Positions 1-64,000 of a stretch of 64,000 nucleotides of DNA are shown here, piece by piece. The stretch is taken from assembly GCA_006742785.1 (NCBI GenBank), contig AP019755.1, forward strand, positions 1,736,001 to 1,800,000. The letters are read 5' to 3'. Position 1 is the stretch's first letter; the number at the start of each line of letters is the position of its first letter. The notes under the pieces are model-generated. The model did no database searches, was not told the origin of the DNA, and was given only the letters and a program-made list of their open reading frames with translations. The DNA is from Nitrosomonas stercoris. GTDB taxonomy: Bacteria > Pseudomonadota > Gammaproteobacteria > Burkholderiales > Nitrosomonadaceae. Both the position numbers and the translations under genes were made by a program.

Positions 1-1
1 T

Positions 2-670
2 CATTTTGGACCAGAGGCTAATGAGTTTGAGAAGTTGGAAACTTTATTCAGGACGTATGGAGAAAGTGGTTCCGGGGAAACACGCCTGTACTTGCATAAT
101 GAAGAAGAGGCCAAACCTTATAACCAGAAGCCAGGTACCTTTACTCCGTGGAAAACCATTGAGCCAGGCACAGATTTATTGTTTTATGAAGGCTTGCATG
201 GAGGGGTAAAAAGTGACACGGCAGATGTTGGTCAGTATGTAGATTTGCTGGTAGGGGTGGTACCAATTGTTAATTTGGAATGGATTCAGAAAATCTTTCG
301 TGATACCGCAGCCAGAGGCTATTCCTGTGAAGCCGTTACACACACCATCTTGCGCCGTATGCATGATTATGTGCATTACATTACCCCACAATTTTCACGT
401 ACCCATGTGAATTTTCAGCGGGTACCGACAGTGGATACCTCCAATCCATTTATCGCACGTGATATTCCAACGCTAGACGAAAGTATGGTGGTGATTCGTT
501 TTCGTGATGATCACGGTGCTGATTTCTTTCCCTATCTGCTGAGTATGATAGACGGCTCCTTCATGTCTCGTACCAACACGATTGTTGTGCCTGGTGGAAA
601 AATGGGTATGGCAATTGAACTTATTTTGACACCGCTGCTTTTGGATCTAGTTACTAAAAGCAGAAAATAA
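2..670 (+). CDS. cbbP: Phosphoribulokinase, C-terminal part (5' end outside window)
   Basis: Phosphoribulokinase makes ribulose-1,5-bisphosphate from ribulose-5-phosphate and ATP, the step that feeds Rubisco in the Calvin cycle. The open frame already runs at the first base (HFGPEANEFEKLE) and gives 222 residues to the stop. Proteobacterial enzymes are about 290 residues, so roughly the first 70, with the ATP-binding P-loop, lie outside. Visible family segments are LFYEGLHGG, YSCEAVTHTILRRMHDYV and the C-terminal VPGGKMGMAIELI. An internal TTG at 35 is not the start. A strong hairpin follows the stop. The gene implies carbon-fixing ability, but Rubisco is not in the window. Confidence 0.95.
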   Translation, partial: HFGPEANEFEKLETLFRTYGESGSGETRLYLHNEEEAKPYNQKPGTFTPWKTIEPGTDLLFYEGLHGGVKSDTADVGQYVDLLVGVVPIVNLEWIQKIFRDTAARGYSCEAVTHTILRRMHDYVHYITPQFSRTHVNFQRVPTVDTSNPFIARDIPTLDESMVVIRFRDDHGADFFPYLLSMIDGSFMSRTNTIVVPGGKMGMAIELILTPLLLDLVTKSRK

Positions 671-680
671 TCTTTCTCCT

Positions 681-721
681 GTTTCTATCCGCCTTAACTA
701 TTTTAGTTGGTGGATAGAAAC
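681..721 (+). terminator. Hairpin terminator after phosphoribulokinase
   Basis: A 13-base arm GTTTCTATCCGCC pairs with GGTGGATAGAAAC across a 15-base loop, with one G-T pair, and a pyrimidine-rich stretch follows. It begins 10 bases after the phosphoribulokinase stop. It also covers the TTG at 707 that would extend UvrD upstream, which argues for the ATG at 740. Confidence 0.75.
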
Positions 722-739
722 TTCAGCTGTTTCTTTTCT

Positions 740-2947
740 ATGACTGCTCTACTTAGTAATCTCAATCCGGAGCAGCTTGAGGCTGTCACCTGGCCACACC
801 AATCTGCTTTAATTTTGGCGGGAGCGGGCAGTGGTAAAACCCGGGTATTGACGACACGAATTGCCTATTTGCTGCAATCAGGACATGCTCAGCCACACAA
901 CATTCTGGCGGTAACTTTTACCAATAAAGCAGCGCGCGAGATGGTGGCGCGCATTAGTGCGCTGCTGCCAGTGAATGTTCGTGGCATGTGGATTGGTACT
1001 TTTCATGGTTTATGCCATCGCATGTTACGCGCGCATTATCAGGATGCCGGTTTGCCGCAGGCTTTTCAGATACTGGATATGGCCGATCAGCTAGCAGTTA
1101 TTAAACGTTTGCTGAAGGCACGGCAATTAGATGACAAAGCGTTGCCGCCCAAACAATTACAATGGTTTATTAATCATGCCAAAGAAGAAGGGTTGCGTGC
1201 TTCGCAGATGCCTGCAGATGACAGCTTTAATCAACTGTTGGCGGAATGTTATCTGGCGTATGAAACAATCTGCATTCGAGAAGGAACAGTCGATTTTGCT
1301 GAATTATTGTTGCGTTGCTATGAATTATTAAGCCGCAATGAAATTTTGCGTGACCATTATCGCAACCGCTTCCAGCATATATTAGTAGATGAATTTCAGG
1401 ATACGAATCGGCTGCAATACAAATGGATCAAACTGCTCGCAGGAATCGATGCTCAACAACCTGCTGCTGTTTTTGCAGTGGGTGACGATGATCAAAGTAT
1501 TTACGCATTTCGCGGTGCCTATGTTGGCAACATGCGTGCTCTGGAACGAGATTTCAACATAGCAAAGATTATTCGGCTGGAGCAGAACTACCGTTCTCAG
1601 GGCAATATTTTGGATGCAGCCAATGCGTTAATAGCCAATAACAAAGGACGTTTGGGCAAAAACTTGTGGACAGCAGCCGGACAAGGAGAGCCAGTCAGAG
1701 TGTATGCCGCGATCACCGATATGGATGAAGCGGGTTTCATTGTGGATGAAGTGAAAGCGCTGCATGCTGAAGGGATAGCGCTTTCCGAAATAGCATTGCT
1801 GTATCGCTCTAACGCGCAATCACGTGTGCTGGAACATAGTTTATTCAATGCTGCGATTTCTTATCGCGTTTATGGTGGTATGCGTTTTTTTGATCGCCAG
1901 GAGGTCAAGCACGCGTTAGCTTATTTACGACTAATGATTCTGCCTGATGATGATCATGCACTGCTGCGCATCATCAATTTTCCGCCCAGAGGCATTGGTA
2001 CTCGTACGTTGGAAAAATTACAAGATCAAGCTAAAATGCTGGATACCAGCCTGTGGCAGACAGCCTTAAAAACACATGAAAAAAGCCAAAGTACGAAAGG
2101 GATAGCTGGTTTTGTTAACTTGATACAAACACTGCAACAGCAGTGTGAAGGGCAGCCGCTACCTGAAATCATTCGGCGGGTAGCGGACCATAGTGGATTA
2201 ATCGCACATTATCAAAATAAACAAACAGAAAGTGAACGCATAGAAAACCTCAAGGAACTGGTCAATGCAGCAACCAGTTTTGTACATGAGGCAGAAGATG
2301 ACAGTCTCACTGCTTTCCTGGCGCATGCTTCACTGGAAGGCGGTGAACATCAAGCAGATAACCAGCAAGATGCGGTGCAACTCATGACGGTGCATGCGGC
2401 CAAAGGATTAGAATTTCATACGGTGTTTATCAGCGGGCTAGAAGAAGGCTTATTTCCACATGATAATAGCCGTAACGAACCCAATGGATTAGAAGAAGAG
2501 CGGCGCTTAATGTATGTCGCCATGACGCGTGCCCAGCAGCGTTTGTATCTCAGCTATGCGGAAAGTCGTATGTTGCATGGGCAGGTGCGGATGAATGTAC
2601 CTTCCCGATTTGTGGATGAAGTTCCGGAAAAATTACTCAAAAACTTGCGTATCACTCATTTTTCAGGTCGCAGCTATGGACAATATGCTGCTGAAATCGG
2701 ATATAAAGCCGACACTTATACAGATCAACGAAGAAAAACCACCACCCCAACGATCAGTAAATTAGCTGCGAAAAATCTTGGTGAACAAGGTTTAGATATT
2801 GGCCAGCAGGTATCACATGCCAAATTTGGTGTAGGAACGGTGATAAATTGTGAAGGCAATGGCTCGGATATGCGAGTTCAGGTGAAATTTAACCAGGTCG
2901 GCACAAAATGGCTTGCGCTAGCCTACGCCAAACTGACTCCTCTGTAG
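740..2947 (+). CDS. uvrD: DNA helicase II (UvrD, superfamily 1A)
   Basis: ATP-driven 3'-5' DNA helicase acting in nucleotide-excision and mismatch repair. The 735-residue frame carries the SF1A motifs in order: Walker A AGAGSGKT (about 27-34), GTFHGLCHRML, Walker B VDEFQDT, GDDDQSIYAFRGA, LEQNYRS, MTVHAAKGLEF and YVAMTRAQQRLYLS. The last 50 residues (GQQVSHAKFGVGTVI onward) match the small Tudor-like end typical of UvrD and PcrA, which favours uvrD over rep. The ATG at 740 is chosen because the upstream TTG lies inside a terminator hairpin; no good ribosome site is visible in front of either. Confidence 0.93.
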   Translation: MTALLSNLNPEQLEAVTWPHQSALILAGAGSGKTRVLTTRIAYLLQSGHAQPHNILAVTFTNKAAREMVARISALLPVNVRGMWIGTFHGLCHRMLRAHYQDAGLPQAFQILDMADQLAVIKRLLKARQLDDKALPPKQLQWFINHAKEEGLRASQMPADDSFNQLLAECYLAYETICIREGTVDFAELLLRCYELLSRNEILRDHYRNRFQHILVDEFQDTNRLQYKWIKLLAGIDAQQPAAVFAVGDDDQSIYAFRGAYVGNMRALERDFNIAKIIRLEQNYRSQGNILDAANALIANNKGRLGKNLWTAAGQGEPVRVYAAITDMDEAGFIVDEVKALHAEGIALSEIALLYRSNAQSRVLEHSLFNAAISYRVYGGMRFFDRQEVKHALAYLRLMILPDDDHALLRIINFPPRGIGTRTLEKLQDQAKMLDTSLWQTALKTHEKSQSTKGIAGFVNLIQTLQQQCEGQPLPEIIRRVADHSGLIAHYQNKQTESERIENLKELVNAATSFVHEAEDDSLTAFLAHASLEGGEHQADNQQDAVQLMTVHAAKGLEFHTVFISGLEEGLFPHDNSRNEPNGLEEERRLMYVAMTRAQQRLYLSYAESRMLHGQVRMNVPSRFVDEVPEKLLKNLRITHFSGRSYGQYAAEIGYKADTYTDQRRKTTTPTISKLAAKNLGEQGLDIGQQVSHAKFGVGTVINCEGNGSDMRVQVKFNQVGTKWLALAYAKLTPL

Positions 2948-2961
2948 GATTTAGTCACAGG

Positions 2962-3762
2962 TTATTCAGGCTTGTTGTCTTCAAGTTGCTTAACATCTTC
3001 TTGTATCGCTTCTTCCTCCTGGGAGTCCTGGATGTCTTCATCTTCTTGTTCGTAATGAAAAATATCCTTATAGCTGAAATAAGCTGAAGCAAATGCGACT
3101 GGAAACCAGATAATGTAGCCGAGGCCATAGGGGATGGCAGCAAGTATGGCCAGAACGAATAGCGCAATAAAGTAAATCTGAAAGGCAAACAGGTTTTTCA
3201 GGCAAGCGAAGAAACTCTTGCGGATAGCGATTAAGGGAGGCATCTTTTCAAAGATGACCAGCATAGGAGAAAACCAGACAGCCATGAGTAGCGGAATAGT
3301 AAGCAACAGCGAATATAAAATTGCAGACAGAATGTCATTAGTGACACTGGGCAGCTCAAACTCGACCCCATCAAACCGTTTGCCCCGCAGCAGCATGTCA
3401 AAGAGTGCGTCTCCCCCCATTAGCATGAAAAATCCGGTAATCAAAACATCTCCAATCAGATAAATACCACCGATTGTGACCAGTGCTTTGGTATGTTTCT
3501 TGAAACCGTAAAACAAATATTCCAGTTCTAGCTTGTTGTTCAGATCCAGTTGTCGGCATGCTGCCATGATGCCGGCAATGAATACGGGGACAGTTAATAC
3601 GCCAGCCAATCCACCCAGATAAGGAACTAATCCTAATGTGGTGATAATGAGTAGATAGGTAAAGCACAGAAAAATCCAGTTAAGGGGCGACAGGCGGAAA
3701 AAGTAGAAACCACTTAAGATCCATTGCAATCCTTGTATTCCACGTACGTATCGTGCTTCCAT
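2962..3762 (-). CDS. BPSS1780-type integral membrane protein, function unknown
   Basis: A 266-residue hydrophobic protein with about five or six predicted membrane spans. The first lie near residues 28-65, and later ones include the SILYSLLLTIPLLMAVWF and FIALFVLAILAAIPYGLG regions. A very acidic cytosolic-looking tail (EQEDEDIQDSQEEE) closes it. The pattern matches the BPSS1780 membrane family of betaproteobacteria, which has no assigned function. It converges on uvrD with only 14 bases between stops and lies upstream-to-downstream after thrB on the same strand, with a gap of about 90 bases. No catalytic residues can be recognised. Confidence 0.75.
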   Translation of the reverse strand: MEARYVRGIQGLQWILSGFYFFRLSPLNWIFLCFTYLLIITTLGLVPYLGGLAGVLTVPVFIAGIMAACRQLDLNNKLELEYLFYGFKKHTKALVTIGGIYLIGDVLITGFFMLMGGDALFDMLLRGKRFDGVEFELPSVTNDILSAILYSLLLTIPLLMAVWFSPMLVIFEKMPPLIAIRKSFFACLKNLFAFQIYFIALFVLAILAAIPYGLGYIIWFPVAFASAYFSYKDIFHYEQEDEDIQDSQEEEAIQEDVKQLEDNKPE

Positions 3763-3855
3763 TGTGTTTCTCCAATAATTAAAGTGCGCCCACTTGGAAT
3801 TTTAGTTGTTTGTGGAGCGTTATGTTAAGAGAATGTTGGTAATATCCGTTTGATG

Positions 3856-4809
3856 TCAGGTTTCAAGCGCGGCGAGTGTGTTCGGGTTGGCTTGATGATG
3901 TTCCAGAATCCGTTTGAAGTGATCCGGATCTTTTTTATGTACTAACTCACCTGGGCGCGGCAAATAATAGTCGTATAGACGCGATAACCAGAAGCGTAAT
4001 GCGGCTGCCCGTAATTGGGTTGGCCAAGCACACAACTCCTCAGCTAACAGTGGCCGAACAGTGTGATAGGCGGTTACAAGCGCGTGGGTGCGGACTACAT
4101 CCATGCTGCCATCTGCAAACATGCACCAATCATTGGCTGTGATGGCCAAGTCGTATAGCAAAGCATCGTTACAGGCAAAGTAAAAATCAATAATGCCGCC
4201 GACCCCGGAAGAGGTAAACAAAACGTTATCACGGAAAAGATCAGCATGAATGGTGCCCTGCGGAAGAGCATGACCGGTGTTATGTGTTATCTGGAACTGC
4301 AGTTCTGTCGTGAGCAGAATTTGTTCTGTCTGAGAAAGAAAAGGCGCGACTGTTTTTGCTGTGTTTTGCCACCATGCCAATCCGCGTGGATTCTCATTTT
4401 TACCCGTGTAGTTCAGTCCAGCTAGATGCATTTTGGCCAGTATTGTTCCAATTTGCGCGCATTGTTGCTGTTCAACTCGCACCATAGATTGACCAGGTAA
4501 AAAGGTAACAATGGAAGCTGGTTTTTCATTGAGCATACCTAAAGAGGTATGGTGTTTGGATTCAATCGGTTGCGGACAGGGAATACCTTGTGCGAAGAGG
4601 TGCGCCATTAGATTGAGATAAAAAGGCAGTTCTTCGCTGGTGAGTTTTTCAAACAGAGTCAGGATGAATTTGCCTTGCGTGGTGGTAACCAGATAATTGG
4701 TATTTTCAATGCCGGATGATATTCCTTGTAGATCGACCAGCGTACCAAGTGAGTAATGCTGTAGCCAGGTGGCTAACTGTTCTTTACTGACAGGGGTAAA
4801 AACAGACAT
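3856..4809 (-). CDS. thrB: Homoserine kinase (aminoglycoside-phosphotransferase fold)
   Basis: Phosphorylates L-homoserine to O-phosphohomoserine in threonine synthesis. At 317 residues it has the length and sequence of the ThrB form with a choline-kinase/APH fold, not the GHMP-kinase form of E. coli. The start ([16 protein letters not shown]), the nucleotide-lobe segment [13 protein letters not shown], the catalytic loop [14 protein letters not shown] (His-x-Asp...Asn, about 186-199) and the metal-binding GGIIDFYFA are all visible. It follows the DUF2782 gene on the same strand, the usual betaproteobacterial arrangement near polA. No other threonine gene is in the window. Confidence 0.92.
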
Positions 4810-4894
4810 GAATGGTGTACATCAAAAAGACAGTTGGTAAAAGAGTAAGCAATAAATGTTGTGGCTGAAATTAACCAGCGCTAAAAAGATTGAC

Positions 4895-5263
4895 TCAAAA
4901 GCGGTAAATTTCCCACATCGGAACTGTTACACCGGATTCCATGTCGCCACGATGCACTGTTCCGCCAGGGCGTCGGTTCAGGAGATAATAAGGTTTGCCA
5001 ATGCGCGGAGTAATTTTAATCATGTAAAGTTCACCATTAACTCGATATTCTTCAATGGTTTCTTCTTTGCCTTCGTGAATGGTAATTTCTGGCTCCAAAG
5101 AAGGATCCAGCTCTAGTTCAGGTGGAAGGTGATCTAGTTCCTCGGCGTCAGGAGTTTCTGATTCTGGTAGCGGAATCAAGTTGTCAGGCTGGTTTTGTGC
5201 CAATATCGGAGAGGTTGTCCAGGCTAGACTGCTACAGACAAATAAAAGAATTGCTGGCCTCAT
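4895..5263 (-). CDS. Exported DUF2782 protein
   Basis: A 122-residue protein starting MRPAILLFVCSSLAWTTS, a Sec signal peptide with likely cleavage after ILAQ. The mature part is acidic and proline-rich (PESETPDAEELDHLPPELEL), followed by a compact domain with EEYRVNGELYMIKITP and YYLLNRRPGG that identifies DUF2782, a periplasmic family of unknown role. A longer reading from a TTG at 5344 overlaps the stop of the preceding gene, but it would bury the signal peptide, so the ATG at 5263 is preferred. It lies between the LOG gene and thrB, all on the minus strand. Confidence 0.8.
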   Translation of the reverse strand: MRPAILLFVCSSLAWTTSPILAQNQPDNLIPLPESETPDAEELDHLPPELELDPSLEPEITIHEGKEETIEEYRVNGELYMIKITPRIGKPYYLLNRRPGGTVHRGDMESGVTVPMWEIYRF

Positions 5264-5340
5264 GCTAATAGTATCCAGGTAATGGGTAGAGTATGTTAAT
5301 AGCGCTGATTGTAATTGTCTGGTGCAGTAGTGTTTCAGAA

Positions 5341-6060
5341 TCAAAGGTTAAGTTGCATATTTTGTTCGGCTGCTGAAGGCTCGAAGCCGGATGTTTCATA
5401 ATAACGAAAGATTGCGTCAATAACTTGATCAGGCTCATCAACGATCTGAATCAGATCCATATCTTCTGGTGAAATGCAGCCCTCTTGCACGAGTACCTGG
5501 CGAAACCAAGTGATCATTCCTTGCCAAAAGTCCGAACAAACCAGAATAATCGGCATTTTACGGGTTTTCCCGGTTTGGACCAAGGTTAATGCTTCCATGA
5601 GTTCATCTAATGTACCAAAGCCACCAGGCATAACGACATAAGCTGTGGCAAACTTGACAAACATATATTTTCTGGCAAAAAAATGATGAAAGGTTTGGCT
5701 GATGTCCTGATAGGTATTGTGTCGTTGCTCATGAGGGAGTTGGATATTCAGTCCAATACTGGGGGATTTTCCGTAAAAAGCGCCTTTGTTGGCAGCTTCC
5801 ATAATGCCGGGCCCTCCGCCAGATATAACTGAGAAGCCCGCATCAGATAGTTGTCTGGCAATGGCTTCAGTCAGTATGTAATACGGATGATCAGGATGCG
5901 TTCTGGCGCTACCAAAAATACTGACCGCCGGTTGAATGCATTCGAGTCGTTCGGTGCCCTCAACAAATTCTGCCATAATACCAAAAACCCGCCATGATTC
6001 TCTGGCAGACCAGGGTTTTTCCAGGGAAAGGGCATCTCCCAACTTAGTTTGCAAACTCAT
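5341..6060 (-). CDS. LOG-family nucleotide phosphoribohydrolase (TIGR00730)
   Basis: A 239-residue Rossmann-fold protein of the Lonely Guy/YvdD family, which in characterised members cleaves the ribose-5'-phosphate from nucleoside monophosphates such as cytokinin ribotides or AMP. The diagnostic motifs are SGGGPGIMEAANKGA (about 80-94) and the PGGFGTLDELMEALT catalytic signature. The start ATG at 6060 faces the polA start only 15 bases away, so the two genes are divergent with interlocked leaders. Substrate cannot be told from sequence. It may be co-transcribed with DUF2782 and thrB. Confidence 0.88.
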   Translation of the reverse strand: MSLQTKLGDALSLEKPWSARESWRVFGIMAEFVEGTERLECIQPAVSIFGSARTHPDHPYYILTEAIARQLSDAGFSVISGGGPGIMEAANKGAFYGKSPSIGLNIQLPHEQRHNTYQDISQTFHHFFARKYMFVKFATAYVVMPGGFGTLDELMEALTLVQTGKTRKMPIILVCSDFWQGMITWFRQVLVQEGCISPEDMDLIQIVDEPDQVIDAIFRYYETSGFEPSAAEQNMQLNL

Positions 6061-6075
6061 AAAGGTCCTTATTTG

Positions 6076-8781
6076 ATGAAAACACTCGTACTGGTTGACG
6101 GTTCTTCCTATTTGTATCGTGCATTTTATGCACTGCCTGATTTGCGTAATCGTTTTGATGAGCCTACGGGTGCAGTTTATGGCGTGCTGAATATGCTACG
6201 TCGCTTATACAAGGAATACCGGCCAGATTATAGCGTGTGTGTGTTTGATGCAAAAGGCAAAACATTCCGGGAGGATATTTATCCGCAATATAAAGCCAAT
6301 CGTCCCCCGATGCCGGATGATATGGTGAGTCAGATTGCGCCTTTATATGATTGTATTCGTGCGATGGGCTGGCCACTGCTGGTGGAAGAAGGCGTTGAGG
6401 CAGATGATGTGATTGGTACGCTGGCGAAGCGCGCTCGGGATGAGCAGATGCAGTGCATTATATCGACGGGTGACAAGGATATTGCGCAACTGGTTGGGCC
6501 GGGCGTGCAGTTAATCAACACCATGAATAGCGAGTCGCTGGATGAAGCGGGCGTGCTACAGAAATTTGGAGTACTGCCAACACAAATTGTCGATTATTTG
6601 GCATTGGTAGGCGATAGTGTGGATAACGTGCCTGGTGTGAAGAAGGTGGGGCCTAAAACAGCGGTGAAATGGTTGAATCAATATGGATCATTGGATAACT
6701 TAGTGGCACATGCAGACGAGATTAAAGGTGTGGTAGGTAACAACTTGCGTGCTGCTTTGGATTGGCTGCCAACTTCAAGAAAATTATTAACGATCAAATG
6801 TGATGTGCCGCTTGCTGCAGATTGGCAGGATTTGGTTGCGTTACCTTCCGATACAGCCAAGTTGACTGAGTTGTATGAGCAGCTTGAATTCAGAGGCTGG
6901 TTGCGTGAACTGAGCCAAACTTCTACTGAAATGGCGGCTGTTCAGCAAGCAGAAGTACAAGCTCCAAATCCAGACGAGCGTGATTATCAAGTTGTTTTGA
7001 CAACTCCTCAGCTTGAAGAATGGGTGCTGCGATGTGAATCTGCTGAATTGGTGTCTATTGATACTGAAACCACCAGCTTGAATTCAATGGAGGCTGAGCT
7101 GGTAGGTATTTCACTGTGTATCGAGCCGGGCCAGGCTGCCTACATACCATTGGCACATAGTTATCAGGGAGTGCCGGAACAACTGGACCGTCAACAAGTA
7201 TTGCAACGGCTTAAACCGTGGTTAGAGGATAGCGACAAATCCAAGGTAGGGCAGAATCTGAAATATGATCGACATATATTTGCCAACTACGAAATTGCGC
7301 TTAATGGTATTGAGCATGATACGTTGTTGCAATCGTATGTAGTGGAATCTCATTTGCCACATAATCTTGACAGTCTGGCGCTACGTCATTTGAATATCAA
7401 GACAGTTAATTATGATGAAGTAACGGGCAAAGGTGCGAAACGGATTGGGTTTGAGCAAGTAGAGATTCGGCAGGCAGGCATTTATGCTGCTGAGGATGCA
7501 GATATTCCACTGCGTTTGCATCATTTGCTATTTCCAAGCATTCACCAAAATGCGCAGCTTGATTATATTTACCAACAGATTGAGATGCCGTTGCTGGAGG
7601 TACTATTTCAAATAGAACGAAATGGTGTGCTGTTGGATACCGATCTTTTACAAGCACAAAGTGTTGAGTTGACACAGCAACTAATTGAGCTGGAACAGCA
7701 GGCACATGCAGCGGCGGGGCATGCTTTTAATCTGAATTCCACCAAGCAGATTCAGGAAATTTTATTTGAGCAGCAGAAGTTACCCGTCATCAAAAAAACA
7801 CCAAAGGGTGCACCTTCCACCAATGAAGCGGTTTTGCAGCAGCTTGCACTGGATTATCCGTTACCCAAAATTTTGCTGGATTATCGTGGTTTGGCGAAGC
7901 TTAAATCGACCTATGTTGATAAATTACCGCAAATGCTGAATAAACAAACTGGCCGGGTGCATACCAATTATGCACAAGCTGTTGCGGTTACGGGGCGTTT
8001 GGCGAGTAATGATCCTAATTTGCAAAATATTCCGGTGCGAACGCCGGAAGGGCGGCGGATTCGTGAAGCGTTTATTGCGCCTGATAGTTGGCATATTGTG
8101 TCGGCTGATTATTCGCAGATTGAGCTACGTATCATGGCACATATTTCTCAGGATGCAGGCTTAATCCGAGCTTTTTCTGAAGGAATAGATGTGCATCGTG
8201 CTACTGCGGCGGAAGTATTTGGTGTTGCGGCTGATCAAGTCAGCGCGGAGCAACGTCGTTACGCCAAGGTGATTAATTTTGGCTTAATTTATGGCATGTC
8301 TGAATTTGGCTTGGCTTCTCAATTGGGGATTGAACGCAGTGCAGCGCGTACATTTATAGAGCGTTATTTTGCGCGCTATCCAGGTGTGGCTGAGTATATG
8401 CAACGCACTCGGGAGCGGGCAAAACAAGATGGTTATGTTGAAACAGTACTGGGGAGAAGACTGCAATTACCGGATATTCATAGCAAACAGCATAACCGTA
8501 GAATGGGTGCTGAGCGAGCGGCAATTAATGCACCAATGCAAGGTACAGCGGCAGATATTATTAAATTGGCCATGATTGCTGTACAGCAGTGGCTGCAGAC
8601 AGAGCAATTGAACAGCAAGTTGATTATGCAGGTGCATGATGAATTGGTATTAGAAGTTGCTGAGAATGAACTATCGCTCATCCAGGAGAATCTACCAAGG
8701 TTAATGGAAAATGCGTTCAAATTGGATGTGCCACTAAAGGTTGAGATTGGCTTCGGAAAAAATTGGGATCAAGCACATTAG
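6076..8781 (+). CDS. polA: DNA polymerase I
   Basis: Repair and Okazaki-fragment polymerase of 901 residues. Domains in order: N-terminal 5'-3' exonuclease (VLVDGSSYLYRAFYALP; GVEADDVIGTLA; GDKDIAQLV; GDSVDNVPGV), 3'-5' proofreading domain that keeps the acidic SIDTETTSLNS motif and so looks active, and the polymerase domain with ADYSQIELRIMAHIS (motif A), RRYAKVINFGLIYGMS (motif B) and MQVHDELVLEV (motif C). The ATG at 6076 is chosen because AAAGG stands 8-12 bases before it and the first domain starts at once; the upstream frame from 6049 overlaps the divergent LOG start. Confidence 0.97.
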   Translation: MKTLVLVDGSSYLYRAFYALPDLRNRFDEPTGAVYGVLNMLRRLYKEYRPDYSVCVFDAKGKTFREDIYPQYKANRPPMPDDMVSQIAPLYDCIRAMGWPLLVEEGVEADDVIGTLAKRARDEQMQCIISTGDKDIAQLVGPGVQLINTMNSESLDEAGVLQKFGVLPTQIVDYLALVGDSVDNVPGVKKVGPKTAVKWLNQYGSLDNLVAHADEIKGVVGNNLRAALDWLPTSRKLLTIKCDVPLAADWQDLVALPSDTAKLTELYEQLEFRGWLRELSQTSTEMAAVQQAEVQAPNPDERDYQVVLTTPQLEEWVLRCESAELVSIDTETTSLNSMEAELVGISLCIEPGQAAYIPLAHSYQGVPEQLDRQQVLQRLKPWLEDSDKSKVGQNLKYDRHIFANYEIALNGIEHDTLLQSYVVESHLPHNLDSLALRHLNIKTVNYDEVTGKGAKRIGFEQVEIRQAGIYAAEDADIPLRLHHLLFPSIHQNAQLDYIYQQIEMPLLEVLFQIERNGVLLDTDLLQAQSVELTQQLIELEQQAHAAAGHAFNLNSTKQIQEILFEQQKLPVIKKTPKGAPSTNEAVLQQLALDYPLPKILLDYRGLAKLKSTYVDKLPQMLNKQTGRVHTNYAQAVAVTGRLASNDPNLQNIPVRTPEGRRIREAFIAPDSWHIVSADYSQIELRIMAHISQDAGLIRAFSEGIDVHRATAAEVFGVAADQVSAEQRRYAKVINFGLIYGMSEFGLASQLGIERSAARTFIERYFARYPGVAEYMQRTRERAKQDGYVETVLGRRLQLPDIHSKQHNRRMGAERAAINAPMQGTAADIIKLAMIAVQQWLQTEQLNSKLIMQVHDELVLEVAENELSLIQENLPRLMENAFKLDVPLKVEIGFGKNWDQAH

Positions 8782-8848
8782 CTTTATGTTTGAGTGAGTT
8801 AGAAGATTGAAATTTGATCCTAATGATTGGCTGGTTTTATAAAACTTC

Positions 8849-8877
8849 TTGACTAATAAGTGACATGTATTTAGATT
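8849..8877 (+). promoter_or_regulatory. Candidate sigma-70 promoter for the desaturase
   Basis: TTGACT (8849-8854) and TAGATT (8872-8877) are separated by 17 bases, an ideal spacing for a housekeeping promoter. Transcription would start near 8884, followed by a strong AAAGGAGG ribosome site at 8905-8912 ahead of the ATG at 8925. The call rests on pattern alone. Confidence 0.5.
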
Positions 8878-8924
8878 GACTGCTATGAAGTTATTTATGT
8901 CCTTAAAGGAGGGTATTTACAGAT

Positions 8925-10112
8925 ATGGATATTGCATCGGTATTGTTAACCGGGCTTATTGATCTGCCATGGTGGGGGTATATTGTTGTAGCGTTAGTTT
9001 TTACGCATATAACGATTGCCGGTATTACTATTTTCCTGCATCGCCATCAAGCACACCGTGCGTTGGATCTACATCCTATTCCTAGTCATTTTTTCCGTTT
9101 TTGGTTGTGGCTGACAACAGGAATGGTGACTAAAGAATGGGCAGCTATTCATCGCAAACATCATGCAAAATGTGAAACGATTGATGATCCTCATAGCCCA
9201 CAGATTTTTGGAATTAAAAAAGTACTATCTGAAGGTGCCGAGCTGTATAAGATTGAAGCCAAGAATCAGGAAACCCTTGATCGTTATGGGCACGGTACAC
9301 CGGACGACTGGATGGAACGGCATGTCTACACCAAACACAGTGTGATGGGTATTGTGTTGATGCTCATTATTAATGTTATATTATTTGGTGCAATTGGTTT
9401 GACAATCTGGGCAGTACAAATGATGTGGACGCCTGTTTTTGCAGCAGGTGTGATTAATGGTATTGGTCATTATTGGGGGTATCGTAATTTCCGCCCCGAA
9501 GACGCCAGTACCAATATCGTTCCGTGGGGTATATTGATTGGTGGTGAAGAGCTACATAATAATCATCATGCTTATCCGACTTCTGCCAGATTATCCAATA
9601 AATGGTATGAGTTTGATATCGGCTGGATGTATATCCGGTTAATGGAAATGGTGGGCTGGGCGCGAGTGAAGAAAGTAGCTCCTAAATTACAACTGAACAA
9701 AGGTAAAACAGAGTGTGATTTAGAAACACTGCAGGCGGTTATTTCTCATCGCTATGAAGTGTTGGCAAAGTATGCTAAATCTTTAAGAGTTGCTTTCAAG
9801 AACGAATTGGCAGACATTCAACAAGCTTCAGCTGAATTGGGGGTTGATGGAGCAACGTTAAGAAATTGGATACTGGCCGATGCTAAAACTTTGAAAGAAG
9901 AAGAGCGGGCTAAGCTGGATCAAGCTCTGAGCCGTACTCAAAAACTAAATACACTTTACCGTATGCGGGAAGAGTTGTCTTCAATATGGGAGCGGTCAGC
10001 TGCAACCAAAGACGAGTTGCTTAAACAACTTGAAGACTGGTGTCGTCGCGCAGAGGAAAGTGGCATAGAGTGGTTGGAGAATTTCTCTCGCAGATTGCGT
10101 TGCTATGCGTAG
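8925..10112 (+). CDS. desA: DesA-family fatty acyl desaturase with C-terminal helical extension
   Basis: Membrane di-iron desaturase that should introduce a double bond into acyl chains to adjust membrane fluidity. Three histidine boxes are present: HRHQAH (about residues 39-44), HRKHH and HNNHH, between hydrophobic segments near residues 15-35 and 140-180. After about residue 260 there is a charged alpha-helical tail of some 130 residues (LETLQAVISHRYEVLAKYAK to the end) that is not part of the catalytic fold. From memory such tails occur in other betaproteobacterial DesA proteins. A strong Shine-Dalgarno sequence supports the start, and a bidirectional terminator follows. Position of the double bond cannot be predicted. 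Confidence 0.88.
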   Translation: MDIASVLLTGLIDLPWWGYIVVALVFTHITIAGITIFLHRHQAHRALDLHPIPSHFFRFWLWLTTGMVTKEWAAIHRKHHAKCETIDDPHSPQIFGIKKVLSEGAELYKIEAKNQETLDRYGHGTPDDWMERHVYTKHSVMGIVLMLIINVILFGAIGLTIWAVQMMWTPVFAAGVINGIGHYWGYRNFRPEDASTNIVPWGILIGGEELHNNHHAYPTSARLSNKWYEFDIGWMYIRLMEMVGWARVKKVAPKLQLNKGKTECDLETLQAVISHRYEVLAKYAKSLRVAFKNELADIQQASAELGVDGATLRNWILADAKTLKEEERAKLDQALSRTQKLNTLYRMREELSSIWERSAATKDELLKQLEDWCRRAEESGIEWLENFSRRLRCYA

Positions 10113-10134
10113 TGTTTAGCAATTAGAATCCAAT

Positions 10135-10166
10135 AAAAAAACCGCTGTTTTATCAGCGGTTTTTTT
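10135..10166. terminator. Bidirectional rho-independent terminator
   Basis: CCGCTG (10142-10147) pairs with CAGCGG (10154-10159), flanked by seven A on the left and seven T on the right. The stem can therefore reach 13 pairs and works in both directions. It separates the plus-strand desaturase gene from the minus-strand rpmB-rpmG pair and serves both. Confidence 0.92.
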
Positions 10167-10182
10167 ATATGGGTTTGAGCAA

Positions 10183-10338
10183 TTATTTAAGCTTTGTTTC
10201 TTTATATATAACGTGTTTTCTTGCCACTGGATCAAATTTTTTAAGTTCCAGTTTTTCCGGGTTGGCACGTTTGTTTTTGGTAGTAGTATAGAAATGTCCT
10301 GTACCAGCTGAAGATTCCAGTTTTATTTTTTCACGCAT
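10183..10338 (-). CDS. rpmG: 50S ribosomal protein L33
   Basis: A 51-residue gene read directly from the minus strand: [20 protein letters not shown], then KNKR, and ending in [11 protein letters not shown]. This is the standard length and sequence of L33, a small protein of the large ribosomal subunit. The four zinc-binding cysteines of the C+ form are absent, so this is a C- type. It lies about 40 bases downstream of rpmB in the usual rpmB-rpmG order, and ends 17 bases before the shared terminator. Confidence 0.96.
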
Positions 10339-10379
10339 AATGCACCTTTATCAGTTCATCTTATCTTGCTGAATATCGA

Positions 10380-10616
10380 TTAGATACGTTCTCCACGCGC
10401 GCGTAGATCGGCAACAACTGAATCAATACCATTTTTGTCAATGGTACGTAGCGCAGCATTGGTGAGACGTAAACGTATCCAGCGGCTTTCACTCGCTAAC
10501 CAAAAACGGTGTGATTGAAGATTAGGCAGAAAGCGACGTTTGGTTCTGTTATTTGCATGAGAGACACGATGGCCGCTCATAGGACGCTTTCCTGTGACTT
10601 GACATACACGCGCCAT
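10380..10616 (-). CDS. rpmB: 50S ribosomal protein L28
   Basis: A 78-residue protein starting [20 protein letters not shown] and carrying the family segments [12 protein letters not shown] and [19 protein letters not shown]28 is a component of the large ribosomal subunit. It is strongly basic and full length. It is the first gene of a two-gene rpmB-rpmG unit on the minus strand; an AGGAG-like ribosome site lies just before the ATG. Confidence 0.97.
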
Positions 10617-10681
10617 TATTTACTCCTGTCTTTAAAATTCCTAAGCCAAGTATTATAGCTTGTAAAGGTATAATGCTTCAA

Positions 10682-11356
10682 TCAAATCAAACCGCGTTCC
10701 GCAAATGAAACTACTTCGTTGTTGCCAATAACAAAGTGATCAAGTACTTTCACCTCTACCAGCGCCAGTGCTTGTTTGAGTGATTGAGTCAATTTTTCAT
10801 CTGCTTTACTGGGTTCAGCCGCTCCTGAAGGGTGATTATGTGCAAAGATCATCGCTGCGGCATTATGAAATAAAGCGCGTTTGACCACTTCACGTGGATA
10901 AACACTGGCTTGAGTGAGCGTACCCTGGAATAGTTCTTCGATAATGATAATGCGATGTTTGGCATCCAGAAAGATACCAGCAAAAACTTCATGCGGCTTT
11001 TCTCCCAGGCTGAGGCGGAGATAATTGCGTACAGATTGTGGTGAATCCATAATAGCGCCACTTTTTAGTTCTTCTGCGAGCGCTCGTCTAGCCATTTCCA
11101 TCACTGCTTGCAGTTGTGCGAACTTGGCGGGACCCATACCAGGTAGTTTGGTAAATTCATGCAGATTTGCAGCGCACAACTTTGTCAAGCTACCAAAATG
11201 GGTAAGCAAGTCGCGTGCGAGTTCAACTGCACTTTTCCCAGTGACGCCAGTACGCAGAAAAATAGCCAGTAATTCAGCATCAGACAAAACGGTTGCTCCC
11301 TTTTGTATCAATTTTTCTCGGGGGCGCTCAGCTTCTGGCCAATCTGAAATTGCCAT
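10682..11356 (-). CDS. radC: RadC-family JAB/MPN-domain protein
   Basis: A 224-residue protein with an N-terminal helix-hairpin-helix region ([20 protein letters not shown]) and a C-terminal JAB1/MPN metalloprotease-like domain carrying the zinc-site motif [14 protein letters not shown]. Despite the name, an actual role in recombination repair is not established for the family. The ATG at 11356 ([16 protein letters not shown]) is the family start; the longer reading from 11419 adds 21 unrelated residues. It is a stand-alone chromosomal copy between rpmB and the divergent coaBC, not part of a visible mobile element. Confidence 0.9.
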
Positions 11357-11491
11357 ATTTAAATGAATCCTGTAGAAATGAGTTGTTTTAGTGAGTGGTA
11401 TCACATAGTGAACGGCCAATATGAGAAAAGATTGATAGTGGTTTGTTTTTATTGAGGAATATGTTCGTTTTTATCGGTTTGTTAAAATAAA

Positions 11492-12730
11492 ATGTCAGTG
11501 AATTCACTTGCAGGAAAACGCTTGTTGTTGGGGGTGACTGGTGGTATTGCTGCGTATAAAGCGGCGGAACTATCTCGATTGCTCGTGCGAGAGGGTGCGC
11601 TTGTGCAAGTAGTGATGACTGCCGCTGCTTGTCAATTTGTTGGTGCGCCTACCTTTCAGGCATTAACTGGCCATAAAGTGTTTACTGAGCTGTGGGATGC
11701 AGATATGGCCAATAACATGGCGCATATCAATCTTTCACGAGAAGCAGATGCAGTGTTAATTGCGCCAGCCAGCGCAAATTTCATGGCTAAACTTGCCCAT
11801 GGTTTGGCTGATGATTTACTTTCAACGCTTTGTTTGGCACGCAACTGTCCATTGCTAGTCGCGCCGGCGATGAATCGGCAAATGTGGGAAAATGCCGCGA
11901 CACAACGTAATGTGGCTCTCCTGCAGCAGGATAGAGTCACAATACTGGGGCCAGATAGCGGTGAACAGGCTTGTGGAGAATATGGTGCAGGTCGTATGCT
12001 GGAACCAGCTGATTTGTTGGCAGCTGTTCGTCGTTTCTTCCAGCCGAAATACCTTGAAGGTAAACGAGTACTAATAACAGCTGGCCCAACTTTTGAGGCA
12101 ATAGATGCGGTGAGAGGATTAACCAATCGCAGTTCTGGAAGAATGGGGCTGGCAATGGCGCAAGCCGCACTTGAAGCGGGCACGCGAGTGACATTGATTT
12201 GTGGCCCAATTTGCCTGCCATTGCCAGCTGTTCATAAATTTGTCCAAGTCGTCAGTGCTGAGGAAATGTTGGCAGCAGTCAAAAATGAGGTGGACAACAG
12301 TGATATTTTTATCAGTGTCGCGGCGGTCGCAGATTATCGTCCCGCTGAATACCATGCTTCCAAACTCAAAAAGAAAGAGCAGAATATCACGCTAACATTA
12401 GTGCCTAATCCTGATATTGTGCGCTATGTAGCTAGTTTGCCCAACCCACCGTTTTGTGTTGGATTTGCGGCAGAAACAGATAATATTGAGCAGTATGCAG
12501 CAGAAAAACGAAGCAGAAAAAAATTACCGTTGATTGTTGCCAATCATGCTACTGAAGCAATTGGTGCTGATGCAAGTACTTTGATGTTGCTGGATGAAGA
12601 GGGAACGCATCATCTACCAAAAGTTGATAAAAGTGTGCAGGCCAGACTGGTAATGGCGCACATTGCCCACCTTTACGATAATCGCAAGAATAACTACCAG
12701 AAACATTTCCATCATGATGAAACAAGTTGA
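11492..12730 (+). CDS. coaBC: Bifunctional phosphopantothenoylcysteine synthetase/decarboxylase
   Basis: Two consecutive steps of coenzyme A synthesis: condensation of 4'-phosphopantothenate with cysteine, then FMN-dependent decarboxylation. The 412-residue protein starts with the flavoprotein CoaC half ([53 protein letters not shown] with the active-site cysteine). The CoaB half follows ([45 protein letters not shown]). The stop overlaps the start of dut, so the two are probably translationally coupled, a common pairing in proteobacteria. Confidence 0.96.
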
Positions 12731-13166
12731 TATCAAATTACTTGATGCGCGCTTGCAGGATTGTATGCCTAATTATGCAACACCCGGATCAGCGGGATTA
12801 GATTTACGTGCTTGTATTGATGCGCAGATTAAAATTCAGCCAGGTGAAACTTTGCTGATTCCTTCTGGAATAGCAATTCATCTAGCTGACCCCGGTTTTG
12901 CCGCTGTGGTTCTGCCACGTTCCGGCTTGGGACATAAGCATGGAATCGTGCTGGGCAATCTGGTGGGGCTGATCGATTCGGATTATCAGGGACAAATCTT
13001 GGTTTCCTGCTGGAATCGAGGGCAGACCACATTTGCACTGGAACCATTGGAGCGAATTGCGCAGCTGGTCATCGTTCCGGTAATACAAGCCAGCTTCAAT
13101 GTGGTGAATGATTTTCAGCAGAGTCAGCGCGGAGAGCAGGGATTCGGTAGTACCGGTAAATGCTGA
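12714..13166 (+). CDS. dut: dUTP diphosphatase
   Basis: Trimeric dUTPase that hydrolyses dUTP to dUMP and keeps uracil out of DNA. The 150-residue protein has all five motifs: [47 protein letters not shown] and the C-terminal [10 protein letters not shown]. Two adjacent ATG codons (12714 and 12717) can start it; the first gives MMK, as in E. coli Dut. The start lies inside the coaBC stop region (17-base overlap) and its stop overlaps the next gene by 7 bases, so coaBC-dut-DUF192 reads as one operon. Confidence 0.96.
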
Positions 13167-13606
13167 GAGCCTGTTTCGCTGTACTGTTGATAATCAGCGG
13201 ATTGAATACGGCTGGCGCCGAAAATCAACAGTTACCAATCATGAAGCTCAGTATTCTGGATCACGTAATCACCGTCGAGCTGGCGGATACCGCATCAGCT
13301 CGCATGATTGGGCTGATGCATCGACGTAAGCTGCCGGAAAATGACGGTATGCTTTTTATTTTTCCAGCTCCCGGTATTCATTGCATGTGGATGAAAGATA
13401 CCGTTATTCCTCTGAGTGTCGCCTTCCTGGATGAAATGGGAAAGATCATCAATCTTGCTGAAATGGTGCCTGAAACACTTATTCCACACTGCTCGGTCAG
13501 TGCAGCACGATATGCACTTGAAATGAATTCTGGTTGGTTTACAGCACGAAAGATCAAAGTGGGTGATCGGACTATAGAAGCCATAAATTCCGGCAGCATA
13601 TGGTAA
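13160..13606 (+). CDS. Exported DUF192 protein
   Basis: A 148-residue protein with an N-terminal signal peptide ([20 protein letters not shown]) and a DUF192 domain recognised from [40 protein letters not shown] and [16 protein letters not shown]192 proteins are small periplasmic beta-barrel proteins without a settled function. The start codon overlaps the dut stop by 7 bases (ATGCTGA), which points to translational coupling. It is the last gene before a 500-base gene-free stretch. Confidence 0.85.
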
Positions 13607-14106
13607 AAATATACGTATTACCATACGAGCCGTCACAGGTGTGGATACTATCTGTTTGACAACAGGCCAGTTTCTGCCTTTCATACATAAAAAATTTCTA
13701 TCGTTATTTGCAGTATCTAGAAAGGTATTGTAAGTAAGCATACATAAGCTTCTCGTTTGACCCTATTCAATTGTTATGAGATTATCTGGTCTCTGTTGAA
13801 TCTTCTACCTGGAATAATTAGCAGAATGTACAGGAATGACCGTGACTTCCGGAAGTGATGTAACTGACAAAATGCCGGGAGAGTATCCGGGAAGAGTTTA
13901 ATAAATTATCCGGACATGTCTGAAACGGGAAGCTGATCACCACGTTCCGGTGAGTACATTGATATTGCACGACGTATGACGGTAGGGACCATCAAAACAC
14001 AATGTCATACCAGCGGATCGCACGCTATCTATCGCAATAATACGATGTCGGGTATTTAGCCGGGCAATGCTTTTTTAATGATTACCCAGAAACGAGGAGA
14101 CAGGTA
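13607..14106 (+). other. 500-base intergenic stretch upstream of the PEP-CTERM gene
   Basis: No open frame with coding character was found on either strand. A short imperfect dyad (CGTAT-TACC-ATACG, near 13614-13627) follows the DUF192 stop, and a 12-base near-palindrome CGGACATGTCTG lies in the middle. The last bases hold an AACGAGGAGACAGGTA ribosome site before the ATG at 14107. I looked for a sigma-54 GG-N10-GC pattern near the start and did not find one. The length leaves room for an unrecognised regulatory region or decayed mobile DNA. Confidence 0.5.
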
Positions 14107-14780
14107 ATGAAATATCGTTTTACCAGAGCAGCCAGTAGTTTTTTATGTGCAACGGTTGTCGGGGTGAGTGCACCCGGTTTTGCCAGTGAGCTGATTTTCG
14201 ATACTACCAATGGCATCGCAAAATTGGATGGTGCAGCGCTCAGCAGTATCAATGGAACAGGTTTTAACTATCACGTTACTGATCAAGGGCTGGGGCAGTT
14301 CATCTTTGGAGGAAATCTTGATTTATCATCCTTTGATACGGTGAAAGGTACCGGTGATCGAGGTGTTTCCCTGCTGGTGGTGGGTGATGTTCACATTGGA
14401 GAAAATACTACCATAGATGTTTCTGCCGCCGAAACACCTAAACGCTACCTCGGCTCAGCGGGTGGTCCCGGTGGTGGTACTGGCGGTGATGGGGGTCTGG
14501 GTGGAACAGGTGGCCTCGGGGGAGCGGGTGGTGCAGAGCATAAGCTGGAGCAGATAAACCGCAATGGAGGCCCTGGATCTGATTATATTCGTGAAGACGG
14601 CACTAATTCGGAGGTAGGGATAGGCCCGGGTGAAAACGGCAAGAAGGGTATCGATGGCGCTGATGGTTTGGCTGGTCACATGGGAAATCCTGGTGCTGTT
14701 GGGCAGGATGGTGGCTCTGGTACTGGTAACTATACGGTTGCTGCAGGTGGAGCTCCGGGTATCATGAGAACGACTCCTTA

Positions 14781-14797
14781 GAGCCTGTTTACGATCT
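14781..14797. repeat. Left terminal inverted repeat of the IS and TTA duplication
   Basis: 17-base repeat matching the complement of 15613-15629 with one mismatch at its sixth base. The TTA at 14778-14780 immediately before it recurs at 15630-15632. The transposase stop codon (complement of 14789-14791) lies inside this repeat. Confidence 0.9.
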
Positions 14798-15587
14798 TCT
14801 GAGTAATAGTGCCAAGAAAGCCAAATGAATGAGCTGCAAGCTGGTATCAAGTTTACGTTCGCAGTTTTTCCATAATCTTCGGCACTTTTCCAGCCAGGCG
14901 AAACTATGTTCCACTATCCAGCGCCTGGGCATAACCTTGAAGGTATGCAGTTTGCTGCGTTTGGCGATCTGCACGGTGACAGGTTTGCCCAGAATTTCTT
15001 GCACACTTTCGGCAAATGGTGCTCCAGTATAGCCACCGTCACACAGCAAACCTTGTACTTGCCCCAAACTCGATCTGCAACGCTTCAAGGCCTGCAATGC
15101 ACCGTTACGGTCAGTCACTTCCGCTGTCGTCACTGCAATGGCGTGCGGCAACCCCAAGGTATCAACAGCGATATGGCGCTTGATGCCCGACACCTTCTTG
15201 CCGGCGTCATAGCCTTTCTGGTCAGCCGTGTCTGTATTCTTCACGCTTTGCGCGTCCACAATCAAGAACGTGCTGCAAGCGTTGCGCCCCAGTTTCTCTC
15301 GGGCCGCGCCAACCTGATTTTTTTAATGCCTGCTCCAGCACGCTCACGCCGTGCTGGTCAGGCTCATTCCATTTGCGCCAATAGGCATATACACTCTGCC
15401 ATTTGGGAAACTCTCCGGGCAAAAATCTCCACTGGCAACCAGTACGCAGCAGATACAGCACAGCACAAAATACTTCATACAAATCTATTGTCGTGGGTTT
15501 GGTGCTGCGCCTCACGCTACGCAATAGCGGCTCTATCTCGGCAAACTTCTCTTTGCTAATATCACCGGCATATTTTGTTCTCTTCAT
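14789..15587 (-). CDS. IS5-family DDE transposase made by a -1 frameshift
   Basis: The first frame (15587 down to 15222) gives the N-terminal part, beginning MKRTKYAGDISKEKFAEI and including YEVFCAVLYLLRTGCQWR. The second (open down to 14789) gives the catalytic part. At 15318-15324 the coding strand reads TTAAAAAAATCA. A -1 slip on the seven A joins LKK to NQVGAAREKLGRNACSTF and on to LIVDAQSVKNT. The second phase has a TAA just upstream, so it cannot start far on its own. DDE residues: Asp in IVDAQSV, Asp in LLCDGGYTG and Glu in RWIVEHSFAWLEK. Full length about 260 residues, normal for the IS427 group. Confidence 0.88.
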
Positions 15588-15612
15588 CCACGTATCGTAA
15601 GGAATAATGATG

Positions 15613-15629
15613 AGATCGTAAACGGGCTC
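15613..15629. repeat. Right terminal inverted repeat of the IS
   Basis: AGATCGTAAACGGGCTC is the partner of the left end. The target duplication TTA follows directly at 15630-15632, after which the host gene resumes in frame. Confidence 0.9.
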
Positions 15630-17151
15630 TTATAATGGTGGTGAGGGTGGATTAGGTGGTACTGGGGGGTTAGGCGGTAATGATAATAGGCCATCAGGAG
15701 ATAAAGAACCTAATAAAGGTACTCCTGGCGCTAACGGTGCTGATGGGAGATGGGGCAGTGAGGGGGATGGAGGATACAATGGTGCTGATGGCACAAATCT
15801 GGCCAGAGGTGAAGTTATCTCGGGGGGTGGTGGTGGTGCTGGCGGTGGCGGTAGTGCTGGTGGACAGGGTGGCGGTGGTGCTGGTGCCGGTGGCCAGGGA
15901 GGTGGTGGCGGCGGCGGTAGGAGTCTTGATTTTTATAGAGACGGTGGTGATGGCGGGCACGGCGGTGGTGGTGGCGCCGGTGGGCGTGGTGGTGACGGTG
16001 GCACTGGAGGTATAGGCGGTGGTGGAGGCGGGGGTGGCGGTGCGCTGGAAATCATTGCCCTGGGCACTATGCAGGTGGGCGGTACATTCCTCGCGCGGGG
16101 TGATGCCGGATATCCCAACAGAGATTATTCTTTCGACTGGAGTGGCCAATATGGCCATAACGGTGCGGCTGGTTACGGCGGCGCACCGGGGAAGGATGTG
16201 TCAGCTGAAGATGGTGCTGACGGAGGCTATGGCGGGCGTGGCGGACTCGGTGGCCATGGAGGTTATGGTGGATCGGGCGGTACCGGCGGTGACGGTGCCG
16301 GCGGTACTATCAAGCTTGCGGGTACCACGATTGCTACTGTCGGCTCCGATGCTCCAAGGGTGGATGCTTCCGGCGGTAACGATACAGAGGCTACTCAGGG
16401 GCGATTTATTCTCTCCCAGGGTTCCAATGGCTCAGCTTCGTTCAACGTTCAAGGTGCCAATGTCGAAAATTTTGATGGGCCACAGATCCATAATCCCTAT
16501 ATTTATGTTCCCGATAGCCTGGCTGATTTTGCTCCGAGTGATACTTCTATGAACGGAGATTTCCGCTTCGATACCGCTCCAATGATCGGTCTGACTACCG
16601 GGCCGGATACATTCGGTATCGTTGCCGGCCTCAGTGCTCAAGATGTCATGTTCGATGCTTTGCGCAATCAGGCGCCGGATGGCGCGCTGGCTGCATTGTT
16701 GCGTGTCGAAAATTTACCCGGGCATCCTGATCTGCTCGGCACTGATCAAATCCTGCTGCTTAATCTCACTGACGATCTGCTGAATGATCTTGCAGTTGGG
16801 GCAACCCTGGCCTCTTTTAATGCACCTGTGATCCCTTTACAGCTGATGTTGGGGGGCTACGAGCATAATCCTCTGTTCCTCGCCACTGCGGCGCCAACAT
16901 TCCTCAACGGGCTGACACCTGATCAAATCTTCGCATTCACCGTGCCGGATGACATCGAATTACGCTATACGCTGTCGGTCGGAAGTTTAGGAAGTAATAA
17001 CGGTATATTGTCCACTGCAGGAGCGGGAGCCATTTATCTCACAGCGGAAACTACCCGTGCTGTACCTGAGCCTGATACCGTCGCCTTGCTGCTATTAGGC
17101 TTGTTTGGTATGACTGCTCGGCGCCGGGCACCATGCACTCGTATGGCATGA

Positions 17152-17764
17152 TGTGAGCCACACAGGGGAATCTACCCATTGATAAGTGTTTTATCGGGTT
17201 GCAGGAGATCCCTGATGTGACTCGCAGGGCGCGTGAAACTCGCACCAAAATGGGGCTTGTCCACCTCTGCAACTAACCCCCCGGCTAAACTTGTCAACCA
17301 TATAAGGATGCAGACAGAACCCCGGGGGGGTTATATAGCACATTCACTTGATCCTACTGCTCTTGCTGACGGTCCTTACTCCCTTGGCCAGATAAATGAC
17401 AAATTTGCCATTGGCATTCACCGCTTTAATGACGTACTCGGAATAACCTGTTGATAGCAATCTCTCCGAACACATTAAAAATGTTCTCAAACAGCATGGA
17501 TTCAAGAAGCTGTCACAAAGTCTGGTGACGCACGGTAAGTTTGGTACCTAAAGCATGATTTACCGATCATTCATCCTTAATTAAATCCTTTTTTATTTTT
17601 CATGATTTATATGATAATAATTACACAAATGATAACTATTTGCGTTTGTGTGTTCAAGTGTCAGCCATTACCAACACGGTAGGCTGACAGCAAAAACTGC
17701 TACCACCTGCCTTGTTTCCTAGATGTTTAGTCTCACGATATACCCGCATAAGGAGGGATAAGCT
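17152..17764. other. Gene-free stretch between PEP-CTERM gene and IS remnant
   Basis: No convincing gene. Just after the PEP-CTERM stop an imperfect dyad (CAGGGGAATCT near 17162 with AGATCCCTG near 17206) could be a weak transcript end. At 17275-17333 an arm TAACCCCCCGG faces CCGGGGGGGTTA across about 36 bases, leaving a run of seven G. Codon-like stretches such as those around 17320-17450 carry no recognisable protein. The region is probably debris of earlier insertions next to the IS481 remnant. Confidence 0.4.
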
Positions 17765-18418
17765 ATGGACAGATATTGCACAAGTGCGCCTGCACGACAG
17801 AGGTATTGCGTCGATCGATACAAGATAGTGAAGAGAGCATAGCGTCGCTGGCCGAATGATGTTATGACCTGAACCCGAAGACAGTTCACAAGTGGAAGCG
17901 CCGCAAGTTTGCTCATGATGAGCAGATAGGGTCGAAGAACCCGCGTTCGACGGTGGAAGAAGAAATCATTATCGTTGCCTTCCGTCAGATAATGTTGCTA
18001 TCGCCGGATGATTGCCTATACACGCTGCAATCGAGCATTCCACGGCTGATGCCAAGCCGCTGACCAAATACGGCAAGCTGGAAGCAGCGCAGTTCCTGCG
18101 CAATCTCATCGCCATCGTACCGTATAAAATCCACACCCTCCTGATCGACAGTGGCATCTAATTCTGCATACCGCAATGGCACAGTGGATCACACGTATGT
18201 TCGATCAGTGCCGCAACGAGCATGGTATTGAACATCGCCTCACCAAGTGAGGGCATCCCTGGACGAATGGATAAGTCGAGTATATGAACAGGACGATCAA
18301 GGATACGATTGTTAAGAAGTACTATTATCAGTCATATGACGAGTTGAAGAAACATCTGCATACGTTCTTGATGGCCTACAACTTTGCCAAGTGGCTCAAA
18401 GCCATTAAAGGGGGCTGA
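17765..18418 (+). pseudogene. Decayed IS481-type transposase
   Basis: Fragments in several phases align in order with an IS481-family transposase: an N-terminal helix-turn-helix part (DSEESIASLAE then YDLNPKTVHKWKRRK; VAFRQIMLLSPDDCLYTLQ), a middle piece (AAQFLRNLIAIVPYKIHTLL then IDSGI, stop, F where DNGIQF is usual), and a C-terminal piece (NEHGIEHRLTK, then HPWTNG, stop, VEYMNRTIKDTIVKKYYYQS, and AYNFAKWLKAIKGG). There is a frameshift after the ATG, several in-frame stops, and the section between the DNA-binding part and the catalytic core is missing (junction near 18050). Clear terminal repeats were not found. Confidence 0.82.
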
Positions 18419-18500
18419 AGTGCTAATACTCCAGCTTGAACAGGCTTCATTGATGACTAAATGTTTATGCCATCAAATACCAGGACTAAACACGTTAGTT

Positions 18501-19850
18501 CTATCGCATACCGGGGAGCATTCCCTTGACTGCTCTCATCATTTTGGCCATTCCTCCCTTATTCATCATTTTCATCATCTTGCGCGCCTGCTCAAACTGT
18601 GTAAGCAGCCGATTGACTTCCTGTACAGTAACACCGGAACCAGCAGCAATCCGACGTTTGCGAGAAGCCTTGATAATTTCTGGTTTGGCGCGTTCCTGTG
18701 GCGTCATCGAATTGATAATTCCATCGGTGCGGTTGATGACCGTTTCATCCACATTCATATTTTGTGCTGCCTGACTGAGTTGGCGTGGCAATTTATCCAG
18801 CATGGCACTCATGCCCCCCATTTTTTTCATTTGCTGAAATTGCTGTTGAAAATCATTGAGATCAAAGCCTTTGCCCGATTTCATTTTTTTCATCAGGCGT
18901 TCTGCATCTTTCTGATCAGAACTGCGTTGTGCTTCCTCAATCAAGCCGAGTACATCACCCATCCCGAGAATACGTGAAGCCATACGATCCGGATGAAAGG
19001 GTTCCAATCCGGTTAGTTTTTCAGCGACACCAGCAAATTTGATTGGTTTGCCGGTCACATGACGAACCGATAGAGCGGCACCGCCGCGCGCGTCGCCATC
19101 CAGCTTGGTGAGAATGACGCCAGTCAGCGGTAGTGCTTCTGAAAATGCCTTGGCGGTATTGACAGCATCTTGCCCTTGCATGGCATCAACTACAAAAAAT
19201 GTTTCAGCGGGCTTGAGTAGTTGCTCTAATTGGCTGATTTCCTGCATCATTGCTTCATCGATTCCCAAGCGTCCAGCGGTGTCAACAATAATGACATCAT
19301 GGTGATGCTTGCGAGCAAAGTCTAATGCAGCCGTACTGATTTCCGCTGGCTTTTGGCCAGTTTTGGCCGAAAAAAAATCAGCGCCAGTTTGTTCAGCTAA
19401 CAAGGCTAGTTGTTCAATTGCAGCGGGGCGGTAAACGTCACAAGATACCAGCAGCACCTTCTTCTTTTTTTGTTCCATGAGCCATTTGGCCAATTTACCG
19501 CTGCTGGTAGTTTTACCAGCACCTTGTAATCCTGCCATTAAAATGACAGCAGGAGGGGTGACATTCAGATTAATTTCTGCCTTGTCTCCTCCCATAATGG
19601 CGACCAGCTCTTCATGCACGACACCGACCAGTGCTTGGCCAGGTGAAAGTTTATCCATGACTTCATGACCAACAGCGCGTTCCTTGACGCGCTCAATAAA
19701 TGTTTTGATGGCAGGTAAGGCAACATCCGCTTCAATTAACGCCATGCGCACTTCACGCAAAGCATCTTTAATATTACTTTCTGTCAGACGTGCTTCTCCA
19801 CGCAGTGTTTTTATGACACTGGAAAAGCGTTCGGTTAAATTGTCAAACAT
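18501..19850 (-). CDS. ffh: Signal recognition particle GTPase
   Basis: Protein part of the signal recognition particle, which binds signal sequences and 4.5S RNA and targets ribosomes to FtsY at the membrane. The 449-residue protein has the N domain (MFDNLTERFSSVIKTL), the G domain with GLQGAGKTTSSGKLA, DTAGRLGIDEAM and TKLDGDARGG, and a methionine-rich M domain ending KMMKMMNKGGMAKMMRAVKG. It is full length. It diverges from the CcsA-like gene, a frequent ffh neighbour in proteobacteria. No ffs gene was seen. Confidence 0.97.
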   Translation of the reverse strand: MFDNLTERFSSVIKTLRGEARLTESNIKDALREVRMALIEADVALPAIKTFIERVKERAVGHEVMDKLSPGQALVGVVHEELVAIMGGDKAEINLNVTPPAVILMAGLQGAGKTTSSGKLAKWLMEQKKKKVLLVSCDVYRPAAIEQLALLAEQTGADFFSAKTGQKPAEISTAALDFARKHHHDVIIVDTAGRLGIDEAMMQEISQLEQLLKPAETFFVVDAMQGQDAVNTAKAFSEALPLTGVILTKLDGDARGGAALSVRHVTGKPIKFAGVAEKLTGLEPFHPDRMASRILGMGDVLGLIEEAQRSSDQKDAERLMKKMKSGKGFDLNDFQQQFQQMKKMGGMSAMLDKLPRQLSQAAQNMNVDETVINRTDGIINSMTPQERAKPEIIKASRKRRIAAGSGVTVQEVNRLLTQFEQARKMMKMMNKGGMAKMMRAVKGMLPGMR

Positions 19851-19993
19851 GCAGGCTCCTGTAGAAATGAGGTTGGCTGGTGAACGTTGTGCTCTATGTT
19901 AAACTTTATGAAATCTGTCAAACAGTACTTCAGCTTTATCTAAACGAAGGGTAGACTGATTGCCTATTCATCAATTGCCTAGATTAATTATCG

Positions 19994-20839
19994 ATGTCCA
20001 GTATTCTAACTTATCTCACAGCTTCATTGCTTTACGGGATTGCCGGCTGGTATTTTTGGAAAGCATTGCATACAGCAGCACCAGCATTGCATATGGATGG
20101 CACCAAGGCTGAGCCGAATGTAAAGCTGCAGCAATTTGTCATGCTGGTCCCCTTAGCATTGCATGGCGCGGTGCTGTACCAATTGGTGTTTATGGATGAT
20201 ATGCTGAGTTTTGGGGTGGGGAATGCCATCTCAACGATTGTGTGGCTGACCGCCTTGATTTACTGGAGTTCAGGTTTTTTTACTTCGCTGCGAGAATTGC
20301 AAAATCTGGTGGCACCTATTTCTGCCATTGCGGCAATTGCCGTGTTGATTCCTCTGATACTGCCTTCTGTTCATCCATTGGCGCATGCTGGCATGACAGC
20401 GTTTAAAGCACATTTGCTGACAGCGATGCTTGCCTACAGCTTGTTTATTATTGCGGCTTTGCATGCAATGTTAATGATGTTGCTTGAGCGTCGTTTGCAT
20501 CATTCGCTGGTATCTTTAATATTTGTGCAGCTTCCCCCTTTGCTTGTCATGGACAAAATGCTATTCCGCATTGTGTGGGTTGGATTTGTTTTGCTCAGCC
20601 TTACTTTACTAAGCGGGGTGGTATTTTCAGAAGAGTTATTTGGGCAGTCGGTACCCTTTACCCATAAGTCGATATTTGGCTTTATCTCCTGGGGTATTTT
20701 TGCGGCGTTACTTGCCGGTCGACATTTGTATGGTTGGCGTGGTCGAACCGCCATACGCTGGATGCTGGCTGGATTTATTGCGCTGATTTTGTCTTATATT
20801 GGTAGTAAATTTGTATTGGAAATTGTTCTTAGTCGCTGA
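19994..20839 (+). CDS. CcsA/YpjD-like cytochrome c assembly membrane protein
   Basis: A 281-residue protein with about eight membrane spans, of the family that includes E. coli YpjD and resembles CcsA/ResC haem-delivery proteins. The hydrophobic blocks are regular from residue 5 (LTASLLYGIAGWYF) to the end (WMLAGFIALILSYIGSKFVLEI). Conserved histidines sit in GAVLYQ-preceding LALHG, in MTAFKAHLLTAMLAYSLF and near FTHKSIFGFISW. The WWD haem motif of true CcsA proteins was not seen, so a direct role in cytochrome c maturation is not shown. It is divergent from ffh, and xerD follows after 20 bases. Confidence 0.8.
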   Translation: MSSILTYLTASLLYGIAGWYFWKALHTAAPALHMDGTKAEPNVKLQQFVMLVPLALHGAVLYQLVFMDDMLSFGVGNAISTIVWLTALIYWSSGFFTSLRELQNLVAPISAIAAIAVLIPLILPSVHPLAHAGMTAFKAHLLTAMLAYSLFIIAALHAMLMMLLERRLHHSLVSLIFVQLPPLLVMDKMLFRIVWVGFVLLSLTLLSGVVFSEELFGQSVPFTHKSIFGFISWGIFAALLAGRHLYGWRGRTAIRWMLAGFIALILSYIGSKFVLEIVLSR

Positions 20840-20859
20840 TATTCTATGTTGCTAGTGGC

Positions 20860-21777
20860 ATGAGCGCAACTGAAGTCAATACACAGCAGCTGGATGAATT
20901 TATTGACGCATTGTGGCTGGAAGATGGCTTATCTCGAAATACCTTGACGAGCTATCGGGCTGATCTAGTGCGATTGGTTAAGTGGCTTGATCAGAAAAAT
21001 AGAAAAAACATGCAATTGACTGCCATTACTCAGGCAGATTTGTTGGCTTTTTTATCTGGCAGAATTGCACAAGGTGTGAAAACCAGCACAACTTGTCGAG
21101 AATTAACCAGTATCAAACGTTTTTATCGTTATTTACTGCGGCAGGAAAAAATTGCTGTGGATCCCGCATCAAATATTGATAGTCCAAAGATTTCCCATCG
21201 TTTGCCGGCAAGTTTGGCAGAATCTGAAGTAGAAAAGCTGCTGGCGGCTCCTAACATACAGCTCCCGCTTGGGTTGCGTGACCGTACTATGCTGGAAATA
21301 TTGTATGCTGCTGGATTGCGTGTATCTGAATTAATCAATCTGACAGTATCGCAGGTGCGTATAGATATGGGTGTGGTACGTATCCTGGGTAAAGGCAATA
21401 AGGAGCGTCTCATTCCGTTAGGAGAAGAGGCGTTGTATTGGCTGGATCGATATCAGCGTGAGGCACGTCTGACATTATTATCTGGGAGATTGAGCGATAT
21501 GCTATTTGTGACAACACGTGGCAGTGCTATGACAAGACAGGCGTTTTGGTATTTGATCAAGCGCTATGCGCAGCAAGTGGGCATTGTGAAACCGTTGTCG
21601 CCGCATACGTTACGACACGCATTTGCCACACATTTGCTCAATCATGGTGCTGATTTACGTGTCGTACAGCTATTGCTGGGCCATAGTGATATTTCTACTA
21701 CCCAGATTTATACACATGTTGCTCGTGAACGTCTCAAGCAATTACATACTCGCCATCATCCAAGAGGCGCACTGTAG
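20860..21777 (+). CDS. xerD: Site-specific tyrosine recombinase XerD
   Basis: Acts with XerC at dif to resolve chromosome dimers at division. The 305-residue protein has the N-terminal SAM-like core-binding domain (LDEFIDALWLEDGLSRNTL) and a catalytic domain with Arg in LYAAGLRVSELI, Lys in ILGKGNKERLIPL, HTLRHAFATHLL, LLGHSDISTTQIYTHV and the nucleophile Tyr in that last motif. Length and these motifs match XerD rather than a phage integrase. It begins 20 bases after the CcsA-like gene. Two tRNA genes lie beyond it in the opposite direction, with no sign of an integrated element. Confidence 0.93.
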   Translation: MSATEVNTQQLDEFIDALWLEDGLSRNTLTSYRADLVRLVKWLDQKNRKNMQLTAITQADLLAFLSGRIAQGVKTSTTCRELTSIKRFYRYLLRQEKIAVDPASNIDSPKISHRLPASLAESEVEKLLAAPNIQLPLGLRDRTMLEILYAAGLRVSELINLTVSQVRIDMGVVRILGKGNKERLIPLGEEALYWLDRYQREARLTLLSGRLSDMLFVTTRGSAMTRQAFWYLIKRYAQQVGIVKPLSPHTLRHAFATHLLNHGADLRVVQLLLGHSDISTTQIYTHVARERLKQLHTRHHPRGAL

Positions 21778-21919
21778 CGCAATAATATTTATTTCAGTTG
21801 TAAAAGAGATGGTTTTACAGCTATTTATGTACATCAAGAGCGTATGTAGTAACGAATAATCGGGATCGGATTACTGAGAAAATGAAGAGTGGTCGTGGTA
21901 ATTAGGGAGAGAAAGACAG

Positions 21920-21995
<76 letters not shown>

Positions 21996-22040
21996 TAGAA
22001 ATCAGCAGTAAAACGCATATTTTACTAGCATAATTTTTAT

Positions 22041-22117
22041 TGGCGCGCCCGGCAGGATTCGAACCCACGACCCCTTGGTTCGTAGCCAAGTACTCTATCC
22101 AACTGAGCTACGGGCGC
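22041..22117 (-). tRNA. tRNA-Arg (ACG)
   Basis: A 77-base tRNA on the minus strand with acceptor GCGCCCG/CGGGCGC, D arm AGCTCAGTTGGATAGAGT, anticodon loop CTACGAA reading ACG (wobble inosine expected), T arm GGGTTCGAATCC and an encoded CCA. It lies 45 bases upstream of tRNA-Phe on the same strand, so both are probably cut from one transcript. Confidence 0.97.
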
Positions 22118-22460
22118 TTTTTACGAGCATTCCATCATTTACTATTGTATGTAGCGTCAATAGTTTTTAGGTATGCCCGAGAAGCTGAGCATGATGTTAT
22201 ATTTAAGGATCATTGTCAAGAATCCCCTTGGGGTAGCTAAATAAGTTCTGAAGAAGATGAAGCTAACAATAGGTAACGAGTAATTGAGCATTGTTAGATT
22301 TAAACCTGCAATTTAGGCTGATTTCATTGGTTTGTTTGTTGTTAATAGTGTTATAACTATCGTTTTAAATGATGTTTGAATATAGAAGTGACTGCTTTAA
22401 ACTATTCAAGGTAAGTAGTGCTTTGCAAATTTGTGTGCTTAATCTTAATTAGGGGTAACT
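22118..22460 (+). other. Leader region of prsT and upstream side of the tRNA pair
   Basis: AT-rich and gene-free. A weak promoter-like pair TTGAAT (22376-22381) and TAAACT (22398-22403), 16 bases apart, could drive prsT. A small dyad ATAGT-GTTATA-ACTAT stands at 22345-22360. The ribosome site AGGGG precedes the ATG at 22461. No sigma-54 pattern was found. Confidence 0.4.
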
Positions 22461-25250
22461 ATGCACTGTTCAGGTAAAACGATTACTCGAATGAAACCAA
22501 CGACTATTCTTGCTCCCGTACTAGCAGTTATGCTGATATTGTCTGCTTGCGGAAAGCCTATGGATGCTCAGGCTTTAGTAGCAGAGGCCAAACAGTATCA
22601 GCAGCAGGGAGACAATAAAGCTGCCATCATTCAATTAAAGAATGCACTTAAGCAAAGTCCAAATGATCCTGAAATTCGTTATTTGTTGGGTACGCTCTAT
22701 GATAAAAGTGGGGATGTACTATCTGCTGAAAAGGAGCTGAATAAAGCGCTTGATCTTGGTATGGATCCGGTCAAGGTATTGCCTGGGCTGAGCCGTGCTT
22801 GGCTTGGTACGGGTCAGTTTCAGAAGATATTGGATGAAACTGAGCAATTATCAGACGAAGGAAATTTTGCGGAATTGCTGACTTTGCGAGGCAATGCTGC
22901 TTTGGCACTTAACAAGATTGAGGAAGCCAAGGCATTATTTGAACAGGCGTTGCAAGGTGAACCAGGGTTCACAGATGCATTAATTGGCATGGCTAGATGT
23001 TCCCTGGCGCGTAATGGTATTGAATCAGCGATGAATTTTGCAGGAGAAGCTGTTCAGCTCAACCCGGAAAGTAGTGATGCAGTATTGTTCAGAGGTGACT
23101 TATTGCGTGCCCAGAACAAGATTGATGAGGCTCTGGCGGATTACGATCAGGCGATCAAGCTGAATCCTGAGGCAGTGGCAGCTTATATTAACCGGGCAAC
23201 AATAGCTATTAGTACCAAGAAGTTTGAAGCAGCACAAACTGATCTGGATGCCGCACGTAAAGTTATCCCCGGAAGCTTGCCTGTTGCATATACTCAAGCA
23301 TTACTGGATTTTAGTCAGGGTAAGCATGCAGCAGCACTTGAAATTTTACAACAAGTGTTAAGCGCAGCGCCTGACCATCTTCCCAGTGTGCTACTCACAG
23401 GCGCAACGCAATTTGCTTTGGGATCGTTGTCACAAGCTGAACAGCATGTTGGGCAATATCTGAAAAAAATTCCCAATAATCTTTATGCCATTAAATTAAT
23501 GGCTTCTATTCAGATAAAAAATAACCAGGCGAAACAAGCTATTGCTACTTTATCTCCTGCATTGAAAGCTGTACAACAGGATCCACAGCTATTTGCATTG
23601 GCTGGAGAAGCGTATATGCGCACTAAGGAGTTTACAAAAGCAACAGAATATTTCGAAAAGGCTGGCGAATTATCTCCCGATAATCCTGCGTTATATACCG
23701 CTATGGCTATCAGCAAAATGGGACAGGGGGAAAATAAAAGTGCCATTGCTGATCTAGAACATGCGGTACAGCTGGATGATCAATCTGGTCGTGCTGGTGT
23801 CATGTTGGTTTTGACGCATTTGCAGCAACGGGAATTTGATAAAGCGTTGGAAGCAGTTAAATCACAGCTTGCAGAACAACCAGATAACCCTTTACTTCAT
23901 AATTTGGAAGGAGGTGTTTATCTGGGTAAAAAAGATTTAGCCAAGGCACGTGCTAGCTTTAACCAAGCACTTGTGTTACAGCCGGATTATTTTCCAGCTA
24001 TATCTAATTTAGCCAGGATTGATCTACAGGAAAAACAACCCGAGGTTGCACAAAAACGGTTTGAAGACTTGTTACAAAGAGATAGCAAGAATGTGCAGGC
24101 AATGAATGCATTGGCTAATCTTGCACTGTCACAAGGGAATAAGGAAAAAGCAACGGAATGGCTAGAAAAAGCGGTGCAGAAAAATCCGAACGAGTTGCAA
24201 CCCGCTCTGCAATTAGGCGCACATTATTTAACGACCAATGTGCCTAAGAAATCGCTGGCGCTGGCTAAAAAATTACAAGCGACTCATTCTGATAATCTGA
24301 GTGTAACAGAGCTATTGGCGCGTTCGTATTTGGCAAGTGGCGATAAAAATGCCGCTTTGGAAAATTTTGAAAAACTTGCTGCCAGGTTACCTGACTCAGC
24401 ACCTGCTCAATTACAAGTGGCACAAATTTATGCTTCTATGCAGGATACCAAGGCAGCAACTAAGGCATTGAAAAAAGCATTGGCAATTAAGCCGGATATG
24501 TGGGAAGCCAAGCTGATGCAGGCGCAGTTAGCAGTTGGAGCGGGTCAGGTGGATAAAGCACTTAACATCGCGCAAGAAATGCAAAAGCAGCATGATAAGT
24601 TGCCAGTTGGATTTGAACTGGAGGGGGATTTGCAGATGGGACAGAAAAATACTGCTGCCGCTGCCGCTGCTTATGAAAAGGCCTGGTCTAAACAGAAAAA
24701 CAATCAACGTTTGATTAAGCTGCATACTGCACTGAGCCAAAGTGGCAAAGCCAAGCAAGCTGATCAACATATAGCACAATGGCTGAAAGATAACCCTAAT
24801 GATGCAGCTGCACGCATGTATCTGGCAGGTACTTATCTGGCAGCTGAAAAATATGATGCTGCAATCAAGGAATACCAAACGATATTGAAACAACATCCAG
24901 AAGATGCGGCAACGTTGAATAACCTTGCCTGGATATATCAGCAAAAGAAAGATCCTGCTGCACTGGAATATGCTGAAAAAGCACACAAGCAAGCACCTGA
25001 TAGCCCTTCTATCATGGATACATTGGGCTGGATTCTGGTTGAAAAAGGTGAAATTGAACGTGGTACTTCTTTATTGCAAAAGGCGGTAGCAGCAGCGCCG
25101 GAAGCAGCCGCATTTCGTTATCATTATGCAGTTGGCTTGCAGCAATCTGGCAATACAGCAGAAGCACGTCAAGAATTGGAAAAATTGTTGAGCGGTGATC
25201 AACCTTTTTCACAGCGAGATGAAGCTCAAAAATTGTTTGAGAGCCTGTAG
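22461..25250 (+). CDS. prsT: PEP-CTERM system TPR-repeat lipoprotein PrsT
   Basis: A 929-residue lipoprotein made almost entirely of tetratricopeptide repeats. The signal peptide (MKPTTILAPVLAVMLI) ends in a lipobox LSAC, giving an acylated cysteine near residue 30. TPR units follow to the end, for example GDNKAAIIQLKNALKQSPND, KIDEALADYDQAIKLNPE and DAATLNNLAWIYQQKKD. Length and repeat pattern match PrsT, found with exosortase/PEP-CTERM exopolysaccharide export loci. The AGGGG site supports the ATG at 22461, though the ATG at 22491 starts just before the hydrophobic core. In many genomes prsT sits beside prsK, prsR and xrtA; none is adjacent here. Confidence 0.85.
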   Translation: MHCSGKTITRMKPTTILAPVLAVMLILSACGKPMDAQALVAEAKQYQQQGDNKAAIIQLKNALKQSPNDPEIRYLLGTLYDKSGDVLSAEKELNKALDLGMDPVKVLPGLSRAWLGTGQFQKILDETEQLSDEGNFAELLTLRGNAALALNKIEEAKALFEQALQGEPGFTDALIGMARCSLARNGIESAMNFAGEAVQLNPESSDAVLFRGDLLRAQNKIDEALADYDQAIKLNPEAVAAYINRATIAISTKKFEAAQTDLDAARKVIPGSLPVAYTQALLDFSQGKHAAALEILQQVLSAAPDHLPSVLLTGATQFALGSLSQAEQHVGQYLKKIPNNLYAIKLMASIQIKNNQAKQAIATLSPALKAVQQDPQLFALAGEAYMRTKEFTKATEYFEKAGELSPDNPALYTAMAISKMGQGENKSAIADLEHAVQLDDQSGRAGVMLVLTHLQQREFDKALEAVKSQLAEQPDNPLLHNLEGGVYLGKKDLAKARASFNQALVLQPDYFPAISNLARIDLQEKQPEVAQKRFEDLLQRDSKNVQAMNALANLALSQGNKEKATEWLEKAVQKNPNELQPALQLGAHYLTTNVPKKSLALAKKLQATHSDNLSVTELLARSYLASGDKNAALENFEKLAARLPDSAPAQLQVAQIYASMQDTKAATKALKKALAIKPDMWEAKLMQAQLAVGAGQVDKALNIAQEMQKQHDKLPVGFELEGDLQMGQKNTAAAAAAYEKAWSKQKNNQRLIKLHTALSQSGKAKQADQHIAQWLKDNPNDAAARMYLAGTYLAAEKYDAAIKEYQTILKQHPEDAATLNNLAWIYQQKKDPAALEYAEKAHKQAPDSPSIMDTLGWILVEKGEIERGTSLLQKAVAAAPEAAAFRYHYAVGLQQSGNTAEARQELEKLLSGDQPFSQRDEAQKLFESL

Positions 25251-25297
25251 CAAACCACGTAACAAATAGTTGTTATTTTTAGTTGTATGTTGTTTCG

Positions 25298-25329
25298 ACC
25301 CCTTGTGGAGAAATTCGCAAGGGGTTTTT
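25298..25329 (+). terminator. Rho-independent terminator after prsT
   Basis: ACCCCTTG (25298-25305) pairs perfectly with CAAGGGGT (25318-25325) across a 12-base loop, followed by four more T. It ends transcription of prsT before cysM. Confidence 0.85.
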
Positions 25330-25377
25330 ACATGTCATGAGACAATTTCATTTTATTTGCAGTAATATGTGTGCATC

Positions 25378-26274
25378 ATGAATAAAACAATCGAACACTG
25401 TATTGGCCATACGCCGCTGATTCAGCTCAAGCGCCTTCCAGGTAAAACCAGCAATACTGTTCTGGCAAAACTGGAGGGTAATAATCCTGCTGGATCAGTC
25501 AAGGATCGACCTGCTTATTCCATGATCATGCGTGCTCAGCAGCGAGGTGTTATTCGTCCCGGAGATACCCTAATAGAGGCTACCAGTGGTAATACTGGAA
25601 TTGCATTGGCCATGACTGCAGCAGCCTTGGGCTATCACATGATTTTGCTGATGCCAGACAATCAGAGTGTGGAACGTCAACAAGTAATGACGGCGTATGG
25701 TGCTGAATTAATCTTGACTCCGCAAGAAGGCGGCATGGAATTGGCCAGAGATACGGCCGAACAATTATACAAGACAGGTAGAGGTTTTATTTTGGATCAG
25801 TTTTCTAACCCGGATAATCCGTTGGCACACTATGAAGGTACCGGTCCTGAAATATGGCAGGATACCGCTGGCAAGCTGACTCATTTTGTTAGCAGCATGG
25901 GAACCACCGGCACGATCATGGGGTGCGCGCGCTATTTCCGAGAGAAACAGCAAAAAGTGGAAGTTGTTGGTGTACAACCACAAGAAGGCGCAAAAATTCC
26001 AGGAATTCGCAAGTGGCCGGAAGCTTATTTACCCAAGATTTATCAGCCCGATCTAGTTGATCGTATCTTGCTGGTGTCCCAGTTGGAAGCAGAAGAGATG
26101 GCACGTCGTTTGGCTGCTGAAGAAGGAATATTTGCTGGTATTTCATCAGGTGGAGCAATGGCTGCTGCCTTAAAACTTTCTGCCCAAGTGAAAAATGCAG
26201 TTATTGTTTCGATTGTATGTGACCGAGGAGATCGCTATTTATCAACGGGTGTTTTTCCTTTTTCGGGAGCATGA
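25378..26274 (+). CDS. cysM: Cysteine synthase B (O-acetylserine sulfhydrylase)
   Basis: PLP enzyme that makes cysteine from O-acetylserine and sulfide, and in CysM enzymes also from thiosulfate. The 298-residue protein has the PLP lysine in NPAGSVKDRPAYSM, the substrate loop EATSGNTGIALA, the phosphate cup SSMGTTGTIMG and the C-terminal CDRGDRYLSTGVF. The shorter length and segment patterns match CysM rather than CysK. The ATG at 25378 starts MNKTIEHCIGHTPLI, the normal family start; a GTG nine bases earlier is less likely. The YdbH-like gene starts 11 bases after its stop. Confidence 0.93.
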   Translation: MNKTIEHCIGHTPLIQLKRLPGKTSNTVLAKLEGNNPAGSVKDRPAYSMIMRAQQRGVIRPGDTLIEATSGNTGIALAMTAAALGYHMILLMPDNQSVERQQVMTAYGAELILTPQEGGMELARDTAEQLYKTGRGFILDQFSNPDNPLAHYEGTGPEIWQDTAGKLTHFVSSMGTTGTIMGCARYFREKQQKVEVVGVQPQEGAKIPGIRKWPEAYLPKIYQPDLVDRILLVSQLEAEEMARRLAAEEGIFAGISSGGAMAAALKLSAQVKNAVIVSIVCDRGDRYLSTGVFPFSGA

Positions 26275-26285
26275 GGCCGAGATAG

Positions 26286-28325
26286 TTGCTTGATAGTTTT
26301 TCTCAGCATAAATGTATTCCGCATTTGTGGCTATTTTGGATATTACTGGTAGCTTGTTTTCCGGTTGTAGCAGCTGTTCCTCTGCTTGATTTTGTGTTGG
26401 ATGATATTCGTCATCCTGTATTTTCTATACGTTCAGCACATATTCAGTTGTCTGCTGTTCCCTCGCCCACATTTGAGATTAATCTAGGCGAATTAGCTAT
26501 TGGAAATAAGAAATGGCATAACCTGCAATTGAAGTGTGATCGTGTACATATCAATACGCAGCTGGTTGATTGCTCTGCGGGGCATCTGCAACTTGGTGAG
26601 CAAACTTTACCTCTCTCTTTTCAATTATTGCGACAGCATCAAAGGTTTGTCCTGGAGATATACCCACAGTCTGTTAAGAAATCGAGCGGAAAATGGCGAT
26701 TAGTGATTGATTGGCGAGCAAAACAGTGGCGCAGTGTACTAAAAATAGTAAATGGGGATGGTAAGTTTCTGGCAAATTTGCTGCCCCAGCAAGTAGAACA
26801 GATACAGGTGCAGCAAGCAAAGTTAAATGGCAGTATTCGCGTTGATGGCAATGAAGCCGCTGTAACCACTGTGCATGCTCAATTGCGTGCCAGTGAGCTG
26901 TCTTTTAATGATGCTAGTGGCCAGCATGCAGGTGAGCGGGTAGCAGGCAATCTTGATCTGAAGATTCGTAGGCACAATAACAGTTGGTTGTGGCGAAGTC
27001 GCTTTGATTGGTCAGATGGCGAGATATTCTGGCAACCCTTTTATTTTTCTGGGGATGGCCATCAACTGACTGCCAGAGGAATAGTGCGTGATCAGCAAGT
27101 ACGTGTCACGCAGGCTGAACTTAACCTGACAGGAATAGGTGCGGCTGACTTTTCTGCCGTGATTGATAGGAAAAATTACACTCTACGGCAAGCTGATTTC
27201 TCGGCTAAAAATATCGTATTGTCTACTTTGTTTGCCGACATCGTTCGACCTCTTGCAATGGAAACGGCCTTGGCTGAAACTGAGGCATCCGGACAAGTAA
27301 GTATCACGGGACGTTATCGAAAGGATCATCAATCACTGACGCTGAATATACAGGATGCGACATTGGTTGATGCACATGGGCGTTTTGCTGTGGATAAGCT
27401 GAATGTCTATTTGCCGTGGGATGGTAGCGAGAGACAATATGGAGCGATTCAATTTGATAACGGACAGATTTTGGGAGTGCCGCTGGGCACAACGACACTT
27501 GCGTTAGCTACTCAAGGGTTGGCAATTGATATTTCACATGCGGAAATACCAATATTGGATGGAGAGCTGCGCATAAGAGATTTTTCTGCAGCGCAGCATG
27601 CATCGGGTTGGCAGTGGCAGTTTAATGGGGAATTGTTGCCAATTTCCATGGAGAAATTGACGCAATCTTTGCAAATACAACCAATGTTTGGAACATTATC
27701 AGGCACAATTCCCAAGATGAGTTATGCCAACTCAGTTGTGTCGATGCAAGGTGAGCTGGTTTCGGGAGTGTTTGATGGGGTGGCAGTAGCTAGAAATCTG
27801 ATATTAACCAAACCATTCAGTATGATGCCGCGTTTAGAGGCTGATGTTGCACTCCACCACATGGATCTGGATTTGCTGACGCGTGCTTATTCATTTGGCA
27901 ATATACAAGGGCGCATCGATATTGAAGTCAATGGGTTGGAGCTGGTTAACTGGGAGCCAGTTAGATTTGATGCCAAATTGGCAAGTAGCAAGGGAGATTA
28001 CAAGCGGCGCATTAGTCAGGCGGCTGTTAAGAATATCATTGCGCTTGGCGGGAATTCCGCGGTATCTGCTATCCAAAGTAGTTTTCTTGGGTTTTTCGAT
28101 CAATTTCGTTATGCTGAAATAGGCTGGAGTTGTAAACTACGTGGGCACATTTGTTATATGGGCGGCATTGAACCAACTTCTCGGGATTTTAAAGGGTATA
28201 CCTTGATCAAGGGCAGTGGCATACCTGCGATTACCATTACCGGCTATAATTCCGAGGTGGACTGGCCTGAATTACTGAAACGTCTGGAACATGCGATTGA
28301 AACGGGTGCTCCAGTTATTCACTAA
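26286..28325 (+). CDS. YdbH-like AsmA-type intermembrane protein
   Basis: A 679-residue protein with a membrane anchor near the start (LWLFWILLVACFPVVAAVPL) and a long, beta-rich periplasmic part. Identification rests on its C-terminal region (FDGVAVARNLILTKPFSMMP; DLLTRAYSFGNIQGRIDIEV; SAIQSSFLGFFDQFRYAEIG) and on the next two genes, which are YnbE- and YdbL-like. In E. coli, YdbH with YnbE forms an AsmA-like bridge that moves phospholipid between inner and outer membrane. It begins at TTG 26286, the first codon after an in-frame stop, with GAGGCCGAG upstream. Shorter than E. coli YdbH (about 880 residues), so a reduced version is likely. Confidence 0.78.
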   Translation: MLDSFSQHKCIPHLWLFWILLVACFPVVAAVPLLDFVLDDIRHPVFSIRSAHIQLSAVPSPTFEINLGELAIGNKKWHNLQLKCDRVHINTQLVDCSAGHLQLGEQTLPLSFQLLRQHQRFVLEIYPQSVKKSSGKWRLVIDWRAKQWRSVLKIVNGDGKFLANLLPQQVEQIQVQQAKLNGSIRVDGNEAAVTTVHAQLRASELSFNDASGQHAGERVAGNLDLKIRRHNNSWLWRSRFDWSDGEIFWQPFYFSGDGHQLTARGIVRDQQVRVTQAELNLTGIGAADFSAVIDRKNYTLRQADFSAKNIVLSTLFADIVRPLAMETALAETEASGQVSITGRYRKDHQSLTLNIQDATLVDAHGRFAVDKLNVYLPWDGSERQYGAIQFDNGQILGVPLGTTTLALATQGLAIDISHAEIPILDGELRIRDFSAAQHASGWQWQFNGELLPISMEKLTQSLQIQPMFGTLSGTIPKMSYANSVVSMQGELVSGVFDGVAVARNLILTKPFSMMPRLEADVALHHMDLDLLTRAYSFGNIQGRIDIEVNGLELVNWEPVRFDAKLASSKGDYKRRISQAAVKNIIALGGNSAVSAIQSSFLGFFDQFRYAEIGWSCKLRGHICYMGGIEPTSRDFKGYTLIKGSGIPAITITGYNSEVDWPELLKRLEHAIETGAPVIH

Positions 28326-28330
28326 AGATA

Positions 28331-28543
28331 ATGATGAATTATAATTTCAATCTGCTGTTATTGGTTGTTGTTAGCTTCTTCGCTTCAGCTTGTGTGACGA
28401 TTAATATCTATTTTCCTGCAGCTGCTGCTGAAAAAGTTGTGGACAAGATTATTGATGAAGTCTGGCAGATTGATGATGATAAAACAGACAGTAAAGATCA
28501 GTCGGGGAAAGCATTAAAAAATGATGATGTGCAAGATGATTAA
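28331..28543 (+). CDS. YnbE-like lipoprotein
   Basis: A 70-residue lipoprotein. The signal peptide (NFNLLLLVVVSFF) ends in the lipobox ASAC, then VTINIYFPAAAAEKVVDKII, the hallmark of YnbE/DUF4810-like small lipoproteins that partner YdbH. The tail is acidic (DDDKTDSKDQ). In E. coli, YnbE multimers cap the outer-membrane end of YdbH. The start lies five bases after the YdbH-like stop, so translation is probably coupled. Confidence 0.82.
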   Translation: MMNYNFNLLLLVVVSFFASACVTINIYFPAAAAEKVVDKIIDEVWQIDDDKTDSKDQSGKALKNDDVQDD

Positions 28544-28692
28544 TAGGTTGAGAAAGCTGTTGGCTCAGGGCAAGAAATCAGAAAAATACAGTTTATGCAT
28601 AATGAGCGTTAATTGTTTAGGTCATCACGACAACGCAAATAGTTTTGCAAAGATGCTTCAGTTTAGAAAATTTTTTAGGATAGGGATTCCCT

Positions 28693-29118
28693 ATGTATAA
28701 ACGGGTGGTTCAGTATGTAGCAATAGTGTTGCTAGGTTGTTTTTTATATACCAGCTTGGCAAGCGCTGCTGATTTCAGAGCCAGTTCTCCTGCGATCGAA
28801 CAACTGAAAAAAAGCATTAAGCAGCAGCATCGTCAATTAATCCCTTTTTACGATAGTGGTGCCGTCGGATTAACTCGTGATGGCTCAATTATATTGCGTG
28901 ATGCCAATAGTATTCCCCTGTCGCAACGGCAAACTATTAATACGTTGATTGCTGCCCAGAATCAGGATCGCAATGCACTGTATCGTGAAATTGCACTGGC
29001 CAATGATCATCCCGAATGGGAGGATGATATCCGTTCAACGTTTGCTCAACGTTGGATAAAATGGGCTAAACCCGGCTGGTGGTATCAGCAGGCAGACGGC
29101 TCCTGGCAAAAAAAATAA
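28693..29118 (+). CDS. YdbL-like periplasmic protein (DUF1318)
   Basis: A 141-residue exported protein: signal peptide MYKRVVQYVAIVLLGCFLYT with cleavage near ASAA, then the DUF1318 domain with LKKSIKQQHRQLIPFYDSGA, GLTRDGSIILRDA and YREIALANDHPEWEDDI. In E. coli YdbL is a chaperone-like partner that regulates the YdbH-YnbE bridge. The gap of about 150 bases after the YnbE gene is wider than usual but contains no terminator. It closes the three-gene envelope unit. Confidence 0.85.
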   Translation: MYKRVVQYVAIVLLGCFLYTSLASAADFRASSPAIEQLKKSIKQQHRQLIPFYDSGAVGLTRDGSIILRDANSIPLSQRQTINTLIAAQNQDRNALYREIALANDHPEWEDDIRSTFAQRWIKWAKPGWWYQQADGSWQKK

Positions 29119-29166
29119 TATGCAAATGAGATGTGTTAGCGTGATGTGTATTGGCATAGTTAGTTT

Positions 29167-29191
29167 TTGATAACTGTACAAAAATTATCAA
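29167..29191. repeat. Perfect 7-base inverted repeat ahead of argD
   Basis: TTGATAA (29167-29173) and TTATCAA (29185-29191) face each other across 11 bases. The place, between ydbL and argD, suits an operator or a weak hairpin end for ydbL. It does not match the ARG box consensus well. Confidence 0.35.
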
Positions 29192-29317
29192 TTGAAAGAT
29201 TAGCTTTAAAATAGTAAGTATCTTGATCCGGTTTTCGCTGCCATAGTAACTATTAATCAGCAGAGAAGTGCAGGTACTTAAAGTTTTCCAAGCAACAAAT
29301 GTTGTGTGTTTCCAGGC

Positions 29318-29337
29318 GTAGCGGTTTGCGCCGCTAC
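29318..29337 (+). other. GC-rich stem-loop in the argD leader
   Basis: GTAGCGG (29318-29324) pairs with CCGCTAC (29331-29337) across TTTGCG. A short ATTATTTC tract follows, weaker than a normal terminator tail. It lies 35 bases before the argD start and could be an attenuator or a weak stop for the upstream transcript. Confidence 0.4.
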
Positions 29338-29371
29338 ATTATTTCAGAACAAGAAAAATAAGGTATTGTCT

Positions 29372-30553
29372 GTGTCTCACTTAATGAATACTTATGCGCA
29401 GCTTCCGGTTACCTTTACCAAAGGTGAGGGTGTGTGGCTGTGGGATGATCAGGGTAATCGCTACCTGGATGCATTATCAGGCATTGCTGTATGTGGTGTC
29501 GGCCATTGTCATCCGAGGTTAACAAAAGCGCTCTGCGAACAAGCTGCGACACTAGTGCATACTTCTAATCTTTATCATATCCAAAATCAGGAACAGCTGG
29601 CAGATAGACTGGCTGATTTATCTGGCTTGGAGAAGGTGTTTTTTTGCAATTCCGGTGCTGAATCGAACGAAGCAGCAATCAAACTGGCACGATTGTATGG
29701 GCATAACCAAGGAGTAGAACTACCAACGATTATCGTAATGGAGCATTCGTTTCATGGTCGGACCATCGCAACGCTTACCGCGACAGCTAACCCCAAAACG
29801 CGCGCTGGTTTTGGACCATTGTTAACGGGGTTTGTGCGAGCGCCTTATGATGACCTGGAAGCGGTTAATCAGGTTGCAGCAACCAATAAGGAAGTGGTGG
29901 CTATTCTGTTGGAAACCTATCAGGGAGAAGGGGGAGTACATTTTCCACAAGCGAGTTATTTGCAAGGGTTGCGTAAAATTTGTGATCAAAATAACTGGTT
30001 GTTGATGCTGGATGAAGTGCAATGCGGGTTAGGGCGATCAGGTAAGTGGTTTGCTTTTCAGCATAGTAATATTTTGCCAGATGTTATGACTTTGGCTAAA
30101 GGATTGGGATCAGGTTTGCCAATTGGCGCTTGTTTGGCAGGTGGTAAAGCAGCAAATGTGTTTAAGCCGGGTAATCACGCTTCTACCTTTGGTGGCAATC
30201 CATTGGCTTGTCGCGCTGCCTTAACAACATTAGACATTATTGAAGAAGAAGGATTGATGGCTAATGCGGTGAGTGTGGGTAATTTTATACAAGAAGAATT
30301 TAGAAAAAGATTGCATGCCTGGCAAGATGTGGTGAAAATTCGTGGCCAAGGCATGATGATTGGTATTGAACTACCTGTTCCTTGTGGACAACTTGTATCA
30401 GAAGCATTAAGGCGCCGTTTGTTGATTAATGTAACCTCCGACAGAGTAGTGCGCTTGCTGCCAGCTTTGAATATGCAACGCGCAGAAGCGGAGCAGATTG
30501 TAGCTGCAACAGCCGAGTTGATCGTCCAGTTTCTTGAGCATCATAAAGAATAA
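29372..30553 (+). CDS. argD: Acetylornithine aminotransferase
   Basis: PLP enzyme converting N-acetylglutamate semialdehyde to N-acetylornithine in arginine synthesis, and usually also the equivalent lysine-pathway step. The 393-residue protein has YLDALSGIAVCGVGHCHP, VFFCNSGAESNEAAIKLA, HSFHGRTIATL, MLDEVQCGLGRSGKW and the PLP lysine in LAKGLGSGLPIGA. The GTG at 29372 (reading MSHLMNTYAQLPVTF) has an AAGG site eight bases upstream; the ATG at 29384 is the alternative. First of three consecutive arginine genes. Confidence 0.92.
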   Translation: MSHLMNTYAQLPVTFTKGEGVWLWDDQGNRYLDALSGIAVCGVGHCHPRLTKALCEQAATLVHTSNLYHIQNQEQLADRLADLSGLEKVFFCNSGAESNEAAIKLARLYGHNQGVELPTIIVMEHSFHGRTIATLTATANPKTRAGFGPLLTGFVRAPYDDLEAVNQVAATNKEVVAILLETYQGEGGVHFPQASYLQGLRKICDQNNWLLMLDEVQCGLGRSGKWFAFQHSNILPDVMTLAKGLGSGLPIGACLAGGKAANVFKPGNHASTFGGNPLACRAALTTLDIIEEEGLMANAVSVGNFIQEEFRKRLHAWQDVVKIRGQGMMIGIELPVPCGQLVSEALRRRLLINVTSDRVVRLLPALNMQRAEAEQIVAATAELIVQFLEHHKE

Positions 30554-30675
30554 TCAGTGAGGTAAGCTTCCTGTTCGTTTTTTTATTCTGAACAGATTTT
30601 CCATGTGATGAGTATGCGCTGTTTTTGTCTATCATAGATTTATGTATTTCTAGCTATTTTTAACAAGAATCATTT

Positions 30676-31599
30676 ATGCAAATTAAGCATTTTTTACAAT
30701 TCAAAGATTTTGATCGGCAGGAATATGAATATTTGTTTGATCGGGCGCGCTGGATTAAAAATGAATTCAAACAATATCGTCGTTACTGGCCATTGGCCGA
30801 TCGTACGCTAGCAATGATTTTTGAGAAACATTCGACACGCACGCGTCTTTCTTTTGAAGCGGGTATGCATCAACTGGGAGGCAGTGCGATTTATTTATCG
30901 ACGCGCGACACCCAATTAGGGCGTGGAGAATCAGTAGAAGATGCCGCCAGAGTCATTTCAAGAATGGTTGATATTATTACTGTCCGTACGCATGGTCATG
31001 AAATAATTGAGCGTTTTGCGGAAAATTCACGGGTGCCAGTTATCAATAGTTTGACGGATGAATATCATCCTTGTCAGATTCTGGCCGATATTTTTACCTT
31101 TATTGAACATCGCGGCAGCATCACAGGCAAAACAATTGCCTGGATTGGAGATTCAAACAATATGTGCAACACCTGGTTGCAAGCTGCTGAAATTTTTGAT
31201 TTCAATGTACATGTATCCACTCCACCAGGATATGAAGTAGAGCCTGAACGTGCTGGTTTATATGGTACTGACCACTATGAGCAATTTACTTCACCGCATG
31301 AGGCAGTGAAGGAAGCAGATCTGGTGACAACAGATGTATGGACCAGTATGGGGTTTGAAGCTGAATCAGCCGCGCGAAAAAATGATTTTGCAGATTTTTG
31401 TGTGGATGCGGAGATGATGGCTGGTGCAAAAAAAGAAGCATTGTTTATGCATTGTTTACCTGCGCATCGGGGAGAAGAAGTAGCGGCAGAGGTGATTGAT
31501 GGCCCACAATCAGTAGTATGGGATGAAGCTGAAAATAGATTGCATGTACAAAAAGCGCTATTGGAGTATTTGTTGTTGGGCGAGGTCAATGTTCGGTAA
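30676..31599 (+). CDS. argF: Ornithine carbamoyltransferase
   Basis: Joins ornithine and carbamoyl phosphate to form citrulline. The 307-residue protein carries the carbamoyl-phosphate loop [15 protein letters not shown], the [11 protein letters not shown] and [14 protein letters not shown] segments, and the ornithine/catalytic motif [16 protein letters not shown]. It is the anabolic length. It lies about 120 bases after argD and 35 bases before argG, in the same direction, so the three are likely a single arginine operon. Confidence 0.96.
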
Positions 31600-31634
31600 T
31601 CTTTGACCGACTGGAAATTTTCAACTATAAAAAT

Positions 31635-32849
31635 ATGAATAAGATTAAAAAAGCAGTATTGGCTTTTTCAGGCGGATTAGATACTTCGGTTATCCTGAAA
31701 TGGCTGCAGGATACATATCAGTGTGAAGTGGTGACTTTTACCGCTGATATTGGTCAAGGTGAGGAAATTGAGCCGGCACGTGCTAAAGCTCTGCAATTCG
31801 GAGTCAAGGAAGTATTTATCGAGGATTTGCGTGAAGAATTTGTGCGTGATTATGTTTTTCCGATGTTTCGCGCCAATACGATCTATGAAGGAGAATATCT
31901 GCTCGGCACCAGTATTGCTCGTCCGCTGATTGCAAAACGGCAGGTTGAAATTGCCCAGCAAACCGGTGCGGATGCAGTCTCTCATGGGGCTACTGGTAAA
32001 GGGAATGATCAGGTGCGCTTTGAGCTAGGTTATTATGCATTGCAGCCGAATATTCATGTGATTGCTCCTTGGCGAGAGTGGGATCTCAATTCACGTGAGA
32101 AATTGTTGGCATATGCTGAGAAACAAGGGATTCCCATTGAAATGAAGAAAAGACAAGGTTCTCCCTACAGCATGGATGCTAATCTTTTGCATATTTCCTA
32201 TGAAGGACGCATTCTGGAAGATCCAGCAGTTGAGCCGGAAGAAAGCATGTGGCGTTGGACAGTTTCTCCGGAAGCGGCGCCCAATGAACCTGAATATTTA
32301 GATTTGGAGTATGAGCGCGGTGATATTATCGCTTTAAATGGTGAAAAACTTTCCCCTGCAACAATATTGACGCGACTCAATCAGCTGGGTGGCAAGCACG
32401 GAATTGGCCGCCTTGATTTGGTAGAAAATCGTTATGTTGGCATGAAATCGCGCGGTTGTTATGAAACACCTGGCGGAACAATCATGTTACGCGCGCATCG
32501 TGCTATTGAATCCATCACCCTAGATCGGGAAGTGGCCCATTTAAAGGATGATTTGATGCCGCGTTATGCAGCCTTAATCTACAATGGTTATTGGTGGAGT
32601 CCAGAAAGAAAATTGTTGCAGGTGCTTATTGATGAATCCCAACAACATGTTAATGGACATGTTCGGCTGAAGCTCTATAAAGGCAATGTCATCGTAGTAG
32701 GACGTGACTCTCAAACGGATTCATTGTTTGATCCTGAGATTGCGACTTTTGAAGACGATGCGGGTGCTTATCATCAGGCAGATGCCGCGGGCTTTATCAA
32801 ATTAAATGCTTTACGAATGAGAATTGCAAAACTTCATCAGAGGAACTAA
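31635..32849 (+). CDS. argG: Argininosuccinate synthase
   Basis: Condenses citrulline and aspartate with ATP to form argininosuccinate. The 404-residue protein starts with the N-type ATP pyrophosphatase loop [16 protein letters not shown], and has [40 protein letters not shown] and [14 protein letters not shown]. It is full length. argH is not in the window. A strong terminator follows 24 bases after the stop and ends the arg unit. Confidence 0.97.
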
Positions 32850-32872
32850 AGCAGCGGACACACCATGTTTGT

Positions 32873-32905
32873 AAAAAGGAAGGGGGTTCCCTTCCTTTTT
32901 CTTTT
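32873..32905 (+). terminator. Rho-independent terminator of the arg genes
   Basis: AAAAAGGAAGGG (32873-32884) pairs perfectly with CCCTTCCTTTTT (32889-32900) across a 4-base loop, with more T after it. The 61-codon frame that overlaps this region is not a gene. Confidence 0.92.
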
Positions 32906-33076
32906 TAAGCAGCTATTTATTATTCCCGCTGCTCTATCTCTATTTTTATCAGCTGATTTTGCTGATTATCTTGTTTTATTGCCTCCACCAGTCTTGTGCG
33001 ATGTCTGGTACCGTTGTATTTTTATAACTAATTCAAGTTTTCTTAACTAGCTGGGCGGTGTTTCCATAGGCGTATT

Positions 33077-34018
33077 ATGAAAAAATTCTCAGAAATATCA
33101 TGGAAGTATTTATCTGTACCGGCTCGTCCTGGTCGATCAAATCAAAAGAACCGTCGACTTGCTTACACAGACTGGGGGGATCCAACTAATCGTCATGTAG
33201 TGATATGTGTGCATGGCTTAACTCGTAACTGCAGAGATTTCGATTTTCTTGCCGCCACCTTAGCACAGGATTTTAGAGTGATTTGTGTGGATCTGGCGGG
33301 AAGAGGGCGTAGTGATTGGCTGGAACGAGCTAAGGATTACAATGCTGCTACAACCTATTTGGCAGATATGGAGTGCGTACTCAAACACCTTTATCAACAA
33401 ACAGATCATCGTTGCTTGTACCTCTATTGGGCTGGGGTATCCATGGGTGGGTTAGTTGGTATGCTACTAGCTGCTCGGCAGCGTTTACCTGCCGTCTGTC
33501 AGTTTAGAGCGCTGGTGATGAGTGATATTGGCCCATTTGTATCTGCTGATATTCTATCGATATTTTCGATAACAGTTGGGCAAGATCCTCGCTTTCATAG
33601 TTTGGATGAATTGGAAGCGCACATGCGCCATACCGCATTGCCTGATAGCGCACTAACAGAGGAACAGTGGCAACATATGGCGCTATATAGTGCGCGCGAA
33701 TATGAGGATGGCACATTTGGTTATCGTTATGATCCGACAATTGCATCTGGTTTTCATACAGCTCATTTGAAAGATCTCGATCTGTGGGCTTATTGGAATA
33801 AACTTGATCTACCAGTGTTGGTGCTGAGGGGAGAAAAATCAGGTGTGTTATCTCCTGATATCGTCAAGCAGATGCTACATAAACCAAACGTGCAGCTTGT
33901 TGAGTTACCTGGTATCGGTCATGCGCCTATGTTAATGGATGCAGCGCAGATTAGTTTAGTGCGGAATTTTCTATTGAAATTTAAAGACGAAGGCAATGTG
34001 TCGACCAGGGAAGTATAG
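33077..34018 (+). CDS. Alpha/beta-hydrolase fold protein
   Basis: A 313-residue cytosolic hydrolase of unknown substrate. It has the oxyanion strand VVICVHGLTRNCRDFDFL, VDLAGRGRSDW, the nucleophile elbow GVSMGG (GxSxG, about residues 123-128), a helical cap, a likely acid residue near LRGEKSGVLSPDI and the catalytic histidine in GIGHAPML. No signal peptide or membrane segment. It is similar in layout to esterases and haloalkane-dehalogenase-type hydrolases, but nothing points to a specific reaction. It stands alone after the arg terminator and converges on the DUF4139 gene. Confidence 0.82.
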   Translation: MKKFSEISWKYLSVPARPGRSNQKNRRLAYTDWGDPTNRHVVICVHGLTRNCRDFDFLAATLAQDFRVICVDLAGRGRSDWLERAKDYNAATTYLADMECVLKHLYQQTDHRCLYLYWAGVSMGGLVGMLLAARQRLPAVCQFRALVMSDIGPFVSADILSIFSITVGQDPRFHSLDELEAHMRHTALPDSALTEEQWQHMALYSAREYEDGTFGYRYDPTIASGFHTAHLKDLDLWAYWNKLDLPVLVLRGEKSGVLSPDIVKQMLHKPNVQLVELPGIGHAPMLMDAAQISLVRNFLLKFKDEGNVSTREV

Positions 34019-34080
34019 GATCATCAACGTCTTTATCATACTAAGTAGCAATTATCTTTTAATAGGATTCGCTCATTCCG

Positions 34081-35523
34081 TTATTGATGTTTGATGCGGA
34101 CTCGATAGCTCAATGTTATTTTCTCATTGCTAGGAACAGTGATCAGCCATTTGGCCAAATTAGCTGCTGATTTAGTATGGGGAAAAGACTCTGAAATGAT
34201 CGCCCAGTCACCAGGAATCGGTTCTTGGATATGAAGGATAATATTTTCCGCGCGAGTATTGTGAACCTCAATCTTGTGTGCAGTTTCTGTAAAGCGTTGT
34301 GAAGGAGTATCCAGTTGCTGAAAGTCAGTTTGGGTTCTTGTAGCGGTAATATCCAGTGCTTCACCTAGCTTGACACGAACAAGTTCATCTTTTGCTGTGT
34401 GATCAATACGATCTTCCCCAAGAAACTGTATGTTGCTCTGTGAATCATTTTTGTAAACACGTACAACGCCTTTTGGCAGGGGCATTTCTAGCTTTTTCCC
34501 CTTGTTTTCAAACTGTAAAAACACCTCGGGTTTTGATTGGCTATGTTGGTTGTCATATCGCCCAAAATAATAATTACCTGAACCTCGCAATAAAAATTCT
34601 TTATTGACGGGTACATCTTTGGCTGCCAGCAATGTAATTTGTTTGCTTTGATTATCTGCTAATGTGGAAGTTGAAGGGAGCGTATACAGATGGTAATCAG
34701 ATAAAGATTCTTTCTTGATGGTTTGATATTCCGCAGCATCAGCGACCATGGCCATAATTTTAGGTTGGGGTGTGGTAGAAGTGGGGGTAACCACATTGAC
34801 ATTTCCAGCAACGAGTTGCAAATGGGCGTTATGGTAGGAAGCCCCACTTTGGTTAACCAATGTGACTAATCCGGTCAGGTTAATTTTGCTGTCACTTGCA
34901 TTCAGTTCGGCTACGTAGTCAGCTTGCCATGAGAGACCGGAGGTCAAGTAAGATAATTCGAGTTGCCGTTCTCCGGGTGCAGGATTATCTAATATCAGTG
35001 AAAGAGTAGGGCGATCGTACAGCTGTTTGGAAATATCAGTAAAAGCGATGCTGCCCGTTGGGTTGGTTTCGATCCGATCAGAAAATTGTAACACCAGTCC
35101 CCCGGTAACTGCGAGTACTGTTGCTGTTTCTGTTGTTTTCTCTCCAGTTGTAGGATGAGTGTAAATGACATTAATGGAACGGCCAAGATAGCTTTTTAAC
35201 AGACTTTCAGGGGTGAGCGGATCAAAGTTGAAGCTTTGTTCTAATAACTGGAAATCAGATGGGTGTCCCGGTACGCGCAGCAAAGTTGTTTGTGGATGTA
35301 TCAGTGGAGAAACCTCGCGCCAAGCTAATTTATTGACTCCTTTTTCTAGTGGAATTTTGCGTGCATCTCTAACCAGAGCCAGATTCTCGTTGTAGATAGT
35401 GATGCCAAGATGTTGCTGATTGTCGATGGGGATAGTTTGTTCTTCTATGTGTGCAGCGAATCCAGTGGTACTAATTATTACAAGTAGCAGTGGTAGTAAA
35501 ATTGTAGTAAGTTTCTTTTGCAT
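34081..35523 (-). CDS. Exported DUF4139 protein
   Basis: A 480-residue exported protein with a signal peptide (MQKKLTTILLPLLLVIIS, cut near GFAA). It has the beta-rich DUF4139 region: TIYNENLALVRDARKIPL early, LTSGLSWQADYVAELN, then VRVKLGEALDITATR and the final ITLSYRVRIKH. The family is widespread and uncharacterised. The ATG at 35523 is preferred because it begins the signal peptide; the frame from 35622 adds 33 residues without similarity to anything recognised. It converges on the hydrolase gene and is followed upstream by the coiled-coil gene. Confidence 0.82.
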   Translation of the reverse strand: MQKKLTTILLPLLLVIISTTGFAAHIEEQTIPIDNQQHLGITIYNENLALVRDARKIPLEKGVNKLAWREVSPLIHPQTTLLRVPGHPSDFQLLEQSFNFDPLTPESLLKSYLGRSINVIYTHPTTGEKTTETATVLAVTGGLVLQFSDRIETNPTGSIAFTDISKQLYDRPTLSLILDNPAPGERQLELSYLTSGLSWQADYVAELNASDSKINLTGLVTLVNQSGASYHNAHLQLVAGNVNVVTPTSTTPQPKIMAMVADAAEYQTIKKESLSDYHLYTLPSTSTLADNQSKQITLLAAKDVPVNKEFLLRGSGNYYFGRYDNQHSQSKPEVFLQFENKGKKLEMPLPKGVVRVYKNDSQSNIQFLGEDRIDHTAKDELVRVKLGEALDITATRTQTDFQQLDTPSQRFTETAHKIEVHNTRAENIILHIQEPIPGDWAIISESFPHTKSAANLAKWLITVPSNEKITLSYRVRIKHQ

Positions 35524-35714
35524 GTTTATTATTTGTATTTTTATAAGGTCTTTGTGTGAAGACGTACAGTTCATTTTATTATAAATGCTACTTTGGTAGC
35601 GTTTGTTATAAATTTGATCCATTGCAATCCCTGAATTTCCAATGAGTCAATCATATTTGTTGTGGATTATTCTTGTTTTCTCCGAGTTGGTGGATTTATC
35701 ACGACGTGACATTT

Positions 35715-37673
35715 TCACTGATAGCAGTTTTTAATTGCTTGTTCATCAGTCATGTTGTCATCATAAGGTGAATGATAAATATCTGAGTTTGATTCAATAT
35801 CTTCACCATCTTGCTGAGATTGAATGTCGCTGTTTTCTTCAATCTTATTTGGAGTAGTCAGTGTTGCCTTGATTTCATTCCTTATTTTCTGGGTGTTGGC
35901 TGCTATTGCTGCTTCATCTGCTTGAATACGAGCCTGTGCAGCTTTTACAGCCATGGCTTCAACAGCTTCTCGTGCGATAGCCCGCTCGATAGCCAGTGCA
36001 TCTTGTTCGATGCGAGTTTGTATAGTCATCAAAGCGGCTGCTTCTGTCTGAATTTTGTGTAACATAGTAGCTACTGCTGTTTCAGCTGCTTGAAGTCGCT
36101 CCTCTTCTTTTGCCGTTGCTGTGATGCGATTTTGAGCAATGGATGCTGCCAATTCAGTCAACTTTAATTTTATCGTGATACGTTCTTTGGCTGCAGTTTT
36201 TGCTTGTTGGATAGCAGCGATTTGTTTTTTCTTGTGTTCGATCAAGCTGGCTTCCATTTCTGCCAATTCATTTGCTTCTTTTTCAATCTGCTTATCCAGT
36301 GCAATGCGTTCTTCGACTAATTTTCTAGCTTGAATTTCTGCTGCTGCCTTATCTTCAGCAGTTTGTTTGGCAGTGGCCTCAGCAGTGGCTCGTGTGCGCG
36401 CATGTTTAATTGCTGTTTCCTGAGCTTGAATACGTTCTTGAATAGCGTCAGTAATTGCCTGATCAGTTTGTGCTTTTTCGTTGAATATCGTTATTTCCTG
36501 TTCTTTTGCTTGTATGCGAGCTTCTGTTGCAGTGCGAGCTTCATTCTCAGCTGCGACACAGATTTGGTTTTTTTCTATCAATAGTGCATCTGCCTGAGCA
36601 CGGCTCAGCGCAGCTTGTTCGGCTTCTTGCTCGATTTGTACGAGTTGCTGTGCTAGTTTGTTAGCTTTTTGCTCAGCTGCTATTTTGCCCTGTGCAGCAG
36701 CAGCTGCCTCAGCTTCAGCGCTAACACGTGCTTCTGCTTCTGATTTTGCTGCAAGATCAAGTGCTTGTCGTGCTTTTATTGCTTCTGTTGCTATTTTCTC
36801 AGCGTGCAATTTAGCTTGTTCAGCTTCTCGTGCAGCAATTTCTGCTTGCAGTTTTTCTTGCACTTGTGTTGCTAATTCAGCTTCAGTTTCGGTGCGTAAC
36901 TGGATTTCCTCAAGTATCAAACGTTCGGCTTCTGCCCTGGCATTGGCTAGCGTGATTCTTTGTTTGTCTGTTTCAGCTTTGGCATGTGCCAGCGCTTCTG
37001 CCTTAGCTTCAGCTTCTGCTGCTGCTTGTGCGATCTTGAGTGCTTCTTCGTTTGCGTTTTTACGAGCAATCGCCGCTTCTGTGGCCTTTTGTTCTGCCAA
37101 TTCCTTCTGTTGAGATTTTTCTAGAGCCAGTGTTTCTGCTTGTGCCCGTTGTCGTGCTTTTTCGGTAATTGCTTCTTCAGCTTGTATTTTTGCACGTAAG
37201 GCAGCAGCTGTTTCCTTTTCAGCTTGCAAGGCTTCTTCTATAGTTTGACGCAATCTTGCTTCCAGCTCTTGGCGTGCTTGTGCTTCCTGTGCAGCTAAAG
37301 TTTCAGCCTGGGCGCGTGCACGTGCTTCTTCAGCTGCAGCCGTTTCTGCCTTAATACGTGCTTCAGCTGCCAATCTGGCTTTGGCTTCTACACGTGCACG
37401 TGCTTCTGCTGTAACGCGTGCACGAGCTTCAGTTTCAATACGTTGTTTGGCTTCGTGAATAGCAATGTTTTCAGCCTCCAGATGTGATGGGGCACTCTTC
37501 TCTTCATCAGCCACATGTGGTACTTCTGCCTTAAAAGGGAGGGTATCCTGTGCATTATTTCCGCGGTTGGGAATTGCCTTGCCGGTATGGATCGGTATGA
37601 CGTTGGGCTCAACTTCACCTTCCGGTTGGGGTGACATATTCAATATTGATTTGAGATGGGATTTGAATAACAT
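35715..37673 (-). CDS. Long Ala/Glu-rich coiled-coil protein of unknown function
   Basis: I do not recognise this family. About 650 residues, of which roughly 70 to 600 are Ala/Glu/Gln/Lys/Arg only, an almost unbroken predicted helix. Units of 14 residues recur, such as AEARIKAETAAAEE, ARARAQAETLAAQE and EKARQRAQAETLAL, with later units more diverged. The N-terminus (HTGKAIPNRGNNAQDT) and acidic C-terminus (IESNSDIYHSPYDDN) are not helical. No signal peptide or reliable membrane segment. Start uncertain: TTG 37730, ATG 37673 or ATG 37637, none with a good ribosome site. It follows fliR after about 150 bases on the same strand, so it may be expressed with the flagellar genes. TolA-like or scaffold-like by composition only. 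Confidence 0.72.
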   Translation of the reverse strand: MLFKSHLKSILNMSPQPEGEVEPNVIPIHTGKAIPNRGNNAQDTLPFKAEVPHVADEEKSAPSHLEAENIAIHEAKQRIETEARARVTAEARARVEAKARLAAEARIKAETAAAEEARARAQAETLAAQEAQARQELEARLRQTIEEALQAEKETAAALRAKIQAEEAITEKARQRAQAETLALEKSQQKELAEQKATEAAIARKNANEEALKIAQAAAEAEAKAEALAHAKAETDKQRITLANARAEAERLILEEIQLRTETEAELATQVQEKLQAEIAAREAEQAKLHAEKIATEAIKARQALDLAAKSEAEARVSAEAEAAAAAQGKIAAEQKANKLAQQLVQIEQEAEQAALSRAQADALLIEKNQICVAAENEARTATEARIQAKEQEITIFNEKAQTDQAITDAIQERIQAQETAIKHARTRATAEATAKQTAEDKAAAEIQARKLVEERIALDKQIEKEANELAEMEASLIEHKKKQIAAIQQAKTAAKERITIKLKLTELAASIAQNRITATAKEEERLQAAETAVATMLHKIQTEAAALMTIQTRIEQDALAIERAIAREAVEAMAVKAAQARIQADEAAIAANTQKIRNEIKATLTTPNKIEENSDIQSQQDGEDIESNSDIYHSPYDDNMTDEQAIKNCYQ

Positions 37674-37821
37674 GGGGATATTATTTATCAAGAGAAGTAT
37701 GAAATGAAGAAATGAAGCATACCTTATCAATCACAATGTCATGATGATTAGTCAAAAAGAGAGAGAAAAGTCTATCTAATCCAAGAGACGTACGAGCAAC
37801 TATTAATGTATTACAATAAAA

Positions 37822-38622
37822 CTAGTGCATATCAGTGAGATTGCTGCTGGTTTCTGCAAGTGCACGCATGACATCAAAACTTGCTTGAAACATGCGCATG
37901 AGTACCGGTGTGAAATAGGGCAGTGCCCATGACATCACTAGCAGACCTATTCCTAGTGTGAGTGGAAAACCCACTGCAAAAATGTTTAGCTGTGGTGCAG
38001 CACGTGTGAGGATGCCCAACGCGAGGTTGGTAATGAGCAAAGCAGCTAATACTGGTAGCGCTAGATGTAACCCCAGTTTAAAGATTTCAGCACCCCAATT
38101 AACGATTGCTGTAAATGAGGTGCTCTCCATTCCATGCATACCTATTGGCAACGTGGTGAAACTGTGTACGAATATATCAATTACTTGCAGGTGACCATCG
38201 ATGGCCAAAAACATCAATGTGGCAAGTAATCCGTAGAAACGGCCAACCAATTGGACCTGGCTGGATTGCTGAGGATCAAAAAAAGTAGCAAAACCCAGCC
38301 CCATCTGTAATCCTGTGATTTCACCCGTCATTTCCACTGCAGTAAAAATAATACGTATGGAAAAGCCGATAGCGAGTCCAATCACAATTTGTTGCAACAA
38401 GATAATCAACCCTACTCCAAATCCAGGTTCAACCATAGGCAGTGGCGGCAGTAGTGGAGCAACTATGAGCGTTATAAATATAGCCAATCCCAATCTGACC
38501 TGAATGGGAATACTACTACTGCCTAATAAGGGTGTAGCCGCAACAAATGCAAGAATTCTGGCTAGTGGCCAGATTAAAGTAACCAGCCAACTGTTGAGTT
38601 GTTCGGCAGTGATGCTGAACAT
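37822..38622 (-). CDS. fliR: Flagellar export gate protein FliR
   Basis: Inner-membrane component of the flagellar type III export gate, which forms a helical assembly with FliP and FliQ. The 266-residue protein is almost all membrane helices, with the family segments RILAFVAATPLLGSSSIPIQ, VEMTGEITGLQMGLGFATFF and ALLITNLALGILTRAAPQLN followed by NIFAVGFPL. Last recognised gene of the fliLMNOPQR run; 16 bases after fliQ. Confidence 0.95.
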   Translation of the reverse strand: MFSITAEQLNSWLVTLIWPLARILAFVAATPLLGSSSIPIQVRLGLAIFITLIVAPLLPPLPMVEPGFGVGLIILLQQIVIGLAIGFSIRIIFTAVEMTGEITGLQMGLGFATFFDPQQSSQVQLVGRFYGLLATLMFLAIDGHLQVIDIFVHSFTTLPIGMHGMESTSFTAIVNWGAEIFKLGLHLALPVLAALLITNLALGILTRAAPQLNIFAVGFPLTLGIGLLVMSWALPYFTPVLMRMFQASFDVMRALAETSSNLTDMH

Positions 38623-38638
38623 GGGATAGTTGCTTTAT

Positions 38639-38914
38639 TTATCCACCGTTGATAATCCAAGGAATGTTGGTGTAAAGCTTTTCGATATAATCCATCATGA
38701 TTTGTAATATCCAGGGGCCAGCTAATGCTAAAGCAAGGAAGATTGCAAGTAACTTGGGAATAAATGAAAGCGTCATTTCGTTGATTTGTGTGGCTGCTTG
38801 AAAAATACTGACGATCAAGCCTGTCACCAGGGCAGCGCCTAATAGTGGTGCAGCAATCATAAAAGTAATTTCTAATGCTTGGCGACCAATTGTCATGGCT
38901 TGTTCGGGGCTCAT
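38639..38914 (-). CDS. fliQ: Flagellar export gate protein FliQ
   Basis: A 91-residue protein with two membrane helices, standard for FliQ. Diagnostic segments are MSPEQAMTIGRQALEITFMI, GLIVSIFQAATQINEMTLSF and IPKLLAIFLALALAGPW. It joins FliP and FliR in the export gate core. It lies 14 bases after fliP and 16 before fliR. Confidence 0.96.
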   Translation of the reverse strand: MSPEQAMTIGRQALEITFMIAAPLLGAALVTGLIVSIFQAATQINEMTLSFIPKLLAIFLALALAGPWILQIMMDYIEKLYTNIPWIINGG

Positions 38915-38928
38915 AGCATATCTCCAGG

Positions 38929-39732
38929 TTAAGTGTAAAAGCTCTGAGTAAGTGATCCAATCAACAGATGCCAGCCATCTACTAGCACAAACAACATAAG
39001 TTTGAACGGCAGCGAGATAATCATGGGCGATAGCATCATCATCCCCATAGCCATTAATGTACTGGCGACAACCATATCAATAATCAGGAAAGGGATAAAA
39101 ACAATAAATCCAATCTGAAAGGCTGTTTTTAGCTCACTGGTCACATAAGCGGGGACCAGAATTTTAAGTGGTACTTGATCAGGACTTTCTATCGCTTCGC
39201 TTTGGGCAATTTGCGCAAAGAGTGCAATATCGGTTTCGCGTGTTTGCTGTAGCATGAAGGTTCTTAAGGGCACACTTGCTGTTTCAAACGCTTCAATCAT
39301 ATTGATTTTTTCTTCGGAAAATGGCAGATAGGCTTCCGTATAAATCTTGTCAATTGTTGGAGCCATAATAAAAAAAGTCAGAAACAATGCCAGGCCGAGC
39401 AATACCTGATTGGGAGGAGAAGATTGAGTTCCCAGTGCTTGGCGCAGCAATGACAGCACAATGATGATGCGGGTAAAGCTAGACATCATCAACACAATAG
39501 CCGGCAAAAAAGTCAGCGAGGTAAGGAATAATAAGGTTTGCAGACTCAGTGAATAAGTTGCCTGCTCTCCTGTTGCTAAGGTGCTAGTGACAGCTGGAAA
39601 GCCTGCTTGCTGTGCATACACTGCATCAACGAAACCGATACTTAGTACCAGTAGAAAAATGCGATAACGGTTGAAGTGCTGCCAACTACTTGTTTTTTGC
39701 ACAGATTGGCGTGTGTGTATTTGGGTGCACAT
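38929..39732 (-). CDS. fliP: Flagellar export gate protein FliP
   Basis: Core pore subunit of the flagellar export gate. After a signal peptide ([18 protein letters not shown]) come the four membrane helices with [75 protein letters not shown] and [15 protein letters not shown]. The ATG at 39732 gives 267 residues with a 47-base overlap with fliO; the ATG at 39765 extends it by 11 and overlaps by 80. Neither has a clear ribosome site, so translation may be coupled to fliO. Confidence 0.93.
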
Positions 39733-40162
39733 GAGCTTGTTCCAGATTGGCTTGCAATTGTTCATTAAAATGACTGTGAGCAGAAGAAGAGTGCGTGGCT
39801 TCGTTGTCAGTTAGCGTTGCTTTGTTTGTTTGGTGTAGTAGGTTAACTTGCCCGGGAGCAACTCCCAGTACTAACCAAGTATCGTTAATTTCCGCGATGA
39901 CAATCCTTTCTTTTTGACCAACACTAGCAGAGGAAACAATTTTCAATAAATTAGTGCGCTGCGTAGGGTATCCAATTTTTTTGAACAGCCAAGCAATAAG
40001 TATAATTACTGCCAGCACAATTAATAAGCCTGCCAGTAGCTGCAGCATACTCTCGACAGAAATAGGAGAAGCGAATTCACGGTTTAGGGTTGTTTCGGCG
40101 TGTGACCATCCGGGCAATCCTAACAAGCTGCTCATCCAAATAGTGATTTGGGCTTTGGACAT
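39686..40162 (-). CDS. fliO: Flagellar biosynthesis protein FliO
   Basis: A 158-residue bitopic membrane protein that helps assemble the FliP ring. A signal-like N-terminus (ending GWSHA) is followed by a single membrane helix ([20 protein letters not shown]) and a small cytosolic domain with [20 protein letters not shown] and [11 protein letters not shown]. The C-terminal tail is rich in His, Asn and Ser and is not conserved. It lies 20 bases after fliN and overlaps fliP. Confidence 0.9.
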
Positions 40163-40182
40163 GAGATTCTCCAGATGGAGTA

Positions 40183-40740
40183 TTAGCGATTAAGCTTGCG
40201 AATGCGTTCACTGGGGGTAATGATGTCAGTCAGACGAATGCCAAATTTTTCGTTGACAACGACCACTTCACCCTGAGCAATCAAACAACCGTTGACGAGT
40301 ACATCCATGGGTTCACCAGCCATGCCATTTAGCTCGATAACAGAGCCTTGTGCCAATTGCAGTAAGCTTTTGATAGCAATACGAGTGCGACCTAGTTCAA
40401 CAGTGAGTTGGACTGGGATATCCAGGATCATGTCAATATCGTTATAAGTATCGTTGAGTACCTCGTTCTTGGAAAACTCTTCAAAAACAGGCGTTGATTT
40501 CGTCAATTCTTCGCTAGTAGCAGTATGTGTGACAGATTCAACTTCATCATCTGAAGCTTCGGGTATTTCGGATGGTTCAGATACCTCAGCAGCCTCAGAT
40601 GTTACTCGTGTTTCAGATGTCTCGGATGTTTCAGGCGTTGCGGGAGAAGTAGCTTGATTTTCAGCTGCCTGTTGTTCTGCCATGGCGGCTTCCCAATCAT
40701 CCGATTCAGTCTGTGGCTCAGTTAATATTGGTTCATTCAT
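40183..40740 (-). CDS. fliN: Flagellar motor switch protein FliN
   Basis: Component of the C-ring that controls rotation direction and helps docking of export substrates. The C-terminal SpoA domain is clear (DMILDIPVQLTVELGRTRIA; LLQLAQGSVIELNGMAGEPM; GEVVVVNEKFGIRLTDI). The first 100 residues form an unusual Ser/Thr/Glu/Pro-rich spacer (TPETSETSETRVTSEAAEVS), longer than in E. coli FliN. Start ATG at 40740. It follows fliM with a gap of about 28 bases. Confidence 0.95.
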   Translation of the reverse strand: MNEPILTEPQTESDDWEAAMAEQQAAENQATSPATPETSETSETRVTSEAAEVSEPSEIPEASDDEVESVTHTATSEELTKSTPVFEEFSKNEVLNDTYNDIDMILDIPVQLTVELGRTRIAIKSLLQLAQGSVIELNGMAGEPMDVLVNGCLIAQGEVVVVNEKFGIRLTDIITPSERIRKLNR

Positions 40741-40768
40741 AGCTTGCTCCGGTATTCAGTGTTAGTGA

Positions 40769-41758
40769 TTAATCAATATCAGTTGAGGTTCGTACGGTTT
40801 TAACTTTCAATGCGTAATGATTATTGAGAATGCCATAATGGCAATCCATGACAGGTACCCCATTTGCTGTCGCCACAACGGTATCCGGGATATCAAGTGC
40901 AATGACATCCCCTTTTTGCATGTTGAGAATTTGGTGCAATGTCACGCGAGATTCACCCAGATGGGCAATAATTTCTATTTCTGCCCTTTGTACCTGTTTA
41001 GTGAGTGATTTGAGCCAATTATTATCAACTTCTGCGTTTTCTTCCTGGATGTTATTGAGCAAGTCACGTATTGGTTCCAGGGTTGAGTAAGGAATGCAGA
41101 TGTTGAATTCTCCGCGACTTCCACCCAGGTTGAGTTCGAAAGTACTGGCGACCACCATGTCGGTGGGCGTGACGATATTGGCAAATTGTGGATTCATCTC
41201 TGCGCGCGAATATTCACACTTGATTGGATGAAGGTTTTTCCAAGCTTCTTCATAATTCTCAAAAAACACATCCAACAAACGTCGAATAATACTTTGCTCA
41301 GTCAGAGTGAATTCACGCCCTTCCACCCGGGTGTGAAAACGACCATCCCCACCAAACATGTTGTCAACAATCAAAAATATTAGATTGGGATCAATTGTGA
41401 TCAATGCAGATCCGCGTAATGGCTTAATGCTAATTATGTTAATGTTGGCGGGTATGATCAGTGAACGAGTAAATTCACTGTACTTAGTGATTTTTAGGGA
41501 ATCGGTGGAAATATCTACTGCTCGCCGTAAAAAGTTATAAAGCCCTATCTGCAACATGTTGGCAAAGCGCGCATTGATAATTTCCAGCATAGGCATGCGC
41601 CCTTGCACAATCCGTTCTTGATTGGCCATGTCATAGGGACGGACACCTCCCTGCTGGATTGTTTCATTTTCTTGCTGGGTATTTGGCTGATGCTTGTTAC
41701 CGCTGTCAAAATTTAACAGAGCATCGACTTCATCCTGAGTAAGAAAATTTTCGGCCAT
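40769..41758 (-). CDS. fliM: Flagellar motor switch protein FliM
   Basis: C-ring protein that receives the CheY-phosphate signal. The 329-residue protein begins with the CheY-binding peptide FLTQDEVDALLNF, has the CheC-like middle domain with LRGSALITIDPNLIFLIVDN, FGGDGRF and FTLTEQSIIRRLLDVFFENY, and ends with a SpoA domain (LHQILNMQKGDVIALDIPDT). It is full length. It lies between fliL and fliN. No chemotaxis gene occurs in the window. Confidence 0.96.
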   Translation of the reverse strand: MAENFLTQDEVDALLNFDSGNKHQPNTQQENETIQQGGVRPYDMANQERIVQGRMPMLEIINARFANMLQIGLYNFLRRAVDISTDSLKITKYSEFTRSLIIPANINIISIKPLRGSALITIDPNLIFLIVDNMFGGDGRFHTRVEGREFTLTEQSIIRRLLDVFFENYEEAWKNLHPIKCEYSRAEMNPQFANIVTPTDMVVASTFELNLGGSRGEFNICIPYSTLEPIRDLLNNIQEENAEVDNNWLKSLTKQVQRAEIEIIAHLGESRVTLHQILNMQKGDVIALDIPDTVVATANGVPVMDCHYGILNNHYALKVKTVRTSTDID

Positions 41759-41770
41759 AATCTGTTAAAT

Positions 41771-42247
41771 TTATTGAATAATAAAAGAGGTGAACAAAAC
41801 ATCCAGTATGTCGTCTTGTAATGCTTCGCTCTCAATTTTGGATTTGATGGCTTGTGCAATATCTTGGCTGAGCGTTTGTTTCCCTTCCAAGGTACTAATT
41901 TCGGAAGGTTTTTTGCTGGATAATAGTAATAAAATCTGATTGCGAATTTCAGGTTTATTGTCTTCTATGGCTGCGATTATTCCTGTTTCATTCACCTTGA
42001 GAGAGAGTTCCGTTTGTAAGAAACGGGATTTTCCTTGCTCAGTTTGCAGATTGACAGTAAAGGATTCCAGTCTAATAAAAGTAGTGGGTTTCTTTTGAAC
42101 TACGGCACTTGATCCTGCACCGTGTTGTTGACTCATGAAATACCAGGTTCCTCCTATTCCTGCTCCTGCAAATAGCATTCCAATCAGAATAAATAGGGGT
42201 AATTTGCTTTTGTTGCCTGCGCTGGCTGGTGCAGTCGCCTCACTCAT
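41771..42247 (-). CDS. fliL: Flagellar basal-body protein FliL
   Basis: A 158-residue membrane-anchored protein near the stator. It has one N-terminal helix (LPLFILIGMLFAGAGIGGTW) and a periplasmic domain with KPTTFIRLESFTVNLQ, RFLQTELSLKV and LSQDIAQAIKSKIES. The ATG at 42247 is chosen because AGGAG stands six bases upstream; the frame open to 42307 adds 20 residues that read through that site. It is the first gene of the fliLMNOPQR run. Confidence 0.92.
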   Translation of the reverse strand: MSEATAPASAGNKSKLPLFILIGMLFAGAGIGGTWYFMSQQHGAGSSAVVQKKPTTFIRLESFTVNLQTEQGKSRFLQTELSLKVNETGIIAAIEDNKPEIRNQILLLLSSKKPSEISTLEGKQTLSQDIAQAIKSKIESEALQDDILDVLFTSFIIQ

Positions 42248-42312
42248 AATTTCTCCTGAGAAGATGTTGATTAATGCTGAGCCATTATGGAGAATTTTCT
42301 GAGGCATCGATC

Positions 42313-42328
42313 AGGTGAATAATCACCT
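42313..42328. repeat. Small dyad in the fliL leader
   Basis: AGGTGA-ATAA-TCACCT is a perfect 6-base inverted repeat about 65 bases upstream of the fliL start on the minus strand. It could be an operator for the flagellar genes or a weak end for the ABC transcript that arrives from the right. Confidence 0.35.
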
Positions 42329-42402
42329 AATCGCAGGTTATTTCTATCTTCTGGGAAGAAAGAGGCGTGCTAGATCGTTTGATCGGTAGGGATTGGTAGT
42401 AA

Positions 42403-43230
42403 CTATTTTCTGGTGTATTTGCTTTGGGAATCAGTTAATTCAGGGGCAGGAGCATGTTCCGCCTGTAAAGTTTCATGTTCCAGGAAACGGTCGAGCTGCT
42501 GCTGAATGGTACGAAATAACGGATCTTCGGGGTTACGAGGGCGTTCCAATCCAATATCCAGAATTTGAGCAATATGTCCATTTGGAGAAGAGGCCATCAG
42601 CGCAATGCGATCAGCCAGCATCAATGCTTCATGCAGATCGTGTGTGATCATAAGTATGGTAGCAGCAGAATCTTGCCAGATACGCAGTAAATAACGTTGC
42701 ATCATACGGCGAGTTTGCATATCTAACGCGGAAAAAGGCTCATCCAGCAGCAACAGCCGAGGTTGCATCGCAATGGTGCGTGCCAGTGCAACACGTTGGC
42801 GCATACCACCTGATAATTGGGCTGGCTTATGTTGTGCAAAGGCGGTTAATCCGACTTGTTCAAGATAGTGTCTGGCATGTGTAAATGCCGCTGTTTTTTT
42901 CATACCCTGATTACGCAAGGGAAAAGCGACGTTTTCTATAGCAGTCATCCACGGAAACAGATTGTGCGTCTGAAAAATGAGTGCAGTTGAAGGAGCAGGG
43001 CTTTGTAATATTTGGTTATCATAACGAACCTGACCCTGATCAGGAAAGACTAAACCAGCAGCAAAATTTAATAGGGTGGTTTTACCGCAACCGCTACGAC
43101 CCAGTAATACCGTCAAGCTGCCTGGTTCTATCACAAGCTTGTTTGCTTCAATGGAGACCGTGTCGCTAAATGTTTGTCGAATGTTACTGAATTCCAGGCG
43201 GGCACCAATTGGCTGAGAGTGTGTGTGCAT
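42403..43230 (-). CDS. ABC importer ATPase (nitrate/sulfonate/taurine type)
   Basis: A 275-residue ATP-binding subunit with Walker A LLGRSGCGKTTLL, Q-loop region LIFQTHNLFPWMTAIENVAF, signature LSGGMRQRVALARTIA, Walker B LLLLDEPFSALD and switch MITHDLHEALMLADRI. The closest families are SsuB, TauB and NrtD. It starts just inside the permease stop region (gap of 3 bases), so the three ABC genes form one unit. The substrate cannot be told from sequence. Confidence 0.92.
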   Translation of the reverse strand: MHTHSQPIGARLEFSNIRQTFSDTVSIEANKLVIEPGSLTVLLGRSGCGKTTLLNFAAGLVFPDQGQVRYDNQILQSPAPSTALIFQTHNLFPWMTAIENVAFPLRNQGMKKTAAFTHARHYLEQVGLTAFAQHKPAQLSGGMRQRVALARTIAMQPRLLLLDEPFSALDMQTRRMMQRYLLRIWQDSAATILMITHDLHEALMLADRIALMASSPNGHIAQILDIGLERPRNPEDPLFRTIQQQLDRFLEHETLQAEHAPAPELTDSQSKYTRK

Positions 43231-43233
43231 AAC

Positions 43234-44070
43234 TTATTGGGCCCAGCGTAATAATCTGGCATTAATCAGCAATAGCAATCGATCGATTGCAAATCCGATA
43301 AAACCAATGGCAAGGATACCGATCATAACCAGCTTCATATTGTACATTTGTTGCGCCATAATAATCATGTATCCCAAGCCAGAATTAAGCCCTGCCATTT
43401 CTCCGGCCAACACGGCCATCCAGGCACCAAAAAATGACATACGAATGGCGGTCATTGCATCAGGAATAATGGCAGGTAAACGTATGTACCACCACATGCG
43501 ACTACGTGAAGTGCCGAGATTATGGGCAATTTTCAGATATTCAGGTGGAATGCCATCTAGCGCGGCAACCAGTGAGAGTGTCATGATGCCCAAAACGGCC
43601 ATAAAGACAATAAATACCGCTGCGGGTCCACCGATACCAATAACCACAATAGTAAATGGAATCCAGGCAACCGGTGCAATCGGTGCTAATGTTTGCACAA
43701 TAGGTAAAATTAATCGACGTAAAATAGAGAGCTCGGTGATCAAAATGGCCAGACAGCACGATACCAGGAGGCCGATCAACATGCCGCTGCCGACGCGTCC
43801 AAGTGTGACGGCAGAGGATTCGAATAATCCGGTTTTTTGCTGGCCAAAACCGATCGTGATATTGCCAGACAAAGCATAAGGAATTGTTTCACTGGGAGGA
43901 GGCAAGATGTGTGGATTGAGCCATTCCATCCAAGCTCCCAATTCCCAGGCCAGGATGATTAATGACCAAGCCAAACAAAACCACAGTAGATTGGATTTAA
44001 AAATCAGCTGCAAGATTTGTCTGCCGAGCGTAGGTTTTTGACCAGATTTTTCTGGAGCGAGATGAGACAT
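43234..44070 (-). CDS. ABC importer permease (nitrate/sulfonate/taurine type)
   Basis: A 278-residue inner-membrane permease with six hydrophobic blocks (SLIILAWELGAWMEWLNP; VGSGMLIGLLVSCCLAILIT; IVVIGIGGPAAVFIVFMAVL) and the EAA-type coupling loop around IAHNLGTSRSRMWWYIRLPA. The ATG at 44070 (MSHLAPEKS) avoids the overlap with the binding-protein gene that the frame open to 44112 would create. Between the binding-protein and ATPase genes, all on the minus strand. Confidence 0.9.
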   Translation of the reverse strand: MSHLAPEKSGQKPTLGRQILQLIFKSNLLWFCLAWSLIILAWELGAWMEWLNPHILPPPSETIPYALSGNITIGFGQQKTGLFESSAVTLGRVGSGMLIGLLVSCCLAILITELSILRRLILPIVQTLAPIAPVAWIPFTIVVIGIGGPAAVFIVFMAVLGIMTLSLVAALDGIPPEYLKIAHNLGTSRSRMWWYIRLPAIIPDAMTAIRMSFFGAWMAVLAGEMAGLNSGLGYMIIMAQQMYNMKLVMIGILAIGFIGFAIDRLLLLINARLLRWAQ

Positions 44071-44074
44071 TGTA

Positions 44075-45148
44075 TTAAGCAGGTTGGTGGCGCAAATCCA
44101 ATACGGCATCAATTACGTTTGGCTGTAAATAGCCCAGCTCAGCAAGATATTTTGTACCTTGGCGCAAACCATTCACACCAGCCTGGCTGATAACGGGATT
44201 AGGAAATTGGCGCTTGAGCGCAACTGCCAATATGGAGCGAGGGACACCGTAAATGGGCTGTAGATCATCCAGCACAGCTTCGTAATCTTCAGTGAAGGCG
44301 CGTGCAGATTCTTGTAATACTTTGAGGTAGGCTTTAAGTACTTCCTGTTGCTCGTTAATCGTGCGCGTTTTGGTGGTGACAACGCAATCGGCAGCTTCGG
44401 GTCCCCAAACCGAATTGGAATCAGTTAGATATACAGCACCCTGTTCAGCCACCACGTGTTCAGCATAAGGTTGTGCTAACGTGCAGACATCCATGGCCTT
44501 GTTAGCAATAGCTTCTCCCATACCGATCATACTGGGGAAAAAAGTCATACGGTAATCGTCATAGGATTTGCCATGTTGTGACATGGTGCCATAGCCAACC
44601 AGCTCCAATGTATCTAGTCGTAAAGTACCAACGCGTAATCCCTGACCAGCAGCATCAATGAATTCCGCTACTGATTTAACAGAGCCGTTGCGAGCCACTA
44701 GCTCTATGCCAGCCTGGCCAGAACCGCCGATAATGCGCAGATCAGTTGTGCCAGCAGTGTAAGCAGCAGCAGTCATAGTCCAAGGGCTGTGTATCATTTC
44801 CAAATTGTTGGCCACCAGAGATTGCATCGCATCTCCAGGGCTATTGAATTGTGTTAACACAACATTGAGTTTTGCTTTGGCAAATTGTCCTCTTACTTTA
44901 GCGAGTAACAAATGAGAAACACAGCCAGCTGGCAAATGTCCGACACGGATGATGGCGCCTCTTATCGCTGCTTCAGCACGTGTTGCAGCGGCTAATAATC
45001 CAGTACCGGCAGCAGTGGTATAAAACAGACCACAGCCACAAGCGCACAAGAAGCGACGTCTCCCAGGAATAAATACATTCTTATTTGCCTGGTGTGTGGG
45101 TGAAGTGAGGAGCTTTCTAATTGGACGACCAAAGAAATTCTTTATCAT
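44075..45148 (-). CDS. ABC importer substrate-binding protein with Tat-like signal
   Basis: A 357-residue periplasmic binding protein of the NMT1/THI5-like class. The N-terminus carries RRRFLCACGCGLF followed by a hydrophobic stretch ending in an alanine-rich site (TRAEA), which resembles a twin-arginine signal. The mature part has IRVGHLPAGCVSHLLLAKVR, FNSPGDAMQSLVANNLEMIH and DVCTLAQPYAEHVVAEQGAV, typical of aromatic-sulfonate, nitrate or taurine binders. First gene of the three-gene importer. A sulfur, nitrogen or bicarbonate role is possible and undecided. Confidence 0.88.
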   Translation of the reverse strand: MIKNFFGRPIRKLLTSPTHQANKNVFIPGRRRFLCACGCGLFYTTAAGTGLLAAATRAEAAIRGAIIRVGHLPAGCVSHLLLAKVRGQFAKAKLNVVLTQFNSPGDAMQSLVANNLEMIHSPWTMTAAAYTAGTTDLRIIGGSGQAGIELVARNGSVKSVAEFIDAAGQGLRVGTLRLDTLELVGYGTMSQHGKSYDDYRMTFFPSMIGMGEAIANKAMDVCTLAQPYAEHVVAEQGAVYLTDSNSVWGPEAADCVVTTKTRTINEQQEVLKAYLKVLQESARAFTEDYEAVLDDLQPIYGVPRSILAVALKRQFPNPVISQAGVNGLRQGTKYLAELGYLQPNVIDAVLDLRHQPA

Positions 45149-45206
45149 TTTAAATACTCCCGTTTAAATATTTCATACCAACAAAGTAGACTGATTGTTC
45201 TCTTTT

Positions 45207-45329
45207 ATGGGTATTGTAATTAGATTTCTAGAAAAAGCCAGTCGTGATGATCAATTTGATGTGACGGGAAAAAATTGGTCAAGCCAAGTAGCTTGGCTCG
45301 TCGATGATATGCGCGATCAGTTGGATTAA
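45207..45329 (+). CDS. Possible 40-codon small ORF
   Basis: ATG at 45207 opens a 40-codon frame starting MGIVIRFLEKASRDDQFDVT and ending AWLVDDMRDQLD before TAA. It stands alone on the plus strand in a 200-base gap between two minus-strand genes. Amino-acid content looks protein-like, but there is no ribosome site, and a 7-base palindrome AGCCAAG-TAG-CTTGGCT (45282-45298) lies within it. Recorded as a candidate only. Confidence 0.25.
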   Translation: MGIVIRFLEKASRDDQFDVTGKNWSSQVAWLVDDMRDQLD

Positions 45330-45348
45330 TTTTATCGATGCAGGAAGT

Positions 45349-46011
45349 TTAGCAATCAGGTGTATCCAGCATGCTTGCGCCGTAGCGTTCACGATAGGCG
45401 GCTATGGCTGGAAGATGACAAGCAAGATTTTGATTGGCGTGTAAATGATGAACAATATCATCAAGCGTAATAAGGGAAAAAACCGGAAGATTGTATTGGT
45501 ATCTGATTTCTTGCAAGGTGGAGTGCTCCTGAGTGCCTTTTTCCATCCGATCTAACGCGATCACAACACCACTGGGTGTGGCGCCAGCTGCACGAATCAT
45601 GTGAATGGATTCGCCTACGGATAAACCGGCAGATATAACATCATCTGCGATCAGCACGCGGCCAGCCAATGGAGCACCAATAATATTGCCTCCTTCGCCG
45701 TGATCTTTGATTTCTTTACGATTGAAACTGAATGGATAGTCGTGTCCTGCTTCGGCTAGTGCGATAGCAATGGTGCTCACTAGCGGGATACCTTTATAAG
45801 CTGGGCCAAACAGAGCATCGAAGTGGATTTTTGAAGCAAGAATAGCTTGAGCGTAATATTGCCCTAGCTGCTGTAGTGCTTGTCCGGTATTAAATAAGCC
45901 TGCATTGAAGAAATAGGGGGAAGGGCGTCCTGCTTTAGTTTTAAACTGGCCAAAACGTAAAACGTTATGTTGAAGAGCAAAATGAATAAACTGTTGCTTG
46001 GGATCTGTCAT
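45349..46011 (-). CDS. pyrE: Orotate phosphoribosyltransferase
   Basis: Makes orotidine-5'-phosphate from orotate and PRPP in pyrimidine synthesis. The 220-residue protein carries the PRPP motif VLIADDVISAGLSVGESI and the family segments GRPSPYFFNAGLFNTGQAL, LFGPAYKGIPLVSTIA and YPFSFNRKEIKDHGEGG. Full length. It lies about 100 bases beyond the TRAP-type binding-protein gene on the same strand. Confidence 0.96.
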   Translation of the reverse strand: MTDPKQQFIHFALQHNVLRFGQFKTKAGRPSPYFFNAGLFNTGQALQQLGQYYAQAILASKIHFDALFGPAYKGIPLVSTIAIALAEAGHDYPFSFNRKEIKDHGEGGNIIGAPLAGRVLIADDVISAGLSVGESIHMIRAAGATPSGVVIALDRMEKGTQEHSTLQEIRYQYNLPVFSLITLDDIVHHLHANQNLACHLPAIAAYRERYGASMLDTPDC

Positions 46012-46112
46012 AGATGGATTGTATTGATGATGATTTACCTCAATTTATCATTATTTTTCAGAGGTTTTACACCAATGATGGCTGTTTAAGTGGTGCTGCT
46101 TGCTCGTAGAGA

Positions 46113-47174
46113 TTACCGCAGTTCCAGATAGTTTTGATCGGTAATCTTGCTCCACTCCCTTGCTGTTTTGAGAAATGAACGCTGACTTTCAATCACTTCA
46201 CGTGCTAAAGGAGATTTAGCAGCGACTTCTTGCAGTAACTCCGCATTCGCTTGTTTAAAAGCTTGTAATACATCAGTTGGAAAAGTGCGGATATGAACAC
46301 CGTGTTCCTTCTGCATTTTTTCCCATACTAATGCGTTGTAATAAAAGGATTCGGACAGCATATCGAGCGAAGCATCTTTGGCAGCAACGGCAATGATAGT
46401 GCGGAGATCTTCTGGCAATGCATCATACTTGGTTTTATTGACAAACAAGTGTAGCTCCGCGCCAGGTTCGTGCCATCCGGTGTAATAGTAAGGGGCAATT
46501 TGCTGAAAACCCATTTTTTCGTCATTGGCAGGGCCTAGCCATTCAACTGCATCAATTGTGCGACGTTCCAGCGCGGTATACAGTTCGCCAGGTGGAATAT
46601 TGACTGGCTTCATACCAACTTTTTTTACCACTTCGCCTGCATGTCCGGGGATACGCATTTTGAGTCCCTGCAAATCGGCCAAAGAGTGGATTTCATTTCG
46701 GAACCAGCCACCCATCTGAATGTGCGTATTGCCGGCTGGGAAAGCGACAATATTATGCCGAGCATAAATCTTGTGCAGCAATTCCAAACCACCACCGTAG
46801 TAATACCAAGCGTTTAATTCGGTAGGTGTCATGCCAAATGGCATAGTGGTAAAGAATGTAGTAGCCGGATCTTTGCCTTTATAGTAATAGGAGGCTGTGT
46901 GTCCCATTTCGTAAGCGCCGATTCTTACGAAATCAAAAATACCTAGCGCTGATTTATGGCGGCCAGGTGCATCTACTGTAATATGCATCCGACCTGCTGA
47001 CATCTTTTCGACATTGTCAGCAAAGCGCTTGGCCGCGTTGTGTAATATCGGCGTTCCTTCTGGCCAAGACATAGCTAAACGCCACTGGTAAGTGGCGTCA
47101 GCATTGGCAGATAGGGGAAGTGAAAAGATCAGGAATACATAAAATAGTGTACGAATGCGCGCCAGAAAAATCAT
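46113..47174 (-). CDS. TRAP-type (DctP family) solute-binding protein, orphan
   Basis: A 353-residue periplasmic protein with a signal peptide (LFYVFLIFSLPLSANA) and the DctP fold: WRLAMSWPEGTPILHNAAKR, MGHTASYYYKGKDPATTFFT, GMKPVNIPPGELYTALERRT then IDAVEWLGPANDEKMG, and a long C-terminal helix. The GPANDEKMG form is typical of binders of 2-oxo acids, lactate or aromatic acids, not proven here. Neither of the partner membrane genes (dctQ, dctM) is in the window. It starts 9 bases after the clpA stop, so it may be transcribed with clpS-clpA. Confidence 0.88.
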   Translation of the reverse strand: MIFLARIRTLFYVFLIFSLPLSANADATYQWRLAMSWPEGTPILHNAAKRFADNVEKMSAGRMHITVDAPGRHKSALGIFDFVRIGAYEMGHTASYYYKGKDPATTFFTTMPFGMTPTELNAWYYYGGGLELLHKIYARHNIVAFPAGNTHIQMGGWFRNEIHSLADLQGLKMRIPGHAGEVVKKVGMKPVNIPPGELYTALERRTIDAVEWLGPANDEKMGFQQIAPYYYTGWHEPGAELHLFVNKTKYDALPEDLRTIIAVAAKDASLDMLSESFYYNALVWEKMQKEHGVHIRTFPTDVLQAFKQANAELLQEVAAKSPLAREVIESQRSFLKTAREWSKITDQNYLELR

Positions 47175-47183
47175 TTTTATTAT

Positions 47184-49457
47184 TTAAGGAGCAACTGGTG
47201 CTGCTGTTTTTTCCTCATTGTCAAAGGTAAGAATGGCCTGGCCATTTTTATCGATATCTACAGTTACTTTGCCACCGTTGGCTAGTTGTCCAAATAGCAG
47301 CTCGTCAGCAAGTGCACGGCGAATCGTATCCTGAATCAGGCGCGCCATAGGACGTGCCCCCATCAGTGGGTCAAAGCCATGGTTAGCAAGATATTTACGT
47401 AAATTATCGGTAAAGGCAGCGTCTACCTTCTGTTCTTGTAACTGTGCTTCCAGCTCTATCAGGAACTTATCCACTACGCGCAATATAATTGCTTCGTTTA
47501 GCGGAGCGAATGAAATAATAGCATCCAGACGATTGCGAAATTCCGGCGTAAACAATCGTTTGATTTCAACCATTTCATCACCAGGTTGTGTATTTTTGGT
47601 GAAACCAATGGAAGCCTTGGTGAGTGCCTCTGCGCCGGCGTTTGTTGTCATGATAATAATCACATTGCGGAAATCTGCTTTGCGTCCATTGTTATCAGTC
47701 AGTGTGCCGTAGTCCATAACTTGCAGCATAACATTGAAAATATCAGGATGTGCTTTTTCAATTTCGTCAAATAGCAGCACAGCATGTGGCTGTTTAATCA
47801 CTGTTTCTGTCAGCAATCCTCCTTGGTCAAATCCAACATAACCCGGAGGCGCACCAACCAGTCGTGAGACTGCATGGCGTTCCATGTATTCAGACATATC
47901 AAAGCGGTGCAAGGGAATGCCAAGGGTATAAGCAAGTTGACGTGCAACCTCGGTTTTTCCTACCCCAGTTGGCCCAGAAAACAGGAAAGAGCCAATCGGT
48001 TTGCCTGTATTGCCCAATCCGCTGCGTGCCATTTTGATAGCGGAAGCCAATGCATCAATAGCAGGATCTTGGCCAAAAACAATTGCTTTGAGATCGCGGC
48101 CTAATGTTTTCAGTTTGTTGCGATCATCACTGGAGACATTTTGTGGTGGTATTTTGGCTATACCAGCAATCACGTACTCTATTTCTTGCTTACCAATCGT
48201 TTTGCGTTGTTTGTATTTAGGCAAAATGCGCTGAGCAGCACCAGCTTCATCGATGACATCAATTGCTTTGTCAGGTAAGTGGCGATCATTAATAAAGCGT
48301 GCAGAGAGTTCTGCGGCTGCTGTGAGTGCCGTTTCGGTGTATTTGACGTTGTGGTGTTTTTCATAGCGAGATTTTAATCCACGCAAGATTTCGACTGTTT
48401 CGCTAATATCAGGCTCGGCAATGTCGATCTTTTGAAAACGGCGTGATAACGCATGATCTTTCTCAAAAACACCACGATACTCATTATAAGTGGTAGCACC
48501 GATGCATTTAAGCTGACCAGAGCTAAGAGTAGGTTTAAGCAGATTAGAGGCATCCAATGTTCCACCTGATGCAGCTCCTGCCCCAATCAAAGTGTGGATT
48601 TCATCGATAAATAAAATAGTTTTAGGATTATCAGTCAACTGCTTTAATACTGCCTTGAGGCGCTGTTCAAAATCACCCCGGTATTTTGTTCCGGCCAGTA
48701 GTGCACCCATGTCTAGCGCATAAACCTGATAATCGGTCAGAATATCTGGTACCCGGTTTTCAGTAATTCTTTTGGCTAACCCTTCAGCGATTGCCGTTTT
48801 TCCCACACCAGCTTCTCCAACCAGCAAAGGATTATTTTTGCGACGGCGACACAGTATTTGAATAACGCGCTCTACTTCCTTTGCGCGTCCTATTAAGGGA
48901 TCTATTTTATTGGTGTTGGCGAGATTATTCAGATTGATCGTGTAATTTTCCAGTGGATTGCTGGCATCTCGCTGCTCCTCGCTATTTGCTTTTCCCTCAT
49001 TTTTTTCAGATTCATTTTCCGGAGTGGTTTTACTTATTTTGTGGGAAATGTAGTTGACTACATCGAGTCGTGTAATGCCTTTTTGCTGTAGAAAGTAGGC
49101 GGCATGCGAATCTTTTTCGCCAAAAATTGCAACCAGCACATTAGCTCCCGTCACTTCTTTTTTGCCGGAAGATTGAACATGGAGGATGGCACGTTGAATC
49201 ACACGCTGGAAACCCAAGGTGGGTTGCGTATCAACGTCTCCAGATCCTTCAACTATCGGCGTATAACGAGAGATATGATCCTGTAGGGATTGGCGTAAAT
49301 CTTCAATATCAACCGCACAGGCAAGTAATACTTTTGCAGCACTGGGGTTATCTAATAACGCCAGCAGCAAGTATTCAACCGTAATGAATTCATAACGTTT
49401 TTGCCGTGATTCGACAAAAGCCATATGCAAACTTACTTCCAGTTCTTGCGCAATCAT
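47184..49457 (-). CDS. clpA: ATP-dependent Clp protease ATPase ClpA
   Basis: Hsp100 unfoldase that feeds ClpP. The 757-residue protein has the Clp N-domain, a first AAA module with GEAGVGKTAIAEG and FIDEIHTLIGAG, and a second with GPTGVGKTEVARQ and LLFDEIEKAHPD. The ClpP-contact loop reads IGF (ASIGFTKNTQ), in place of IGL in E. coli, which keeps the tripeptide pattern. The order clpS-clpA with a 1-base gap is standard. clpP is not in the window. Confidence 0.96.
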   Translation of the reverse strand: MIAQELEVSLHMAFVESRQKRYEFITVEYLLLALLDNPSAAKVLLACAVDIEDLRQSLQDHISRYTPIVEGSGDVDTQPTLGFQRVIQRAILHVQSSGKKEVTGANVLVAIFGEKDSHAAYFLQQKGITRLDVVNYISHKISKTTPENESEKNEGKANSEEQRDASNPLENYTINLNNLANTNKIDPLIGRAKEVERVIQILCRRRKNNPLLVGEAGVGKTAIAEGLAKRITENRVPDILTDYQVYALDMGALLAGTKYRGDFEQRLKAVLKQLTDNPKTILFIDEIHTLIGAGAASGGTLDASNLLKPTLSSGQLKCIGATTYNEYRGVFEKDHALSRRFQKIDIAEPDISETVEILRGLKSRYEKHHNVKYTETALTAAAELSARFINDRHLPDKAIDVIDEAGAAQRILPKYKQRKTIGKQEIEYVIAGIAKIPPQNVSSDDRNKLKTLGRDLKAIVFGQDPAIDALASAIKMARSGLGNTGKPIGSFLFSGPTGVGKTEVARQLAYTLGIPLHRFDMSEYMERHAVSRLVGAPPGYVGFDQGGLLTETVIKQPHAVLLFDEIEKAHPDIFNVMLQVMDYGTLTDNNGRKADFRNVIIIMTTNAGAEALTKASIGFTKNTQPGDEMVEIKRLFTPEFRNRLDAIISFAPLNEAIILRVVDKFLIELEAQLQEQKVDAAFTDNLRKYLANHGFDPLMGARPMARLIQDTIRRALADELLFGQLANGGKVTVDIDKNGQAILTFDNEEKTAAPVAP

Positions 49458-49458
49458 A

Positions 49459-49770
49459 TTATTCCTTCTCCATCACGCACATGAGTGGGTGTTGATTTTG
49501 TTTCGAAAATTCATTAACTTGTTGTACTTTTGTTGCAGCAATATCTCCAGGATACGTGCCGCATACACCGGCTCCTTCTGTGTGAACCTGCAGCATGATC
49601 CGGGTTGCCATTTCTTCATCCATGAAGAAAAAATGGCGTAATATTTTCACCACAAAATCCATAGGAGTGAAATCATCATTAATCAGTATGACCTTATATA
49701 AAGGGGGGGGAGCTAATTTGGTTTTGCTCTTCTCAATAACATTTTCCGGATTTCTACTGTTTGAAGCCAT
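49459..49770 (-). CDS. clpS: ClpA adaptor ClpS
   Basis: Binds N-degron substrates and passes them to ClpA. The 103-residue protein has the peptide-binding pocket [18 protein letters not shown] and [13 protein letters not shown]. Its N-terminal linker is coded with a run of eight C (minus strand) within APPPLY, at 49703-49710, which could slip and shift the frame. The ATG is at 49770. Confidence 0.95.
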
Positions 49771-50174
49771 GGTTTATATTTCTATATTCTATGATGTACC
49801 AAGTTTAATATTTTATAAGAAAAAATATTTAACAATGCAAACCTGTATATTTTAACCATTACTTAGCCTTTTCGGGTATGGATACTTGTTTGTATTTTGG
49901 GGTTTTTTGTTCTTTCTTCCCTCTCTGAGGGTAAGCTACGACAATATTTCTGTTTTTCTTAAGTAATTGGTTAGCGCATTATTGGCCTTATTTCGTAGTT
50001 AATAATTGATCGCATTAACATTATATTTGCTTGACTTGAGACATATTTTGCGTAAAACTGCAACCGGCGTTTGGCTTCAAGTTTTCTGCAGTACTGGTTA
50101 GAGCCGTTTGCGGTCTTGAAATTCAATAGTATCAGGGTATCCGGCCCAGTTTTTAGTTTTTATAGGAAGTAGAA
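49771..50174. other. Divergent regulatory region between clpS and the cold-shock gene
   Basis: Gene-free on both strands and AT-rich near clpS. It must hold the clpS promoter (reading left) and the cold-shock promoter (reading right). The right part contains a candidate TTGACT promoter at 50031 and then a leader of about 110 bases with scattered short dyads (for example TTCAAG near 50077 and CTTGAA near 50113). Confidence 0.5.
50031..50058 (+). promoter_or_regulatory. Candidate promoter of the cold-shock gene
   Basis: TTGACT at 50031-50036 and TAAAAC at 50053-50058 are separated by 16 bases. A start near 50065 would give a leader of about 110 bases before the ATG, in line with long, structured leaders of cspA-type genes. 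Weak -10 match. Confidence 0.4.
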
Positions 50175-50378
50175 ATGGCAACAGGCACAGTAAAGTGGTT
50201 TAATGATTCTAAGGGATTTGGTTTTATTACACCGGATGATGGGAGTGAGGATTTGTTCGCGCACTTTTCAGCGATCAATATGACAGGCTTCAAAACCCTG
50301 AAAGAAGGACAGAAGGTAAGCTTTGAAGTAACACAAGGGCCAAAAGGCAAACAGGCTTCAAATATCCAGTCAGAGTAA
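50175..50378 (+). CDS. CspA-family cold-shock protein
   Basis: A 67-residue single-domain nucleic-acid-binding protein. Both RNA-binding motifs are present: KGFGFITP (RNP1) and DLFAHFSAI (RNP2), in [14 protein letters not shown] ... EGQKVSFEV ... [11 protein letters not shown]. Members act as RNA chaperones or antiterminators. AGGAAG stands five bases before the ATG. It stands alone, with a long leader, and a stem-loop follows. Confidence 0.95.
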
Positions 50379-50422
50379 TTTGTCAGTCTAAATAAAATTG
50401 GCTGGTTTTATCCAGGCTAATT

Positions 50423-50465
50423 TTCCTGATCTGCTATTTCTGATAATAGATTGGCAGATCAGGAA
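50423..50465. other. 12-base-pair stem-loop between cold-shock gene and icd
   Basis: TTCCTGATCTGC (50423-50434) pairs perfectly with GCAGATCAGGAA (50454-50465) across a 19-base loop. No T run follows in either direction, so it is not a standard terminator, though it may stabilise or end the converging transcripts. Confidence 0.6.
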
Positions 50466-50565
50466 GTACAGAAGTGCTAAATACTTACTTAGGCAGTTCC
50501 TACAGAAGATTTCTTATAAGCATTGGTAATATAAATAAGTAAATCTGCTCCCATCAGTCGTATTG

Positions 50566-51813
50566 TTACATTCTTTGTATCATTGCATTACCAAACTCTG
50601 AGGTGCTGACTTGTTTGGCGTTGGGTGTTAGCCTGGCCAGATCATAAGTCATGATCTTATCTTGAATTGCTCTTTCCATTGAATGGATAACAACAGCTGC
50701 AGCTTCGTGCCAGTTGATATGTCTTAGCATCATTTCGGCAGATAGGATGATTGATCCTGGATTAACCTGATCTTTACCTGCATATTTGGGTGCTGTACCA
50801 TGTGTGGCTTCAAATATGGCAATGCTATCGCTTAAATTTGCACCTGGTGCGATTCCAATTCCACCTACTTGCGCAGCCAGTGCGTCAGAAATGTAATCAC
50901 CATTGAGATTGAGTGTGGCGATCACATCGTATTCAGCTGGACGCAGTAAAATTTGTTGGAGAAAAGCGTCGGCAATCACGTCTTTGATAATGATCTCACC
51001 GTTATTGTGTCGTAATTTCATCCAAGGCCCACCATCTAACAACTCTGCCCCAAATTCTCTGGCAGCTAATTCGTAACCCCATGTTTTAAAGGCACCCTCG
51101 GTAAATTTCATAATGTTACCTTTGTGCACCAGCGTGACAGAACGTCGGTTGTGATCAATTGCATATTGAATAGCTCTTCTGATCAGGCGCTCACTGCCTT
51201 CTTTAGAAACAGGCTTAATACCAATTGCAGAGGATTGCGGAAAGCGTATTTTTGAGGTACCCATTTCTGTTGTCAGAAAATTGATTACCTTGCTAACCGC
51301 ATCTGTTCCTGCTTCCCACTCGATGCCCGCATAGATATCTTCCGAATTTTCACGAAATATCACCATGTCCACTTTCTCTGGCTGTTTAACTGGGCTGGGC
51401 ACCCCTTGGAAGTAACGCACCGGACGCAAGCAGACATACAAATCTAGCAATTGTCGTAATGCAACATTGATGGAGCGGATGCCGCCACTCACTGGTGTGG
51501 TGAGAGGACCTTTGATAGACACCACGAATTCTTTAGCAGCTTGCAAAGTTTCTTCTGGCAGCCAGGTATCTGGTCCGTAAATACGAGTGGATTTTTCACC
51601 TGCATAAATCTCCATCCAAGAAATTTTCTTGGAGTCTCCATACGCTTTTTTAACAGCTGCATCAATTACCTTAATCATTACTGGCGTAATATCTATGCCA
51701 GTACCATCTCCCTCAATAAAGGGAATAATTGGATTATTGGGTACAGTTAAAGAAAAATCGTTGTTAACTTGAATTTTATCGCCAGTAGTTGGCACTTTAA
51801 TATGTTGATACAT
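50566..51813 (-). CDS. icd: NADP-dependent isocitrate dehydrogenase
   Basis: TCA-cycle enzyme that converts isocitrate to 2-oxoglutarate. The 415-residue protein has [54 protein letters not shown] and [16 protein letters not shown]. The Lys-Tyr pair in GTAPKYAG is the known mark of NADP specificity. Full length and of the homodimeric E. coli type. It stands alone, about 195 bases downstream of scpB, on the same strand. Confidence 0.96.
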
Positions 51814-52008
51814 AGTTTCTCCGGGATTAGAAAATTTGCGGGATTTCTAAAAAAATATCTGTACTGCCTGTTTGGTATTAAAAATCAGCTCAAAATATTT
51901 ATTTGTTACGCACGGTTCGTTTTTTATTAATTTTTACCTTGAATTGATTCTGTTTCAATATTTTTAGAAGATTCTTTGGATTAGTTTTTTTGCTTCTTTT
52001 CTTATGTG

Positions 52009-52608
52009 CTAGGTTAATTGGGTACCTTCTATTGCTGTGTGATCAAGTGGATTATCTGCTGGCTCTTCCAAGGATTTGAAGCTTTCCAGAGAAGGTAGTT
52101 GTTCCAGTGATTGTAAATTAAGATCATCAAGAAAATGCTGAGTAGTGGCATATAAATAAGGTCTGCCAGGTGTATCACGTTGGCCGATAGTTTCAATCCA
52201 GCCGCGCAGCTCCAGTGTTCTGATGATAGGAGTGGAAACCGCAACACCACGAATTTCCTCAATATCTCCACGTGTAACTGGCTGGCGATAAGCAATCACC
52301 GCAAGCGTTTCCATCACAGCGCGTGAATAACGTGGTGGTTTTTGTGGATCGAGCCGATCCAGAAAAACTTGCATCTCTGGTTTGCTTTGAAAGCGCCATC
52401 CACCTGCAACTGCAACTAATTCTATTCCACTATCATGCCATTTTTTATCCAGAAATATTAATGCTGCTTGCAATGTTTTGTTGTCAACCTTGCCCTCAAA
52501 TAGTTTGTTGAGTTCATTGAGAGATAAGGGCCCGGAAGTTGTCAGCAATGCAGTTTCCAGAACGTTGGTTATTTGCTCTTGTGAAAAAAGTAAGTTAGTC
52601 GTGGTCAA
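52009..52608 (-). CDS. scpB: Segregation and condensation protein B
   Basis: Winged-helix partner of ScpA and SMC in chromosome condensation. The 199-residue protein has VLETALLTTSGPLSLNELNK, SRAVMETLAVIAYRQPVTRG, DIEEIRGVAVSTPIIRTLEL and GRPYLYATTQHFLDDLNLQS. Starts one base after the scpA stop, so the two are coupled. The C-terminal tail is low in complexity and not conserved. No smc gene is in the window. Confidence 0.94.
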   Translation of the reverse strand: MTTTNLLFSQEQITNVLETALLTTSGPLSLNELNKLFEGKVDNKTLQAALIFLDKKWHDSGIELVAVAGGWRFQSKPEMQVFLDRLDPQKPPRYSRAVMETLAVIAYRQPVTRGDIEEIRGVAVSTPIIRTLELRGWIETIGQRDTPGRPYLYATTQHFLDDLNLQSLEQLPSLESFKSLEEPADNPLDHTAIEGTQLT

Positions 52609-52609
52609 T

Positions 52610-53401
52610 TCAATCTAATCGGGTAGGGTGGACATAAATTATTCCAAAGTGATCTGTTTGCGTGATATCAACCAACGCGGCACGAGCAAGCTCCAGTAGT
52701 GCTATAAAACTAGCGACTAATTTGTGAATATTGGAAACACCTGCAAATAATTCTGTAAAAGGAGTGACGCTATTTCTAGTTTGTAAGTTTTTCAGGATTT
52801 CATCCATGCAGGTATGAATAGCAATCGTCTCGCGATAAACGGTGTGGCTGCTATTCAATCTGGAACGCTCAACCAGTGTCAGCCAAGCGTGACATAGATC
52901 TTGTTCATTAACGTCAGGAAGCTGTTTTTCAGCAATAAAATTTGTCCAGACATGTGTCAACATAAAATTTTCGCCAGCGACTGGTAAATTGTGTATGTGC
53001 ACGGTAGCCTGTTTAATTTGTTCGTATTCCAATAAGCGTCTAACCAGTTCTGCACGCGGATCAACCTCTTCTTCCTGGATAATAGTTGGTTGTGGCAATA
53101 ACATACGCGATTTAATGTTGATTAGCAGCGCTGTCATTAGCAGATATTCAGCAGCTAGCTCAAATTGATCAGCGCGCATTGTTTCAACATAAGCAATATA
53201 TTGTTGTGTGAGTTCCGCCATTGGAATGTCAAGGATATCCAGGTTGTGTTTACGAATGAGATAGAGCAGCAGGTCAAGCGGCCCCTCAAAAGTTTCCAGA
53301 AAAACTTGCAGTGCGTCTGGTGGGATATACAGATCCTGTGGTACTTCGCGTAAGGGAACACCTTGTATGGTTGCGATGGCATCGATGGCGCCGTCTGACA
53401 T
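52610..53401 (-). CDS. scpA: Segregation and condensation protein A
   Basis: Kleisin subunit bridging SMC heads. The 263-residue protein has the family N-terminal region VFLETFEGPLDLLLYLIRKH, LDILDIPMAELTQQYIAYVE and AAEYLLMTALLINIKSRMLL with LPQP, and a C-terminal winged helix (FIALLELARAALVDITQTDH). It lies between trpS and scpB on the minus strand, a conserved betaproteobacterial order. Confidence 0.94.
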   Translation of the reverse strand: MSDGAIDAIATIQGVPLREVPQDLYIPPDALQVFLETFEGPLDLLLYLIRKHNLDILDIPMAELTQQYIAYVETMRADQFELAAEYLLMTALLINIKSRMLLPQPTIIQEEEVDPRAELVRRLLEYEQIKQATVHIHNLPVAGENFMLTHVWTNFIAEKQLPDVNEQDLCHAWLTLVERSRLNSSHTVYRETIAIHTCMDEILKNLQTRNSVTPFTELFAGVSNIHKLVASFIALLELARAALVDITQTDHFGIIYVHPTRLD

Positions 53402-53452
53402 AATGTGGTAGCTATATTTTCAATAATGTTAAGGTTGGTTGAGCTATATGAA

Positions 53453-54661
53453 TTATATTGTTGGATAGCCAATTCCCAATGCTAATCTAATATCTCGCAT
53501 TGTTTCTTCCGCTAATTGATTGGCTTTTTCATTTCCTGCCATGATGATTTTTTTGACTTGAGCAGGATCATTTTCATACATTTTTGCACGTTCCAAAATC
53601 GGTGCTTGCTCTTCTAGGATGGATTGAATGACTGGTTGTTTGCATTCCAGACAACCAATCCCCGCTGTGGTGCAACCCTCCCATACCCATTGTTTAGTAT
53701 CTGCAGATGAATAAAGTTGATGAAATTGCCAGACTGGGCATTTTTCTGGATTACCAGGATCACTGCGACGAACACGAGCTGGATCGGTAGGCATAGTACG
53801 AATTTTTTTGGCAATGCTGTCAGCATCTTCACGCAGACCGATGGTGTTACCATATGATTTAGACATTTTTTGACCATCTAACCCAGGCATTTTTGAAGCT
53901 TTGGTAAGTAGGGTTTGCGGTTCGGGCAAGATTACTCTGCTCCTACCTTCCAGATAACCGAATAATCGCTCACGATCATCCATACTAAGATTTTGCTGTG
54001 TTTCCAGTAATGATTTTGCCTCACGCAAGGCTTGCTCATCTCCTTGTTCTTGGTAACGATTACGCAGTTCGTTATAGAGTTTACCTTTTTTAGCCCCCAT
54101 TTTTTTGATAGTTTGGGTGATCTTTTCTGCAAAATCTGGTTCTTTACCAAAGATATGATTAAAGCGGCGTGATACCTCACGTGTGAATTCTAAATGCGGT
54201 GCTTGATCTTCTCCCACCGGAACAAGATTGGCCCGATAAACCAGTATATCGGCACTTTGTAGCAGTGGATAACCTAGAAAACCGTAGGTGCTGAGATCTT
54301 TTTCTGTCAGTTTTTCTTGTTGATCCTTATAAGTTGGTACTCGTTCCAGCCAGCCTAGCGGCGTAATCATAGATAGTAGCAAGTACAGCTCAGCGTGAGC
54401 AGGCACCTTTGATTGAATAAACAGGGTTGCCTGTGCAGGATCCACGCCTGCTGCTAGCCAGTCGATCGCCATGTCCCAGCTGTTTTGTTCGATAATTTGA
54501 GGCGAATCGTAGTGAGTGGTCAACGCGTGCCAATCCGCTACAAAAAATAAACACTCGTATTTTTGTTGTAAAGAGAGCCAATTTTTCAATACGCCGTGGT
54601 AATGTCCCAGATGCAGATTTCCTGTTGGGCGCATACCTGATAGAACACGGTCAGCAAACAT
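53453..54661 (-). CDS. trpS: Tryptophanyl-tRNA synthetase
   Basis: Class I synthetase that charges tRNA-Trp. The 402-residue protein has the HIGH-type motif GNLHLGHYHGVLKNW near the start and KMSKS in GLDGQKMSKSYGNT. It is longer than E. coli TrpS (334 residues) through an insert around residues 170-230 (ITQTIKKMGAKKGKLYNELR ...), a form common in betaproteobacteria. Second in a run with the M50 protease upstream. Confidence 0.96.
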   Translation of the reverse strand: MFADRVLSGMRPTGNLHLGHYHGVLKNWLSLQQKYECLFFVADWHALTTHYDSPQIIEQNSWDMAIDWLAAGVDPAQATLFIQSKVPAHAELYLLLSMITPLGWLERVPTYKDQQEKLTEKDLSTYGFLGYPLLQSADILVYRANLVPVGEDQAPHLEFTREVSRRFNHIFGKEPDFAEKITQTIKKMGAKKGKLYNELRNRYQEQGDEQALREAKSLLETQQNLSMDDRERLFGYLEGRSRVILPEPQTLLTKASKMPGLDGQKMSKSYGNTIGLREDADSIAKKIRTMPTDPARVRRSDPGNPEKCPVWQFHQLYSSADTKQWVWEGCTTAGIGCLECKQPVIQSILEEQAPILERAKMYENDPAQVKKIIMAGNEKANQLAEETMRDIRLALGIGYPTI

Positions 54662-54703
54662 TTTTACAAAACTCCGAATAGCGTGGAATTGGAAGAAAAT
54701 TAT

Positions 54704-55369
54704 TTATATATAAAGTCCAAACAGCACAACAAGCATCTGTTTGGTCATGGTGATTAATGGCCACAATATGACACTGAGCCCGCCACTGAAAAGCAATATG
54801 AGCAAAATTGCAAAGCCATAAGGTTCGATTTGTGCAAATTTCCAGGCAAGTTTATTAGGCAGCAAACTAACAGCGATGCGCCCTCCGTCAAGAGGTGGAA
54901 TGGGTAAAAGATTCAATACCATCAGGATTACGTTGATTTCAATGCCGGCAATTCCCATTAATATCATGGGCTTGGCGTAAATGCCATCAGGTACACTGAT
55001 GCCGAATTTGATAACCATTGCCCAGAAAAAAGCCATAAGCAAATTGACGCCTGGCCCGGCAGCGGCTACCCACAACATGTCTTTTTTGGGTTGCCGTAGT
55101 TGGTTGAAATCAACTGGCACCGGCTTGGCCCAACCAAATAATAAACCACTACCCATCAGCAATTTGCTTGCCAGAAACAACATTAAAGGCAATAAGATGG
55201 TGCCAAAGGGATCAATATGCCTCAGTGGATTTAAACTAATGCGCCCCGCTTTTTCTGCGGTTGGATCGCCGAAATACTTGGCGACATAGCCATGCGCCGC
55301 TTCATGTATCGTAATAGCGAAAATAACGGGTAGAGCATAAATGGCGATACCTTGAATGATGTCATTCAT
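54704..55369 (-). CDS. Site-2-protease-type membrane metallopeptidase (M50)
   Basis: A 221-residue polytopic protein with HEAAH at residues 22-26 inside the first helix and the second metal site in NLLPIPPLDGGRI. Members cleave peptide bonds within membranes, but substrates of this subfamily are unknown. The ATG at 55369 (MNDIIQGIAIY) overlaps the stop of the preceding gene by 8 bases; a longer frame to 55405 would overlap more. Standard neighbour of trpS and the YciO-type gene in betaproteobacteria. Confidence 0.9.
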   Translation of the reverse strand: MNDIIQGIAIYALPVIFAITIHEAAHGYVAKYFGDPTAEKAGRISLNPLRHIDPFGTILLPLMLFLASKLLMGSGLLFGWAKPVPVDFNQLRQPKKDMLWVAAAGPGVNLLMAFFWAMVIKFGISVPDGIYAKPMILMGIAGIEINVILMVLNLLPIPPLDGGRIAVSLLPNKLAWKFAQIEPYGFAILLILLFSGGLSVILWPLITMTKQMLVVLFGLYI

Positions 55370-55994
55370 GCGTGATTCCCAAAGGCGATAATTTTCCTTT
55401 GCCAAGGCGCGCCACTTTGGGAGTAGCTTCCGTCAAATCAATTACCGTCGTCATATTGGTGCCGCATGAACCGGCATCCATTACTAATTCAATTTCATGT
55501 TCCAGACGTTGACGTATTTCTTCTCCGTCGTTGAGTGGAAATTCATCTTCCGGCAGCATTAGCGTAGAACTTAATATGGGCTCATTTAATTCAGTCAGCA
55601 ATGCCTGTGCCACCGGATGTTCAGGGATACGCAAACCAATCGTATGTCGCTTGGGATGCTGCAAGCGTCGTGGAACTTCACGACTTGCGATTAAAATAAA
55701 AGTATAGCTACCTGGGGTAGCTGCTTTAAGCAAACGGTATTGCGCATTGTCCACTTTGGCGTATGTGGCTATTTCTGCCAGATCCCGGCATACCAGTGTG
55801 AAATTGTGATGCTGATCTACCTTGCGAATAGAACGAATACGATCCAGTGCTTCCTTATTACCAATTTGGCAACCCAATGCGTAGCAGGAATCAGTTGGGT
55901 AAGCAACGATACCGCCTTTGCGAATAATATCGGCTGCTTGACGTATTAATCGTAAATGAGGTGTTTGAGGATGTATAGAAAAAAATTGAGCCAT
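55362..55994 (-). CDS. YciO/Sua5-type threonylcarbamoyl-AMP synthase homologue
   Basis: A 210-residue protein of the YrdC/Sua5 fold, with IRKGGIVAYPTDSCYALGCQ, ATPGSYTFILIASREVPRRL, HPKRHTIGLRIPEHPVAQAL and LSSTLMLPEDEFPL. True TsaC enzymes make the t6A tRNA precursor; the YciO branch, which this resembles in length and neighbours, has weaker and less certain activity. The gene lies between the PHP phosphatase and the M50 protease. Confidence 0.88.
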   Translation of the reverse strand: MAQFFSIHPQTPHLRLIRQAADIIRKGGIVAYPTDSCYALGCQIGNKEALDRIRSIRKVDQHHNFTLVCRDLAEIATYAKVDNAQYRLLKAATPGSYTFILIASREVPRRLQHPKRHTIGLRIPEHPVAQALLTELNEPILSSTLMLPEDEFPLNDGEEIRQRLEHEIELVMDAGSCGTNMTTVIDLTEATPKVARLGKGKLSPLGITHE

Positions 55995-56077
55995 AATTGT
56001 TTTTAAGATGATTGTTTAATATGAAATACGCAATAATTTCGTGTTCCAGAACAATGCTTAAAGAAGCGAAAATCTGA

Positions 56078-56965
56078 TTATACGGTTGGTTGATTGGAAG
56101 AGGGGGTCGTAATTTTTTTATGAAACACTGGGAGATCCCACTGTGACCATATCGGAGTGCATTCGGGAGGAAGTGTTGGTAAACGGCCTAGATCAAAATA
56201 GCTCTCTCCTGGGCCGTGGTAATCAGATCCACAGGAAGCATATAGATCCATACGAGCAGCAAGCTGTGCAAATTGTCGGGTTTGCTCTGGGGTATGGCTG
56301 GAAGTGACAACTTCTATACCTTTTCCACCCAGTTCACAGAATTCGTTGAGTAATTGCTCTAGTAAATGAGAGCTGAGCTTATAGCGGGCAGGGTGGGCAA
56401 TGATGGCTTGACCGCCGCTACCACGAATCCAGGCAATTGCTTCGTCCAGGCCAGCCCATATGTGTGAAACATAACCCGGCTTGCCCTTGACCAGAAATTT
56501 TTTGAATACGGATTTGACATTTTTTGCGTATCCATGGCTGACTAAGAAACGCGCAAAATGTGTACGGCCAATTAAACCTCGTTCACCAGCTTGTTTGCGT
56601 GCGCCTTCAAATCCACCACGAATGCCGCATCGTTCCAAGTGTGCTGCAATTGCTTGCGCACGCTCAAGACGCCCATCTCGAATTTTTTTAAGTCCGTGCG
56701 CGAGTGGAGGATGGTGAGGATCAATATCCAGTCCCAAGATATGTAACGTGCGATTGCGCCATGTAACGGAAATCTCGACCCCATTGATTAGCGTAATGTT
56801 TTCCTGCTGTGCTTGCTGGTGTGCTTCTTTCAAGCCAGCGGTGTCATCATGATCTGTTAACGCTAATATATCTATCTCACGGCTCCCGGCGTGAATCAAT
56901 AATTGAGAAGGAGATAAAACTCCGTCGGATATTGTTGAATGGCTATGTAAATCAATATTTAACAT
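56078..56965 (-). CDS. PHP-domain phosphatase (3',5'-nucleoside bisphosphate type, YciV-like)
   Basis: A 295-residue PHP-family hydrolase with metal ligands in DLHSHSTISDG, LALTDHDDTAGLKEA, GVEISVTW, RTHFARFLVSHG, IIAHPARY and CGSDYHGPGESYF. Relatives remove phosphates from 3',5'-nucleoside bisphosphates and trim 5' ends of RNA fragments. The ATG at 56965 starts MLNIDLHSHS; the frame to 57043 adds 26 unrelated residues. First gene of the PHP-yciO-M50-trpS-scpA-scpB run. Confidence 0.9.
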   Translation of the reverse strand: MLNIDLHSHSTISDGVLSPSQLLIHAGSREIDILALTDHDDTAGLKEAHQQAQQENITLINGVEISVTWRNRTLHILGLDIDPHHPPLAHGLKKIRDGRLERAQAIAAHLERCGIRGGFEGARKQAGERGLIGRTHFARFLVSHGYAKNVKSVFKKFLVKGKPGYVSHIWAGLDEAIAWIRGSGGQAIIAHPARYKLSSHLLEQLLNEFCELGGKGIEVVTSSHTPEQTRQFAQLAARMDLYASCGSDYHGPGESYFDLGRLPTLPPECTPIWSQWDLPVFHKKITTPSSNQPTV

Positions 56966-57224
56966 CAGAGAACATACGTCACAAAATGAGCTCTTATCAT
57001 AGCACGCTGTTTCTAGATAGATGATCGTTCTGACCAGATACAACCAGATAATTTAGTTAGAGCATATTTGTGCGAATTCTTCAGTAAAATAGGTGGTTGA
57101 TAATAACTCTTGCAAATTTCGCACCATATTTTTGTGGCAATGTGGTTTATTTTATTCCGTGTTGGTGATTGCTGAGTGAATAATTATATTGATTTACTTT
57201 TCCTGGGAGAAATGGGGGCAGTGT

Positions 57225-57797
57225 GTGTCACTGATTGAAACAACTCAAAAATTACGCTGGCAGTTCGAGCAGCTCGTCAACCGTCCTGATTGGGCGTTGT
57301 TAGTACGCTACGAATTGTTGCCCCAGCATCGGGAGTGGAGTTATCGCATTGGCAGATGGTTACGTGTTGTAGGATTAAGTCGTTCTTATTATTTTCGACA
57401 GCGATGGTCAGCCAGTTTAAAACACACAAACAATGTTGCTACTGCTACTGCTACTGCTACTGCTACGTTATTAATATGGGCAGAAGGAGTAGAGTTGCAG
57501 CAAATTCGTGAATATTGTCATGGCTTTAAACAGCACCTGGCACAGCATAAGAATTTCATACCTGTTTTGGTAACGGATGTCGCTGATTTTACTTTTTATT
57601 CTCATTTAGGATGGCTAGTGGAATATTTGCCTGAAATGAGCAATGGAATAAATAAAGAAGATTTGTCAGCATCTTATCGAGAGAAAAAACGCCAATATCT
57701 GGCTTGGCGCTACCGAGATGCGCTGGTTGTACCTGTGGCCGCAGGAATAGCGAGTCCGCAAGAGTGGCAGATGATCTTACAGGTGGGTTTCAAATAA
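57225..57797 (+). CDS. Unknown protein at the head of the glycan cluster
   Basis: I do not recognise a family with a known function. About 190 residues, soluble-looking, Trp/Tyr/Arg-rich, with the segments LLVRYELLPQHREWSYRIGR, VLVTDVADFTFYSHLGWLVE and QYLAWRYRDALVVP. An Ala-Thr repeat (ATATATATAT) at about residues 72-81 comes from a 6-base repeat. The start is uncertain: GTG 57225 has GGGGG seven bases upstream; TTG 57189 gives 12 more residues. Three bases separate it from the deacetylase gene, so it belongs to that unit. It may be an accessory factor for glycan synthesis (inference from context). Confidence 0.7.
   Translation: MSLIETTQKLRWQFEQLVNRPDWALLVRYELLPQHREWSYRIGRWLRVVGLSRSYYFRQRWSASLKHTNNVATATATATATLLIWAEGVELQQIREYCHGFKQHLAQHKNFIPVLVTDVADFTFYSHLGWLVEYLPEMSNGINKEDLSASYREKKRQYLAWRYRDALVVPVAAGIASPQEWQMILQVGFK
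57438..57466 (+). repeat. Hexanucleotide tandem repeat (GCTACT)
   Basis: Four copies of GCTACT followed by GCTAC, inside the coding frame of the preceding entry. Gain or loss of a unit changes the protein by two residues without a frameshift. Confidence 0.9.
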
Positions 57798-57800
57798 TTA

Positions 57801-58805
57801 ATGTTTGGTAAGAATCGTTATTTATTGCTAACTGTTGATACGGAAGCCTTACCCAAACGCGCTGCAAAAGAGCATGTTAAGCGTTTGATGTGGGGAGAGC
57901 ATGCAGAGGGTACAGCTGGTATTCGTGAGATGGCAGCAATTGGTGATGAGTTTGGCGCCAAGCACATTTACTTTGTCGATTTGTGCGGTGCCTACACTCA
58001 CCTAGATGAAGTCAGTGAAGTGATCCGCTGGCTGGATGAGGCCGGGCAAGATGTGCAACTGCATACGCATCCGGAATATCTACCTAAATGTTTCTGGGAA
58101 GAGCATGGCTATGCCATTAGACCACGATTAATGAATTTATATGTGGATGGTGATCGTGCCACATTTGTGATTCAGCATTTTTCTGATTTGCTTTCCGCAA
58201 TAACACATAAACCTGTACTGGCTCATCGCGCCGGCTCCTTCCGTTGGAATGCTCATACAATTCACGCGCTTCACGCTGCAAATATACCACTTTCGTTTAA
58301 TAACTCCATGCGGGCATTACATTTAGGGCAATGTGTTTACAGTGTTAAAACGAACCAACCATTTACTTGGTCGAACGGTATTATTGAAGTGCCTATGACA
58401 GAAAAATCGATCTTTCCTATGTTAGGCAAAGATCAATGGTGGTCGCGTTTAACTTACCCTGAATCTGACTATTTCCATTTTAGCCCTTGGTGGGGGCCGC
58501 TACTGTTTAATACGGTAAGTGATAGCCCAGACTTTGCTGTATTACTGTTGCATTCCTGGTCTTTGCTGTATTGGGATGAGAATGGGCATGGTGAGTACAG
58601 AGATGATGCGCGCGTTGAAGGTTATCGCCAGTTTATACGGCGACTAAGTAAAGATTATGACATTATTACCACCGCAGATTTTCTGGATTTACATGCTCGA
58701 GGGATGATTACCACTCCTGATCAGGTAGATTTGGCTTTAGCAGAATGGCAACCGCCGCCTAAAAAGAAGAAAAAACCAAAGCACAAAGCGAAAAATGAGC
58801 GCTGA
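57801..58805 (+). CDS. Polysaccharide-deacetylase-like (NodB-fold) protein
   Basis: A 334-residue protein with the carbohydrate-esterase family 4 pattern: LLTVDTEALP (catalytic Asp and Asp-containing metal site), QLHTHPEYLP (His-x-His-x-x) and LAHRAGSFRWN (Arg-containing motif). The tail is a run of Lys and Pro (PPPKKKKKPKHKAKNE). No signal peptide, so it probably acts in the cytosol on a glycan precursor, or on a sugar substrate that is not secreted. It overlaps the next gene by 11 bases. Confidence 0.8.
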   Translation: MFGKNRYLLLTVDTEALPKRAAKEHVKRLMWGEHAEGTAGIREMAAIGDEFGAKHIYFVDLCGAYTHLDEVSEVIRWLDEAGQDVQLHTHPEYLPKCFWEEHGYAIRPRLMNLYVDGDRATFVIQHFSDLLSAITHKPVLAHRAGSFRWNAHTIHALHAANIPLSFNNSMRALHLGQCVYSVKTNQPFTWSNGIIEVPMTEKSIFPMLGKDQWWSRLTYPESDYFHFSPWWGPLLFNTVSDSPDFAVLLLHSWSLLYWDENGHGEYRDDARVEGYRQFIRRLSKDYDIITTADFLDLHARGMITTPDQVDLALAEWQPPPKKKKKPKHKAKNER

Positions 58806-60102
58806 TCTATTACAGTCTTGGGTAGTAGAACCGTGGTTGACATTGAGTCGCCAGGTGACTTGTCGTGTCCTTGCTCAGCAATTGCGTACAACAGCAGCTG
58901 TGCAGCCAGCTTATGTGCCACGGTCACGTAGCTTATTGTATGTTGCTGCGAGTACTCGCCCTTACCACATTAGTGGCTATACCACGCGTACGCATGAAGT
59001 GATACAAGCTTTGTGTGAAGCTGAGATTCAAGTGTATGCGCATACGCGTCCTGGTTATCCGTGGGATCGCAAAGATCGGTTATGTGATACCACAGAGACT
59101 GAAACAGCAGTAAATCATGTCCGTTATTATCATGCGAAGTATCCTGCAAATAACCGTCCAGTATTACTATATGCTTTGCAGGGAGCAAAAACGGTAGCTG
59201 AGTCAGCTCAACGACATCGGGTCGCTGCAATTCATGCTGCTTCCAATCATGTGAACGCATTGCCAGCGTTGCTGGCTGCTCGACGGTTAGGAATTCCTTT
59301 TCATTATGAATTGCGTGGTTTATGGGAGTTGACTCGTATATCGCGCCAACCTGATTTCAAGGATTCACAAGCTTATCAGCAAGGATTGGCGTTGGAGGCG
59401 TTGGTTGCTCGCCATGCAGATCAATTGTTTGTGATTTCAGAACAGCTAGGATGTTATGCCCAAAATAACTGGAGTATTTCACCAGAGCGTATCAAATTGT
59501 TACCCAATTGCGTGAATCCGGAAACTTTTCCAGTAGCTGATTCCGCTCTGGTAGAACCAGATGTAATCGGCTATGCAGGTTCGCTAATCGTATATGAGGG
59601 GCTAGATACACTACTGGAAGCAGTGGCTATTTTGGCAGACCAAGGTAAAGTGGTGCAGGTACGCATTGCAGGTGATGGGGAGGCGCGTCCCGAATTAGAA
59701 GCGTTGGCGCGACGTTTGAGATTGGGGCAGCAGGTGCAATTTCTGGGTCGTATTCTACCCAATCAAGTACAAGCGATGATTGCGCGCTGCGCTTTGGTTT
59801 GCATTCCGCGTAAACCTTATACCGTATGTGAAATCGTACCTCCAATTAAGTTAGTGGAAGCGCTGGCCATGGGTAAGCCAGTGATTGTGCCAGATTTGCC
59901 TGTATTTCGGGATGAAATGGGTAATCAACCAGCAGGTTGGTTTTTTCAGGCTGGGAATGTGAAGGATTTAGCGCGAGTGGCTGCTGAAGCATTGAGTCAT
60001 CCAGATCATTTGGGATCACTGGGATTACGGGCACGCAATTATGTTGTGTCGCAACGTAATTGGCAGAAATTTGTTGCTCCAATCGCTGAATTACTATCGT
60101 AG
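58795..60102 (+). CDS. Family 4-type glycosyltransferase
   Basis: A 435-residue GT-B enzyme. Family segments: GYTTRTHEVIQALCEA near the start, ELRGLWELTR, LPNCVNPETF, GYAGSLIVYEGLDTLLEAVA and EALAMGKPVIVPDLPVFRDE, the last holding the donor-binding Glu residues. Probably builds a glycan chain on a nucleotide-sugar donor; donor and acceptor are unknown. Starts inside the deacetylase gene (11-base overlap) and is followed by the CgeB-like gene after 44 bases. Confidence 0.88.
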   Translation: MSADLLQSWVVEPWLTLSRQVTCRVLAQQLRTTAAVQPAYVPRSRSLLYVAASTRPYHISGYTTRTHEVIQALCEAEIQVYAHTRPGYPWDRKDRLCDTTETETAVNHVRYYHAKYPANNRPVLLYALQGAKTVAESAQRHRVAAIHAASNHVNALPALLAARRLGIPFHYELRGLWELTRISRQPDFKDSQAYQQGLALEALVARHADQLFVISEQLGCYAQNNWSISPERIKLLPNCVNPETFPVADSALVEPDVIGYAGSLIVYEGLDTLLEAVAILADQGKVVQVRIAGDGEARPELEALARRLRLGQQVQFLGRILPNQVQAMIARCALVCIPRKPYTVCEIVPPIKLVEALAMGKPVIVPDLPVFRDEMGNQPAGWFFQAGNVKDLARVAAEALSHPDHLGSLGLRARNYVVSQRNWQKFVAPIAELLS

Positions 60103-60146
60103 ATATGCTGATCAGGAAAAATAATGGGTTGTTTTGAGGAAAAAGC

Positions 60147-61232
60147 ATGATTGGGCGTGTCATTCGCACAATAGGCTCACTTTATTACAAACATCCAGTT
60201 TCATCGGAAGATACTGAGCCAGAAGGGTCATTTGCCAAGCTCAAGATTGCGTTAGTAGCGGATCATTTCACGACAGATTGTTTGTCTATGGAGTGTCGAG
60301 TGATGAATCTGACACCATCCAATTATCTGGAGATACTTAATTCCTGGCAGCCAGATCTGGTATTTGTAGAATCCGCTTTTCATGGTGTGCGAGGGAGTTG
60401 GCGGTATGAACTGGCCAAACAACCCCGTTGGCTACGTTTGAAGCAGCCACGTACCATTTTCAAACTAGTGAAACATGCTCGCTCCCGAGGTATTCCCACC
60501 GTATTTTGGAACAAGGATGATGGTGCTTTTTTTGATGCTTTTATCCATCTGGCAGCAGCGTTTGATTTTGTTTTTACAACGGATGAGTCATGTTTGGAGC
60601 GTTATCGTCATGCATTACCAGCAAATGTACCTGCTAATGTATTGATGATGCCTTATCAACCGCGTTTCCATAGTTTTGAAGGATTTCATTTTCGTAGCCA
60701 TTCAGTCTGCTTTCTAGGGAGTTATTATCGACGTATTTTGAATGAGCGTCGGCGTTTTCTGGATATGGTATTCCATGTAACCGAGCAATCTGGAATGAAA
60801 TTACATATTTTTGATCGCAATCATGACCGTTTATCAAACTTCATGGAATTTCGTTTTCCTAAACATAAACATTTGGAATTGCATCCTCGAGTGGCGCATC
60901 GCGAAACTGCTCACGTTTATAAAAATCATGTGGTGTCATTGAATGTTAATTCAGTGACCGGCTCCGACACCATGGTGTCGCGTCGTCTGCTGGAGATATT
61001 GGCGTGTGGTGGTATTGCCGTGACCAACCCCAGTCGTGCAATTGAGCGTCATTTTCGAGATTTTTGTCACGTGATCAATACGCCGGAGCAAGCAAGCGAG
61101 CTGTTTGTGAGATTACGCAATGGCCCGTCGACAGATGATATGGCGCGAGCCGAAGCCGGAGCGCGCTATGTGCGTGCACATCATACTTGGGCGCATCGCT
61201 TGAGTGAATTGAGCAATATTGTGAAATTCTAG
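60147..61232 (+). CDS. CgeB-like glycosyltransferase family protein
   Basis: A 361-residue protein with a Rossmann-like layout and the family features of CgeB and DUF3880-type glycosyltransferases: IALVADHFTTDCLSMECRVM, WQPDLVFVESAFHGVRGSWR, TVFWNKDDGAFFDAF, CFLGSYYRRILNERR and RRLLEILACGGIAVTNPSRA. GAGGAAAAAGC precedes the ATG. Function in glycosylation is inferred from family and neighbours. Eight bases separate it from the GT2 gene. Confidence 0.82.
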   Translation: MIGRVIRTIGSLYYKHPVSSEDTEPEGSFAKLKIALVADHFTTDCLSMECRVMNLTPSNYLEILNSWQPDLVFVESAFHGVRGSWRYELAKQPRWLRLKQPRTIFKLVKHARSRGIPTVFWNKDDGAFFDAFIHLAAAFDFVFTTDESCLERYRHALPANVPANVLMMPYQPRFHSFEGFHFRSHSVCFLGSYYRRILNERRRFLDMVFHVTEQSGMKLHIFDRNHDRLSNFMEFRFPKHKHLELHPRVAHRETAHVYKNHVVSLNVNSVTGSDTMVSRRLLEILACGGIAVTNPSRAIERHFRDFCHVINTPEQASELFVRLRNGPSTDDMARAEAGARYVRAHHTWAHRLSELSNIVKF

Positions 61233-61240
61233 GTATCGCG

Positions 61241-62704
61241 ATGTTGCTCATTTTTTCCTATGCTGTTCAAGCTGTTTTTTTGCTTGTGGTGGTGTGCTTT
61301 ATTTTGTATGCACTGCTAGAGTTACGTGTTCTTGGGATTTCCCGTCAGGTGGAAAGGCATAAGCTAACAGAGTTAGCGACCCATTTGCCAACTTTAGCAA
61401 ATTGGCCTCGTGTCTCTGTACTGCTACCCATCTATAACGAATCAGCAGTAGTGGTACGCCTGATTGATGCGGTTTGTCGGTTAGATTATCCAACTTCTGC
61501 GCTTGAAATTTTAGTGCTGGATGATTCAACGGATCATACTTCGGCGCTTGCTCAGGAACGAGTAGCTTATTATGCACAACGAAAAATCCCGGTGCATTAC
61601 GTTAAACGTTCGACCAACAAAGACTATAAAGCAGGTAATTTGCTCAATGGTATTCGCCAATCATCAGGACAGTTTTATGTCATTTTTGATGCAGATTTTG
61701 TGCCACCAGAAGATTTTTTGCTCAAAACCATTCCCTATTTTCAGGATCCGCAATTGGGTTTCTTGCAAACCGGCATCGGCTATGAAAATCGTGACGCATC
61801 TTTTCTGACACGCTTTCAGGCAAAAGAAATGGGACATCAGCAGTATGTCACGGTTGGCTTAAGTGCAGATGGAGATATGGCCTCTTTGTCAGGCAGTTCT
61901 TGTGTGTGGCGTAAAGCATGTGTTGAATCGTTGGGCGGGTGGAATGCTTCCACTATCACTGAAGATGTCGATTTGGGATATCGCGCCCAGTTTGGCAATT
62001 GGAAATACGCTTATATACGCGATGTGGTATCCATGTCAGTCTTGCCGGAAACAACCAGTGCATTTCGTGTACAACGAGAACGTTGGGGCAGAGGGTTAAT
62101 TCATAGCGCATTTAAGCATGCACGCCTCATGTTCCAACAGCAAATGTCGCTCATGAAGCGCTTGCATGCAATTGCTATGATGTTTTCATCATTGCTGCTA
62201 GCCTCTATTTATGTGCTGTTGCTGTTGTGTTTACCACTTAATTATTTAATTGATTTGCATAATTCTGAAATTCAGTGGGTAGCGTGGCTATTTTTTGGTT
62301 TTGTCGCATTATGGGGCTTGAATAATATTTTTGCCGCTCGCAAAGGGATGCGTGCTGAAGAACAACAAAGTATTTTGCGCACGCTATGGGAAACTTATCT
62401 GTACGTTGCTTTGTTTTTGCCCATGGCTTGGTATTACTTTGTTGGTGGCGTGCGTGCATTGCTGGGTATTCATGGTGATTTCCATCGCACGCCCAAAGGT
62501 GAGCACAAGGAAAAAGTGCGGAGGCCGCCAATTCACAGGATTTTATGGTGGGGAGAGGGTTTTTCGTTTAGCTATGCGGCGGTAACACTATGGGCTGCGG
62601 TGCAGCAGGGCAATTATTTTCTGATTCCAATTGGTGTGACAGCGTGTGTGGGGTTTGGCATGATGCTGGTTGGTTTTTGGCGTGAAGAACACGCAATTAA
62701 ATAG
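61241..62704 (+). CDS. Membrane family 2 glycosyltransferase, cellulose-synthase-like
   Basis: A 487-residue processive-type GT2 with an N-terminal membrane helix (AVQAVFLLVVVCFILYALLE), catalytic motifs VLLPIYNESAVVVRLID, LVLDDSTDHT, FDADFVPP (DxD), TITEDVDLGYR (ED) and VQRERWGRG (QxxRW), and three or four C-terminal helices. It lacks the PilZ domain and the length of BcsA. It can polymerise or extend a glucan-like or glucosamine-like chain. It stands between the CgeB-like gene and the phosphotransferase gene. Confidence 0.9.
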   Translation: MLLIFSYAVQAVFLLVVVCFILYALLELRVLGISRQVERHKLTELATHLPTLANWPRVSVLLPIYNESAVVVRLIDAVCRLDYPTSALEILVLDDSTDHTSALAQERVAYYAQRKIPVHYVKRSTNKDYKAGNLLNGIRQSSGQFYVIFDADFVPPEDFLLKTIPYFQDPQLGFLQTGIGYENRDASFLTRFQAKEMGHQQYVTVGLSADGDMASLSGSSCVWRKACVESLGGWNASTITEDVDLGYRAQFGNWKYAYIRDVVSMSVLPETTSAFRVQRERWGRGLIHSAFKHARLMFQQQMSLMKRLHAIAMMFSSLLLASIYVLLLLCLPLNYLIDLHNSEIQWVAWLFFGFVALWGLNNIFAARKGMRAEEQQSILRTLWETYLYVALFLPMAWYYFVGGVRALLGIHGDFHRTPKGEHKEKVRRPPIHRILWWGEGFSFSYAAVTLWAAVQQGNYFLIPIGVTACVGFGMMLVGFWREEHAIK

Positions 62705-62719
62705 TCACTGGAACATGTG

Positions 62720-64000
62720 ATGGTTGAAGCAAGTTTCATAGCTGTCCTTGTAGTTGCTGGAATAGGATTGGCATTATCCATATTGATTGAGCGCTTAATG
62801 GTGCCGCGATCTACGTTGGCAAGACCTTGGGCGGCCTGGGTGTTGCATGGTGGCTTATGGCTGGTATTTTATGCCTTGATGACGTTAATTCTAGGACGCC
62901 CGTGGTTCTCAGCTGCGATTGTATTAGCGCTTATTTTGATGGTGGTATTGGTCAATAATGCTAAATTTAACTCATTGCGCGAACCCTTTGTTTTTCAGGA
63001 TTATGAATATTTTACGGATACTATGCGCTATCCACGCCTCTATATTCCTTTCCTGGGTTGGTGGAAATTTCTTGGGGCCGCCGCTGGTTTTGTTCTAGCG
63101 ATATCTATTGGTTTATGGGGAGAATCTGTTCCTGATCAACGCTTTATACTATCTGGCCAAGCCGGAGGTATTTTACTGCTGCTGATGCTGAGTATATCGT
63201 TGTTATTATTGGGAGATTACCAACGGTTGGCTGTTACTTTTGACCCGCAGCAAGATGTAGTTAAGTTAGGGTTATTAGCTAGCTTCTGGCGTTATGCGCA
63301 AGCAGAAAGAAAATTTCCCAAGACACCAGCTACATTTGAATATACTACTTTGCCTGAACGGCAGCCGAATGAATTACCGCATTTAGTTGCTGTGCAAAGT
63401 GAATCTTTTTTTGATCCACGTTCACTCTATGCCGGTATTCAGCCAGACATATTAGCGCAGTTTGATCGCCTGGGAGCAGATGCCTTATTGCGTGGCAAAC
63501 TTAAAGTACCGGCTTGGGGTGCTAATACAGTACGTACTGAATTTGCTTTTCTCTCCGGTATTAATGAGCAAACCTTAGGTGTGCATCGTTTTAACCCTTA
63601 CCGAGCATTAGCCGCGGGCTGGGAAATTGCTTCTATTGCTTCTTTCTTGAAAAGAATGGGTTATTACACTATTTGTATCCATCCTTATCCAGCCAGTTTT
63701 TATCGAAGAGCTCGTGTATATCCCCGTTTAGGATTTGATGAATTCCTGGATATTCGCTTATTTACCGATACCATGCGTTTCGGCCCATATACTGGTGATG
63801 CAGCAGTTGCCGAGCAAGCTAGTGCTTTATTGGCAACCGCAAAAAAGCCGTTGTTCATCTTTATTATTACCATGGAAAATCATGGCCCACTACATCTGGA
63901 ACAAGTATCACCAGCGGATATTGGGCAGCTATATTTAACACCGCCTCCTGCAGGGTGTGATGATTTGACTATTTATTTACGCCATTTGCGAAATGCTGAT
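62720..64000 (+). CDS. LTA-synthase-like sulfatase-fold phosphotransferase (3' end outside window)
   Basis: The frame opens at ATG 62720 and runs to the window end (427 codons visible). It has four or five N-terminal membrane helices (from FIAVLVVAGIGLALSILI onward) and then an alkaline-phosphatase/sulfatase domain: VAVQSESFFDPRSLYAG (metal-binding Glu), WGANTVRTEFAFLSGINEQT (Thr nucleophile region) and IFIITMENHGPLHLE (His). Lipoteichoic-acid synthases and MdoB-type proteins move phosphoglycerol onto glycans. In this Gram-negative setting, and next to glycosyltransferases, it may decorate the cluster's glycan with a phosphoglycerol-like group (inference). Confidence 0.88.
   Translation, partial: MVEASFIAVLVVAGIGLALSILIERLMVPRSTLARPWAAWVLHGGLWLVFYALMTLILGRPWFSAAIVLALILMVVLVNNAKFNSLREPFVFQDYEYFTDTMRYPRLYIPFLGWWKFLGAAAGFVLAISIGLWGESVPDQRFILSGQAGGILLLLMLSISLLLLGDYQRLAVTFDPQQDVVKLGLLASFWRYAQAERKFPKTPATFEYTTLPERQPNELPHLVAVQSESFFDPRSLYAGIQPDILAQFDRLGADALLRGKLKVPAWGANTVRTEFAFLSGINEQTLGVHRFNPYRALAAGWEIASIASFLKRMGYYTICIHPYPASFYRRARVYPRLGFDEFLDIRLFTDTMRFGPYTGDAAVAEQASALLATAKKPLFIFIITMENHGPLHLEQVSPADIGQLYLTPPPAGCDDLTIYLRHLRNAD

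Follow-up and report, generated by a model that had tools for sequence, protein, structure and literature searches.

The six genes at the end of the window, the 64,000-nucleotide stretch of Nitrosomonas stercoris DNA that was analysed, are well supported by sequence comparison as the glycan-assembly segment, together with the RkpI-type phosphotransferase, of an rkp/wcb-type capsule pathway that depends on an ABC transporter. With reasonable confidence, we explain them as part of a variant rkp-type capsule, in which four of the genes would replace KpsC/KpsS and the RkpI-type enzyme would act on the lipid anchor. This explanation builds on results that were established directly: the gene content and its homologies, the single locus of the relatives, co-loss, exclusion of KpsS and separate inheritance of the lipid set.

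Extent and composition of the gene cluster

Six intact open reading frames are packed on the + strand from window position 57225 to 64264, the final 264 bases being outside the window:

57225-57797, +, head gene; 190 aa, no transmembrane segment, no family match
57801-58805, +, NodB-like deacetylase; 334 aa, predicted cytosolic, modelled CE4/NodB fold
58795-60102, +, GT4 glycosyltransferase; 435 aa, Pfam Glycos_transf_1 (E 7e-24)
60147-61232, +, CgeB-like GT1_2 glycosyltransferase; 361 aa, Pfam Glyco_trans_1_2 (E 1e-15)
61241-62704, +, membrane GT2; 487 aa, Pfam Glyco_tranf_2_3 (E 4e-32)
62717-64264 (L002:8717-10264), +, RkpI-type GacH/LtaS-like phosphotransferase (LTA-like protein); 515 aa, Pfam Sulfatase (E 5e-33)

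The intergenic gaps are 3, -11, 44, 8 and 12 bases in order, which reproduces the six genes, their families and the tight packing (gaps under 50 bases) given in the initial annotation. The proposed extension to the right showed that the operon ends with the LTA-like gene at 64264, after which IS elements follow. Promoter-like sites (14 observed, 17.2 in shuffles) were not above expectation; 14 terminator-like sites were observed versus 7.7 in shuffles. Just past the operon, L002:10332-14038 (window 64332-68038) contains IS transposase genes as well as fragments of a TonB-dependent receptor and of an alginate-export-like porin. In the following, the four-gene set deacetylase-GT4-GT1_2-GT2 is called the module, and the genome of the window (Nitrosomonas, 2.38 Mb, two contigs) is called G000.

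The capsule locus in relatives and its dispersal in G000

In relatives, the gene order is deacetylase-GT4-GT1_2-GT2-SDR-LTA. Genome G033 holds the whole locus on one contig (C17, 25-75 kb) in the order PKS-AONS-Wza-KpsM-KpsT-KpsE-GalU-GTs-GT28-head...deacetylase-GT4-GT1_2-GT2-SDR-LTA, flanked by rnr-rlmB and exbD-tolQ-tonB. The module is located in or beside the PKS/AONS/Wza/KpsM/KpsT/KpsE locus in G032 and G033, and in G014 the two are found on separate contigs. Outside the family, G184, G401 and plasmid p2 of Caballeronia insecticola hold module, lipid genes and exporter together. The interpretation of the cluster as a surface-glycan cluster was upheld. The other sugar genes vary between module loci (WecB/WecC; UGD-GT28; Glyphos_transf).

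In G000, an exporter/PKS/AONS block with open genes (C1:1706844-1721450) precedes the module by 72 kb; its exporter locus (L048) encodes Poly_export, ABC2_membrane, ABC_tran and KpsE-like proteins. The absence of an export set, as initially annotated, therefore holds for the direct neighbourhood of the module but not for the genome, since this capsule export locus ends 14.5 kb left of the window edge. The SDR ortholog (70% identity, open) was found at C1:413872-414612 beside rnr-rlmB. At this site rlmB abuts exbD (L093:10092-11383), whereas G033 has the entire capsule locus between those genes. As module, exporter block and SDR occupy three sites in G000 and one locus in relatives, the locus has been dispersed in G000. 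An orphan pathway without export is ruled out by the single locus of the relatives and the exporter block of G000. A repeat-unit polymerase was not found beside the G000 exporter, where the gene present encodes a coiled-coil protein; a full polymer in G000 is thus only a possibility.

The coiled-coil protein (L096:579-2447, G000:C1:1719579-1721450) adjoins KpsE and carries the motif EENELLLLQLHQVQEELE. Its N-terminal region is common to giant glycosyltransferases of module-carrying capsule loci. An LpxC-like deacetylase gene is located between PKS and AONS (L058:29736-30662, L060:13772-14686, L083:6468-7379) in Caballeronia, Paraburkholderia and G401 and was not seen in the Nitrosomonas loci.

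Relation to known capsule loci

The rkp-1 region of Sinorhizobium meliloti has the order RkpU (export protein), RkpA (PKS), RkpG (AONS), RkpH (SDR), RkpI (by position) and the KpsS-like RkpJ. The PKS of G000, encoded outside the window, has 2531 aa with the domains KS-AT-DH-ER-KR-ACP and matches S. meliloti RkpA along its length at 35% identity. The AONS-like enzyme shares 52% identity with RkpG, and the SDR, which adjoins the LTA-like gene in relatives, 25% with RkpH. Synthesis of a specific lipid carrier has been ascribed to the rkp-1 region (PMC4881576), and Nitrosomonas rkp clusters and Burkholderia wcb clusters were described as homologous capsule loci (PMC3908369). Because rkp/wcb loci have already been described and the gene content matches, the pathway type is known. 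The cluster can consequently no longer be listed as an undescribed pathway, given that the same genes occur in the relatives' capsule locus of this described kind (PMC3908369, PMC4881576). Membership in a known polysaccharide locus, named in the initial annotation as counter-evidence, was found in part, namely as the rkp/wcb-type locus of the relatives.

Among the closest known systems is Sinorhizobium rkp-1 (rkpU-A-G-H-I-J), the region for the K-antigen lipid carrier, which likewise contains a PKS, an AONS, an SDR, an RkpI-type phosphotransferase and a polysaccharide export protein. In contrast, none of the six Nitrosomonas genomes searched encodes RkpJ/KpsS, and the deacetylase-GT4-GT1_2-GT2 set is missing from the S. 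meliloti locus. The Burkholderia wcb locus, with a WcbR/RkpA-type PKS and capsule synthesis and export genes, is likened by description only (PMC3908369). The group 2/3 Kps capsules of E. coli also use a KpsM/KpsT/KpsE ABC exporter with a Wza/KpsD-like outer protein, whereas the system described here has no KpsC/KpsS and includes genes for a PKS-derived lipid. The Vi antigen of Salmonella Typhi, likewise an ABC-dependent capsule, also lacks KpsC/KpsS and has a lipid anchor of its own (PMC12220298), but the anchor genes differ.

Other Nitrosomonadaceae have a separate pair of PKS and AONS genes (L118-L133) with no capsule exporter; 12 further genomes of the family encode an RkpG-like AONS at 50-53% identity. 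In the 8 of these genomes that were examined, genes for an exporter, an SDR, RkpI or the module were not found near the pairs, which argues for a different cluster, probably of another natural product.

Properties of the encoded proteins

The deacetylase had no Pfam match even at E=1. Its AlphaFold model, of moderate quality (pTM 0.68), gave 34 PDB matches with E<=0.001 in Foldseek, nearly all of which are CE4/NodB proteins; the best match had an E value of 5e-7, ArnD matched at 1e-6 and PdaC was among the matches. According to the model, the protein has the CE4/NodB fold. Residues D13, H88 and H90, candidates for the Asp-His-His metal site of such enzymes, are invariant in 4 aligned rows, with H-x-H spacing versus the canonical HxxxH. 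No transmembrane segment was predicted, and the protein is predicted to be cytosolic. Identity ranges from 57 to 79% across Nitrosomonas, G184, G401 and Caballeronia. A contig scan with the deacetylase returned a single locus, that of N. eutropha Nm57 (79% identity), the nearest named relative found.

GT4 is 59-73% and GT1_2 63-83% identical in the other loci that carry the module. The GT2 protein has about 5 transmembrane segments and a QRERW motif of the QxxRW type known from processive synthases; it stays below the NCBIfam cut-offs for CelA (154 of 699 bits), PgaC (108 of 422 bits) and NodC. Assignment of GT4 to an XrtA/PEP-CTERM locus was rejected, since it scored 191 bits and the cut-off of TIGR04063 is 442. 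The same applies to the cluster as a whole, as the XrtA-like locus, which has a separate deacetylase, is located at C1:2205-2225k. G000 also has an XrtA/PEP-CTERM-type exopolysaccharide locus with a NodB paralog, in addition to a Wza/Wzc-type locus (L056, L057).

The nearest solved relative of the LTA-like protein in the PDB is GacH, a phosphoglycerol transferase. E229, T271, H389, D452 and H453 align with the catalytic Glu, Thr, His and Asp-His of GacH; with these positions kept, the protein is a putative GacH-like phosphoglycerol transferase. A true LtaS was excluded (30 bits, NCBIfam LtaS cut-off 970). Streptococcal GacH and Gram-positive LtaS are likewise sulfatase-fold phosphoglycerol transferases with aligned catalytic residues, but the protein described here is Gram-negative and encoded in a lipid-anchor gene neighbourhood. 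Comparison with the ORF that occupies the place of rkpI in S. meliloti, which is unannotated in the record and was assigned by its place between RkpH and RkpJ, gave an hhalign probability of 99.7% (E 7e-26). No assigned reaction of RkpI was found in the publications consulted. The catalytic domain is predicted to be periplasmic, which would be awkward for a step preceding cytosolic glycan assembly.

Co-loss and separate inheritance of lipid and glycan genes

The LTA-like gene occurs in 6 of 125 Nitrosomonadaceae genomes, 5 of which have close relatives of the deacetylase. An open module goes together with retention of the capsule-type AONS (75-100% identity) and of the third Wza: the same four Nitrosomonas genomes have all three. 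This AONS and the third Wza are missing in N. eutropha Nm57 (G015), where the deacetylase and LTA-like genes are frameshifted (L014:246-1222 and 5957-7449), and in G016, where a remnant of 67 codons was found at L046:7722-7916. The module is decaying in the N. eutropha lineage.

In the order-level sample, all eight non-Nitrosomonas genomes with the LTA-like gene (E<=7e-42) have it beside SDR, PKS, AONS or KpsS, while the deacetylase is present in only two of them. Caballeronia and G401 group with Paraburkholderia, which lacks the module, in the LTA tree as well as in the AONS tree. Monophyly of the module carriers was rejected for both (p-AU 5e-35 and 9e-72, respectively). Since the LTA tree matches that of AONS and not the distribution of the glycan genes, the LTA-like gene belongs with lipid synthesis. 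Its tracking of the lipid-making AONS suggests that the LTA-like protein probably acts on the lipid anchor and not in glycan decoration, a reading to which we give a slight preference. The initially annotated phosphoglycerol-decorated glycan is weakened, because inheritance of the gene follows the genes of lipid synthesis instead of those for the glycosyltransferases. The exporter trees contained no clean clade of carriers and were uninformative due to long branches; the KpsT identities alone differ (72-77% versus 40-41%).

Mutual exclusion of module and KpsC/KpsS

The KpsC/KpsS family PF05159 is absent in 6 of 6 Nitrosomonas genomes, in G184 and in Caballeronia plasmid p2 (only the plasmid was searched). 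G401 has one PF05159 protein, encoded elsewhere than the module locus. KpsS is present in none of the 8 module loci versus all 9 loci which have the LTA-like (RkpI-type) gene but no module. This mutual exclusion is based on about three independent lineages of module carriers. Fisher's exact test gave 4e-5 by loci and 0.008 by lineages (three versus seven), values which are descriptive only, as the loci are related. A 2025 review describes KpsS and KpsC as conserved in ABC-dependent capsule systems and names Vi as the exception (PMC12220298). Based on the exclusion, the module is tentatively proposed as a linker standing in for the Kdo linker of KpsC/KpsS, to which we assign a little under an even chance. 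A second, gene-defined exception to KpsC/KpsS with a conserved replacement set would be a concrete target in the search for a new capsule linker.

Proposed pathway and alternative explanations

From their families, the RkpA-like PKS, the RkpG-like AONS and the RkpH-like SDR are likely to make a long-chain amino-alcohol lipid. The LTA-like protein would then move phosphoglycerol, probably from phosphatidylglycerol, onto this lipid or its first sugar, and the resulting phosphoglycerolipid anchor would resemble the lyso-PG found on E. coli capsules. On this anchor, GT2, GT4 and GT1_2 may build a short glycan, within which the cytosolic deacetylase would free an amino sugar, as suggested by the mutual exclusion. 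Variable glycosyltransferases would add the repeat polymer in relatives, and KpsM/T/E with the Wza-type protein would export it; this export step and the membership in the pathway, taken jointly, are highly probable. The most specific form of the proposal is distinctly more speculative: these ABC-exported capsules would form a class independent of Kdo, in which the module would build a new amino-sugar linker on a polyketide-derived, sphinganine-like lipid and the RkpI/LTA-like enzyme would add a phosphoglycerol headgroup as a lyso-PG mimic. With RkpI recognised as a phosphotransferase of the GacH type that shares the inheritance of the lipid genes, the rkp lipid carrier becomes directly testable in its structure.

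The main alternative is that the module is responsible for the capsule's repeat unit instead of a linker, and that phosphoglycerol is attached to the exported polymer by the LTA-like protein in the manner of GacH, its nearest solved relative. Three glycosyltransferases could build a repeat unit, and no other glycosyltransferase was found in the exporter locus of G000. However, module identity stays at 57-83% between loci that differ in their other sugar genes, and the LTA-like gene accompanies the lipid genes in both occurrence and phylogeny, and is also found in loci without the module; we therefore regard this alternative as unlikely. Still less probable is that the six genes are passengers in a genome which, after the split of the locus, no longer makes a capsule. 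Such decay would fit the missing GT28 and repeat-unit glycosyltransferases near the G000 exporter, the relocated SDR, the IS elements at the operon border and the fate of the locus in G015 (frameshifted) and G016 (nearly gone), but the six genes, PKS, AONS, SDR and the exporter genes are all uninterrupted in G000.

We consider a synthase-dependent exopolysaccharide, which GT2 would polymerise and secrete and which the deacetylase and the LTA-like protein would modify, to be very improbable. GT2 does resemble BcsA/PgaC by profile and has the QRERW motif and several transmembrane segments; its scores are, however, far under the curated cut-offs for CelA and PgaC, the deacetylase is predicted to be cytosolic, and all relatives of the module except the decaying copies of G015 are found in ABC-transporter capsule loci. 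The variant rkp-type capsule thus remains the preferred explanation.

The head gene

The head protein had no family match in Pfam even at E=1, and no fold match at E<=0.001 was obtained with its low-confidence model (pLDDT 58). A weak likeness to the Rossmann half of a glycosyltransferase was not counted as evidence. In relatives, the head gene is located directly 3' of a GT28/MurG-like gene. A homologue with 42% identity is present in G401 (L082:10012-10560), directly 5' of the deacetylase, and the order UGD-GT28-head-deacetylase in this genome indicates that the head gene is a real part of the locus where it occurs. It is probably an accessory part of glycan assembly, judging from this context. 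Co-occurrence of head and LTA-like genes, suggested initially as a check, was seen in G401 and the Nitrosomonas genomes that carry the module, but a head homologue was not found in the G184 and Caballeronia loci.

Window positions 57437-57466, inside the head gene, consist of 5 perfect copies of the 6-base repeat TGCTAC. The repeat encodes an Ala-Thr stretch missing in relatives and, being in frame, is no classical on/off switch. Repeated GT28 and head fragments, some of them broken, were observed in G033 and G014 (L015, L044, L053, L054); they are located among IS elements and toxin-antitoxin genes, a sign of recurrent duplication.
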